From positions 1 to 29,337 of IMG/VR virus record IMGVR_UViG_3300029258_001841: a stretch of DNA of 29,337 nt. One strand, written 5' to 3'. Within the stretch, counting starts at the first letter, position 1. Every line of letters starts with the position of its first letter. Below are positions 1 to 29,337 of this stretch, piece by piece. The notes below the pieces were generated by a model. It ran no database searches and was not told the DNA's origin. It saw only the letters and a program-made list of their open reading frames with translations. This stretch comes from a virus. Both the position numbers and the translations under genes were made by a program.

Positions 1-498
1 AGATGGATAGAGTGAGTTATAAATCGACTGCACGAATAAGCGCATTGGTCGACCTTCAATGTTCGCGCCGGGGCAGCTTTTGTGCGGATTCGGAACGCCG
101 AGCCGATAGAGATGCGCTTCGCGATGTAGCAGTAGGCCGTAGGATTCGGGTTTGATATCGCAGGTTTTACAGAGGATGGCAAGCAGCTTCCCGGTCACCT
201 GTATCTGGATATGGTCGGGCTCCGGGACCGCTTCATCCCAGTTCCCGACCATGCATACCCCGATGGATGTTTTATTATCGCCTTTGACGTGGGCTCCGGC
301 GATATTGACATCACGACCAAACTCGAGTTTCCCGTCAGGCTGGATGATGTAATGATATCCGATGTCAGACCATCCTCGACCTTCGACATGCCAGCGCCGG
401 ATAACTTCGAGCGGTACGGGCTTGTAGGGTTCCGTCGCCGTACAATGGAGATAAATCACATCGATGGTGCGCTCCGGTTTCATGACTGCGGTATGCAT
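1..498 (-). CDS. N-acetylmuramoyl-L-alanine amidase (T7 lysozyme-like), partial
   Basis: Reverse-strand frame open from an ATG at 498 to the window edge (166 codons, no stop), so the C-terminus is missing. It reads as an Amidase_2/PGRP endolysin that cuts the amide between muramic acid and L-alanine at lysis. Visible family features are YLHCTAT near residue 16 (first zinc His), the segment RGWSDIGYHYIIQPDG, GAHVKGDNKTSIGVCMVGN, LLLHREAH (second His) and KSCPGANI (Cys ligand), all in the order found in T7 lysozyme, which is about 151 aa. AGGAGG at 505-510 sits six bases before the ATG and fixes the start; an internal ATG at 483 is less likely. It lies just after the 64-aa gene at 510-704. Assignment is firm; whether a cell-wall-binding domain follows cannot be seen. 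Confidence 0.9.
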   Translation of the reverse strand, partial: MHTAVMKPERTIDVIYLHCTATEPYKPVPLEVIRRWHVEGRGWSDIGYHYIIQPDGKLEFGRDVNIAGAHVKGDNKTSIGVCMVGNWDEAVPEPDHIQIQVTGKLLAILCKTCDIKPESYGLLLHREAHLYRLGVPNPHKSCPGANIEGRPMRLFVQSIYNSLYPS

Positions 499-509
499 GT
501 CAATCCTCC

Positions 510-704
510 TTACTTCATGATGTAGGCGAATAGCTTCTTCATTGCGAACGCTGAGCGGAAGCGGACGAACTCATCATAGTTCCCGCTTGTGTCGTATCGC
601 CCGATGCTGAATTCATACTTACCGCTATCGATTCTGACCCGCTCGAAGGCGAGTCCGGCCTTTTCGACGAACTTCCGAATCTCTTCTATCGTCGGATATT
701 GCAT
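510..704 (-). CDS. Hypothetical 64-aa protein
   Basis: Small soluble protein of 64 aa starting MQYPTIEEIRKF. The start at 704 is chosen over an upstream ATG because AAAGGAGG lies 6-7 nt before it. The sequence is mixed alpha/beta with a basic, aromatic C-terminal half and no cysteines. Its first 19 bases overlap the end of the zinc-ribbon gene upstream, so translation is probably coupled. It directly precedes the amidase on the same transcript, but nothing ties it to lysis. Family not recognised. Confidence 0.7.
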   Translation of the reverse strand: MQYPTIEEIRKFVEKAGLAFERVRIDSGKYEFSIGRYDTSGNYDEFVRFRSAFAMKKLFAYIMK

Positions 705-1150
705 CGTCTTCCTCCTTTCTGATTTTTTGACTGCCCTTCCCTCTCCCGCACCCGCCGTGCTTCGGCGAGGGCATTGCTGCATATATCGTAATCAACTTTC
801 CCGGAGTAAGGGCCGCCCCTACTAGGGTCTAAATATCGCGTAACAGCCTCTAGCGCCCTCACCAGCATCCCGTCCTTTACGACCTTACCCGTTCCGTTGC
901 AGGTGGGGCATTTCCTGTTTGGGCTTGTGACTATTGGTGGAGGAAAACCACTATCGGAAGTCAAGTCGATTTTATTCTCTCTGGATATTCCTGTCCCAAA
1001 CTCACCCATGCCTTTGCATTCGGGACATCGTTCCACGACCTCCACCAGCGCGGCGAGCTTTCGCAGGCGGTCGAGTTCGGCCTTCGCTTGGTCTTTATAG
1101 CCCATTGCGGCGGGGCTGATTCCATTTAGGATGTCATCTATCGCGCTCAC
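686..1150 (-). CDS. Small protein with two CxxCxGxG zinc motifs
   Basis: 154-aa protein starting with GTG at 1150, which overlaps the stop of the previous gene (GTGA). It carries two DnaJ-like CxxCxGxG knuckles, CPECKGMGEFG near residue 42 and CPTCNGTGKV near 81, expected to bind one zinc. The segment ELDRLRKLAALVE (residues 25-37) and the ending ALAEARRVRE recur in the neighbouring gene at 1147-1569, so the two are partial paralogues or have exchanged segments. The last codons run into the start region of the 64-aa gene. Function unknown; the zinc fold alone does not define a role. Confidence 0.65.
   Translation of the reverse strand: MSAIDDILNGISPAAMGYKDQAKAELDRLRKLAALVEVVERCPECKGMGEFGTGISRENKIDLTSDSGFPPPIVTSPNRKCPTCNGTGKVVKDGMLVRALEAVTRYLDPSRGGPYSGKVDYDICSNALAEARRVREREGQSKNQKGGRRCNIRR
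1041..1080. repeat. 40-bp direct repeat, copy 1
   Basis: Matches 1346-1385 with one mismatch. Both copies encode ELDRLRKLAALVE-type segments in adjacent leftward genes, a sign of duplication or segment exchange. Confidence 0.85.
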
Positions 1151-1569
1151 TCCGACACCTCCCGCACCCGCCGGGCTTCGGCGAGTGCTTTAATTACAGG
1201 CTCGATTTCGCTGCACCCATCGACATGCGCCATGCATAGATAGTGACCGTCATCGTCCATAACACCATCATCGCATTCGCTACAGGTGAAATCTGCAAGG
1301 TTCTGTAATGCCTCCATGAGCACCCCATCCCCCCCGTTCTCCGTCTCCACCAGCGCGGCGAGCTTTCGAAGGCGGTCGAGTTCGGTCAACTTGCGATTTA
1401 GCACATCAACTGCCCCCTCGCTTTTGCCAGTCTCGCCAACGTATTTGCCGAGAATCGCACAAAGGGCATTCCCGACTTTTGCGTCGCGCTGGAGATATTC
1501 AAATTCCTCTCGCGCCTCTTCTTGGCAACCGTTGGTTTCACTCGCTGTAATCATATCTAGTAGTTTCAC
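1147..1569 (-). CDS. Hypothetical protein, mosaic paralogue of its neighbour
   Basis: 140-aa protein. I place the start at GTG 1569 (MKLLDMITAS...) because GGAGG lies 7 nt upstream and the GTG overlaps the stop of the 41-aa gene; a longer open frame to 1638 would run through that gene. It contains LDRLRKLAALVE in the middle, a Cys pair plus His/Cys in CSECDDGVMDDDGHYLC, and the ending ALAEARRVREVSE, also shared in part with the genes at 686-1150 and 1688-2143. Probably a small zinc-binding protein. Function not recognised. Confidence 0.6.
   Translation of the reverse strand: MKLLDMITASETNGCQEEAREEFEYLQRDAKVGNALCAILGKYVGETGKSEGAVDVLNRKLTELDRLRKLAALVETENGGDGVLMEALQNLADFTCSECDDGVMDDDGHYLCMAHVDGCSEIEPVIKALAEARRVREVSE
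1346..1385. repeat. 40-bp direct repeat, copy 2
   Basis: Partner of 1041-1080, about 305 bp away; it lies in the gene at 1147-1569. A second shared stretch (near 741-772 and 1161-1189) encodes the ALAEARRVRE tails of both genes. Confidence 0.85.
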
Positions 1570-1691
1570 TCCGACACCTCCAAAGTGTGTATTTGCGGTT
1601 GACTGAAAATCCATGCGCCGCACCGAGTACACCGCCATTCAAAACGGTCATTATCATTTAACCATTTTCCACAGTACGGACAACGTTTCAT
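1566..1691 (-). CDS. 41-aa zinc-ribbon microprotein
   Basis: Short frame beginning MKRCPYCGKWL with ATG at 1691. Both ends overlap neighbours by 4 nt: ATGA with the gene upstream and GTGA with the gene downstream, which is the pattern of true genes in this block. Two Cys pairs, CPYC (residues 4-7) and CTRC (21-24), form a classic treble-clef or ribbon zinc site. It ends in LEVSE, the same tail as its neighbours. Too short for a confident family call; perhaps a nucleic-acid- or protein-binding knuckle. Confidence 0.6.
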   Translation of the reverse strand: MKRCPYCGKWLNDNDRFEWRCTRCGAWIFSQPQIHTLEVSE

Positions 1692-2143
1692 TCGCTCACC
1701 TCCCGCAACCCGCGCTCGTCGCCCGTCCCAAACACGCCCGGTCGTATCTCGTAGTCCCGTGCGTACAGCTCGGCGGGTATCGTCCCGGCACGGTGTTCCG
1801 CTATTATGCTTTTGGCTAGATACTCCAATGCACCCTCACATCCGGTTACAGCGCGGATGATTCGTTCATCATAAAACCCGTGCGGTTCTCCCTGAAATGG
1901 CAGCGAGATACCCTTGGCGTTTTTCGTAATACGGTCATGGTGAGTCGTGAAAGGAACCAACCCCTCCAGCCAGTACGTGCGCTGCCCTGTGCCGCCGCAG
2001 CGCTGACATGTACTGCCAGCGGCATAAACACATAACCCGCGAAGGAAAACATCATGCCTATGCCGACCGTTGTCGCAGTCATTGTCGCACGGCCCCTCCC
2101 ACTCGCCGTCCGCCCTCCCGATTCGCAGTAGTAGCTCAGCCAT
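1688..2143 (-). CDS. Hypothetical protein with CxxCGGTG motif
   Basis: 151-aa protein with ATG at 2143 preceded by GGAGG at a 6-nt spacing; its first 8 nt overlap the upstream gene. It has cysteines in CDNDCDNG near residue 19 and CQRCGGTGQR near 46, again a DnaJ-like CxxCxGxG half-site, then a longer polar region and a REVSE ending shared with neighbouring genes. Probably zinc-binding. No catalytic motif is visible and the family is not recognised. Confidence 0.6.
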   Translation of the reverse strand: MAELLLRIGRADGEWEGPCDNDCDNGRHRHDVFLRGLCVYAAGSTCQRCGGTGQRTYWLEGLVPFTTHHDRITKNAKGISLPFQGEPHGFYDERIIRAVTGCEGALEYLAKSIIAEHRAGTIPAELYARDYEIRPGVFGTGDERGLREVSE

Positions 2144-2444
2144 CGGCGGCCTCCCTTACCTCGGCGATGAGGGTGTCCTTTGTGGCATCGTTATATTTAT
2201 CGGCCAATTCCTCCAGCGCGTCCGCGCACCGGGTCAGCAGCGAGCAGAGATGTATCGCTTCATAGTCCGGCTCAGGTAGGATTGGCTCAGGCGGCTCAGG
2301 TGGATGCTGTTCGGCCCATTGCTGATTAAAACAGTTAGGGCATAGTCCATGGTCGGGGTCGCCTCCTGCATCCCATATATTGACACCGCAACGTTGGCAT
2401 GTTGCCTGCTTCCATTCAGGTCGCAGCCAGTAAAGGTCAGTCAT
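2136..2444 (-). CDS. Small zinc-ribbon protein
   Basis: 102-aa protein beginning MTDLYWLRPEWK. CQRC near residue 16 and CPNC near 35 make a four-Cys zinc ribbon, followed by a proline/glutamate linker and a C-terminal helix ending EVREAADG. GGAGG lies 6 nt before the ATG at 2444, and 8 nt overlap the upstream gene. The initiation module (GGAGGCCGCCG-ATG) is identical to that of the next gene downstream. Function unknown. Confidence 0.65.
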   Translation of the reverse strand: MTDLYWLRPEWKQATCQRCGVNIWDAGGDPDHGLCPNCFNQQWAEQHPPEPPEPILPEPDYEAIHLCSLLTRCADALEELADKYNDATKDTLIAEVREAADG

Positions 2445-3405
2445 CGGCGGCCTCCATCGCCCGCGCTCTCACGGCGGGGCAGTCAGGGTTAGTGCAGTAG
2501 TCCCGTCCCCAACGCGGTAGCTCATCGACCTTCTTGATTGCTCCACAGTACCTGCATCTCAGGTCTAAACTCGTCTTATCAACTGGTAGGCAATCGTGTT
2601 TTGGTAGTCTTGTCAGTAGTTCGCTTAATGCCCCCACCGCCTTGTCGCGGTTTTGCATTAAGGTTTCGATAGACGATACAATCTCCTCTTCGTGTGCGCA
2701 TGATAATGCAATCATTGCCTTGGCACCAAGGCTGCGCCAGTACATAACTATATCCCGCCACTTGTCCCGCTCCCGCTCAAGGGCGGACACTGCTGTGCGG
2801 AGTTTGTCGAGATATTTGTCTCCACGCTCTTCATATCCGCGAAGGATGGATTCAACATTCTCCAACAACTCCCCCACGTCGCCCGTCGGCGGGGTCAGGG
2901 GCTTGGATATCCGCGCTAACACATGGCTGACTGCCGTGCATCCCATTTCGTCACAATCATGTTCTGAATCGTCAGGAGGGTCGCCGACTATAACGTACTC
3001 AGTTTCGGACTCATAGCACTCGGCAGCCTTATATCCTTCGGGAATACAAGATGTGGGTTCCGGTTCGGGATTTGCCCTTGCTGGAATTATCCATTCCACT
3101 GTATGTCCACAGGTATCATGTTTATGGGTCACAAAAGCTGCACCTACTTCTTGACGACATTCCTGACACCACCAGTATCCATCGTCCCATTTAAACCTCA
3201 GCGTCCCACGCATCCCCGCCTCAAGCTCGGCGCGGTTGGCGCGGACGAAAGCGGCTGATTGACTGAATCCCATAGAGAACACGCGCTCAAGGACTTCTCC
3301 GTGCTCATCACCATTGGCAAGTTTACGCTCACCCCTCTTGTCACATTCTCGTGAGCGATGCATAAGGGCTTCAATCAACTCATCCAGCGTCATCTTGTCA
3401 GTCAT
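2437..3405 (-). CDS. Hypothetical multi-Cys protein with central coiled coil
   Basis: 322-aa protein from ATG 3405 (MTDKMTLDELIEALM), chosen over an ATG seven codons upstream because GGAGG is 6 nt away and the ATGA overlap with the previous stop is standard here. CQEC and a C/H pair near residues 80-100 and a C-terminal cluster (RCRYCGAIKK then CTNPDCP) look like two zinc ribbons flanking an acidic linker and a helical segment (GELLENVESIL to KWRDIVMYW). The build suggests fused copies of the small zinc proteins around it. Function not recognised. Confidence 0.6.
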   Translation of the reverse strand: MTDKMTLDELIEALMHRSRECDKRGERKLANGDEHGEVLERVFSMGFSQSAAFVRANRAELEAGMRGTLRFKWDDGYWWCQECRQEVGAAFVTHKHDTCGHTVEWIIPARANPEPEPTSCIPEGYKAAECYESETEYVIVGDPPDDSEHDCDEMGCTAVSHVLARISKPLTPPTGDVGELLENVESILRGYEERGDKYLDKLRTAVSALERERDKWRDIVMYWRSLGAKAMIALSCAHEEEIVSSIETLMQNRDKAVGALSELLTRLPKHDCLPVDKTSLDLRCRYCGAIKKVDELPRWGRDYCTNPDCPAVRARAMEAADD

Positions 3406-4217
3406 CGGTGTCCTCCAACCCGCCACTCGGCGGGGTATTCGCGGGGTAAGTCGGCGTTTAGATAACGGTAATCATAAATCCACTGGTCCGATGTCCCGGC
3501 CTCGTGATATGCATTGCGCTTCACAAATCGCGGTGCTGTGCTTGGCTGATGCAGCCATCCGATTGTCGCCTCACTCACAGGCTTGTCCGGCCCGGTCTGG
3601 CCGCCGATGACGACCCATGAAAACCAATCGTCAGCGAATACGGGATGCTCCAAACCATACCAAGGTTCTAGTGAAACCCACGTATGCGCGGGGTCGATAC
3701 CGCTCATGTCGGCATATCGGCTTTCAAGCTCTTCCTGCGTTGTCGCCGTGAATCCGCACCAGACGTTCTCAGGCCACTTTTCTATCAGCCCGTACCACGC
3801 CGGGTTCTTCGTCAGGAGGAGGCAGATGTGCGTGGCGTTGAGTGAGGCGAAGCGGGCCATCTCATGTGCTACCACCTTTGGAGTACAGCCGCCCGCCGAA
3901 TCGTCGCTGCGATATTCATTCCACCACCAGTTACCCCCCACATCACCCATATCGTTCAGGAAGATAAGCCACTTGCTTCGCTTCCCGACTGGATGAATGC
4001 GCTCAGTGTGGAAAGTTGGGGCAAATCCATACGGGTATGCCGGATTGCCCCGTAGCCGCGTCGCGACCAACCGCTTGGCGTAACATGGAACCTTGCAGAT
4101 ACCCGTCGCGTGATGGTTGCAGCCCGTGATGATATTCCAGACCCGGCCGGGACGGTTTATCAGCTTCCCGCTATCGCGGATGTAGTCGATATTGCTCTTG
4201 TGTGGTTGTCCGGTCAT
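3402..4217 (-). CDS. Phage Gp37/Gp68 family protein (DUF5131), three-Cys motif
   Basis: 271-aa protein matching the Gp37/Gp68 (DUF5131) family: the N-terminal WNIITGCNHHATGICKVPC gives C33, C41 and C45, the three-Cys signature that resembles a radical-SAM-type iron-sulfur site with altered spacing. Later family blocks are WLIFLNDMGDV, HICLLLTKNPAW, WCGFTATTQEE and SWVVIGGQTGPDKP, consistent with a TIM-barrel-like core. The family is widespread in phages, and some members are encoded beside the partner protein TcmP; no such partner is seen here. Chemistry is not established. The start at 4217 is followed by a long conserved N-terminus. Confidence 0.8.
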   Translation of the reverse strand: MTGQPHKSNIDYIRDSGKLINRPGRVWNIITGCNHHATGICKVPCYAKRLVATRLRGNPAYPYGFAPTFHTERIHPVGKRSKWLIFLNDMGDVGGNWWWNEYRSDDSAGGCTPKVVAHEMARFASLNATHICLLLTKNPAWYGLIEKWPENVWCGFTATTQEELESRYADMSGIDPAHTWVSLEPWYGLEHPVFADDWFSWVVIGGQTGPDKPVSEATIGWLHQPSTAPRFVKRNAYHEAGTSDQWIYDYRYLNADLPREYPAEWRVGGHR

Positions 4218-4450
4218 GATTGCTCCTTTCCGATTATTTGTAGCTTCGCTTGGATGACAGGTAGCATGATGAATCGCGTCATCAATCGACGGAATCTCGG
4301 TCGATGATTAAATTCCTTTAGCGCTCTCATCTTTTTCGGGATATCGATATCATTACCCTGAAGCCTGAAGCGTCCATGTCCATCGCTATCGAGCATGATA
4401 CCGAGCCGAGCCGTAACAATCCGAATCATCTGCATTGAAAAAACTTGCAT
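4214..4450 (-). CDS. Hypothetical 78-aa basic protein
   Basis: Starts at ATG 4450, overlapping the upstream stop by one base (TGATG); GGGAGG is 8 nt before it, and a GTG one codon earlier is an alternative. The protein is basic (many Arg/Lys in the second half, HRPRFRRLMTRF) with a hydrophobic amino end and no cysteines. It sits between an HNH nuclease gene and the DUF5131 gene and overlaps the latter by 4 nt. Family not recognised. Confidence 0.55.
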   Translation of the reverse strand: MQVFSMQMIRIVTARLGIMLDSDGHGRFRLQGNDIDIPKKMRALKEFNHRPRFRRLMTRFIMLPVIQAKLQIIGKEQS

Positions 4451-4797
4451 CACTTGAACCTCCCGAACTCATCGCGATTCTTCGGATGTAATCGACCGTG
4501 CTCTACATCCGTCATCACTTCCAGATTCTCTAATCGATTATCGGTGCGGTCGCCATTTTTATGATGGACGACTTCGCCCTTCCCGAGCCGACGCTTCAGC
4601 GCCGATACGATGACCAGCGTATGTTCGTAACAGTAGCCGTAGGGGTCGGCGAGCGGATGGATTTTTCCGACGCGGACTTTGATATAGCCCTGCGAGTCCG
4701 TCATCCGGTCAGTTCTCCATCGGGGATTTTTCGATGCTGATTTAAAGCCGCGTTCTGGTCGCACTACTTCCCGTTCAGATGGAATTGTGATGCTCAT
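4450..4797 (-). CDS. HNH homing-type endonuclease
   Basis: 115-aa protein with a compact HNH_3-type beta-beta-alpha-metal core: EHTLVIVSALKR, then LGKGEVVHHKNGDRTDNRLENL and the trailing VEHGRLHP. The paired His plus the second Asn/His would hold the metal that cuts DNA. Such stand-alone enzymes are common phage mobile genes and sometimes act in packaging. AAAGGAG stands 6-7 nt before the ATG at 4797. The N-terminal 50 residues hold no NUMOD that I recognise. Domain call is firm; homing behaviour is inferred. Confidence 0.85.
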   Translation of the reverse strand: MSITIPSEREVVRPERGFKSASKNPRWRTDRMTDSQGYIKVRVGKIHPLADPYGYCYEHTLVIVSALKRRLGKGEVVHHKNGDRTDNRLENLEVMTDVEHGRLHPKNRDEFGRFK

Positions 4798-4815
4798 GAG
4801 TTTCTCCTTTTCGTT

Positions 4816-5511
4816 TTATTCGACCTCCGAAATGATTGAGTAATATGACCAATGCAATCCTTCCTCTTGGTGGAAAACATCGACGATACCCTCCCGAGGG
4901 CAGCGGTCGAGCACGGCGTAAATGCCCGCCGCCGCCCCGGAGCTAATGCGTACCTTCTGCGGTGGGAACTCCCTCACTCCTGAATACCATGGCGTATCAG
5001 GACCGACCGCACAGAATCCGTCCACTCCCATCTCTTCGGCTATCCGACGCGCTTGCGCTACGGTATGCAGGGATGCGGTCGTCGCAGAATCTTCAGCGTA
5101 ATAATGTGTGATGTGATAGAGGCGAGGAGTCGGTTGCTCGATAGGATTGGTTGAAGGTAGAGAAGAGGAGGGGGAGGGTGGGAAAGCCCTCGGAGAACCG
5201 TACTCATCACTTGGAAGGTGTGCAACCGACTCCTCTATTAAGGAGACCACTTCGCCAGATTTAATTATACCAAACGCGATGACGGCTCCGATGAGCAGCG
5301 CAATGATAATCATCTGGACTATCACAGTGCGCCGGAGCTTCCGGATTATCGAGCGATGCCGAGTGATTAATCGCTCGCCATGCTCTGCTCGATTGAACTC
5401 CGGGCTCTTACTGATTTTCATCGGAGCGCGAGCTCGTTTCTGTTTTTCGTAATATGCCTGTAGCTTAGGGTGTATTATCGATTCCGGATAATCATCAAGT
5501 GCTCTCGCCAT
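4816..5511 (-). CDS. Membrane-anchored protein with possible 3D/RlpA-like C-terminal domain
   Basis: 231-aa protein from ATG 5511 (MARALDDYPE), supported by GGAGGAG upstream. It has a basic cytoplasmic N-terminus (about 60 residues), one transmembrane helix at about residues 62-83, a Pro/Ser-rich linker near 115-135, and a C-terminal domain of about 90 residues starting YHITHYYAED. That domain ends IYAVLDRCPREGIVDVF, which recalls the double-psi beta-barrel 3D domain (two Asp near a Gly) of RlpA-like murein proteins. The match is weak by eye. Topology suggests an N-in signal anchor with the domain outside the membrane. It could serve lysis or envelope modification. Confidence 0.55.
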   Translation of the reverse strand: MARALDDYPESIIHPKLQAYYEKQKRARAPMKISKSPEFNRAEHGERLITRHRSIIRKLRRTVIVQMIIIALLIGAVIAFGIIKSGEVVSLIEESVAHLPSDEYGSPRAFPPSPSSSLPSTNPIEQPTPRLYHITHYYAEDSATTASLHTVAQARRIAEEMGVDGFCAVGPDTPWYSGVREFPPQKVRISSGAAAGIYAVLDRCPREGIVDVFHQEEGLHWSYYSIISEVE

Positions 5512-5794
5512 TTCGATTCTCCTCCCACCAGACCTTAACGGGGTCGGCAGTAGCATTGAGCTCGATTAATAATTTCTTCTCTTCCTTATCGAGCCCTCGG
5601 TGTAGGTGATAATAAATCGCTTCCCGGCTGATGTTCAGGGTCGAAGCGATATCCTCAAAATTGAAATTGTCTCTGGCCCAGTGGACGAATAACCTTCGGG
5701 CTCTCCGTCGCCGAGTCAGTTCAGTTTCGATTCGGGCTTTCGGGTGTTTATCCGCGATGGGTTCCGCAGCTTCCAGAACTTGTTTTAGATTCAT
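5495..5794 (-). CDS. Helix-turn-helix DNA-binding regulator
   Basis: 99-aa basic protein with a sigma-region-4/LuxR-like helix-turn-helix at about residues 46-66 (FEDIASTLNISREAIYYHLH), preceded by an Arg-rich helix (RRRRARRLFVHWAR). It is the first gene after the promoter at 5896-5923 and overlaps the membrane-protein gene by 17 nt, so the pair forms a separately controlled unit within the leftward block. A role as activator of the downstream lysis-side genes is plausible but inferred. AAAGGA lies 8 nt before the ATG at 5794. Confidence 0.75.
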   Translation of the reverse strand: MNLKQVLEAAEPIADKHPKARIETELTRRRRARRLFVHWARDNFNFEDIASTLNISREAIYYHLHRGLDKEEKKLLIELNATADPVKVWWEENRNGEST

Positions 5795-5820
5795 TATGCC
5801 ATCCTTTCATTTGGATTGTA

Positions 5821-5854
5821 CGGGAGAGCCGATTGACCAGTAACGACTCTCCCG
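5821..5854 (-). other. Leader stem-loop upstream of the HTH gene
   Basis: An 11-bp inverted repeat (arms 5821-5831 and 5844-5854, one G-U pair) with a 12-nt loop lies in the untranslated leader between the promoter at 5896-5923 and the HTH gene. It has no T-run after it, so it is more likely an RNA-stability or regulatory hairpin, or an operator, than a terminator. Confidence 0.5.
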
Positions 5855-5895
5855 CTATTGGAGGAGACCTCATTGAGCCGTACTTCCTGATAAAA

Positions 5896-5923
5896 ATTAT
5901 ATACGCTCTTGATATGATTTCAA
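5896..5923 (-). promoter_or_regulatory. Sigma70-type promoter for the HTH/membrane-protein unit
   Basis: On the reverse strand TTGAAA (5918-5923) and a perfect TATAAT (5896-5901) are separated by 16 bp. Start of transcription would be near 5889, giving a leader of about 95 nt to the HTH gene at 5794. It is the best consensus promoter in the window, in one of the few gaps of the leftward block (5795-5933). Confidence 0.65.
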
Positions 5924-5933
5924 GTCCCCTTTT

Positions 5934-7247
5934 TCATTGTATTGATGGGAATAGCTTCCCATCGGGTCCGGGTTCATCGAGTAAGTTGTCGTCATCGGGG
6001 AAGGGACCGCTCATCCCCTTGGCATTCTCGATGCGCTTCTGCAAATGCTTGATAATCTTGTCCGCCTTCTGAAGTGATATCGAATCGAACCGCTTACCTT
6101 TCCCGATAGCGAAGACGGTCCGGAGCTGCTTGATTATCGCCTTCTGTTCGGACTCGGATTCCGTGAGCTGAGCAATGAGCGATTTGATTTCAGCGATTTT
6201 ATCTTCACTCGCTGGCTCGTCAGCCTGAACGGGTAGAGCCGTCTCACGACCGCTCAGGTCGCTCAGGGGAAGCGATTCGCGTTCAGGTGGGGTATCGGGC
6301 TGGCTCTCCCGAGGACCATCTATCAGAGCATCGTATGTCCCTTCAGAGGCCGGAGGGGGATTGAGCGCTTTCATACCCTGACCGCCGGGAAGCTCGATAT
6401 AGATATCACCCGGCTTGAGCGTTCCGGACTTCTGTTTTTCGAGGAGCGCTCCTACCGATTCGGGGAAATGGACGTATACTTCGTAGATATCGGTCTGGCG
6501 GAAGTCCCCGGTTTTCTGGTCCATATACTTCGCCGCCTTCGAGCGGATGCGGAGCTCCAGCTTGAGCGGTCTCCACTCCCGGCCCTGAAGCCCGACCAGT
6601 TTTTTTACGGCATCCTGAAATGCGTTGATAGAGTTTATGCCGCCGCTCTTGAATCGTACCAGCTCGAAGCCCGGGACATCGTAGAGCCAGATATAAGCGA
6701 TAAGCACTTCGCCGCACTGACCGGGCTTGATTCCATCGCCGCCGATTACATACGGGCAATTCTTCGGGTCGCACTGAATCGTCCTCCGCTCCATCGACTT
6801 ACCGACTCTCCGCTCCGCGCTTCCATCATTGACCCACTTCAGGCTTCCTTCATCGAAGCGCCAGTGGTTGTGACAATGAAGATGACTGCCCTGATAGCAC
6901 TCGCGCCCGATGGTGATAAAGTTCTTCGGGTGAATGGGCCATGTGAAAGGAACCTTAATCGGTTTCTCGCCGAGCTGCTTCCGTATCGCGTCCATGATAT
7001 CAGGAGGGAAGGAGCGGAAGCGGAAGTAATTCAGCTTCCCCGGTGATTCACGTCTGAGTCCAGCGCCGCACTTCGGGCAGCTATCCTGCCCTTCGGGGAT
7101 ATCATCTACCGGAATCGGTTTCCGGCATTGAGGGCACCAGCGGACTTTCTGACCGATGCTTATAATGCCGAGCCGGGACATCCTCGGGTTCTTCATCCGC
7201 TCCTCTCTTGCCAGCACTCGCCCGGAAATATCGATGTTAGATTTCAT
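5934..7247 (-). CDS. Gp3-like recombination directionality factor family protein
   Basis: 437-aa protein. Near residues 38-60 two Cys pairs (CPQC and CPKC) form a zinc ribbon. The middle (about 90-280) has the pattern of the phage Gp3-like family named after the phiC31 recombination directionality factor: IPHPKNF-type entry block, RRTIQCDPKNCPYVIGG, PGQCGEVLIAYIWLYDVPG and FKSGGINSINAFQDAV. The C-terminal 130 residues are low-complexity and then helical (EDKIAEIKSLIAQL). Many lytic phages encode relatives with no integrase, and none is seen here, so a replication or recombination role is as likely as controlling integration. ATGA overlap with the ATPase gene upstream. Confidence 0.6.
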   Translation of the reverse strand: MKSNIDISGRVLAREERMKNPRMSRLGIISIGQKVRWCPQCRKPIPVDDIPEGQDSCPKCGAGLRRESPGKLNYFRFRSFPPDIMDAIRKQLGEKPIKVPFTWPIHPKNFITIGRECYQGSHLHCHNHWRFDEGSLKWVNDGSAERRVGKSMERRTIQCDPKNCPYVIGGDGIKPGQCGEVLIAYIWLYDVPGFELVRFKSGGINSINAFQDAVKKLVGLQGREWRPLKLELRIRSKAAKYMDQKTGDFRQTDIYEVYVHFPESVGALLEKQKSGTLKPGDIYIELPGGQGMKALNPPPASEGTYDALIDGPRESQPDTPPERESLPLSDLSGRETALPVQADEPASEDKIAEIKSLIAQLTESESEQKAIIKQLRTVFAIGKGKRFDSISLQKADKIIKHLQKRIENAKGMSGPFPDDDNLLDEPGPDGKLFPSIQ

Positions 7248-8548
7248 GCTTTCACCATCCCATCTTCGATATAGATACCAATCTCCCCGCTCGTATCGAC
7301 GTACTCGAGCCAGACCTGAAAGTCATGCTCATGGGCGAGCTCGTCGATGACCACGAAATTCTTATCACTGATGAGCGATGCTTTCCGGATGAAGAGCACC
7401 CGGAGCTCGGGATTCATTGCCATGCCGATGAGCGCTGAGATTTTTATCTGCTCGCCATCCGATGCCTGCTTGACCGGGATACCGTTATAGAGGAGGAGGT
7501 TATCGCCGAAAGCCAGACCGTCGACCGGGAACTTTGCCGCTTCGATTGCGTCGCGCTTCTTCTTCTCATGCGCATGGAGCTCGCGCTCGATATCTTCATG
7601 AGCTTCCCGCTTCGCCTTCGCTTCGGCTTTGATTTCGTGCCAGCGTTTCTTCTGGCGGATGCGCTCATTGATTGCCTCAGAGTCGGCGAGCTTCCGCTGG
7701 ATATCATCGATGTCGGGGAGTTGTTTTTTCGCTTCCATCATCGCTTTATCCGCCACCTTAAACTGCTCAGCGATTTTCGGCAACGTCTCGGTATTGAATA
7801 CTTCTCGCTTGGTCTTCAGCTCGATTAGCTTTTTTTCCAGCTCAGCAATTTCGCCTGTGATATCGTCAAGATATCTCGCCGCCTCGTTTTGCTTTTCCGC
7901 TTTATGATTCGCTTCACGTTGCAGTTCCCGAAAAGCGTCCTCGGCCTGTAATGCTTGATTGAGTTCGTCCGTCAGTTTCGAGACCGATACCAATTCATCC
8001 GGAGCGTCTTTATCATAAGTGAGATTCTCCAGATTCCTCTCGACCGAGCGCATATCCCGACCAGCTTCATGCCGCTTATCATAGAGCCGCTCGTATTCCG
8101 CCTGCCACTCCTCGGGGTCGAATCCTAAATCGATGAGCTTCTGCATGACTTCATACTGCTCCCGCTCCGACATCTCGCAGAATTCCATCGGGTCGAAAGT
8201 GAGCTGGCCGATAAGTTCATTCAGTACCTCTTGCGGATTCCGGAGCGTGTGTCCGTCCTTCGCGATGACTTTCAAGCGGGTCGTGTATCCGCCATCCTTC
8301 CTCTTGAACTGCCGGATGACTTTCAGCGTTTCGAGCTCGACCGATATCTCTCCTTCGTCCTTCCCTTTGCGGAGCGGTTGCTCCGGGATGAGCCGCTTAC
8401 CGCCGATGGCGTAAGCGATTGAATCCATGATGGTCGATTTGCCAGCGCCGTTATCACCGCTGAGCTTGACCACGTTCGGGTCAGGCGTGATTTCGATAGC
8501 CTGAACTCCTTTGATATTCTCTACTTTCAATGCAATGACCTTTGGCAT
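7244..8548 (-). CDS. SMC/Rad50-like AAA ATPase
   Basis: 434-aa protein from ATG 8548, with AGGAG 7 nt upstream; frames reaching 8989 would run into the nuclease gene and are rejected. Walker A GDNGAGKS is at residues 31-38 after the typical IKGVQ strand. Residues about 160-340 are heptad-rich, charged coiled coil. A degenerate ABC signature ASDGEQIKISALIG and a Walker-B-like VLFIRKASLISDKNFVVIDE close the head. It resembles short Rad50/SbcC-type phage ATPases that handle DNA ends, and it sits beside a RecB-type nuclease (13-nt gap) with which it may work. Confidence 0.85.
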   Translation of the reverse strand: MPKVIALKVENIKGVQAIEITPDPNVVKLSGDNGAGKSTIMDSIAYAIGGKRLIPEQPLRKGKDEGEISVELETLKVIRQFKRKDGGYTTRLKVIAKDGHTLRNPQEVLNELIGQLTFDPMEFCEMSEREQYEVMQKLIDLGFDPEEWQAEYERLYDKRHEAGRDMRSVERNLENLTYDKDAPDELVSVSKLTDELNQALQAEDAFRELQREANHKAEKQNEAARYLDDITGEIAELEKKLIELKTKREVFNTETLPKIAEQFKVADKAMMEAKKQLPDIDDIQRKLADSEAINERIRQKKRWHEIKAEAKAKREAHEDIERELHAHEKKKRDAIEAAKFPVDGLAFGDNLLLYNGIPVKQASDGEQIKISALIGMAMNPELRVLFIRKASLISDKNFVVIDELAHEHDFQVWLEYVDTSGEIGIYIEDGMVKA

Positions 8549-8561
8549 TATAGGTCTCCTT

Positions 8562-9551
8562 TCAGATGGGTTTTGAGATGATGTACTCGCAATGATTATT
8601 GTACGGGCAATCAGAGCATGGACTTGAGAAGCCCGAAAGGATGGCTGGTGACCATACTCCGGTCCGCTCCGACTCCCGGATGCTGAGTGCCGTATGCGTG
8701 ATGATATCGAGCAGCTTGTCGACTCCACTCTCATCAACGACCATCGGGGGCGGCTGCGGTCGCTTCGGCTCGAGAATCCCTTCGGCGAAATTACGCTTGC
8801 CGGGGTCATAAGCGTTGAGGTCGACGTACTGGATGAAGTCGGGATATTTATTGATATGCTGGGTTTTGATGCTACAGAACTCGCACTGATAAATTCCCGG
8901 CTCGTCCGTTTCTTTCCAAACATGGATATGCGCGTTATCGTGATGGCTCGCCACGTAAGGCAGGTCGTCATCGAGCGCGATGTATCCATGCTTCAGCGCG
9001 TAGAATTCGACCGCGAGCTGTATATTCCTCTGGAGTTCAATCATGTTCGGAGCGCTCGCCGATGTCTTGAGTTCGTGGATGCCGAGCCGTCCGTCGACCG
9101 CCACTATCTGGTCGAACCGTCCTCGCATCCGAATCGGCTCGTCCCCGTCAACGGGGATATCGAACCAGAACCATGATTCCGACTTCCGGACATCGAGCCC
9201 GGAGTTATGATGCCAGTATCCGCTCACGATACGGACCGCCGTTTCGGTTCGACCTTCCCGGCTGAACTGCTTATCTCCCCATCGGACGGGAGCGGCATCA
9301 TTAATCGATTCCTCCGCACCGATTATCTGCTCGACCAGTGACGGGATATCGAGCGATGGATTTTTGTGAAGCTGAGCTATCGCCCGATGCACCGCCTTCC
9401 CGATTACTGTAGCGGCCCATTGATATTCGGGTCGGACGTTCGGCTGCATCCTGATTCGATACAGCTCTCCGCATCTCCGGTATCTCTGGAGGCCGCTTAC
9501 GCTCTGATACCAGTTTCGGCCCTTGTACTTCGGTCCTTCGTAATCAGTCAT
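8562..9551 (-). CDS. Fe-S cluster PD-(D/E)XK nuclease (RecB/AddB/Cas4-like)
   Basis: 329-aa nuclease of the PDDEXK_1 type. Motifs in order: RRCGELYRIR with C27, GKAVHRAI with H55, GRFDQIVAV with D147, and GIHELKTSA with E160 and K162. A C-terminal CSDCPYNNHC gives C312, C315 and C321. With C27 these three form the four-Cys iron-sulfur site known in AddB and Cas4, which staples the nuclease fold. Likely a 5'-3' exonuclease for recombination or end processing, acting with the SMC-like ATPase next to it. Starts MTDYEG at 9551, 8-nt overlap with the upstream gene. Confidence 0.85.
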   Translation of the reverse strand: MTDYEGPKYKGRNWYQSVSGLQRYRRCGELYRIRMQPNVRPEYQWAATVIGKAVHRAIAQLHKNPSLDIPSLVEQIIGAEESINDAAPVRWGDKQFSREGRTETAVRIVSGYWHHNSGLDVRKSESWFWFDIPVDGDEPIRMRGRFDQIVAVDGRLGIHELKTSASAPNMIELQRNIQLAVEFYALKHGYIALDDDLPYVASHHDNAHIHVWKETDEPGIYQCEFCSIKTQHINKYPDFIQYVDLNAYDPGKRNFAEGILEPKRPQPPPMVVDESGVDKLLDIITHTALSIRESERTGVWSPAILSGFSSPCSDCPYNNHCEYIISKPI

Positions 9552-9786
9552 CGTTCACCCCTTCGTATTCTTCCTGAAGTCTATTCAGTGATGAATCATC
9601 TATTGCTTTAACTATGGGGAAGTCATCCGGATGGGGTCGCTTAGGATGATTGCATTCATTCCCGCTGTAATACGGGCAAGCGGTACAGCTATCATGTATC
9701 CGCTCCTTGTCCCAGCAATCTTCTTTCCAGAATTTCTTCAGCGCCTGTAGGTGCGCCATGTTTTTAATCGGCTCGAGCGTTCCCAT
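9544..9786 (-). CDS. Small Cys-rich protein
   Basis: 80 aa from ATG 9786 (TGATG overlap with the previous stop, GGAGG 7 nt upstream). The centre DSCTACPYYSGNECNHP has four cysteines with the C-x2-C-P-x-Y-x-G-x2-C spacing seen in iron-sulfur clips of Cas4/RecB nucleases; the next gene is exactly such a nuclease and overlaps by 8 nt. It may be a metal-binding partner, or simply an isolated clip. Function unproven. Confidence 0.55.
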   Translation of the reverse strand: MGTLEPIKNMAHLQALKKFWKEDCWDKERIHDSCTACPYYSGNECNHPKRPHPDDFPIVKAIDDSSLNRLQEEYEGVNDD

Positions 9787-10016
9787 CACTCCACCTCCCC
9801 GTCGAGCAGCTTCAGCACGCGGTCGAGGGCGTCCCTTTTCCCACCGATTTCGCGGCTTGTATAAACGTCGTATATTGTGGGGTCATCGTCTATTTCATCC
9901 CGCCACTTCTTGACCACCTCGCGGATGCGCTCGCGTTCTGCCAGCTCCCCCTCGCGTTGTCCTTCCATGCGAGCCGCATATTGTATTTGCTCTGCTGTAG
10001 TAGTGGGCTTACTCAT
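9786..10016 (-). CDS. Hypothetical 76-aa charged helical protein
   Basis: Starts MSKPTTTAEQIQ at 10016 with GGAGG 7 nt upstream and an ATGA overlap with the previous gene. Predominantly charged and helical (REGELAERERIREVVKKW), ending VLKLLDGEVE. No Cys and no recognised motif. Part of the run of tiny genes between 9544 and 11348. Confidence 0.55.
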   Translation of the reverse strand: MSKPTTTAEQIQYAARMEGQREGELAERERIREVVKKWRDEIDDDPTIYDVYTSREIGGKRDALDRVLKLLDGEVE

Positions 10017-10312
10017 GTCGTGGCCTCCCCGTCGATGATTCGCAGGACGGCCTTGTATACGCGAACTTCCCCCTCAAAATATTCGCGGTCACTACCCCGA
10101 GCATTCCTGAGATTTGCTTGTGCTGCCCGTAGCTTCGCCGCCACTTCTTCCCTCGCAGCCGCCAGCCTGTCCGCGCTGAGAGGGCGGAGGTAGGGGGTGA
10201 TTTCGTCAGCAGGCTTTCTGCCTGCATAATGGTCTTCAAGCGAATAGTGGTCATGCATATTGCTGACCGCATCAAATGTCTTCTCATCGGCTGTTCTATG
10301 GTCGTCAGTCAT
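10013..10312 (-). CDS. Hypothetical 99-aa protein
   Basis: Start placed at ATG 10312 (MTDDHRTADEK), with GGAGG 6 nt upstream, rather than the longer frame. The protein is helical and alanine/arginine rich in the middle (RLAAAREEVAAKLRAAQ) and ends RIIDGEATT. Its start module copies that of the two genes upstream. Family not recognised. Confidence 0.55.
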   Translation of the reverse strand: MTDDHRTADEKTFDAVSNMHDHYSLEDHYAGRKPADEITPYLRPLSADRLAAAREEVAAKLRAAQANLRNARGSDREYFEGEVRVYKAVLRIIDGEATT

Positions 10313-10511
10313 GGTCGGCCTCCAGTTCCCGCAGCAGGGCGCGGGCTTCATGTTTAATGCAATCCCCATTAGGGCAGTCGCCGTCGCTGCGTCCATCCGC
10401 TAGGGTTGTACCGCAGAATGGACAGGCAGCGTCCATGTGGTGCGAGTAATTCGCAATTCTCTGCGCGAGTTTTATAAATCCCTTGCGCTCAGTCGGTCGT
10501 TCGTCTGTCAT
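10305..10511 (-). CDS. 68-aa zinc-ribbon protein
   Basis: Starts MTDERPTERKG at 10511, with GGAGG upstream inside a copied start module. CPFC (residues 30-33) and a C-x4-C pair near 46-51 make a likely zinc site. The tail HEARALLRELEADHD is a diverged copy of the tail of the two genes before it. Function unknown. Confidence 0.6.
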   Translation of the reverse strand: MTDERPTERKGFIKLAQRIANYSHHMDAACPFCGTTLADGRSDGDCPNGDCIKHEARALLRELEADHD

Positions 10512-10550
10512 GATTGCGCCTCCAGTTCCGCAAGCAGGGCGCGGGCTTCT
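10507..10550. repeat. 44-bp perfect direct repeat, copy 1
   Basis: Identical to 10845-10888, 338 bp away, with a diverged third copy at 10308-10350. Each spans a gene junction: on the reverse strand it holds the last 13 codons of one gene (EARALLAELEAQS), an embedded ribosome binding site, and the ATG of the next gene. Confidence 0.9.
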
Positions 10551-10849
10551 CGCCTGATGTGGGTTTCAAATGATTCATCGAGACCATATTGCAACCCCGT
10601 TCTGCTATCAGTGATAATGATGCTTTCGGTCACTCCCGGCGTACCACTATTGGCAAGACACCCAACAAAATACATTAAGCGCTCTAGCTGGCGGTCGTAC
10701 TTGTTCCTCTCCTCTCTCGTGGCGCGAAGGTCGGCAATGAGGGCGGAAGCGATTGCATAGCACGTTTTCACGGTGACATGTTCACATTCCCACGCCAAAA
10801 TTGTCGCCTCTGTCGCACCAAGGTCAACGGGTGTCGGTCTGTCAGTCAT
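10508..10849 (-). CDS. Hypothetical 113-aa protein, junction-repeat family
   Basis: Starts MTDRPTPVDLG at 10849 and ends HIRREARALLAELEAQS. Start and end modules are shared with the adjacent genes while the middle (AWECEHVTVKTCYAI, ERLMYFVGCLANSG) is unique. The ribosome binding site lies inside the coding tail of the previous gene. Mainly helical, with three scattered cysteines. Function not recognised. Confidence 0.55.
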   Translation of the reverse strand: MTDRPTPVDLGATEATILAWECEHVTVKTCYAIASALIADLRATREERNKYDRQLERLMYFVGCLANSGTPGVTESIIITDSRTGLQYGLDESFETHIRREARALLAELEAQS

Positions 10850-10888
10850 GATTGCGCCTCCAGTTCCGCAAGCAGGGCGCGGGCTTCT
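10845..10888. repeat. 44-bp perfect direct repeat, copy 2
   Basis: Identical to 10507-10550 and, like it, straddles a stop/start junction in the leftward operon. It supplies the C-terminal tail of the 54-aa gene and the ribosome binding site and ATG of the next. Confidence 0.9.
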
Positions 10889-11010
10889 TCCTTTACAGAC
10901 GCAATCCAGTTTTCGGGATGTTGAATTTCGGCAGGCGGGACATCAAGAAGCGACTCGATAAATGCCCTCAACCTATCCCTCTCCTCCCTCGTGGTCGGTC
11001 TGTCTGTCAT
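10846..11010 (-). CDS. 54-aa hypothetical microprotein
   Basis: Starts MTDRPTTREERDRLRAFIE at 11010, with AAAGGAG upstream, and overlaps the previous stop by 4 nt (ATGA); ends EARALLAELEAQS with a second ATGA overlap into the next gene. It is little more than the shared start module, a short unique middle and the shared tail. Both overlaps and the shared ends argue that it is real. Function unknown. Confidence 0.6.
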   Translation of the reverse strand: MTDRPTTREERDRLRAFIESLLDVPPAEIQHPENWIASVKEEARALLAELEAQS

Positions 11011-11348
11011 GTCATTCGCTCCTTTCGTTTGAATTTATCCCGCTCCTCTGAAGGTATTTCGCCGAGCACCCGGATGGTGCTTGCGTCAAGTGTCGGCATC
11101 CCGTCGCTGTCGCGTCCGTTCTCTATTCCATCGAGTACGACGAACGGAGTCCCGGCGATAACGTGCTTCGCATAGTAGGCCCATGCTTCCTCGAGCGAAT
11201 ACTCATCGAGGGAGATAACGCTTATCCCGGGTTCCTTTTCACCCGTCGCGTGGTCGATGGAGTAGCCGCGCTTGATGGTGTCCTTGATATCCAAGTCCCA
11301 GCGGACATAAACGTGAGCGGGGACTTTATCGATTCGGAATTTCTTCAT
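11007..11348 (-). CDS. Hypothetical 113-aa protein
   Basis: Starts MKKFRIDKVPAHVYVRWDL at 11348 and ends KFKRKERMT. Mixed alpha/beta, with no Cys or catalytic signature seen; the IKRGYSIDHATGE and FVVLDGIENGRD blocks look like a compact globular domain. Overlaps both neighbours by 4 nt. Family not recognised. Confidence 0.55.
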   Translation of the reverse strand: MKKFRIDKVPAHVYVRWDLDIKDTIKRGYSIDHATGEKEPGISVISLDEYSLEEAWAYYAKHVIAGTPFVVLDGIENGRDSDGMPTLDASTIRVLGEIPSEERDKFKRKERMT

Positions 11349-11560
11349 CGCTTCTTCTTCCCCCTCGCGAAGATGATTGCGCGCTTACGCCCGAAGCGCT
11401 TAGTTTCGATGGAGTCGTACATCTTCCGGAGGATGCGCTCCGCTTTCCTGACTGATATGACCCCCTCCAGCTCCGGGCATTTCTTCCCATACCGGGGCCA
11501 GCGGGAGAATCCATGATAGATACGACTATCAGTCAGCCCGTTTTCGTAGGTCCATCTCAT
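11345..11560 (-). CDS. Hypothetical 71-aa basic protein
   Basis: Start taken as ATG 11560 (TGATG junction with the previous stop); a GTG one codon upstream is possible. Strongly basic, ending GRKRAIIFARGKKKR, with an aromatic N-terminus (RWTYENGL, YHGFSRWPRYG). Charge suggests nucleic-acid contact, but no fold is recognised. Confidence 0.5.
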   Translation of the reverse strand: MRWTYENGLTDSRIYHGFSRWPRYGKKCPELEGVISVRKAERILRKMYDSIETKRFGRKRAIIFARGKKKR

Positions 11561-12063
11561 CACTTCACCCAGTTTCCGGCGACGATATCGCCGATGGTGT
11601 AGGGGTAATCGATATTGCCGGAGCCGATGGCTGAGACGGAGCCGTCATCGTCTTTCGAGAGGATATTAACCCGGACGGAGCCCGGATATTCCCGATGCAT
11701 CAGGAAGTTTCCGAACTCAACGCACGTCCTGTTATCCGACGGGTCGAGTTCCTTCAGTTTATGAAGCGCTTCCTCTATAGCCGCCATGAATGGCTCGCGT
11801 CTGAGTTCCTTAGCTCCTTCGCTGTACTTCACTTCCACGAATCGATTCCCGCCGCTCAGGATTTCGCCGGAGCGCTCGTCATAGCTGACGCGCTCGAACT
11901 TATCGACGATATCCTTTATTTTCTCTGCATCCACTTCAGGGTCGCGGATGGTAACGTGTACCGTGCTCCCCATCGAGTACTGATGATGTTTGACGCTTAC
12001 GCGTCTGGCGTTGTAGCCGTGCTGCTTCAGCAGCTTTCTCATTTCCTTTGATGTGTCGCTCAT
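11560..12063 (-). CDS. LPD29-domain protein
   Basis: 167 aa from ATG 12063 (MSDTSKEMRKLLKQHG), which overlaps the previous stop (ATGA). Residues about 5-85 fit the large polyvalent-protein associated domain LPD29: a leading helix with LKQHGYNARRVSVKH, then YSMGSTVHVTIRDP, a helical EKIKDIVDKFE and the strand FVEVKY. LPD29 occurs in polyvalent proteins of phages and conjugative elements; its biochemical role is not settled. The second half (CVEFGNFLMHREYPGSVRVNIL) is not recognised. Confidence 0.65.
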   Translation of the reverse strand: MSDTSKEMRKLLKQHGYNARRVSVKHHQYSMGSTVHVTIRDPEVDAEKIKDIVDKFERVSYDERSGEILSGGNRFVEVKYSEGAKELRREPFMAAIEEALHKLKELDPSDNRTCVEFGNFLMHREYPGSVRVNILSKDDDGSVSAIGSGNIDYPYTIGDIVAGNWVK

Positions 12064-12620
12064 GAGTTTTTCTCCTGTTTGTTTTCTTCGTACCATGATG
12101 CGAGGTCGAGGATAGCGTCCTGCGCTCGCTTCGGGAATATTATCTGTGCTGACCAGTCGCGGTGATGGTCATAAATCCCCTTATCGTATAGCCTGTCGTA
12201 GACTGATATCTCGACCGGATGCTTATCGTGCGCGACCCCTTCATAGCTTCCCTTCCAGAGCTCTCGCATTTTCCCTTCGATGAAGTCAGCGTGGTGGGCG
12301 AGCTCATGGACTGCGAGCTCCCAAACGTGCCGGGCGATGAAGAGCGGGTCGGACCAGTGCGGGATATTCTTCATCGCGATAACCATCTCGATGCATCCAT
12401 GACATGATTTCCAGCGGTCCGACTTGGTGCCCTTGAGCCAGCCGAGCCGGACGCTGCAACATGATGAATGCTTACCATGGTTAGCCGTATATCGACCGTG
12501 CACTACCCGGAAGATTAAATCCTTATGGCCTTCTCTGCTCACCCCGATGAACTGCGCTGCGGATGACAGAATGCGCTTCATCAGTTTATCGGGGATATCA
12601 GTCTGATTGTAGATTCTCAC
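12060..12620 (-). CDS. HExxH metallopeptidase-like protein
   Basis: 186 aa from GTG 12620 (read MRIYNQTDIPDKL), with GGAGG 6 nt upstream and embedded in the end of the previous gene (23-nt overlap); a frame to 12698 is rejected. The centre has WELAVHELAHHADFIEG, an HExxH zinc-protease helix followed by His-Ala-Asp, as in SprT-like or related putative metallopeptidases. A preceding block (SSCCSVRLG, SCHGCIEM) is Cys-rich and may bind a second metal. The substrate is unknown; a DNA-protein-crosslink or anti-host role is speculation. Confidence 0.7.
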   Translation of the reverse strand: MRIYNQTDIPDKLMKRILSSAAQFIGVSREGHKDLIFRVVHGRYTANHGKHSSCCSVRLGWLKGTKSDRWKSCHGCIEMVIAMKNIPHWSDPLFIARHVWELAVHELAHHADFIEGKMRELWKGSYEGVAHDKHPVEISVYDRLYDKGIYDHHRDWSAQIIFPKRAQDAILDLASWYEENKQEKNS

Positions 12621-13170
12621 GCATGGCCTCCTTCCGCGTCGCCTCCCACTCGATGCGCTGCTGCTGTTCATAGTCCCGATAGATGTGGAGCGCGCCATAC
12701 TTCCAGAGGATGGTCTGCTCGATGAACTCCTTCACGTCCGCCGGAAGGTCGAGCTCAGCCCATATCTCACAGGCATCCTCGAGGTCGAAGGCGTCGTGCC
12801 CGTCCTCTTCGATGAAGATTCGCTGTGGGAGCGAATCACGGTTCGCCCACTCGACCGCATCGATAATCTTCCTCGCGAGTTCGGCGTTAATGGGGATGAA
12901 GTATTCCGGGTCCCAAAGGTTGCGGAGCGGTCGGGGAACTTCCTCCTCGGGGATTTGTTCCTCATCCGGGCCGTAGCAATGGGTCGGGTCGAGAACGATA
13001 TAGAGCTCGTTCGCGATTCCGTACTTCGGGAAATGCACCGAGTACTGGTCAGCTTGATGCGCGACGGCGAAGCCGACTCCCCAGTGTACGGATGATAGGT
13101 TGAGCTTTTGGCAAAGCTCTCTGAACGCGTCCTGAGTTACGATTCTCGGAGTCGTTCGTACATTGCTCAT
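12598..13170 (-). CDS. Hypothetical 190-aa acidic protein
   Basis: Starts MSNVRTTPRIVTQDAFREL at 13170 with AAAGGAG 6-7 nt upstream. Acidic overall (DEEQIPEEEVPR, EEDGHDAFDLEDACEIWAEL) with a helical, basic tail (RDYEQQQRIEWEATRKEAM). No catalytic motif seen. Its first 122 nt are overlapped in another frame by the end of the gene at 13049-13534. Family not recognised. Confidence 0.6.
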   Translation of the reverse strand: MSNVRTTPRIVTQDAFRELCQKLNLSSVHWGVGFAVAHQADQYSVHFPKYGIANELYIVLDPTHCYGPDEEQIPEEEVPRPLRNLWDPEYFIPINAELARKIIDAVEWANRDSLPQRIFIEEDGHDAFDLEDACEIWAELDLPADVKEFIEQTILWKYGALHIYRDYEQQQRIEWEATRKEAMRENLQSD

Positions 13171-13534
13171 GATGGTCTCCTTTCTGGTTTTGTTCCCTCG
13201 CTCTTTTCTTTTCAGCGTATCGCTGTTTATTTCTGGCTGAGATTTTTTCTCGATTCTTTTCGTAGCTTTTCCGTTGTATCTCTTCCCATCGCTCCGGATG
13301 CTCCCTTTGCCATTTATAAGTTGACTCGCGATGCCGTTCCGGATTTCGCTTCCGCCATCGGCGGCTATAATCCGGACCTCGCTCTTTAGCTTCCTCTCTG
13401 GTCAGGAGCATCGAGAATGCGCTGCTCTCGTCGGGATTGAATTTTGTCTGAGCCGGGAAAAACTCCCTGATAGCTTTCAGGATATCCCGCTTGTCGTCGA
13501 CCACGATGCATTCGTCGACGGCTTCGATGGTCAT
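13049..13534 (-). CDS. Hypothetical protein with HNH-associated charged repeats
   Basis: First gene of the leftward block, 161 aa from ATG 13534 (MTIEAVDECIVVDD). The N-terminal 50 residues look globular. Residues about 55-115 carry Arg/Glu/Asn repeats (RRWRKRNPERHRE, WQREHPERWEE, YEKNREKISARNKQRYAEK) of the kind that precede an HNH nuclease domain in phage proteins, but no HNH core follows. The final 40 residues overlap the next gene by 122 nt, unusually long here, so the frame may have been extended by loss of a domain. Confidence 0.55.
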   Translation of the reverse strand: MTIEAVDECIVVDDKRDILKAIREFFPAQTKFNPDESSAFSMLLTREEAKERGPDYSRRWRKRNPERHRESTYKWQREHPERWEEIQRKSYEKNREKISARNKQRYAEKKRAREQNQKGDHHEQCTNDSENRNSGRVQRALPKAQPIIRTLGSRLRRRASS

Positions 13535-13576
13535 GGCTCTCGCTCTCCTTTCGATATCGATGTTCATTCATCTAAT

Positions 13577-13605
13577 ATAATATCATGGAATCAGGGAAAT
13601 ATCAA
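13577..13605 (-). promoter_or_regulatory. Extended -10 sigma70 promoter for the leftward block
   Basis: Reverse strand: TTGATA (13600-13605), 17-bp spacer, TATTAT (13577-13582) with TGA directly before the -10. It lies in the divergent region, and transcription would start near 13570, about 35 nt before the first leftward gene. Confidence 0.7.
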
Positions 13606-13666
13606 GACTCTATAAAATAAGGATAAAATGGATATGAGGAAATTCCCGGATTCCCCGACTTTCCCC

Positions 13667-13694
13667 TTGAAATCCGTATCCCGTCTGATATCAT
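13667..13694 (+). promoter_or_regulatory. Extended -10 sigma70 promoter for the rightward block
   Basis: TTGAAA (13667-13672), 16-bp spacer ending TGA, and TATCAT (13689-13694). It faces the replication-initiator-like gene with a leader of about 110 nt that holds two stem-loops. No other good rightward promoter is seen in 13568-13811. Confidence 0.55.
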
Positions 13695-13704
13695 CGGGAT
13701 TAGC

Positions 13705-13746
13705 CCGGGCAGGCAAAATTGAATCAGGAGTCCCGGACCTGCCCGG
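13705..13746 (+). other. Leader stem-loop 1
   Basis: Perfect 9-bp inverted repeat, CCGGGCAGG (13705-13713) and CCTGCCCGG (13738-13746), with a 24-nt loop just after the rightward promoter. No T-run follows. It could be an operator or a structured leader element. Confidence 0.55.
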
Positions 13747-13762
13747 CCCACCGGGGCTTCAT

Positions 13763-13804
13763 GGGAGGGGGATGCAACGCCCCTCGCATTCCCCTCCCGA
13801 GGGG
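13763..13804 (+). promoter_or_regulatory. Leader stem-loop 2 with ribosome-site-complementary loop
   Basis: A 13-bp hairpin (arms 13763-13775 and 13786-13798, one G-U pair) stands immediately before GAGGGG (13799-13804), the only Shine-Dalgarno-like stretch, 7 nt from the ATG at 13812. The 10-nt loop contains CCCCTC (13780-13785), the exact complement of that site, allowing an H-type pseudoknot that would hide it. A translational control role is inferred. Confidence 0.5.
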
Positions 13805-13811
13805 TGGATAG

Positions 13812-14918
13812 ATGGCGCGCAATTATCAGAACATCAGAACGGCGTACTGGGATTCGGCGCGGGGCCGGGAAGCTCCGCTATCATCGGACGAAATACTGGT
13901 CGAGCTCTTTTTAATCACATCCCCACAATGCGGACCGTCCGGAATTTTCATCATCAATCCCGAGACGGTCGGATACTACACCGGGCTCGGGCATGACCCC
14001 GGACAATCCCGAGGCGATATTTTCGGCAACGGGAAAATCGAAGGGACGCTCCGGGCTCTGGAGTCGAAGGGACGGCTCCGGCTCTATCCCGGCGGCTGGA
14101 TATGGGTAATGGGGAAGTGGGAATTCGAGGCGAAGAATCCTAACATCCAGAAAGCATTATTCATCGAGGTTGAGTCAGCGCCCGGCGAGGTAATCCGGGA
14201 CTTCCTCGACCGCTATCGGCAGACCTTTACCGAACGCATCCCGGAGCGGATATTACAGAGGGCTTCGAGGGCCGTCCGGCAAACCCTTCCCGAAACGGTA
14301 TCGGAAACCGTTCCCGAAACGGTTACGGGAGTAGACCCCGAAGGGACTCCCCTAACTAAAGTAGAAGTAGAAGAGAATAGAACTAATTTATGCTCCGCTT
14401 CACAGACCCGGAGCGCCAGTAATCGCTCGAAACAACATCCGGAATCACTCATGCTTGACGATAACCTGAAGGGCTGGGTATGCTCTCTCATCCCGGAGCT
14501 CGAGAATAATAAATCCGCCCTGAAGCGGAATCTCGATGCGCTCGAAAAGCTTTTCCGACTCGACCGGGAAAAAATATGCCCTCACTATGGACCCGAGCAA
14601 TGGAAAGCTCATGTAATCGAAATCCTCGAGTGGATGGCTCATGACACTGAAGGAAATGGGAAGTGGAAGGGCTGGGCCTCTGTTTTTTCATCGATACCCC
14701 GGCTCCGACAGAACGGGTGCGAGAAGTTTATATCCGCTCGCCGTTCCTTCCTCTCCAGAAATCCACAGCGCGATATCACTTCAGATATAGCCCGACTCGA
14801 AGGGCGAATCATATCTCTCGAAGCTCAGGCGGGAGCCGAACCCGAGGATGAACTTATCGCCCTGCAACTCAAGAACGCCCGTATCGAACTATCACGACTG
14901 AAAGGAAGCAATGAATGA
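13812..14918 (+). CDS. Replication initiator / O-like protein
   Basis: 368-aa protein, first of the rightward block. The first 115 residues look like a winged-helix replication-protein domain (LSSDEILVELFLITSP, GIFIINPETVGYYTGL, GTLRALESKGRLRLYPGGWIWV). A polar linker of about residues 140-215 follows (ETVSETVPETVTG repeats), then a helical C-terminal region (PEQWKAHVIEILEWM, WKGWASVFSSIPRL) like the phage helicase-loader or DnaD-type ends. This build and the iteron-like DNA within the linker recall lambda O. It would bind the origin and recruit the host helicase. No conserved catalytic residue is expected. Lower certainty because the call rests on architecture. Confidence 0.55.
   Translation: MARNYQNIRTAYWDSARGREAPLSSDEILVELFLITSPQCGPSGIFIINPETVGYYTGLGHDPGQSRGDIFGNGKIEGTLRALESKGRLRLYPGGWIWVMGKWEFEAKNPNIQKALFIEVESAPGEVIRDFLDRYRQTFTERIPERILQRASRAVRQTLPETVSETVPETVTGVDPEGTPLTKVEVEENRTNLCSASQTRSASNRSKQHPESLMLDDNLKGWVCSLIPELENNKSALKRNLDALEKLFRLDREKICPHYGPEQWKAHVIEILEWMAHDTEGNGKWKGWASVFSSIPRLRQNGCEKFISARRSFLSRNPQRDITSDIARLEGRIISLEAQAGAEPEDELIALQLKNARIELSRLKGSNE
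14287..14396. other. Candidate replication origin inside the initiator gene
   Basis: TTCCCGAAACGGT occurs at 14287-14299 and 14311-14323, with ACCGTT in reverse orientation between them (14307-14312), giving alternating inverted arms. They are followed by an A-rich stretch at about 14355-14396 that could serve as the unwinding element. The arrangement copies lambda ori within O. It could instead reflect only the repeated protein sequence ETVSETVPETV. Confidence 0.4.
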
Positions 14919-15163
14919 CACCCGGACTCATCACGGAGTTTTCAGGCTCCATAACGGAAATCAGGAAGACGAAGGATTATGACTTCATCGAAATAAATTC
15001 GCATGGGTTTTATTCTCAGCTCCGGCTCCACTCGGGACAATCTCAAATTCTGGAACCCGGTCGAATTGTTCGCGTTACCCTCTCAGTGGAGCCGGAGTCC
15101 TTCGATAAGCCCCGACCACCAAACATTGAAGAATTTGAATTCATCGACACGGAGGCCAAATGA
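14915..15163 (+). CDS. Hypothetical 82-aa small beta-rich protein
   Basis: Starts MTPGLITEFSGSITEIR at 14915 with an ATGA overlap and a GGAAG upstream. The pattern of short strands (FIEINSHGFYSQL, LEPGRIVRVTLSVEP) suggests a small beta-barrel, possibly OB-like, which would suit a partner of the replication protein. No direct family match recognised. Confidence 0.6.
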   Translation: MTPGLITEFSGSITEIRKTKDYDFIEINSHGFYSQLRLHSGQSQILEPGRIVRVTLSVEPESFDKPRPPNIEEFEFIDTEAK

Positions 15164-15273
15164 TGCAATCCGGAAGCAATGACTCGGGATGCGGTTGCTT
15201 GATACTCATCCTGCTTTTAATCGTTCTCTCTTTCGTCTCTTTCGTCGGCTTCATGAAGCTGGTCGGGCTCTAG
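15160..15273 (+). CDS. 37-aa single-span membrane microprotein
   Basis: ATG at 15160 (a second ATG follows at once) overlaps the preceding stop, with GGAGG 4-5 nt upstream. MMQSGSNDSGCGC leads into a hydrophobic helix, about residues 14-31 (LILILLLIVLSFVSF...), ending MKLVGL. Likely a small inner-membrane protein of unknown role, perhaps holin-like or superinfection-related; not assignable. Confidence 0.6.
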   Translation: MMQSGSNDSGCGCLILILLLIVLSFVSFVGFMKLVGL

Positions 15274-15292
15274 CCATCTAATCCATTTCAGC

Positions 15293-15322
15293 GAGCCCCG
15301 GTGACTCCCTTCATCGGGGCTC
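15293..15322 (+). terminator. Strong intergenic stem-loop, possible terminator
   Basis: 12-bp stem (arms 15293-15304 and 15311-15322, one G-U pair) with a 6-nt loop between the replication and packaging modules. The following bases are aatatct rather than a T-run, so termination may be weak or factor-dependent, or the element may act as a processing hairpin. Confidence 0.45.
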
Positions 15323-15338
15323 AATATCTATCCGGAAG

Positions 15339-15347
15339 TGATACAAT
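15339..15347 (+). promoter_or_regulatory. Extended -10 element before the terminase genes
   Basis: TGA-TACAAT (15339-15347) is a TGn-extended -10 with no recognisable -35. The predicted start would fall on or next to the GTG at 15354, and no ribosome site is present at normal distance, hinting at a leaderless message. Confidence 0.35.
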
Positions 15348-15353
15348 AAAGCC

Positions 15354-16028
15354 GTGAGCAATCCTGAGCGCGATATTTGGGATGACATCGAAGCGGAGTA
15401 CATCACGACCGACATCAGCCTCCGCGAACTCGCCGATAAGCATAATGTTAGTTACGGCACTCTCCGCAATAAGTCGATGGAGCGCGGCTGGTCTGACAGG
15501 CGCAAGCAGTACCGCGAGGATAAAATCCGGAAAATCCTCGAAACGCAGAAGGATGAAGCTCAGGAAGTCCGCGATACTATCGATGCTTTATCGGAACGAG
15601 TTTGCTTACTGGCGGCGAGGAAGTCGGCAGTCGAGATGACGGAGTACCATCAAGGGAAGAAGCCGATGAGTCAGGCGGAAGTATCGGGACACCTTCATAT
15701 CATCGCGAAAGCTCAAGAGGTTTTATATCGACGGCTCGGTGTCCCGCCACCGAAAACTACTATCGCCCTGACCGATGAAGCCGCCTTCGGGGAATATCAG
15801 AAGCGGCTCGCCATCGAGATGGGAATTTTCATTCGGGAAGGAGCAATCGGAGTGAAGATTATCGAGGGTGGAGGCGACCGGGATGGCGACGAGCGGCTCG
15901 CGCTCGGTGACGGTAACGGGGAAAGCACGGAAGGGAAATACGTCGAACTGAAACTCAAGCCTCCGGAATTCGATGACGAACCGGAGCCGGAAAATCCAAA
16001 CGAAGGAGATGAGAGCGATGAAGGATGA
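15354..16028 (+). CDS. terS: Terminase small subunit
   Basis: 224-aa protein starting with GTG. The N-terminal helix-turn-helix (WDDIEAEYITTDISLREL, HNVSYGTLRNKSMERGW) is the standard start of many phage small terminases that recognise the packaging site. A long helical middle (EAQEVRDTIDALSERV, EVSGHLHIIAKAQEVLYRRL) would form the oligomerisation core, and the tail is acidic and Pro/Glu-rich. It is separated from the large subunit by about 3.6 kb holding the 7-deazaguanine cassette, whereas the two are usually adjacent. No usual Shine-Dalgarno precedes the GTG. Confidence 0.75.
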   Translation: MSNPERDIWDDIEAEYITTDISLRELADKHNVSYGTLRNKSMERGWSDRRKQYREDKIRKILETQKDEAQEVRDTIDALSERVCLLAARKSAVEMTEYHQGKKPMSQAEVSGHLHIIAKAQEVLYRRLGVPPPKTTIALTDEAAFGEYQKRLAIEMGIFIREGAIGVKIIEGGGDRDGDERLALGDGNGESTEGKYVELKLKPPEFDDEPEPENPNEGDESDEG

Positions 16029-16203
16029 GCACGGCTATGACATGGCTGATGGGGATACTCGCGGTCGGATGCCGGGAGGTCGTGGAGAAGGTCCGGGCGG
16101 ACAGTGCACCTGTCCCGAATGCGGCTATACCATGGCGCATGAGACCGGGCAACCATGCTACGAGATAACCTGTCCGAAGTGCGGGGCGAAGATGGGGCGA
16201 TGA
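16018..16203 (+). CDS. 61-aa glycine-rich zinc-ribbon protein
   Basis: Starts MKDEHGYDMADG at 16018 (GGAGAT upstream), overlapping terS by 11 nt and queE by 4 nt. A Gly/Arg-rich N-terminus (GRMPGGRGEGPGGQ) leads to CTCPECGYTMAHETGQPC and CPKCGAKM, a two-knuckle ribbon with His. Small proteins with this pattern are found in many bacteria and archaea, with no known function. Its place at the head of the modification genes makes it a candidate accessory subunit, which is inference only. Confidence 0.7.
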   Translation: MKDEHGYDMADGDTRGRMPGGRGEGPGGQCTCPECGYTMAHETGQPCYEITCPKCGAKMGR

Positions 16204-16802
16204 CTATGGAATTCGGCATCAATGAGATTTTCTACAGCATCCAAGGCGAGGGATTTCATGCCGGACGGTCGGCGCTTTTCATCCGCTTCGCCGGGTGCAA
16301 TCTCAACTGCGACTTCTGCGATACCGATTTTTCGGAAGCGGTCCGGCTCAGCGCGGAAGGAATCATCGAGATGGGGAGAGCCGCTCTCGGGGAACGGGGA
16401 GCGGGTAGACCGTCTATCATCGTGCTGACCGGAGGAGAGCCAGCTCTTCAGGCTACCGGGCCGCTCCTGACTCTGCTTCGTAAACGGCTCTGCCCGTACA
16501 TCGCTATCGAAACGAACGGTACGGTCCCCATCAAATGCGCTCCCGACTGGATAACCCTCAGTCCGAAGTCGGAAGATGGCCTCGTCCTCACTACCTGCGA
16601 TGAACTGAAGGTCGTTTATCCGGCTGGGGTGGACCCGCTCGCATTCGAGCGCTTCGGGACGGGTAAGCGATACATCCAGCCGCTGTGGGTCGCGGACCGA
16701 TACATCCGGGAGGTTTATCTTCGTGACGCAATCAATTTCGTATTGGAGAATTACCGGTGGAAATTATCAATCCAAACTCATAAACTAATCGGGGTGAAAT
16801 GA
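16200..16802 (+). CDS. queE: 7-carboxy-7-deazaguanine synthase (radical SAM)
   Basis: 200-aa enzyme that rearranges 6-carboxytetrahydropterin to 7-carboxy-7-deazaguanine, step three of preQ0 synthesis. The N-terminal FYSIQGEGFHAGR is the QueE hallmark; CNLNCDFC gives the radical-SAM C33-x3-C37-x2-C40 that holds the 4Fe-4S cluster, followed by DTDFS. LTGGEPALQ is the SAM-binding GGE motif, and ETNGT and LSPKS follow in the usual order. Length fits the family. ATG 16200 overlaps the zinc-ribbon stop; ATG 16206 is an alternative. Translationally coupled to queD by ATGA. Confidence 0.93.
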   Translation: MTMEFGINEIFYSIQGEGFHAGRSALFIRFAGCNLNCDFCDTDFSEAVRLSAEGIIEMGRAALGERGAGRPSIIVLTGGEPALQATGPLLTLLRKRLCPYIAIETNGTVPIKCAPDWITLSPKSEDGLVLTTCDELKVVYPAGVDPLAFERFGTGKRYIQPLWVADRYIREVYLRDAINFVLENYRWKLSIQTHKLIGVK

Positions 16803-17161
16803 TGATTATCTGTAAGACCTACGGCTTCGATGCCGCACACCATCTGACGGAAGTACCGGAGCATCACCCATGCTCCTTCGTTCACGGTCATAGTTATCGA
16901 GTTGATATCGCTCTGGAATCAGAGGCACTGGAAAAGGGTATGGTCCTCGACTTCCACCAGCTCGATGATATCATGCGACCTATCCTCGCACAGTTCGACC
17001 ACTCCGACCTGAACGACACACTCGAGAATCCTACCGCTGAGCTGATATCAATCTGGATTGCTCAGAACATCGTGATGTTAATCCCGCAAGGCATCCGGCT
17101 GCTTTTCGTCCGGGTGTGGGAGACGGAGAAAGCTTATGCCGAGTACCGACCCACTGGCTGA
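16799..17161 (+). CDS. queD: 6-carboxy-5,6,7,8-tetrahydropterin synthase
   Basis: 120-aa QueD, which turns dihydroneopterin triphosphate into 6-carboxytetrahydropterin. Zinc ligands are visible as H15 (FDAAHHL) with H29 and H31 (VHGHSY); C25 in HPCSF is the catalytic cysteine; DFHQLDD, FDHSDLND (Asp-His pair) and NPTAE follow in family order, and the pterin-holding Glu lies in VRVWETE. Full length. The 3' end overlaps folE by 26 nt, so all four synthesis genes are tightly coupled. A second ATG directly follows the first. Confidence 0.94.
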   Translation: MMIICKTYGFDAAHHLTEVPEHHPCSFVHGHSYRVDIALESEALEKGMVLDFHQLDDIMRPILAQFDHSDLNDTLENPTAELISIWIAQNIVMLIPQGIRLLFVRVWETEKAYAEYRPTG

Positions 17162-17666
17162 CCTATACCGAGCAATCGTCGAGGAGTTTGATGACCCGAA
17201 GCGTGAAGGGGTCCGCGAGACACCGGAACGAGCGGCGAGGGCAATGCGCGAACTTCTGACCCCGGTCGAGTTCCGCTTTACCACGTTCGAGTCGCAGGGC
17301 TACGACCAGATGATTGTAGACCGGGATATCAAGTTTTTTTCGCTCTGCGAACATCACATGATTCCCTTCTTCGGCACCTGCTCCATCGGATATATCCCGA
17401 AGGACCGAATCGTCGGTTTATCGAAGCTGACCCGCTGCGTGAATTATTTCGCCCACAGGCTCAATACTCAGGAGTACATGACTCAGAATATAGCCGACTT
17501 CATCGAAGAGAAACTAAAACCGAAGGGTGTAGGTGTGATAATCAAAGCGCGACACCTCTGCCGGGAGATGCGCGGGGTTCAGGGTCATGGCGAGATGATT
17601 ACGTCATGCCTGAAAGGAATTTTTCTTCACAATCCCGAAGTGCGAGAGGAGTTCATGAAGTTATGA
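17136..17666 (+). CDS. folE: GTP cyclohydrolase I
   Basis: 176-aa FolE (type IA), which opens GTP to dihydroneopterin triphosphate, the first step of the 7-deazaguanine path. SLCEHHMIPFFG supplies zinc ligands C71 and H74, LSKLTRCVNYFAHRLNTQE is the active-site helix, and ARHLCREMRG provides C142. It is somewhat shorter than E. coli FolE at the N-terminus but complete in its core. GGAG upstream of ATG 17136 lies inside queD. A phage copy lets the pathway outrun host folate-linked supply. Confidence 0.95.
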   Translation: MPSTDPLADLYRAIVEEFDDPKREGVRETPERAARAMRELLTPVEFRFTTFESQGYDQMIVDRDIKFFSLCEHHMIPFFGTCSIGYIPKDRIVGLSKLTRCVNYFAHRLNTQEYMTQNIADFIEEKLKPKGVGVIIKARHLCREMRGVQGHGEMITSCLKGIFLHNPEVREEFMKL

Positions 17667-18298
17667 AAGCAGTCATCCTTCTGAGCGGTGGTATGGATTC
17701 GGCTATCTGCATTGCGCTCGCAATCGAGCAGGGATTTGAACCATATCTATTCCACATGAGCTATGGACAACGGACCGAAAAACGCGAATTGAAGTCGGTC
17801 ATCAATCTCGCGAAGCATTACGGGCTCAATCATCCGGAGCGGGTATTGATAGTGACTGACCGGACAATCTCATATATCGGCGGGAACGCCATCACGGACA
17901 GAAATATTCCGGTGCCCACGGATGGGGAAATAATCGGCGTTCCCGCTACCTTCGTTCCTTTCCGGAACGCAATCCTTCTCTCCTACGCCGTAACATGGGC
18001 TCAGGTTATCGAAGCGGAAGCGATTTATTTCGGCGTGGTCGATGGGGAGAGGAGCAGATATCCCGACTGTCATAAAGAATTTATCGAGTCGTATCAGTTA
18101 GCCGTGGATGCGGGGATTCCCGATAATCGAATTCAGGTAATTACCCCGCTCTATTACGACACGAAGAGGGAAGCTTATGAATGCGCTTTACGACTCAACG
18201 TACCGCTTGAACTGACGTGGAGCTGTTACCAGAATGAAAACGAACCATGCGGGAAATGCGAATCATGTATGGCGCGAGCGAAAGCGATGGATTTATGA
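17663..18298 (+). CDS. queC: 7-cyano-7-deazaguanine (preQ0) synthase
   Basis: 211-aa QueC, which uses ATP and ammonia to convert 7-carboxy-7-deazaguanine to preQ0. The PP-loop SGGMDS is at residues 8-13, SYGQR follows, and the C-terminal zinc site is C188 with CGKCESC (C196, C199, C202). No glutamine-amidotransferase domain is attached, so this is not the Gat-QueC form that leads toward archaeosine in some phages. Start at ATG 17663 overlaps the folE stop; a longer frame to 17606 is not needed. Confidence 0.95.
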   Translation: MKAVILLSGGMDSAICIALAIEQGFEPYLFHMSYGQRTEKRELKSVINLAKHYGLNHPERVLIVTDRTISYIGGNAITDRNIPVPTDGEIIGVPATFVPFRNAILLSYAVTWAQVIEAEAIYFGVVDGERSRYPDCHKEFIESYQLAVDAGIPDNRIQVITPLYYDTKREAYECALRLNVPLELTWSCYQNENEPCGKCESCMARAKAMDL

Positions 18299-19107
18299 TT
18301 ATCTACCACGTCGAACCCCTTCACTGGGTAGGGTATACGGAAAAGATGGGTGCGGAAAAATACGACGCGCTCTATTCTTTCGTAAACAAAACCACCATCG
18401 AGAATCAGGTATTCCCGAGCACGAACATCAATCGCCTCTTTATTGACTCTGGAGCATTCAGCGCTTTCACCCGAGGAGTGGAGATTAACCTCGATGAGTA
18501 TTGCGAATGGCTCCGTGCTCATGAAAAGCGGATTACATCATACGCCGCACTTGACGTTATCCGGAACTGGCGGGGTAGTAGAACCAATCTTGACCGGATG
18601 CTTTCATACGGACTGAATCCGATTCCCGTTTTCCACGCGCAAAGCCCGATGGAGGAATTGCGTCGGCTCTGCAAGGAACATGACTATATCGGCCTTGGCG
18701 GTATAGCGGACGACGTGAAGCGCCGCCGCCAGCTCCTTACCACTTGGCTTGATTCCTGCTTTTCAATCATCCGGGATTACTGGCCTATTAAGGTACATGG
18801 CTTCGGTATCACTATGCTTTCCGCGCTGACGAGGTATCCTTTTTATAGCGTGGACTCATCAAGCGTTACATACGCCATGAAGATGGGATTGATAATTACG
18901 TTCACCGGGTCAAGCATCCGCCAGAAAACCTATAACGAGATTGTGAAGTCGGGGAAAGGGGTAGACCTCCAGCCGCACTGCATCGATAACCCAGATGAAG
19001 AAAAATCGCGATACAAGAAACGCATCGCTCGCGCTTACAACGAATACAGGAAAGCGGAAAAATACATTACCGACCTCTGGAAGCTAAGGGGAATATCATG
19101 GGATTAA
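18295..19107 (+). CDS. dpdA: DpdA-like DNA 7-deazaguanine transglycosylase
   Basis: 270-aa TGT-superfamily barrel, taken to exchange guanine in DNA for preQ0. Key blocks are LFIDSGAFSAF with D51 (matching the general acid/base Asp of TGT's DSGGFQ), YAALDVI, YIGLGGIADD, VHGFGIT and YSVDSSS with D187 at the expected nucleophile position. Phage DpdA proteins are of this shorter size, without the extra domains of bacterial DpdA. Context is decisive: it directly follows queC with an ATGA overlap. ATG 18265 is another possible start since no strong ribosome site is seen. Sequence specificity cannot be told. Confidence 0.82.
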   Translation: MIIYHVEPLHWVGYTEKMGAEKYDALYSFVNKTTIENQVFPSTNINRLFIDSGAFSAFTRGVEINLDEYCEWLRAHEKRITSYAALDVIRNWRGSRTNLDRMLSYGLNPIPVFHAQSPMEELRRLCKEHDYIGLGGIADDVKRRRQLLTTWLDSCFSIIRDYWPIKVHGFGITMLSALTRYPFYSVDSSSVTYAMKMGLIITFTGSSIRQKTYNEIVKSGKGVDLQPHCIDNPDEEKSRYKKRIARAYNEYRKAEKYITDLWKLRGISWD

Positions 19108-19616
19108 AGCGATTCAAGGAGATTCCACTGAAGCAGCTCGATAAAGCCCCGTGGAATTACAAGACCGATAATGATGAACTGAAAGAGAAGCTGAAGGAAA
19201 ACCTTCGCCGGAACGGGCAGGTGGAAAATATCGTAGTGCGCGAGATGAAAGGTGGAAGGTACGAAATCGTAAATGGTAATCATCGCTTCGATGCTCTGGA
19301 AGAGCTGAGCTTTGAAAAAGTCATCTGCTATAACCTCGGTGAAGTCAGCGATAAGGCGGCGCGTCGGCTCGCCATCGAGCTCAATGAGACCCGATTCGAG
19401 ACGGACCGGATAAAGCTCGCCGTGACCATCAAGGATATCGCCGATGAATTCGACCTCAGTGACATATCGCTTACGACCCCGTATGAACTGGAAGAACTGG
19501 AAGCGATGGTCGACCTGCTTGATTTCGATTTCGATAAGTTCGAGGAAAAAGAACTCCCTCCCATCGATGACGGGATGATAGAATGTCCCGAGTGTGGACA
19601 TAAGTTCAAGCCATGA
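19098..19616 (+). CDS. ParB/Srx-like domain protein with C-terminal zinc ribbon
   Basis: 172-aa protein. The N-terminal 100 residues are a ParB-like nuclease domain: IPLKQLDKAPWNYKTD, LKENLRRNGQVENIVVRE, and YEIVNGNHRFDALEEL, the phage form of the GEHR nucleotide-binding motif. It ends MIECPECGHKFKP, half of a zinc ribbon. Stand-alone ParB-like proteins often precede TerL in phages. Overlapping dpdA by 10 nt and terL by 4 nt, it may take part in packaging or in DNA modification. Such domains can use CTP or cleave DNA; neither is shown here. Confidence 0.75.
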   Translation: MGLKRFKEIPLKQLDKAPWNYKTDNDELKEKLKENLRRNGQVENIVVREMKGGRYEIVNGNHRFDALEELSFEKVICYNLGEVSDKAARRLAIELNETRFETDRIKLAVTIKDIADEFDLSDISLTTPYELEELEAMVDLLDFDFDKFEEKELPPIDDGMIECPECGHKFKP

Positions 19617-21019
19617 CCTATGAGCTTGCAGAGGACCGATATATAATCGAGCCATGGCGCGCGGCGATTTTCCGGGCTACCGGATTCGAGCTGCACCCGG
19701 GACAGGCCCGGCTACTCAACAGTTTTCTCAATTATGATTTCACATGGTCTTGCGGAGGTCGTCGAGGGGGAAAGAGCGAGGTAGTGGCGAGGATTGTTTT
19801 CAGCGAGTTCGTCCGATACAAGGATACGATTCCATCGACGGAACGCTGGCCGAAAAAAATCCTCATCCTTGCCCCGGAATATAAGCAGGCCCGTATCATC
19901 TTCGGAAAGGTCCACCGACTGGTAAAGAAATTCGGAGTGCCGCTGGTCACCGACCGCTTCAGTGCGGGTGAGATGGAGCTTGAGAGCGCATGGGGCTCGC
20001 TCATCATGTGCATGACCGGGCGGAATAAGGATGCATGGCCCGGGTTCGACTGGGATTTAGTCGTCGTCGACGAGGCTCCGATTTTCAAAGATGGGGCGGC
20101 TTTCGAGGAATTGCTATTCCCGACCCTGCTCGATGCGAAAGGAAAATTCCTTGCCATCGGGACCCCGGATTATCCCGGCTCATTCTCCCATCGCTGGATG
20201 CTCGACGGACTCGACCCCGATAACGAGCAATGGGGCTTCGCGCACTGGACGACAACTGATAACTGGTACATCCCACATGCCGCCGAGTGGATAGAGCGCC
20301 AGCGGAAAAGTATCCCCGATGATATCATCCAGCGGCAGTACATGGCCCGGTATGTCAGCCGCTCCGGTCTGGTCTATAACGAGTACCTCGAATGTATCGG
20401 GGAGTTCGATACGTCGGAAATCGAGCATGGACGCTGGCATCGGGCTGGTGACTTCGGCTTCGTCAATCCGTTCGCCTGTGCGGTCGTCTGCCAGATTGGT
20501 GAAATGACTTATATCGTCGACGAGTACTATGAAACTCAGCGGAATAATTCGGAGCACGCTCCCCATCTCCGTGCGCTCGACCATAAATACCCTTTCCATA
20601 ATCGGAAAACTTTCAATGTGTGGGACCCGGAAAATCCCGAAGGAATCGACTTTCTATCGAAGTGGCGCGACTCTCAGGGTGGACGGATAAAAGGTCACTG
20701 GGTAAAAGATTACTCGAAAGGCGGAATCATCGACCGTATCGACATGATACGCCGTCGCATGATTTCCGGCCACATACGGATTCATCCTCGATGTAAAAAC
20801 TTCATCCGGGAGCTATCGCTTTACGCCTACCCGGATAAGAAGCCGGATAAGGCGGCGAGCGAGAAACCGATGGACAAAGATAATCACCTAATCAAAGCCG
20901 TCGAGTATTTGACCGAGCATCTATACGGTGATACATTTATTCCGTTAGACCCGGAGCAGTTGAAAGCGCGGTCGAGTAAGCGCAAGAGTGAAAAAATCCT
21001 GCGAGGGTATAAGTCGTGA
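19613..21019 (+). CDS. terL: Terminase large subunit
   Basis: 468-aa packaging motor. Walker A GGRRGGKS at residues 48-55, Walker B LVVVDEAP near 149-156, and a coupling block FLAIGTPDYPG form the ATPase. The C-terminal RNase-H-type nuclease begins with HRAGDFGFVNPFA (first metal Asp), with YIVDEYYE and DKDNHLIKAVEYL further on. It cuts and translocates concatemer DNA into the prohead. ATGA overlap with the ParB-like gene. Length is normal. Confidence 0.92.
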   Translation: MTYELAEDRYIIEPWRAAIFRATGFELHPGQARLLNSFLNYDFTWSCGGRRGGKSEVVARIVFSEFVRYKDTIPSTERWPKKILILAPEYKQARIIFGKVHRLVKKFGVPLVTDRFSAGEMELESAWGSLIMCMTGRNKDAWPGFDWDLVVVDEAPIFKDGAAFEELLFPTLLDAKGKFLAIGTPDYPGSFSHRWMLDGLDPDNEQWGFAHWTTTDNWYIPHAAEWIERQRKSIPDDIIQRQYMARYVSRSGLVYNEYLECIGEFDTSEIEHGRWHRAGDFGFVNPFACAVVCQIGEMTYIVDEYYETQRNNSEHAPHLRALDHKYPFHNRKTFNVWDPENPEGIDFLSKWRDSQGGRIKGHWVKDYSKGGIIDRIDMIRRRMISGHIRIHPRCKNFIRELSLYAYPDKKPDKAASEKPMDKDNHLIKAVEYLTEHLYGDTFIPLDPEQLKARSSKRKSEKILRGYKS

Positions 21020-22419
21020 CAGATACTCAGGCCACCGACAAAGTAGTAGCAGAGAAGGAGCGAGTCGCAGTCTGGAAACCCCGCGAATATCGGCAGTACA
21101 TCCATCTCGCGAGCCAAGTCAAAAAGAATATTAAGGCGCTTCTGAATGTTCAATCGGACCCTCAGACGGCGCACGATATTTGGGCGTCCATCTACCAGTA
21201 CATGCCGAATCCCGATAACATCCTCGCCATCGCCGGACAGACATCAATCGAGTTCTATGACTCAATGATGGATAGCGATTCATACCTCACCGGATTAATC
21301 GGCATCAGGAAGGATGCGGTCACCGGGCTACCTTGGACTATCGTCCCGGTAAGTGATGACCCCGCCGATGAAGAGCTCGCGGAGTGGGTCGATGAGCAGC
21401 TAAGAAATATCGAGGAGTTCGAGGATGACATGGAGGAGTTGCTCGGTGCGATAACTACCGGGTATGCAGTCAGCGAAATAATGTGGGCGATGAAAGAAAA
21501 CCGAATCGTCCCGGTCGAACTCCTGTCACGTCGACCTTCGCGATTCGTGTTCGGTTATGATTACGAGTTGCGCCTCATCACGAAAGAGAACTGGTTCGGG
21601 GAGGAAGTGCCGCCGAATAAATTCATCGTGCATCGGAATCGGAAGCGGTATGAGAATCCCTACGGTATCAGTGCCTGCCGCTCCGTTTACTGGCCTTGGC
21701 ATTTCAAGCACCACGGCTTCCAGTGGTGGATAATCGCCGCCGAGCGGAACGCTGTGCCTACCCCGCATGGGAAGTATCCCGCTGACTGGGACAATGACCA
21801 GCAGGATGATTTATTCGAAGCTCTGCTCGGCTTCCAGAACGATAATGCAATCATCACAGCGGAAGGGACGGAGCTTGATTTCTTCCAGACGAAAACCGAC
21901 CCGCAACTCAACGAGAAGCTACGGGATGCCTGTAATGAAGAGCTCGCGTGGGGAATCATCGGGTCTACTCACTCGACCGGGACAGGCTCCAAAGGTGGTG
22001 GCTCTTACGCCCTCGCTTATGAGCACGGCACGGTCCGGCAGGATATACTCGAGCGGGACTGCCGCCGATTGATGTCGACTATTAATAAGCAGCTCGTCGA
22101 ACCGATGATAATCCTTAACTTCGGCGAACAGCGCGAGTATCCAAGATTCAAGCTGGAATACGAGCCGCCGGGTGACCGCGAGCTGGAAATGAAAATCACG
22201 AGCGAAGCGGTGAAGATAGGGATGCAGGTCGATGAGATTGATGCCGCCGAGCGGACCGGAGTAAAGCTCGCAGAGCAAGAGAGCGATGCAATCAAGATGC
22301 CGAGCCCCGCGGGATTATTTGGTAGTGGGAATAGTCAGGAGGAGGAAGAGGAAGAAGAGAAAGAGGAAGTTCCCGAGCTCAGAAATAAATACTGGGACTG
22401 GCCTTTGAAGATGCGATGA
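21016..22419 (+). CDS. Portal protein, DUF935 (Mu gp29-like)
   Basis: 467-aa portal with GTG start overlapping terL (GTGA). DUF935 features include SDSYLTGLIGIRKDAVTGLPW, a WA/ISEIMW-type block (GYAVSEIMWAM), HRNRKRYENPYG, and the FKHHGFQWWIIAAERNAVP helix. The dodecameric ring forms the DNA entry vertex. The C-terminus carries an acidic run (QEEEEEEEKEE) before the last helix. Next to a MuF gene as in Mu-like heads. Confidence 0.9.
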   Translation: MTDTQATDKVVAEKERVAVWKPREYRQYIHLASQVKKNIKALLNVQSDPQTAHDIWASIYQYMPNPDNILAIAGQTSIEFYDSMMDSDSYLTGLIGIRKDAVTGLPWTIVPVSDDPADEELAEWVDEQLRNIEEFEDDMEELLGAITTGYAVSEIMWAMKENRIVPVELLSRRPSRFVFGYDYELRLITKENWFGEEVPPNKFIVHRNRKRYENPYGISACRSVYWPWHFKHHGFQWWIIAAERNAVPTPHGKYPADWDNDQQDDLFEALLGFQNDNAIITAEGTELDFFQTKTDPQLNEKLRDACNEELAWGIIGSTHSTGTGSKGGGSYALAYEHGTVRQDILERDCRRLMSTINKQLVEPMIILNFGEQREYPRFKLEYEPPGDRELEMKITSEAVKIGMQVDEIDAAERTGVKLAEQESDAIKMPSPAGLFGSGNSQEEEEEEEKEEVPELRNKYWDWPLKMR

Positions 22420-24080
22420 GGCAGGAACGGACCCGCATACAGGATAATATGGCGCGGTTGGAGGATGCCGCGCTGAACTTCGGCGAGGAACCGATGAAGG
22501 AAACGCTCGCTCCTTACCTCGCATGGATTCGGGAGCAGACGAGTTTCGATGCAATTATAAGGGATGCCAGAACCCGCGCACTCGACCGGAAGCCGCTCGC
22601 TGAAGCGCTTACCACTATTTTATTTTGGGGTTACCTTTGGGGATACCATGACCTATTTTCCGACCGGAGAGCTCCGACGGATTTGAAGCGGAAACGGACG
22701 GTACTCGGAGTTTTCAATATCGAAAAACGCCTCGCGACCCAAACCATTACCGCTCAATATAAACCTCTCCCGCCAGAGGAAGCCATCCAGATATTTTATA
22801 TGCGGGAAATTATGACCCGCGAGCAGTTCGATGAACTCCTCGATAAGTACGCTCGGCGGGAAGCGTTCTTCGCGACCAATGTAACGCTCGATAATATCGA
22901 ACGCGTCCTGTATCCGGCAGCACTTGAAGCGCTACAGAGCGGCACTACCCTTCGTGACTTCCAGCGGGAAGCGGGAGATTTCCTGATGAGCCGGGCACAT
23001 ACCGAAACGGTATTCCGGACGAATATCATGAATGCTTATAACTCGGGTCACATGGATGGGATGTATGACCCATTGGTGGAGGATTTGATTCCCGCCGTTC
23101 AGTTCGTGGCAATCATCGATGGTCGCACTACCGAAATATGCCGGATGCTACATGGTCAGGTTATCATGAAATATGAAGCGGCGAGCGCGGACCTCATTCC
23201 TCCGCTCCATTATAATTGCCGTTCGACGGTGATACCCGTATGGGTAGATGAGTATAAAGGCCTGACGAAAGGCGATATCTTCGACCCGGGCGTTATCTAT
23301 GCTGACGCTAACGCCCCGCTCCCGATGGAGGGCTTCGGCGCTTGGCGACCACTGATTAATCGTAATCCCGGCTATACGATTTGGCCTCCGCTTCCCACCA
23401 CTCCCACTCCGGCTCCAGCGCCTGAACCCGCTCCGACCCCTGCAACAGCACCTGAACCAGCACCGACTCCCGCACCAAGGCCAGCGAATGCTATCGCTGA
23501 AAATCTTCCGCTCAATACTGATGAAGCGGTGTTCGATGTATTACCGGGATACAGTAGGGAAATGCAGAGCGACATGAATCGGATGCTCAAACGAATTGCG
23601 GAGCATGATAAGGAAGCCGGAAGATGGTATAACGCGGAAGGATTACCGATAACGAAATATAAGAATGGTGAGAAAGGTGTCGTCAATATGCCTCGACCGG
23701 AACATTATAATTTTATCAATTCGAATTCATGTATCAGGGTTCATTCGCATCCCAGCGGAGGTAGTTTTTCAGGTAGGGATGTCAATCTATGCTGCTGGGA
23801 AAGAATCGAAGGCACATCCGTCGTCGTCGGTGAAAGGAATGTTTACGTGCTTGAGTTCCTCGAAAGGCCGGAAGGATTCCCGGCAAATATGGAGAAATAT
23901 TATGACAGTATCGAAAAGGCGGTAGATGGGATATTGCATGACCCGGAATTCATAGCGAGAAGCAAGGCGCATGGTCTTGATTTCATTGAACATACCATCG
24001 CGGTTCTGGAGAAGTATGTAGAAGAAAATCCCGGCTGCTTCAGATATACTTATTTCCCGAAGGAGGCGTTTGGACTATGA
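22416..24080 (+). CDS. MuF-type minor head protein fused to a JAMM/JAB-like domain
   Basis: 554-aa protein. Residues about 20-155 are helical; about 160-290 form the Mu gpF/SPP1 gp7 domain (FRTNIMNAYNSGHMDG, FVAIIDGRTTEICRMLHG, IPPLHYNCRSTVIPV). A Pro/Ala-rich linker spans about 325-362. The C-terminal domain contains VHSHPSGGSFSGRD: H443, H445, S452 and D455 fit the JAMM metalloprotease pattern HxH-x6-SxxD, one residue tighter than usual. MuF proteins often carry toxin or enzyme tails, and this may be one delivered with the head. The catalytic Glu cannot be placed with certainty. Confidence 0.8.
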   Translation: MRQERTRIQDNMARLEDAALNFGEEPMKETLAPYLAWIREQTSFDAIIRDARTRALDRKPLAEALTTILFWGYLWGYHDLFSDRRAPTDLKRKRTVLGVFNIEKRLATQTITAQYKPLPPEEAIQIFYMREIMTREQFDELLDKYARREAFFATNVTLDNIERVLYPAALEALQSGTTLRDFQREAGDFLMSRAHTETVFRTNIMNAYNSGHMDGMYDPLVEDLIPAVQFVAIIDGRTTEICRMLHGQVIMKYEAASADLIPPLHYNCRSTVIPVWVDEYKGLTKGDIFDPGVIYADANAPLPMEGFGAWRPLINRNPGYTIWPPLPTTPTPAPAPEPAPTPATAPEPAPTPAPRPANAIAENLPLNTDEAVFDVLPGYSREMQSDMNRMLKRIAEHDKEAGRWYNAEGLPITKYKNGEKGVVNMPRPEHYNFINSNSCIRVHSHPSGGSFSGRDVNLCCWERIEGTSVVVGERNVYVLEFLERPEGFPANMEKYYDSIEKAVDGILHDPEFIARSKAHGLDFIEHTIAVLEKYVEENPGCFRYTYFPKEAFGL

Positions 24081-24181
24081 AAGAGCCGCCAGCGATTCCC
24101 ATCGATGATAGTAAGCTCGAAGAGCTGAAGAAGATTTATGAGTCCGGAGAGTCGGAAGAAGAAAAAGAAAAGCCGGAATAA
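24077..24181 (+). CDS. 34-aa acidic microprotein
   Basis: ATG 24077 overlaps the MuF stop (ATGA), with AAGGAGG 10 nt upstream. MKEPPAIPIDDSKLEELK leads to an Asp/Glu/Lys-rich tail. Overlap and ribosome site argue for translation. Possibly a small head accessory peptide; function unknown. Confidence 0.5.
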   Translation: MKEPPAIPIDDSKLEELKKIYESGESEEEKEKPE

Positions 24182-24192
24182 TCATCACGCAA

Positions 24193-24366
24193 ATGGACAG
24201 CGATTCGTATAAAAAGCTTGAGGAAGCGAAGAAGCTTTTACTCGAAAAAAATCTGTCAGAGCTTGACAAGATGCGAGTCCGAGTAGTATCTTGCAAAGTA
24301 GAAACACATCCGAAGTACGGTCCGCAATGCTCGATAATCCTGCAAGCGGACCGAAATAAAAAGTAG
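24193..24366 (+). CDS. 57-aa hypothetical protein
   Basis: ATG 24193 opens MDSDSYKKLEEAKKLLLEK, a charged amphipathic helix, followed by RVRVVSCKVETHP and QCSIILQADRNKK, short strands with two Cys. There is no good Shine-Dalgarno, so expression may depend on coupling with the gene before it. Weak call, based on an uninterrupted frame that fills the gap. Confidence 0.4.
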   Translation: MDSDSYKKLEEAKKLLLEKNLSELDKMRVRVVSCKVETHPKYGPQCSIILQADRNKK

Positions 24367-24441
24367 CCAGTCCCGGTAGCTCCGGGTGGAATAGCGAAAA
24401 GACCCACGTAGGCACTCTTATCAGGGTGTCTTTCGTCATTT
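24367..24441 (+). promoter_or_regulatory. Structured leader with competing hairpins before the capsid genes
   Basis: GGCACTC (24411-24417) pairs with GGGTGTC (24424-24430) with two wobbles, followed by tttcgtcattt, a terminator-like shape. The same 3' arm extended (24424-24435) also pairs with CGAAAAGACCC (24395-24405), excluding the first stem. The next gene's ribosome site (24442-24446) follows directly. Attenuation or processing is possible; not demonstrated. Confidence 0.35.
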
Positions 24442-24452
24442 AGGAGAAACCA

Positions 24453-25778
24453 ATGCGACAAGTCTGGATGGAAATTCTACGACCCGGACATTGGAACGAC
24501 TGGGATTTTCCAGCCGATTATCTCCGCGAGCTTCAGGCTTCATACGACCCCGATGTGAGGGAAGCCCCGATAACTCAGGGACACCCGCATCCGCTCGGTG
24601 AAGAAAAACCCGCTTACGGCTGGGTGAAGAAACTTGAGCTCCGTCCTTTCGGCGATGACCCTGATGTGGATGACATCAGCGTGTGGGCTCTGGTCGAACT
24701 CGGTGAGGAAGCCGAAGGATGGATTGAGGAGCGGAAGTTTCCGAAGCGGTCTGTAGGTATCTCCGAAGATTCCCCATACCCCGGCATCCCTTATCTGAGT
24801 CATGTCGCCTTGCTCGGCGCATCGAATCCGGCGGTATCTTCGCTGACCGAAGTCGAGCTCGCTCAGGGATTCATAAGCGACGGGATGCTCTGTCTCGCTC
24901 AGGTGAGCGGAGCGGATAAGACACTGGTATGGGAAAGCAAAGATAAAGAGTACTGGTATCGGGTGAAGGACCCGAGTCGATTCAAGGATGATTCATTCCG
25001 GAGCAAGAGTATCACGTCTGGAGTCCGCGCAGTAATGGGGAAGCTGAAGCCGGAGTATGTCCCGGAAGGTTCCAGCGCTGACTCGATGCATATACAATCG
25101 CTCCGATTCGATAAGGAAAAATTTGACCTCGCCAAAGCGAAGGCGTGGGTCAAGGACCATAAAGGAGAGTTATCCCAAATGGCTGATGAAAAGACGTTGC
25201 AAGCAGTCGAAGGGGAAAACAAGACTCTCAAAGCCGAAGTAGATGAGCTCCGAAAGCAGCTTAACGAGAATCACGATAAGCTGGCTACGGAGAAGGAACG
25301 GGCTGAGAAAGCCGAGCGTGAACTGCGGGAGCAGGAACTTATCCGACTGGAGAGCAAGTACGAGCATGAGCTCAAGCAGCTCACCGAGAACGGTAACGGC
25401 GCTCCCGCTTACATCGAACTCGGAGTGCACAAAGCTCTCCGGGCGATGGACGCATCGGATATCTCAGTCGAGCTCAACGGGAAAAGTACCCCGGCGAGCG
25501 AAATCATCATGTCGGCGCTGAAGTCTGTTCCCAAATTCATTGAGCGTCGAGAAGTCGCGGGTGACACGACTATTAAGTCGGGAGAAGATGGCCAGCCTGA
25601 CCCTCCCGGCAATGACCGTTTTGCCCTCGCCATGAAGAAGTACTCGGATGAAGGCGGCAAAGTCGATGGACTCGACGTGAAAGCCCTCACCGATAAACTC
25701 ATGGCTGAGGACAAGACGCTCGATATCAAGTCGGCTACCCTCAAGGCTTCCAAGATGCTCGCCGGAGGTGCACGATGA
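24453..25778 (+). CDS. Prohead protease/scaffold (Mu gpI-like)
   Basis: 441-aa protein with GGAG 7 nt before the ATG. Residues 1-150 match the Mu-type head protease block: WNDWDFPADYLRELQASYDP, APITQGHPH, AYGWVKKLELR, FPKRSVGIS and HVALLGASNPAV. A Glu/Lys coiled coil (about 240-310) and a helical tail would be the scaffold, released by self-cleavage as the capsid matures. Mu makes the scaffold from an internal start of the same gene; the ATG at about 25180 (MADEKTLQAVEGENK), preceded by GGAGAG, would do the same here. The serine/histidine pair is not assigned with certainty. Confidence 0.8.
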   Translation: MRQVWMEILRPGHWNDWDFPADYLRELQASYDPDVREAPITQGHPHPLGEEKPAYGWVKKLELRPFGDDPDVDDISVWALVELGEEAEGWIEERKFPKRSVGISEDSPYPGIPYLSHVALLGASNPAVSSLTEVELAQGFISDGMLCLAQVSGADKTLVWESKDKEYWYRVKDPSRFKDDSFRSKSITSGVRAVMGKLKPEYVPEGSSADSMHIQSLRFDKEKFDLAKAKAWVKDHKGELSQMADEKTLQAVEGENKTLKAEVDELRKQLNENHDKLATEKERAEKAERELREQELIRLESKYEHELKQLTENGNGAPAYIELGVHKALRAMDASDISVELNGKSTPASEIIMSALKSVPKFIERREVAGDTTIKSGEDGQPDPPGNDRFALAMKKYSDEGGKVDGLDVKALTDKLMAEDKTLDIKSATLKASKMLAGGAR

Positions 25779-26215
25779 CCGATTACGAAAGCCCTTATAT
25801 GAAAGACCGAGGGCATAAGTGCAAGAAGTCCGCACAGGGCATGGGGAAAGAGTTCGTAGCCGGAGGAACTATCGTCGCTGGAACTTTCGTGAAGTTCTCA
25901 GGAGCTGACGATATCACCGTCGTCACCTGCGGAGCGAAAGGTGCGCTCATCGGAGTAGCGATGAATGACGCTACGGTCGGTCAGGACGTGATGGTCCAGA
26001 TGGACGGATATCATTGGATTATCGTCGGGACAGCGGCAGATCTCGCTCCCGGCGACTGGGTCGAATCCGATGCGAACGGCATGGCTGTCGAAATGGATTG
26101 CGGAGGCGGAGATTCATTCCTCGGCGGATACGTATTATCTACGCCGACGGATGACGAAGATTGCGTCTGCATGAAGATTCAGCCTTGCCCGCTGTGCGAG
26201 GAACAGAGAGGATAA
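25775..26215 (+). CDS. Head decoration protein (DUF2190-like)
   Basis: 146-aa protein, ATGA overlap with the protease gene. VAGGTIVAGTFVKFSG, GALIGVAMNDATVGQDVMV, DLAPGDWVESDANG and GGYVLSTP are typical of the DUF2190/gpD-like beta-rich proteins that sit on capsid three-folds. The C-terminus adds CVCMKIQPCPLCEEQRG, four cysteines that could bind metal and are unusual for the family. It contains the window's only GATC, in an AGATCT at 26038-26043. Confidence 0.75.
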   Translation: MTDYESPYMKDRGHKCKKSAQGMGKEFVAGGTIVAGTFVKFSGADDITVVTCGAKGALIGVAMNDATVGQDVMVQMDGYHWIIVGTAADLAPGDWVESDANGMAVEMDCGGGDSFLGGYVLSTPTDDEDCVCMKIQPCPLCEEQRG

Positions 26216-26228
26216 GGAGTGATAATCG

Positions 26229-27212
26229 ATGAGTAGCGGACAAAGCAATCCTACCGTCGTCACCGTTCACATCAACGCGGCGCTGACCAATTTCATGGTC
26301 CAGCTTATGAGCGGCGGTCCGTTCATGGTCAACGAAGCATGGCCCGTCATTCCTGTAAAAAAGGAATCGGACTATTACTTCGTCGACAACGACCGCGGCT
26401 ACCTCAACCCGAAGGGTCCGGATACCTTCCGGGCTCCCGGCATGGTCGCTCAGAACTATGACTTCGACGTTACTCGTGGCTCATACGAGTGCGTTGAACA
26501 TGCGCTGAAGCGACCCGTCGCCGACCGTATTCGGGAGAACGCCGATGACCCGCTCAAGGGCGAGCTTGACGCGGTGGAAAAGATGTGTCATGCAATCAAT
26601 CTCAAGTTCGAGATGGAGTTCCATGATGCGGCCTTCACCATCGCAAACTACGCAGCGAGCCAGATAGTCGTTGCGACCGCGCCGTGGTCGAACACGGTAA
26701 CCTCAACTCCCGAGCAGGATATCGACCTTGCTAAGCTCGCTGTCGCAGAAGGCAGCGGAGTAGCTCCGACGGATATGATTATTCCCGAGCATATCTATCG
26801 CGAGCTCAAGGTCCATCCGGATGTCGTCCAGTACATGACGGCTCATGCTCAGGCCGTGAATCGGCTCCAGACCGGACAGCTCCCGCTCTATCTCTACGGG
26901 CTCCGGGTCCATGTACCCGGCGTTATATGGGATGAGGCGAACCCCTGTCAGGACGCGGAAATCTCTCAGCTTTACGATGATTGCGCCGTCGTCGTTTTCT
27001 ATAAGGACCCGAGTCCGGGCTTGCAGACCGCGACGTGGGGCGCTCAGTTCCGTCATATCAGGAACGGCGAAGGTCCGTGCCGCGTCAGGACATGGCGCGA
27101 CGAACCCGCCGAAGCTACCGTTACGGAAGCATCGGTGATGAATCATCCGAAGGTCGTAAACGCTTACGGCGCGGCTATCATCACCGGACTCTGCGATACC
27201 GGAACTTCTTAA
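26229..27212 (+). CDS. Major capsid protein
   Basis: 327-aa HK97-fold-type major capsid candidate, with AAGGAGTGATAATCG upstream of ATG. After decoration and protease genes this is the expected place. Features include ALTNFMVQL, FMVNEAWPVIPVKKESDYYF, RADRIRENADDP-type spine helix (KRPVADRIRENADDP), a P-domain with MIIPEHIYRELKVHPDVVQYM and a GLRVHVPGVIW strand. Codons look highly regular, as for an abundant protein. The family is the large one with YFVDNDRGYL-type N-arms. Confidence 0.85.
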   Translation: MSSGQSNPTVVTVHINAALTNFMVQLMSGGPFMVNEAWPVIPVKKESDYYFVDNDRGYLNPKGPDTFRAPGMVAQNYDFDVTRGSYECVEHALKRPVADRIRENADDPLKGELDAVEKMCHAINLKFEMEFHDAAFTIANYAASQIVVATAPWSNTVTSTPEQDIDLAKLAVAEGSGVAPTDMIIPEHIYRELKVHPDVVQYMTAHAQAVNRLQTGQLPLYLYGLRVHVPGVIWDEANPCQDAEISQLYDDCAVVVFYKDPSPGLQTATWGAQFRHIRNGEGPCRVRTWRDEPAEATVTEASVMNHPKVVNAYGAAIITGLCDTGTS

Positions 27213-27237
27213 TCCATCTGAAAAGGAGCGGATAGTT

Positions 27238-27825
27238 ATGACTCGATTACAGAAATGCCAAGCAGTTACAAGAATCGGAATGACGAAAATAGCCGGGATG
27301 CGAAATATCAGGAAGCCGAGGACCGTCGGAGAGATTTTCGAGATGGACCTCGATAACCCGAGGGAGAAGCAGGCTTACTATCATCTCCTCGCTCACGGCG
27401 CAATCAAACCGATTGGTGAACCTGTAACGAACGCTGTCATAAAAGACAAGGATGCCGGAGAGGTTAATGCTTTTCCGGCATCCTCTGTCTCCCCTATACC
27501 GGAGGAAGCCGAGTATGTCGAGGAGATTTCCGAAGCGCCAGAATCTGAAACGACTGAACCCGTCGGCGGTCCACTCGAGGAATCGCCGGATGAATCAGAA
27601 GTAGAAGAGCGGGTGATTGGTCCCGGAACCGCGCTTAGTGAACTCATGGACCTCGAAGAGATGCGGTCTTTCACCGAAGAGGAAATCGACACCCTCAAGC
27701 GAATCGGCATCGCGACGATTTTCGACGTGAGTAACAGGACCGATGCCGAGATTAAATCGGTGCGCGGTGTCGGAGCGAAGAAGGTCCAGATACTCCGGAC
27801 TCTTAACGAGATGTACGGAGGTTAA
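27238..27825 (+). CDS. Helix-hairpin-helix protein downstream of the capsid gene
   Basis: 195 aa with AAAAGGAG upstream of ATG 27238. The first 60 residues are basic (RNIRKPRTVGEIFEMD); the middle is an acidic disordered linker. The last 45 (LKRIGIATIFDVSNRT, IKSVRGVGAKKVQIL) form a double helix-hairpin-helix DNA-binding unit. Proteins of similar place and build are common in phages between capsid and connector. Role unknown, perhaps DNA contact at the portal. Confidence 0.7.
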   Translation: MTRLQKCQAVTRIGMTKIAGMRNIRKPRTVGEIFEMDLDNPREKQAYYHLLAHGAIKPIGEPVTNAVIKDKDAGEVNAFPASSVSPIPEEAEYVEEISEAPESETTEPVGGPLEESPDESEVEERVIGPGTALSELMDLEEMRSFTEEEIDTLKRIGIATIFDVSNRTDAEIKSVRGVGAKKVQILRTLNEMYGG

Positions 27826-27826
27826 C

Positions 27827-28042
27827 ATGGCAAGATATCTGACCCTTCAAGACCTCCATACCGGGTGCAGCCGAAAGCCGAGATACCTTCATCCGAAAGG
27901 TGTCGTGCTCGACTTCGACCCCGAAAATCGACGAGTGATAACATGGGTTAAGCAGGAGAAAATCCGGCGTGTGCCGGATAGTACTCCTTTGACTGACCCG
28001 GCTGAAGTGAGAAAGAAGATGATGAGGTTAATTAGGGGATGA
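27827..28042 (+). CDS. Hypothetical 71-aa basic protein
   Basis: ATG 27827 (MARYLTLQDLHTG) with GGAGG 6 nt upstream; a longer frame into the HHH gene is rejected. Small, basic and beta-rich (GVVLDFDPENRRVITWV), ending KKMMRLIRG. Overlaps the connector gene by 4 nt. Placed between the capsid-associated gene and a head-tail connector, it is probably structural or assembly-related. Family not recognised. Confidence 0.6.
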   Translation: MARYLTLQDLHTGCSRKPRYLHPKGVVLDFDPENRRVITWVKQEKIRRVPDSTPLTDPAEVRKKMMRLIRG

Positions 28043-28770
28043 CCCGAAACATCGACAATCGATACACGACTATCGAGCGGCTTATCCTGACGGCTGGCGA
28101 GCAGCAGCTTTCCGATGTCTGCGACCCGACCGGAGCGAGCGATATCGATGCGGCGAATGTCCAGCAGAAATTGCTCGATATGATTTTTCAAGCGAGCCGC
28201 GAAGTCGATGCTTATCTCATCAAGTATATGACCTGCCCGATTGCTGAAGTAATAACGGAGCTGACAGTCGGGACGAGTATCACCATGACGAACGGCTCTC
28301 CGGCGGTTGTGGGAGTCGGCACACTTTTCCTGACTGAGCTCGAAGAGGGCGACGAGATATTCCTTCCCGATGACGAGGATTACTGGTTCGGTGTAGTGGA
28401 TTCCGTAACCGATAACCTCAATCTCATTCTGAAGTACGATTACAATGGCGATACGGTAGCGGCGGCGACAGTGGCGAGCAGGAGGCGAATCACTGTCCCG
28501 CCGTGGCTCGAAATCCATACCCGGAATTACACGCTCTATAATCTCTGGCGGCGGCGTGGTCGGATGAATGAGAATAATCCGTACTACGAAGATAAAGAGG
28601 ACAGCCGTCGAGCGTTAAAGGACTTCCAGAGCTCGAAGCAGAAATTCGATGATAGCGGGACGAAGCGAAAACATAATCCGGTCCAGAGCGAGAAAACTTT
28701 CGATGACCGGGTGATGACCTCGACGACGCTGACGAAGTATGTCAGTCCCGACTTGGATTATCCACCGTAA
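28039..28770 (+). CDS. Head-tail connector, DUF1320 (Mu gp36-like) with inserted beta domain
   Basis: 243-aa protein. Residues 1-73 and 151-200 form the DUF1320 connector: LLDMIFQASREVDAYLIKYMTCPI, then VPPWLEIHTRNYTLYNLWRRR. Between them sits an about 75-residue insert (TVGTSITMTNGSPAVVG, VGTLFLTELEEGDEIFL, VVDSVTDNLNLIL) with the strand pattern of the small phage beta-barrels seen in tail-fibre and baseplate proteins. A normal DUF1320 is about 130-150 aa, so the insert explains the size. Confidence 0.75.
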   Translation: MTRNIDNRYTTIERLILTAGEQQLSDVCDPTGASDIDAANVQQKLLDMIFQASREVDAYLIKYMTCPIAEVITELTVGTSITMTNGSPAVVGVGTLFLTELEEGDEIFLPDDEDYWFGVVDSVTDNLNLILKYDYNGDTVAAATVASRRRITVPPWLEIHTRNYTLYNLWRRRGRMNENNPYYEDKEDSRRALKDFQSSKQKFDDSGTKRKHNPVQSEKTFDDRVMTSTTLTKYVSPDLDYPP

Positions 28771-28773
28771 ACG

Positions 28774-29214
28774 ATGGGCGTAAGATTAAAATGGGAAGAT
28801 AAAGATGGACTCCAGCTCGCAATTAAAAAGGCGAGCGCTCCACCTAACTCCCGGATACTCGCGGCAATCGCGCTCCGGATGCGGGGAATGCAGATACAGC
28901 ATTTTCTCAACGAGGAAGATTCATCCGGTAAGAGATGGGCTCCGCTGAAGTCATCGACTATCAGGCGGAGACGCGCCGGAGGGAAGGGAGTCAGAATCCT
29001 TCAGGATACCGGACGGCTCCGCGCTTCTATCGTCAGATTCAGCGACAGGAGTAACGCCATCGTCGGGACCAATGTTATCTATGCACCTACCCATCAATTC
29101 GGGCGGGGAAGCATTCCCGCTCGGGAGTTTTTGTATCTTACGGATTCCGAACGGGTTGAGCTCGTCGAATTCGTCACAAATGAAATACTGAAACCGTTCT
29201 CCGGTAAAAATTAA
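28774..29214 (+). CDS. Virion morphogenesis / tail-completion protein (Mu gpG-like)
   Basis: 146-aa protein of the phage_tail_S/gpG type: ALRMRGMQIQHFLNEED, then WAPLKSSTIRRRRAGGKG, ILQDTGRLRASIV, AIVGTNVIYAPTHQFGR and IPAREFLYLTD, all in the usual order of the family. It joins tails to heads or finishes the tail end in Mu- and P2-like phages. Four-base gap after the connector gene. The ribosome site is weak. Confidence 0.85.
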   Translation: MGVRLKWEDKDGLQLAIKKASAPPNSRILAAIALRMRGMQIQHFLNEEDSSGKRWAPLKSSTIRRRRAGGKGVRILQDTGRLRASIVRFSDRSNAIVGTNVIYAPTHQFGRGSIPAREFLYLTDSERVELVEFVTNEILKPFSGKN

Positions 29215-29337
29215 TGGCAACGCCAGCGGAAATACGCTCTCGCAATAACCTGATTATCGACCAGCTCGATGACCTTTGCCAGACGCTCGTATCCGACGTT
29301 CAGGGTACGGAGCGGGATGGTCGAATCACTATGACCA
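29214..29337 (+). CDS. Hypothetical connector/tail-region protein, partial
   Basis: ATG 29214 overlaps the preceding stop by one base (TAATG) and the frame runs open to the right edge (41 full codons; MATPAEIRSRNNLIIDQLDD...). Position after the gpG-like gene fits a Mu gp37/gpJ-like or tail-terminator protein, but too little is present to assign a family. Confidence 0.6.
   Translation, partial: MATPAEIRSRNNLIIDQLDDLCQTLVSDVQGTERDGRITMT

Follow-up and report, generated by a model that had tools for sequence, protein, structure and literature searches.

A probable replication origin of 12-bp-phased iterons inside the initiator gene of a phage

To our knowledge, the replication origins of most uncultured phages are unknown. 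In the virus record IMGVR_UViG_3300029258_001841, of which positions 1 to 29,337 were analysed as a single stretch of 29,337 nucleotides (the window), an initiator-like gene carries a short repeat within its own coding sequence, which raises the question whether the origin of this phage lies inside the very gene whose product would use it. The first-pass annotation had proposed a lambda-like origin in the linker-coding part of the gene, at 14287-14396. We conclude that the region very probably is an intragenic phage replication origin, the iterons of which would be bound by the product of the same gene. Origins of this intragenic kind are already known, and the short phased AASSSTT cores (S being C or G), together with a second array, represent a variant of it. 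The features of the locus are the following (positions in the window):

13577-13605, minus strand: promoter-like sequence of divergent orientation, facing the leftward genes (match to the consensus only)
13667-13694, plus strand: promoter-like sequence ahead of the initiator gene (match to the consensus only)
13812-14918, plus strand: initiator (replisome-organizer-like) gene, 368 aa (PHROG 1701 match and family HMM)
13812-14261, plus strand: N-terminal winged-helix domain, recognition helix at about residues 73-85 (AlphaFold model, Foldseek)
14280-14327, plus strand: array of four 12-bp iteron units within the linker codons, QTLPETVSETVPETVT (sequence)
14282-14288, plus strand: core 1, AACCCTT
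14294-14300, plus strand: core 2, AACGGTA, with one mismatch to AASSSTT
14306-14312, plus strand: core 3, AACCGTT
14318-14324, plus strand: core 4, AACGGTT
14352-14392, plus strand: AT-rich tract, candidate unwinding region, containing AAAGTAGAAGTAGAAGAGAATAG (75% AT over 40 bp)

The four units of the array (CAAACCCTTCCC GAAACGGTATCG GAAACCGTTCCC GAAACGGTTACG) encode QTLP ETVS ETVP ETVT and occupy codons 157-172 (gene nt 468-515), downstream of the winged-helix codons. The alternating AACGGT/ACCGTT arms noticed at first reading are present (AACGGT at 14294 and 14318, ACCGTT at 14307), and the window has exactly two copies of TTCCCGAAACGGT, at 14287 and at 14311, 24 bp apart; the repeat is real, but it begins 7 bases before the start originally given to it and is better described as four units of 12 bp. 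As a phased chain, the four AASSSTT-like cores obtain a score of 7; 300 dinucleotide shuffles of the entire window gave no score above 4, and codon-preserving shuffles of the gene reach 7 with P = 0.001. Plain lag-12 self-similarity of the gene has no significance beyond the peptide repeat (P = 0.68, codon shuffles), so that the excess over the peptide repeat is modest in the window gene alone, where the array has only four units, one of them imperfect, and the case is therefore carried by the family evidence.

The A-rich tract said to follow the repeats could be confirmed at 14352-14392. It starts 25 bp past the array, is one of only four such AT-rich loci in the 29 kb window, and coincides in part with the 46-bp stretch of lowest stability in the initiator gene (14346-14391, within the top 0.14% of the window). 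The tract has a run of five A at a spacing of 3, and AAAGTAGAAGTAGAAGAGAATAG is similar to the DnaA-trio side of the origin of B. subtilis, where DnaD binds the complementary element, TnnT (PMC10201434). This likeness is a lead, not a result; in the homologs, A at each third base is mostly forced by Q, E, D and K codons, although L176, L180 and L182 have it in other frames.

The N-terminal 150 residues of the encoded protein are predicted to fold as a winged helix (AlphaFold, pLDDT 85.8). Foldseek returned only weak matches among solved structures, to winged helices of the MarR/CRP type, and the closest viral folds include replisome organizers. The match to PHROG 1701, 'DnaD-like helicase loader', is weak (E 4e-4 to 1.2e-3), whereas an HMM built from 44 homologs, with the window protein left out, scores it at 36 bits (E 6e-11). 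Judged from these sequence matches, weak alone and firmer with the HMM, the domain fits the DnaD-like replisome organizers of PHROG 1701. No Pfam entry matched the protein, and domain and PHROG searches for a C-terminal helicase-loading domain matched no family beyond the N-terminal part.

Searches with the window protein alone retrieved no relative among phages or viral contigs, and the first relatives came from scans of viral contigs for the repeat pattern, a set biased by its selection. These scans returned many winged-helix initiator genes among unrelated coding repeats (such as those of NGNGDG and VTETVT proteins), and the motif alone is therefore not diagnostic. Similar repeat DNA is read as PETVPETV in L017 and L039, as PLPKP in L002 and L083, as NGSGNG in L060 and L071, and in mixed fashion in L032, while in L061 the array lies 3' of the initiator gene. 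Because of the bias, a second set was selected by protein: N-terminal-domain alignment searches, after removal of motif-fetched clusters, gave 56 non-redundant genes, a sample which is still enriched for near kin of motif carriers, since the search seeds included motif-found genes. These 56 genes contain 293 AASSSTT cores, in comparison to 84.7 +/- 7.9 in codon shuffles (3.5-fold), and 93 pairs of same-class cores at 11/12 bp, in comparison to 2.5 +/- 1.6 (37-fold). Core density is 5.8/kb in the gene and 0.49/kb in the flanks, and nearly all cores lie either at gene nt 150-230, around the recognition helix, or at 350-500, in the linker. The linker cores are distributed across all three reading frames (66/52/30), 33 genes hold cores in more than one frame, and L195 combines five linker sites in three frames.

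These counts bear on an alternative in which the protein has a low-complexity spacer, (ETVS)n, as its linker, and the repetition of codons, or slippage, produced the repeated DNA as a side effect. The window gene taken by itself would agree with such an explanation, its repeats being in frame and their lag-12 similarity no higher than in codon shuffles. The homologs, however, keep the DNA cores in three frames and with different peptides, an 11-bp spacing shifts the frame between adjacent sites, cores and phased pairs exceed codon shuffles by the factors given above, and in L061 an array follows the initiator gene; we therefore regard a repeat at the peptide level as quite unlikely. Constraint on the iterons as DNA is seen at the level of the family, while the window alone offers the phased chain and a lag-12 similarity without significance. 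The first-pass annotation had named conservation of the repeats beyond the protein level as a check, and free divergence of synonymous sites in relatives as an argument against an origin; in distant homologs selected by protein, the cores persist as DNA whichever of the three frames they fall in, and in numbers far beyond those of codon shuffles, the opposite of free divergence.

Next to the cores, the relatives share a second element. Their linker array usually continues without a gap into a tract of hexamers, for the most part (CAGGAA)n, in which codon use is strongly biased: CAG:CAA is 176:11 inside the tract vs 299:204 outside, and GAA:GAG is 139:25 vs 589:554. The tract also occurs in other frames or periods (CAGTAA, CAGTAG, 7-bp units). 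Homologs from annotated phages and further genomes share, by eye, this layout but have different cores (AAGGGGCTT, AACGTT, ACGATACGT), and some of the most distant HMM matches are without a visible array.

Arrays of the same core were also encountered elsewhere. Eight AACCGTT repeats at exactly 12 bp are found at L017:2875-2965 in a different initiator family (PHROG 2149/1408), so that the core extends beyond a single family; extension of the search through the winged-helix family of L017 and L059 gave no new members. Five further arrays (L030:7709-7811, L052:3814-3928, L024:3440-3494, L036:380-434 and L067:6992-7046), with 5-10 copies of AACSGTT at exactly 12 bp, lie in apparently non-coding phage-contig DNA, within a few kb of terminase-like genes and not of a recognised initiator. 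In L032 (11225-11371), a winged-helix gene of a viral contig contains a tandem 63-bp unit, each copy of which holds several AACSGTT sites in different frames.

Most relatives (L112-L221) carry a second AASSSTT mini-array at gene nt 150-230, around the codons of their own recognition helix, and in many of them its core is the core of the linker array. At least two cores in both regions are found in 43 of the 56 genes. Across 81 genes, the helix-codon and linker regions of one gene share 837 7-mers, where 375 +/- 23 would be expected from codon shuffles and 390 +/- 34 from regions paired across genes. The core class tracks the clade: EAFDKAF goes with AAGSCTT, ETVSET with AACSGTT and ERVSKGF with AAGGGTT. 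From winged-helix topology, the recognition helix would be the part which reads the core site. The window gene lacks the second array. About evenly balanced, in our judgement, is the wider reading that these genes form a large family of phage initiators with their sites written twice in their own gene, in which a change of the core rewrites the helix that presumably reads it and both specificities shift together, with the window gene as a reduced, linker-only form, and in which arrays plus hexamer tract locate the origins of many uncultured phages.

Among characterised systems, phage lambda offers the obvious comparison. Its origin has the same order of elements, in that the codons of the initiator domain are followed by iterons in those of the linker, then by an AT-rich tract and the C-terminal part, with the annotated iterons at O gene nt 348-432. 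In the O genes of lambda and of Stx phages the origin lies mid-gene, in the codons after the DNA-binding domain, as does the array in the window. In Stx phage P27, iteron changes leaving the O protein unaltered abolish transformation by an origin plasmid (PMC7466680). The window gene shows the lambda-type architecture, with iterons between the codons of the N- and C-terminal domains and the AT-rich tract directly alongside. The likeness does not extend to the parts themselves: lambda iterons are 18-bp palindromes spaced 20-24 bp, whereas the window has 7-bp cores at 12 bp; lambda O contains no AASSSTT; neither lambda O nor P22 gp18 matched the HMM of the window initiator's family; and lambda O is followed by a helicase loader or helicase gene, whereas no dnaC, dnaB or P gene comes after the initiator in the window. 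By these comparisons, the window initiator does not belong to the lambda O family, and the label lambda-like holds for the architecture, but neither for the protein family nor for the type of iteron.

Other phages come closer in one respect or another. ORF13 of TP901-1 and Rep of Tuc2009 bind repeats within their own genes, which serve as the origin (PMC8965321); the Tuc2009 rep record carries the note 'contains origin of replication', and its CAACCAA-type repeats, 11 bp apart, are followed by an AGGAT purine tract. Both proteins are annotated 'DnaD-like helicase loader', as is the PHROG 1701 match of the window initiator, but they fall into PHROG families 186 and 5708 instead of 1701, did not match the window family HMM, and the Tuc2009 core is a different one. 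Gp38 of SPP1 binds direct repeats in its own gene (gene 38, oriL) beside an AT-rich unwinding element (PMC6316719), a likeness drawn from the published description. Homologs of the PHROG 1701 type are present in Escherichia PhiR5_2, Acinetobacter A3926.3, Klebsiella ST846-OXA48phi9.2 and ST13-OXA48phi12.4, and Geobacillus PK5.1. All five have a winged helix homologous to that of the window protein, repeats phased at 11/12 bp in linker codons, and a purine tract coding QEQE or EKEK. They differ from the window in their cores (AAGGGGCTT, AAAGGGTT or ACGATACGT) and in having dnaC, dnaB or another replication gene next, and the enterobacterial and Acinetobacter genes also in a second core copy within the winged-helix codons. 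A literature search, which covered few of the subscription journals, found no description of an array of short AASSSTT cores, spaced by roughly one helical turn, that is matched by a second array in the recognition-helix codons.

Taken together, the observations are best explained by a mechanism in which the N-terminal winged helix of the initiator would bind the 12-bp-phased AASSSTT iterons in its own linker codons; several bound copies, at about one per helical turn, could then melt the adjacent AT-rich tract, after which the C-terminal part may assist in loading of the replicative helicase. We infer that the encoded protein binds the array, that the tract melts, that the helicase is loaded there and that the site is active as an origin. 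The same sites might instead be an operator, at which the protein represses or pauses its own transcription while the origin lies elsewhere. Sites inside a gene could indeed serve as a roadblock, and sequence data do not separate the role of operator from that of origin. Nevertheless, the AT-rich tract beside the window array, the hexamer tract beside most homolog arrays, and the use of such intragenic repeats as origins by lambda, SPP1, TP901-1 and Tuc2009 make a purely autoregulatory array very unlikely; the two roles are also compatible with each other. That the sites serve another protein, either a host factor or the ParB-like protein encoded in the window (19098-19616), is barely credible: a ParB gene does precede the initiator in one relative, but the other four annotated relatives viewed have none beside it, and the class of core varies with the clade to which the initiator winged helix belongs, and the two arrays of a gene agree with each other, both of which favour the protein that the gene itself encodes.

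GC skew, suggested as a check, does have its minimum at 14.5-15.5 kb, but the coding strand switches there too, so that the minimum gives no independent support for an origin and was dropped as evidence. The initiator is followed by an 82-aa ORF and a terminase small subunit-like gene. In annotated phages, by contrast with the window, its homologs have dnaC or dnaB after them, which is the place of lambda O (a helicase loader or helicase gene lies 3' of the initiator in L107, L108, L110 and L111), two of them lie after cII-type genes, and for two the annotation reads 'DNA replication protein O' or 'DNA replication initiation protein'. Terminase-based searches yielded close relatives (99.8%) beginning at 15053 or 15813, none of which covers the repeats, and no detectable copy of the window initiator in the relatives so found. 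One of these, L223, has a terminase 65% identical and collinear head genes, with no homolog of the initiator detected in its 55-kb record; the replication module may have been exchanged.

The window contains no Rfam family and no tRNA. On the minus strand at 7244-9551, an SbcC-like ATPase ORF overlaps a PD-(D/E)XK exonuclease ORF by more than 400 bp, as called mechanically, and the two probably form a recombination module. The ParB_N-domain protein is encoded directly before the large terminase gene. At 16155-19107 lies a 7-deazaguanine cluster, comprising a QueE-like radical SAM protein, QueD/PTPS, GTP cyclohydrolase I, QueC and a homolog of queuine tRNA-ribosyltransferase, which suggests that the phage modifies guanines in its own DNA; in that case, modified G may be present in the iterons as well.

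Judging from sequence patterns, many other phages probably likewise hold their origin in the initiator gene, in repeats each 11-12 bases that are kept as DNA. Linkers of the (ETVS)n, (PLPK)n or (NGSG)n type would then reflect a constraint on DNA and not a protein function. With the concordant array in the helix codons, it would become directly testable how a DNA-binding domain coevolves with its site, and a frame-independent phased repeat in a recognisable initiator gene would offer a direct way to find the origins of phages.

Follow-up and report, generated by a model that had tools for sequence, protein, structure and literature searches.

How, and when, does a transglycosylase working base by base modify a whole phage genome? 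The question is raised by a run of genes in the viral record IMGVR_UViG_3300029258_001841 (the window being the whole stretch analysed, 29,337 nucleotides). All on the + strand, and with the reading frames first described from the ORF coordinates, TerS, a Zn-ribbon protein, QueE, QueD, FolE, QueC, DpdA, a ParB-like protein and TerL are encoded in this order, neighbouring ends overlapping. Probably this locus is a DNA 7-deazaguanine modification cassette that makes dPreQ0, with the ParB-like protein as proposed partner of DpdA and probable expression late in infection. The analysis shows what the genes are, their folds, order and linkage, and a correlation between DpdA tail and partner; product, function of the partner and timing are inferred from these.

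Gene order and borders of the cassette

The upstream border is the terminase small subunit gene (15354-16028), called from a modest match with phrog_1206 as best profile (1.3e-9) and three weaker TerS profiles; no TerS model from Pfam or NCBIfam matched. Downstream lie the genes of the terminase large subunit TerL (19613-21019; phrog_2, 4.2e-31) and of a Mu-type portal protein (21016-22419; PF06074, 1.5e-90). Profiles and coordinates confirm that a preQ0 gene set and a TGT-like gene stand between the terminase genes, as a preliminary description had it. The span of 16018-19107 given there holds for the que and dpdA genes; its first part, 16018-16203, codes for a 61-residue Zn-ribbon protein and is not a que gene, and its end leaves out a ParB-like gene (19098-19616) through which the stretch runs on before terL. 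The overlaps of 4 to 26 nt reported between cassette genes are real: 4 nt for Zn-ribbon/QueE and QueE/QueD, 26 nt for QueD/FolE, and 4 nt for FolE/QueC and QueC/DpdA. Those at the two ends measure 11 nt (TerS/Zn-ribbon), 10 nt (DpdA/ParB-like) and 4 nt (ParB-like/TerL).

The Zn-ribbon protein was considered as a member of the que pathway, and this was ruled out by the contexts of its relatives outside this phage. One of them, in locus L005, is a separate gene upstream of terL and the others (L107, L108, L110) form part of longer proteins whose genes adjoin that of the portal; no que genes were detected in these loci. The Zn-ribbon gene is therefore probably a head or packaging gene. When genome contigs were searched for a host by means of a prophage TerL, 106 stretches fitted the pattern and none was a relative; comparison of the window TerL with 985 phage records gave none with an identity of 60% or more. 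Since the cassette genes overlap end to end with those of TerS, TerL and the portal protein, they would probably be expressed in a late operon, their products acting on DNA shortly before it is packaged; a tie of the cassette to late expression or packaging, raised as a possibility in the preliminary description, is an inference.

Predicted route from GTP to a modified base in phage DNA

The four enzymes of the preQ0 pathway form a complete set, as previously proposed, each matching profiles and solved homologues. QueE, a 7-carboxy-7-deazaguanine synthase (16200-16802, start ATG at 16200; phrog_2076, 3e-30), matches the solved QueE 4njg over residues 3-199 (8.5e-30). QueD, a 6-carboxytetrahydropterin synthase (16799-17161; PF01242, 5.8e-30), has 2oba as best solved match (1.8e-21) and also matches the 6-carboxytetrahydropterin synthases 4ntm and 4ntk. 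The GTP cyclohydrolase I FolE (17136-17666; PF01227, 2.4e-57) matches solved FolE structures with scores up to 7.3e-41, and the preQ0 synthase QueC (17663-18298; PF06508, 3.6e-60) matches 2pg3 (6e-25) and carries no fused amidotransferase domain. NCBIfam cut-offs were reached by QueC (TIGR00364) and by FolE for subfamily models; the equivalog cut-offs for QueE, QueD and folE (TIGR00063) were not.

The gene that follows (18295-19107) codes for a 270-residue protein whose best profile is phrog_887, annotated "queuine tRNA-ribosyltransferase" (3.8e-45); it has no match in Pfam and none in NCBIfam at E 0.1. Residues D51, H168 and D187 are invariant in 15/15 and 31/31 sequences of two alignments, and we take the two aspartates to be the catalytic ones known from TGT. 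H168 aligns with H196 of the DpdA of phage 9g. As DpdA2 is reported to lack the histidine at that position (PMC6884629), the protein is not a DpdA2. A search of its sequence against the PDB gave two chance-level matches, neither of them a TGT, and the 50 best PDB matches of Foldseek hold no TGT, TrpA and other generic TIM barrels ranking first; when VIA-align was run over Foldseek's best 1000 chains, TGTs came out on top (Z 20.1, rmsd 3.0 over 253 of 270 residues, 15% identity). Among the structure matches in BFVD the best ones bearing a name are phage queuine tRNA-ribosyltransferases, rank 1 being nameless. The fold match, the two aspartates and the 9g-type histidine thus bear out the hallmarks of DpdA claimed earlier, and the grouping with barrels other than TGTs envisaged as a refutation was not borne out. 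From its sequence and modelled fold the protein is a 9g-type phage DpdA, predicted to insert a 7-deazaguanine into DNA.

FolE, QueD, QueE and QueC would convert GTP to preQ0, by which DpdA, with its TGT fold, would replace guanines of phage DNA; the resulting 2'-deoxy-preQ0 may shield the DNA from host restriction. It is very improbable that the que genes boost queuosine in host tRNA and that the TGT-like protein acts on tRNA. Such boosting has been proposed for phages that have que genes and lack DpdA, and the 9g dpdA failed to rescue a tgt mutant of E. coli (both reported in PMC6884629); in profile, alignment and fold alike, the protein of the window agrees with phage DpdAs. Given DNA as the substrate, the final base could be another than dPreQ0 (dADG, dPreQ1, dG+ or other), made by a later enzyme from the host or from a part of the phage outside the two records. 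These amount to about 35.8 kb without a completeness estimate, and since the genome is incomplete such an enzyme could lie elsewhere; small amounts of dADG are also reported in phages with only the dPreQ0 set (PMC6884629). We consider this improbable, because in either record profiles of QueF, DpdC and ArcS find no family member, the sole QueF-profile match being the FolE gene itself, and QueC is free of an amidotransferase domain. The absences of QueF and ArcS, first noted in the window, thus hold across the 35.8 kb, and together with that of DpdC, the unfused QueC, the full pathway and DpdA they keep 2'-deoxy-preQ0 as the simplest product and our best guess. The minimal preQ0 gene set is reported to yield dPreQ0 in Rosebush and CAjan (PMC6884629).

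A ParB-like protein as candidate partner of DpdA

The gene missed earlier codes for a ParB-like NTPase-fold protein of 172 residues (PF02195, 8.7e-10), whose structural model (pLDDT 90.7) has ParB and Noc structures as best PDB matches. Sequence and model indicate a ParB-CTPase N-domain fold with the arginine of the nucleotide motif (R63 in GNHR), whose role is described in PMC12704722. In a survey of 86 dereplicated DpdA loci a ParB gene adjoins dpdA in 43, one of them also with a clamp gene; 34 have only a polymerase-clamp gene, a label taken from record annotations with weak or absent Pfam support (2 weak matches among 6), and 9 have neither. The nucleotide-motif arginine is kept in 23/24 downstream ParBs versus 8/19 upstream ones. 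TerL is encoded within 8 kb of DpdA in 26/43 ParB types and in 0/34 clamp types; closeness to terL is thus common among ParB types, and in this respect the placement between terS and terL, held to be unusual in the preliminary description, is less so than claimed. In a DpdA tree that contains no tRNA TGT the type of partner follows the branching almost wholly, the clamp type corresponding to one change.

The two types also differ in the C-terminus of DpdA. The final 14 residues of the window protein (encoded at 19063-19104) are of the kind that goes with a downstream ParB. Their motif, T.LW..RG[IV].W, is present in 20/24 DpdAs with downstream ParB versus 0/34 clamp types in the first set of loci, and in 8/8 versus 0/66 in further loci; DpdAs with upstream ParB have no common tail as judged by eye. 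We rejected the terminal tryptophan as a by-product of the overlap between dpdA and parB because the motif is also present in loci whose two genes, as called, are free of overlap (L028, L030, L032, L036, L061). For clamp types a loose tail pattern matched 32/34 in the first set and, in the second, 53/66 against 1/8 ParB types and 1/6 with neither partner; it was dropped since 118/733 control proteins match as well. A narrower pattern, Q..[LIFM][FL] close to the C-terminus, was picked once the data had been seen and occurs in 35/184 DpdAs of both sets versus 1/733 controls (first set: 6/34 clamp, 0/43 ParB and 2/9 neither). It presumably resembles beta-clamp-binding motifs.

We tentatively propose that DpdAs bear docking tails specific to their partner. 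One kind would fit ParB, a putative DNA clamp encoded near packaging genes, for late modification; the other, like a sliding-clamp-binding tail, would fit the polymerase clamp of the adjoining gene and couple modification to replication. The window has the ParB kind between the genes of the two terminase subunits, a position that would allow modification of DNA while it is made ready for packaging. The ParB-like gene probably functions within the cassette, as a helper of DpdA; its product would be the partner on DNA, contacting the C-terminal tail and holding or loading DpdA there. As the partner type follows the DpdA tree almost wholly, the match of tail and partner may reflect common descent and not function. 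The 9g lineage does not strictly require a partner encoded by the phage, since the 9g DpdA is reported to modify plasmid DNA in E. coli when the clamp of its phage is absent (0.03-0.3% of G by itself; 9-18% together with 9g Gat-QueC; PMC6884629). The ParB-like protein could instead serve packaging, partition or regulation and adjoin DpdA merely through a shared slot before terL, where relative L005 has a ParB-methyltransferase fusion; ParB-like proteins are moreover described as widespread in phages. We find this rather unlikely because DpdA and ParB are also adjacent where no TerL was found nearby (17/43 ParB-type loci, several on short contigs and with a few-seed TerL model that misses some) and because only DpdAs with downstream ParB carry the tail motif.

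Comparison with known systems

Mycobacterium phage Ares, of the Rosebush type (L018), also has ParB-like, DpdA, QueC, QueD, QueE and FolE genes with overlapping ends directly upstream of terL, but the ParB-like gene, recorded as "transcriptional regulator", comes first rather than last and the DpdA lacks the tail motif; the terS of Ares was not located. In CRB2, which has a cassette of this type, terS and terL are, unlike in the window, reported as direct neighbours that follow the que genes; its ORF1 ParB was already suggested as a possible DpdB homologue (PMC6392294). Arthrobacter phage Mufasa8 and Cellulophaga phage phi38:2 share the overlap of DpdA with a downstream ParB and the same C-terminal tail, but have QueF-like genes, and in neither did a TerL turn up within 8 kb or the available flank. 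The Queuovirinae phage 9g has QueE, QueC, QueD, FolE and a DpdA with the same conserved residues; it differs by a DNA polymerase clamp gene after DpdA, no ParB beside it, and a QueC with amidotransferase, the phage being reported to make dG+ (PMC6884629). The bacterial Dpd system (DpdA, DpdB, DpdC), as described in PMC12839542, likewise pairs a TGT homologue with a ParB-like partner, whereas the window holds a phage cassette with no DpdC found in the available 35.8 kb; no model named DpdB was among the profile matches. ParB-domain proteins are also reported to accompany CmoX, another phage DNA-modifying enzyme (PMC12783734). The chemistry is known; the manner in which DpdA-type enzymes seem to be paired with a DNA-bound partner looks new.

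A shared slot before terL, which a relative fills with a methyltransferase, would mean that phages exchange modules for DNA modification at a single place. The pairing of tail and clamp, if true, would give a simple and testable answer to how and when modification becomes genome-wide, would predict which cassettes act in replication and which around packaging, and would tell engineers which partner to co-express with DpdA.

Gene order and predicted product of the cassette

The window is the entire virus record G000 (29,337 bases). The overlapping record G001 (19,995 bases) matches its end at 100% and adds 6,470 bases that, read by eye, look like tail genes, bringing the total to 35.8 kb. The plus strand carries, in order, genes for TerS, a Zn-ribbon protein, QueE, QueD, FolE, QueC, DpdA (18295-19107), a ParB-like protein (19098-19616), TerL and a Mu-type portal, followed by head genes; from TerS to the portal, each gene overlaps the next by 4-26 nt. 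The opposite-strand gene block encodes a 271-aa protein (3402-4217, minus strand) matching phrog_2045 (2.9e-21), a family of unknown function.

Solved homologues match QueC, QueD, QueE and FolE over almost the full length of each protein. The FolE gene is the sole match of a QueF profile in G000 and G001, profiles of DpdC (PF03883) and ArcS (PF17884) have no match in either record, and QueC has no amidotransferase domain. According to PMC6884629, a gene set of this kind leads to 2'-deoxy-preQ0 (dPreQ0), as in Rosebush and CAjan. dPreQ0 is also the predicted product here, as the preliminary description proposed, and stays a prediction because the genome is incomplete. Gene 92 of Mufasa8 (L010:9509-9916) is labelled GTP cyclohydrolase in its record, yet matches QueF of phi38:2; a separate FolE gene adjoins it.

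DpdA matches phrog_887 (3.8e-45). Residues D51, H168 and D187 are invariant in its alignment with 14 phage DpdAs, and H168 is the counterpart of 9g H196. VIA-align realignment of the Foldseek top 1000 PDB chains for its AlphaFold2 model (pLDDT 85.5, built from 31 sequences) gave archaeosine TGT (Z 20.1) and Z. mobilis TGT (Z 19.4) as best structural matches; TGT is absent from the top 50 of Foldseek's own PDB ranking, where generic barrels came first. The named best matches in BFVD are phage queuine tRNA-ribosyltransferases (rank 1 has no name), with a Mufasa8 protein at rank 5 (TM 0.82).

Putative partner genes beside DpdA

Loci were collected from 16 phage records, hand-picked from 253 with a match, from 78 of the best 80 of 556 IMG/VR loci (the other two being the same phage as the window) and from the window, giving 95 loci in 86 clusters at 90% identity. 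Of these clusters, 43/86 have a ParB gene no more than 1.5 kb from DpdA, 24 downstream and 19 upstream, and another 34 have a polymerase-clamp gene up to 3.5 kb downstream; phi38:2, counted with the 43, has both. Among the nine clusters with neither, the contig of L029 stops short, and in L076 tandem DpdAs adjoin a ParB. ParB and clamp tend to exclude each other, with a Fisher p of 3e-14, calculated on loci that are related to one another. In a quick DpdA tree of 82 sequences, omitting L104 as well as three sequences without the anchor motif, and with L076 relabelled by hand as upstream ParB and L029 as cut, clamp types form a single group (SH-aLRT 95), while upstream and downstream ParB require two and four changes. 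All labels together need 6 changes versus a shuffled mean of 40.2, so few independent events lie behind the pattern. Adjacent pairs of DpdA genes occur in L020, L033, L034, L051, L062, L098 and L100, which suggests paired or heteromeric transglycosylases.

The model of the ParB-like protein (pLDDT 90.7) matches ParB and Noc structures, several of them nucleotide-bound. The nucleotide-motif arginine is retained in 23/24 downstream and 8/19 upstream ParBs. In bacteria, DpdA has a ParB-like partner, DpdB, which is not required in every Dpd cluster (PMC12839542), and the CRB2 paper (PMC6392294) already suggests a DpdB-type role for a mycobacteriophage ParB. ParB-domain proteins are also reported near another phage DNA-modifying enzyme (PMC12783734), and the words queuosine and transglycosylase are absent from the examined passages of a 2025 ParB-fold survey (PMC12704722).

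Possible partner-specific DpdA tails

A C-terminal motif, T.LW..RG[IV].W, composed only after inspection of this first set, ends DpdA in 20/24 clusters with downstream ParB, 0/19 with upstream ParB, 0/34 with clamp and 1/9 with neither, the last being L029, cut just past DpdA. It has no occurrence in 733 other proteins from the same loci. Two scans seeded with clamp-type and downstream-ParB alignments gave 136 new loci among the matches listed, and 80 clusters without any first-set member at 90% identity: 66 clamp, 8 downstream ParB and 6 neither, proportions that mirror the two queries. Among these listed matches the motif is found in 0/66 clamp types, in 1/6 with neither (L191, where a ParB-like frame extended 5' by ORF calling directly follows DpdA) and in 8/8 with downstream ParB, a figure biased upward because ranking used similarity to a tail-bearing query.

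Many clamp-adjacent DpdAs (e.g., L176, L180, L240) have DQIGLF/DQMGLF-like ends, which we take to resemble beta-clamp-binding motifs. We found no report of partner-specific tails in the open-licence literature on DpdA with clamp, ParB/DpdB or terminase. For DpdA with clamp, the titles and abstract openings of 18 papers make no connection between DpdA and a DNA clamp, and the CRB2 paper has 'clamp' solely as the name of an author; the words ParB and clamp are absent from PMC8306585.

Position relative to the terminase genes

In L005, whose TerL is 74% identical to that of the window, the Zn-ribbon is kept (71% identity) whereas a ParB-methyltransferase fusion occupies the cassette position; the L005 contig is cut upstream and shows no TerS. 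Relatives of the Zn-ribbon are found within longer proteins adjoining the portal gene (L107:3966-4730, L108:4279-5043, L110:7740-8570) that look, by eye, like protease-type head proteins.

A gene or gap separates ParB from TerL in 12 downstream-ParB relatives. Profile scans of the intervening genes in 10 of them gave TerS as best match in four (L032, L033, L041, L059), a weak TerS match in L040 and none in the other five. Where identifiable, TerS follows ParB in these relatives, whereas the TerS of the window comes before the cassette. Ares, Sour and Megan have FolE directly against terL; their terS was not located, and they may have a TerS/TerL split like that of the window. TerL lies within 8 kb in 26/43 ParB, 0/34 clamp (26 of them with at least 7.4 kb of downstream sequence) and 4/9 neither clusters of the first set, and in 5/8, 1/66 and 3/6 among the matches listed in the second. 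Cassettes close to terL, also present in Ares, Sour, Bipper and Megan, are therefore common.
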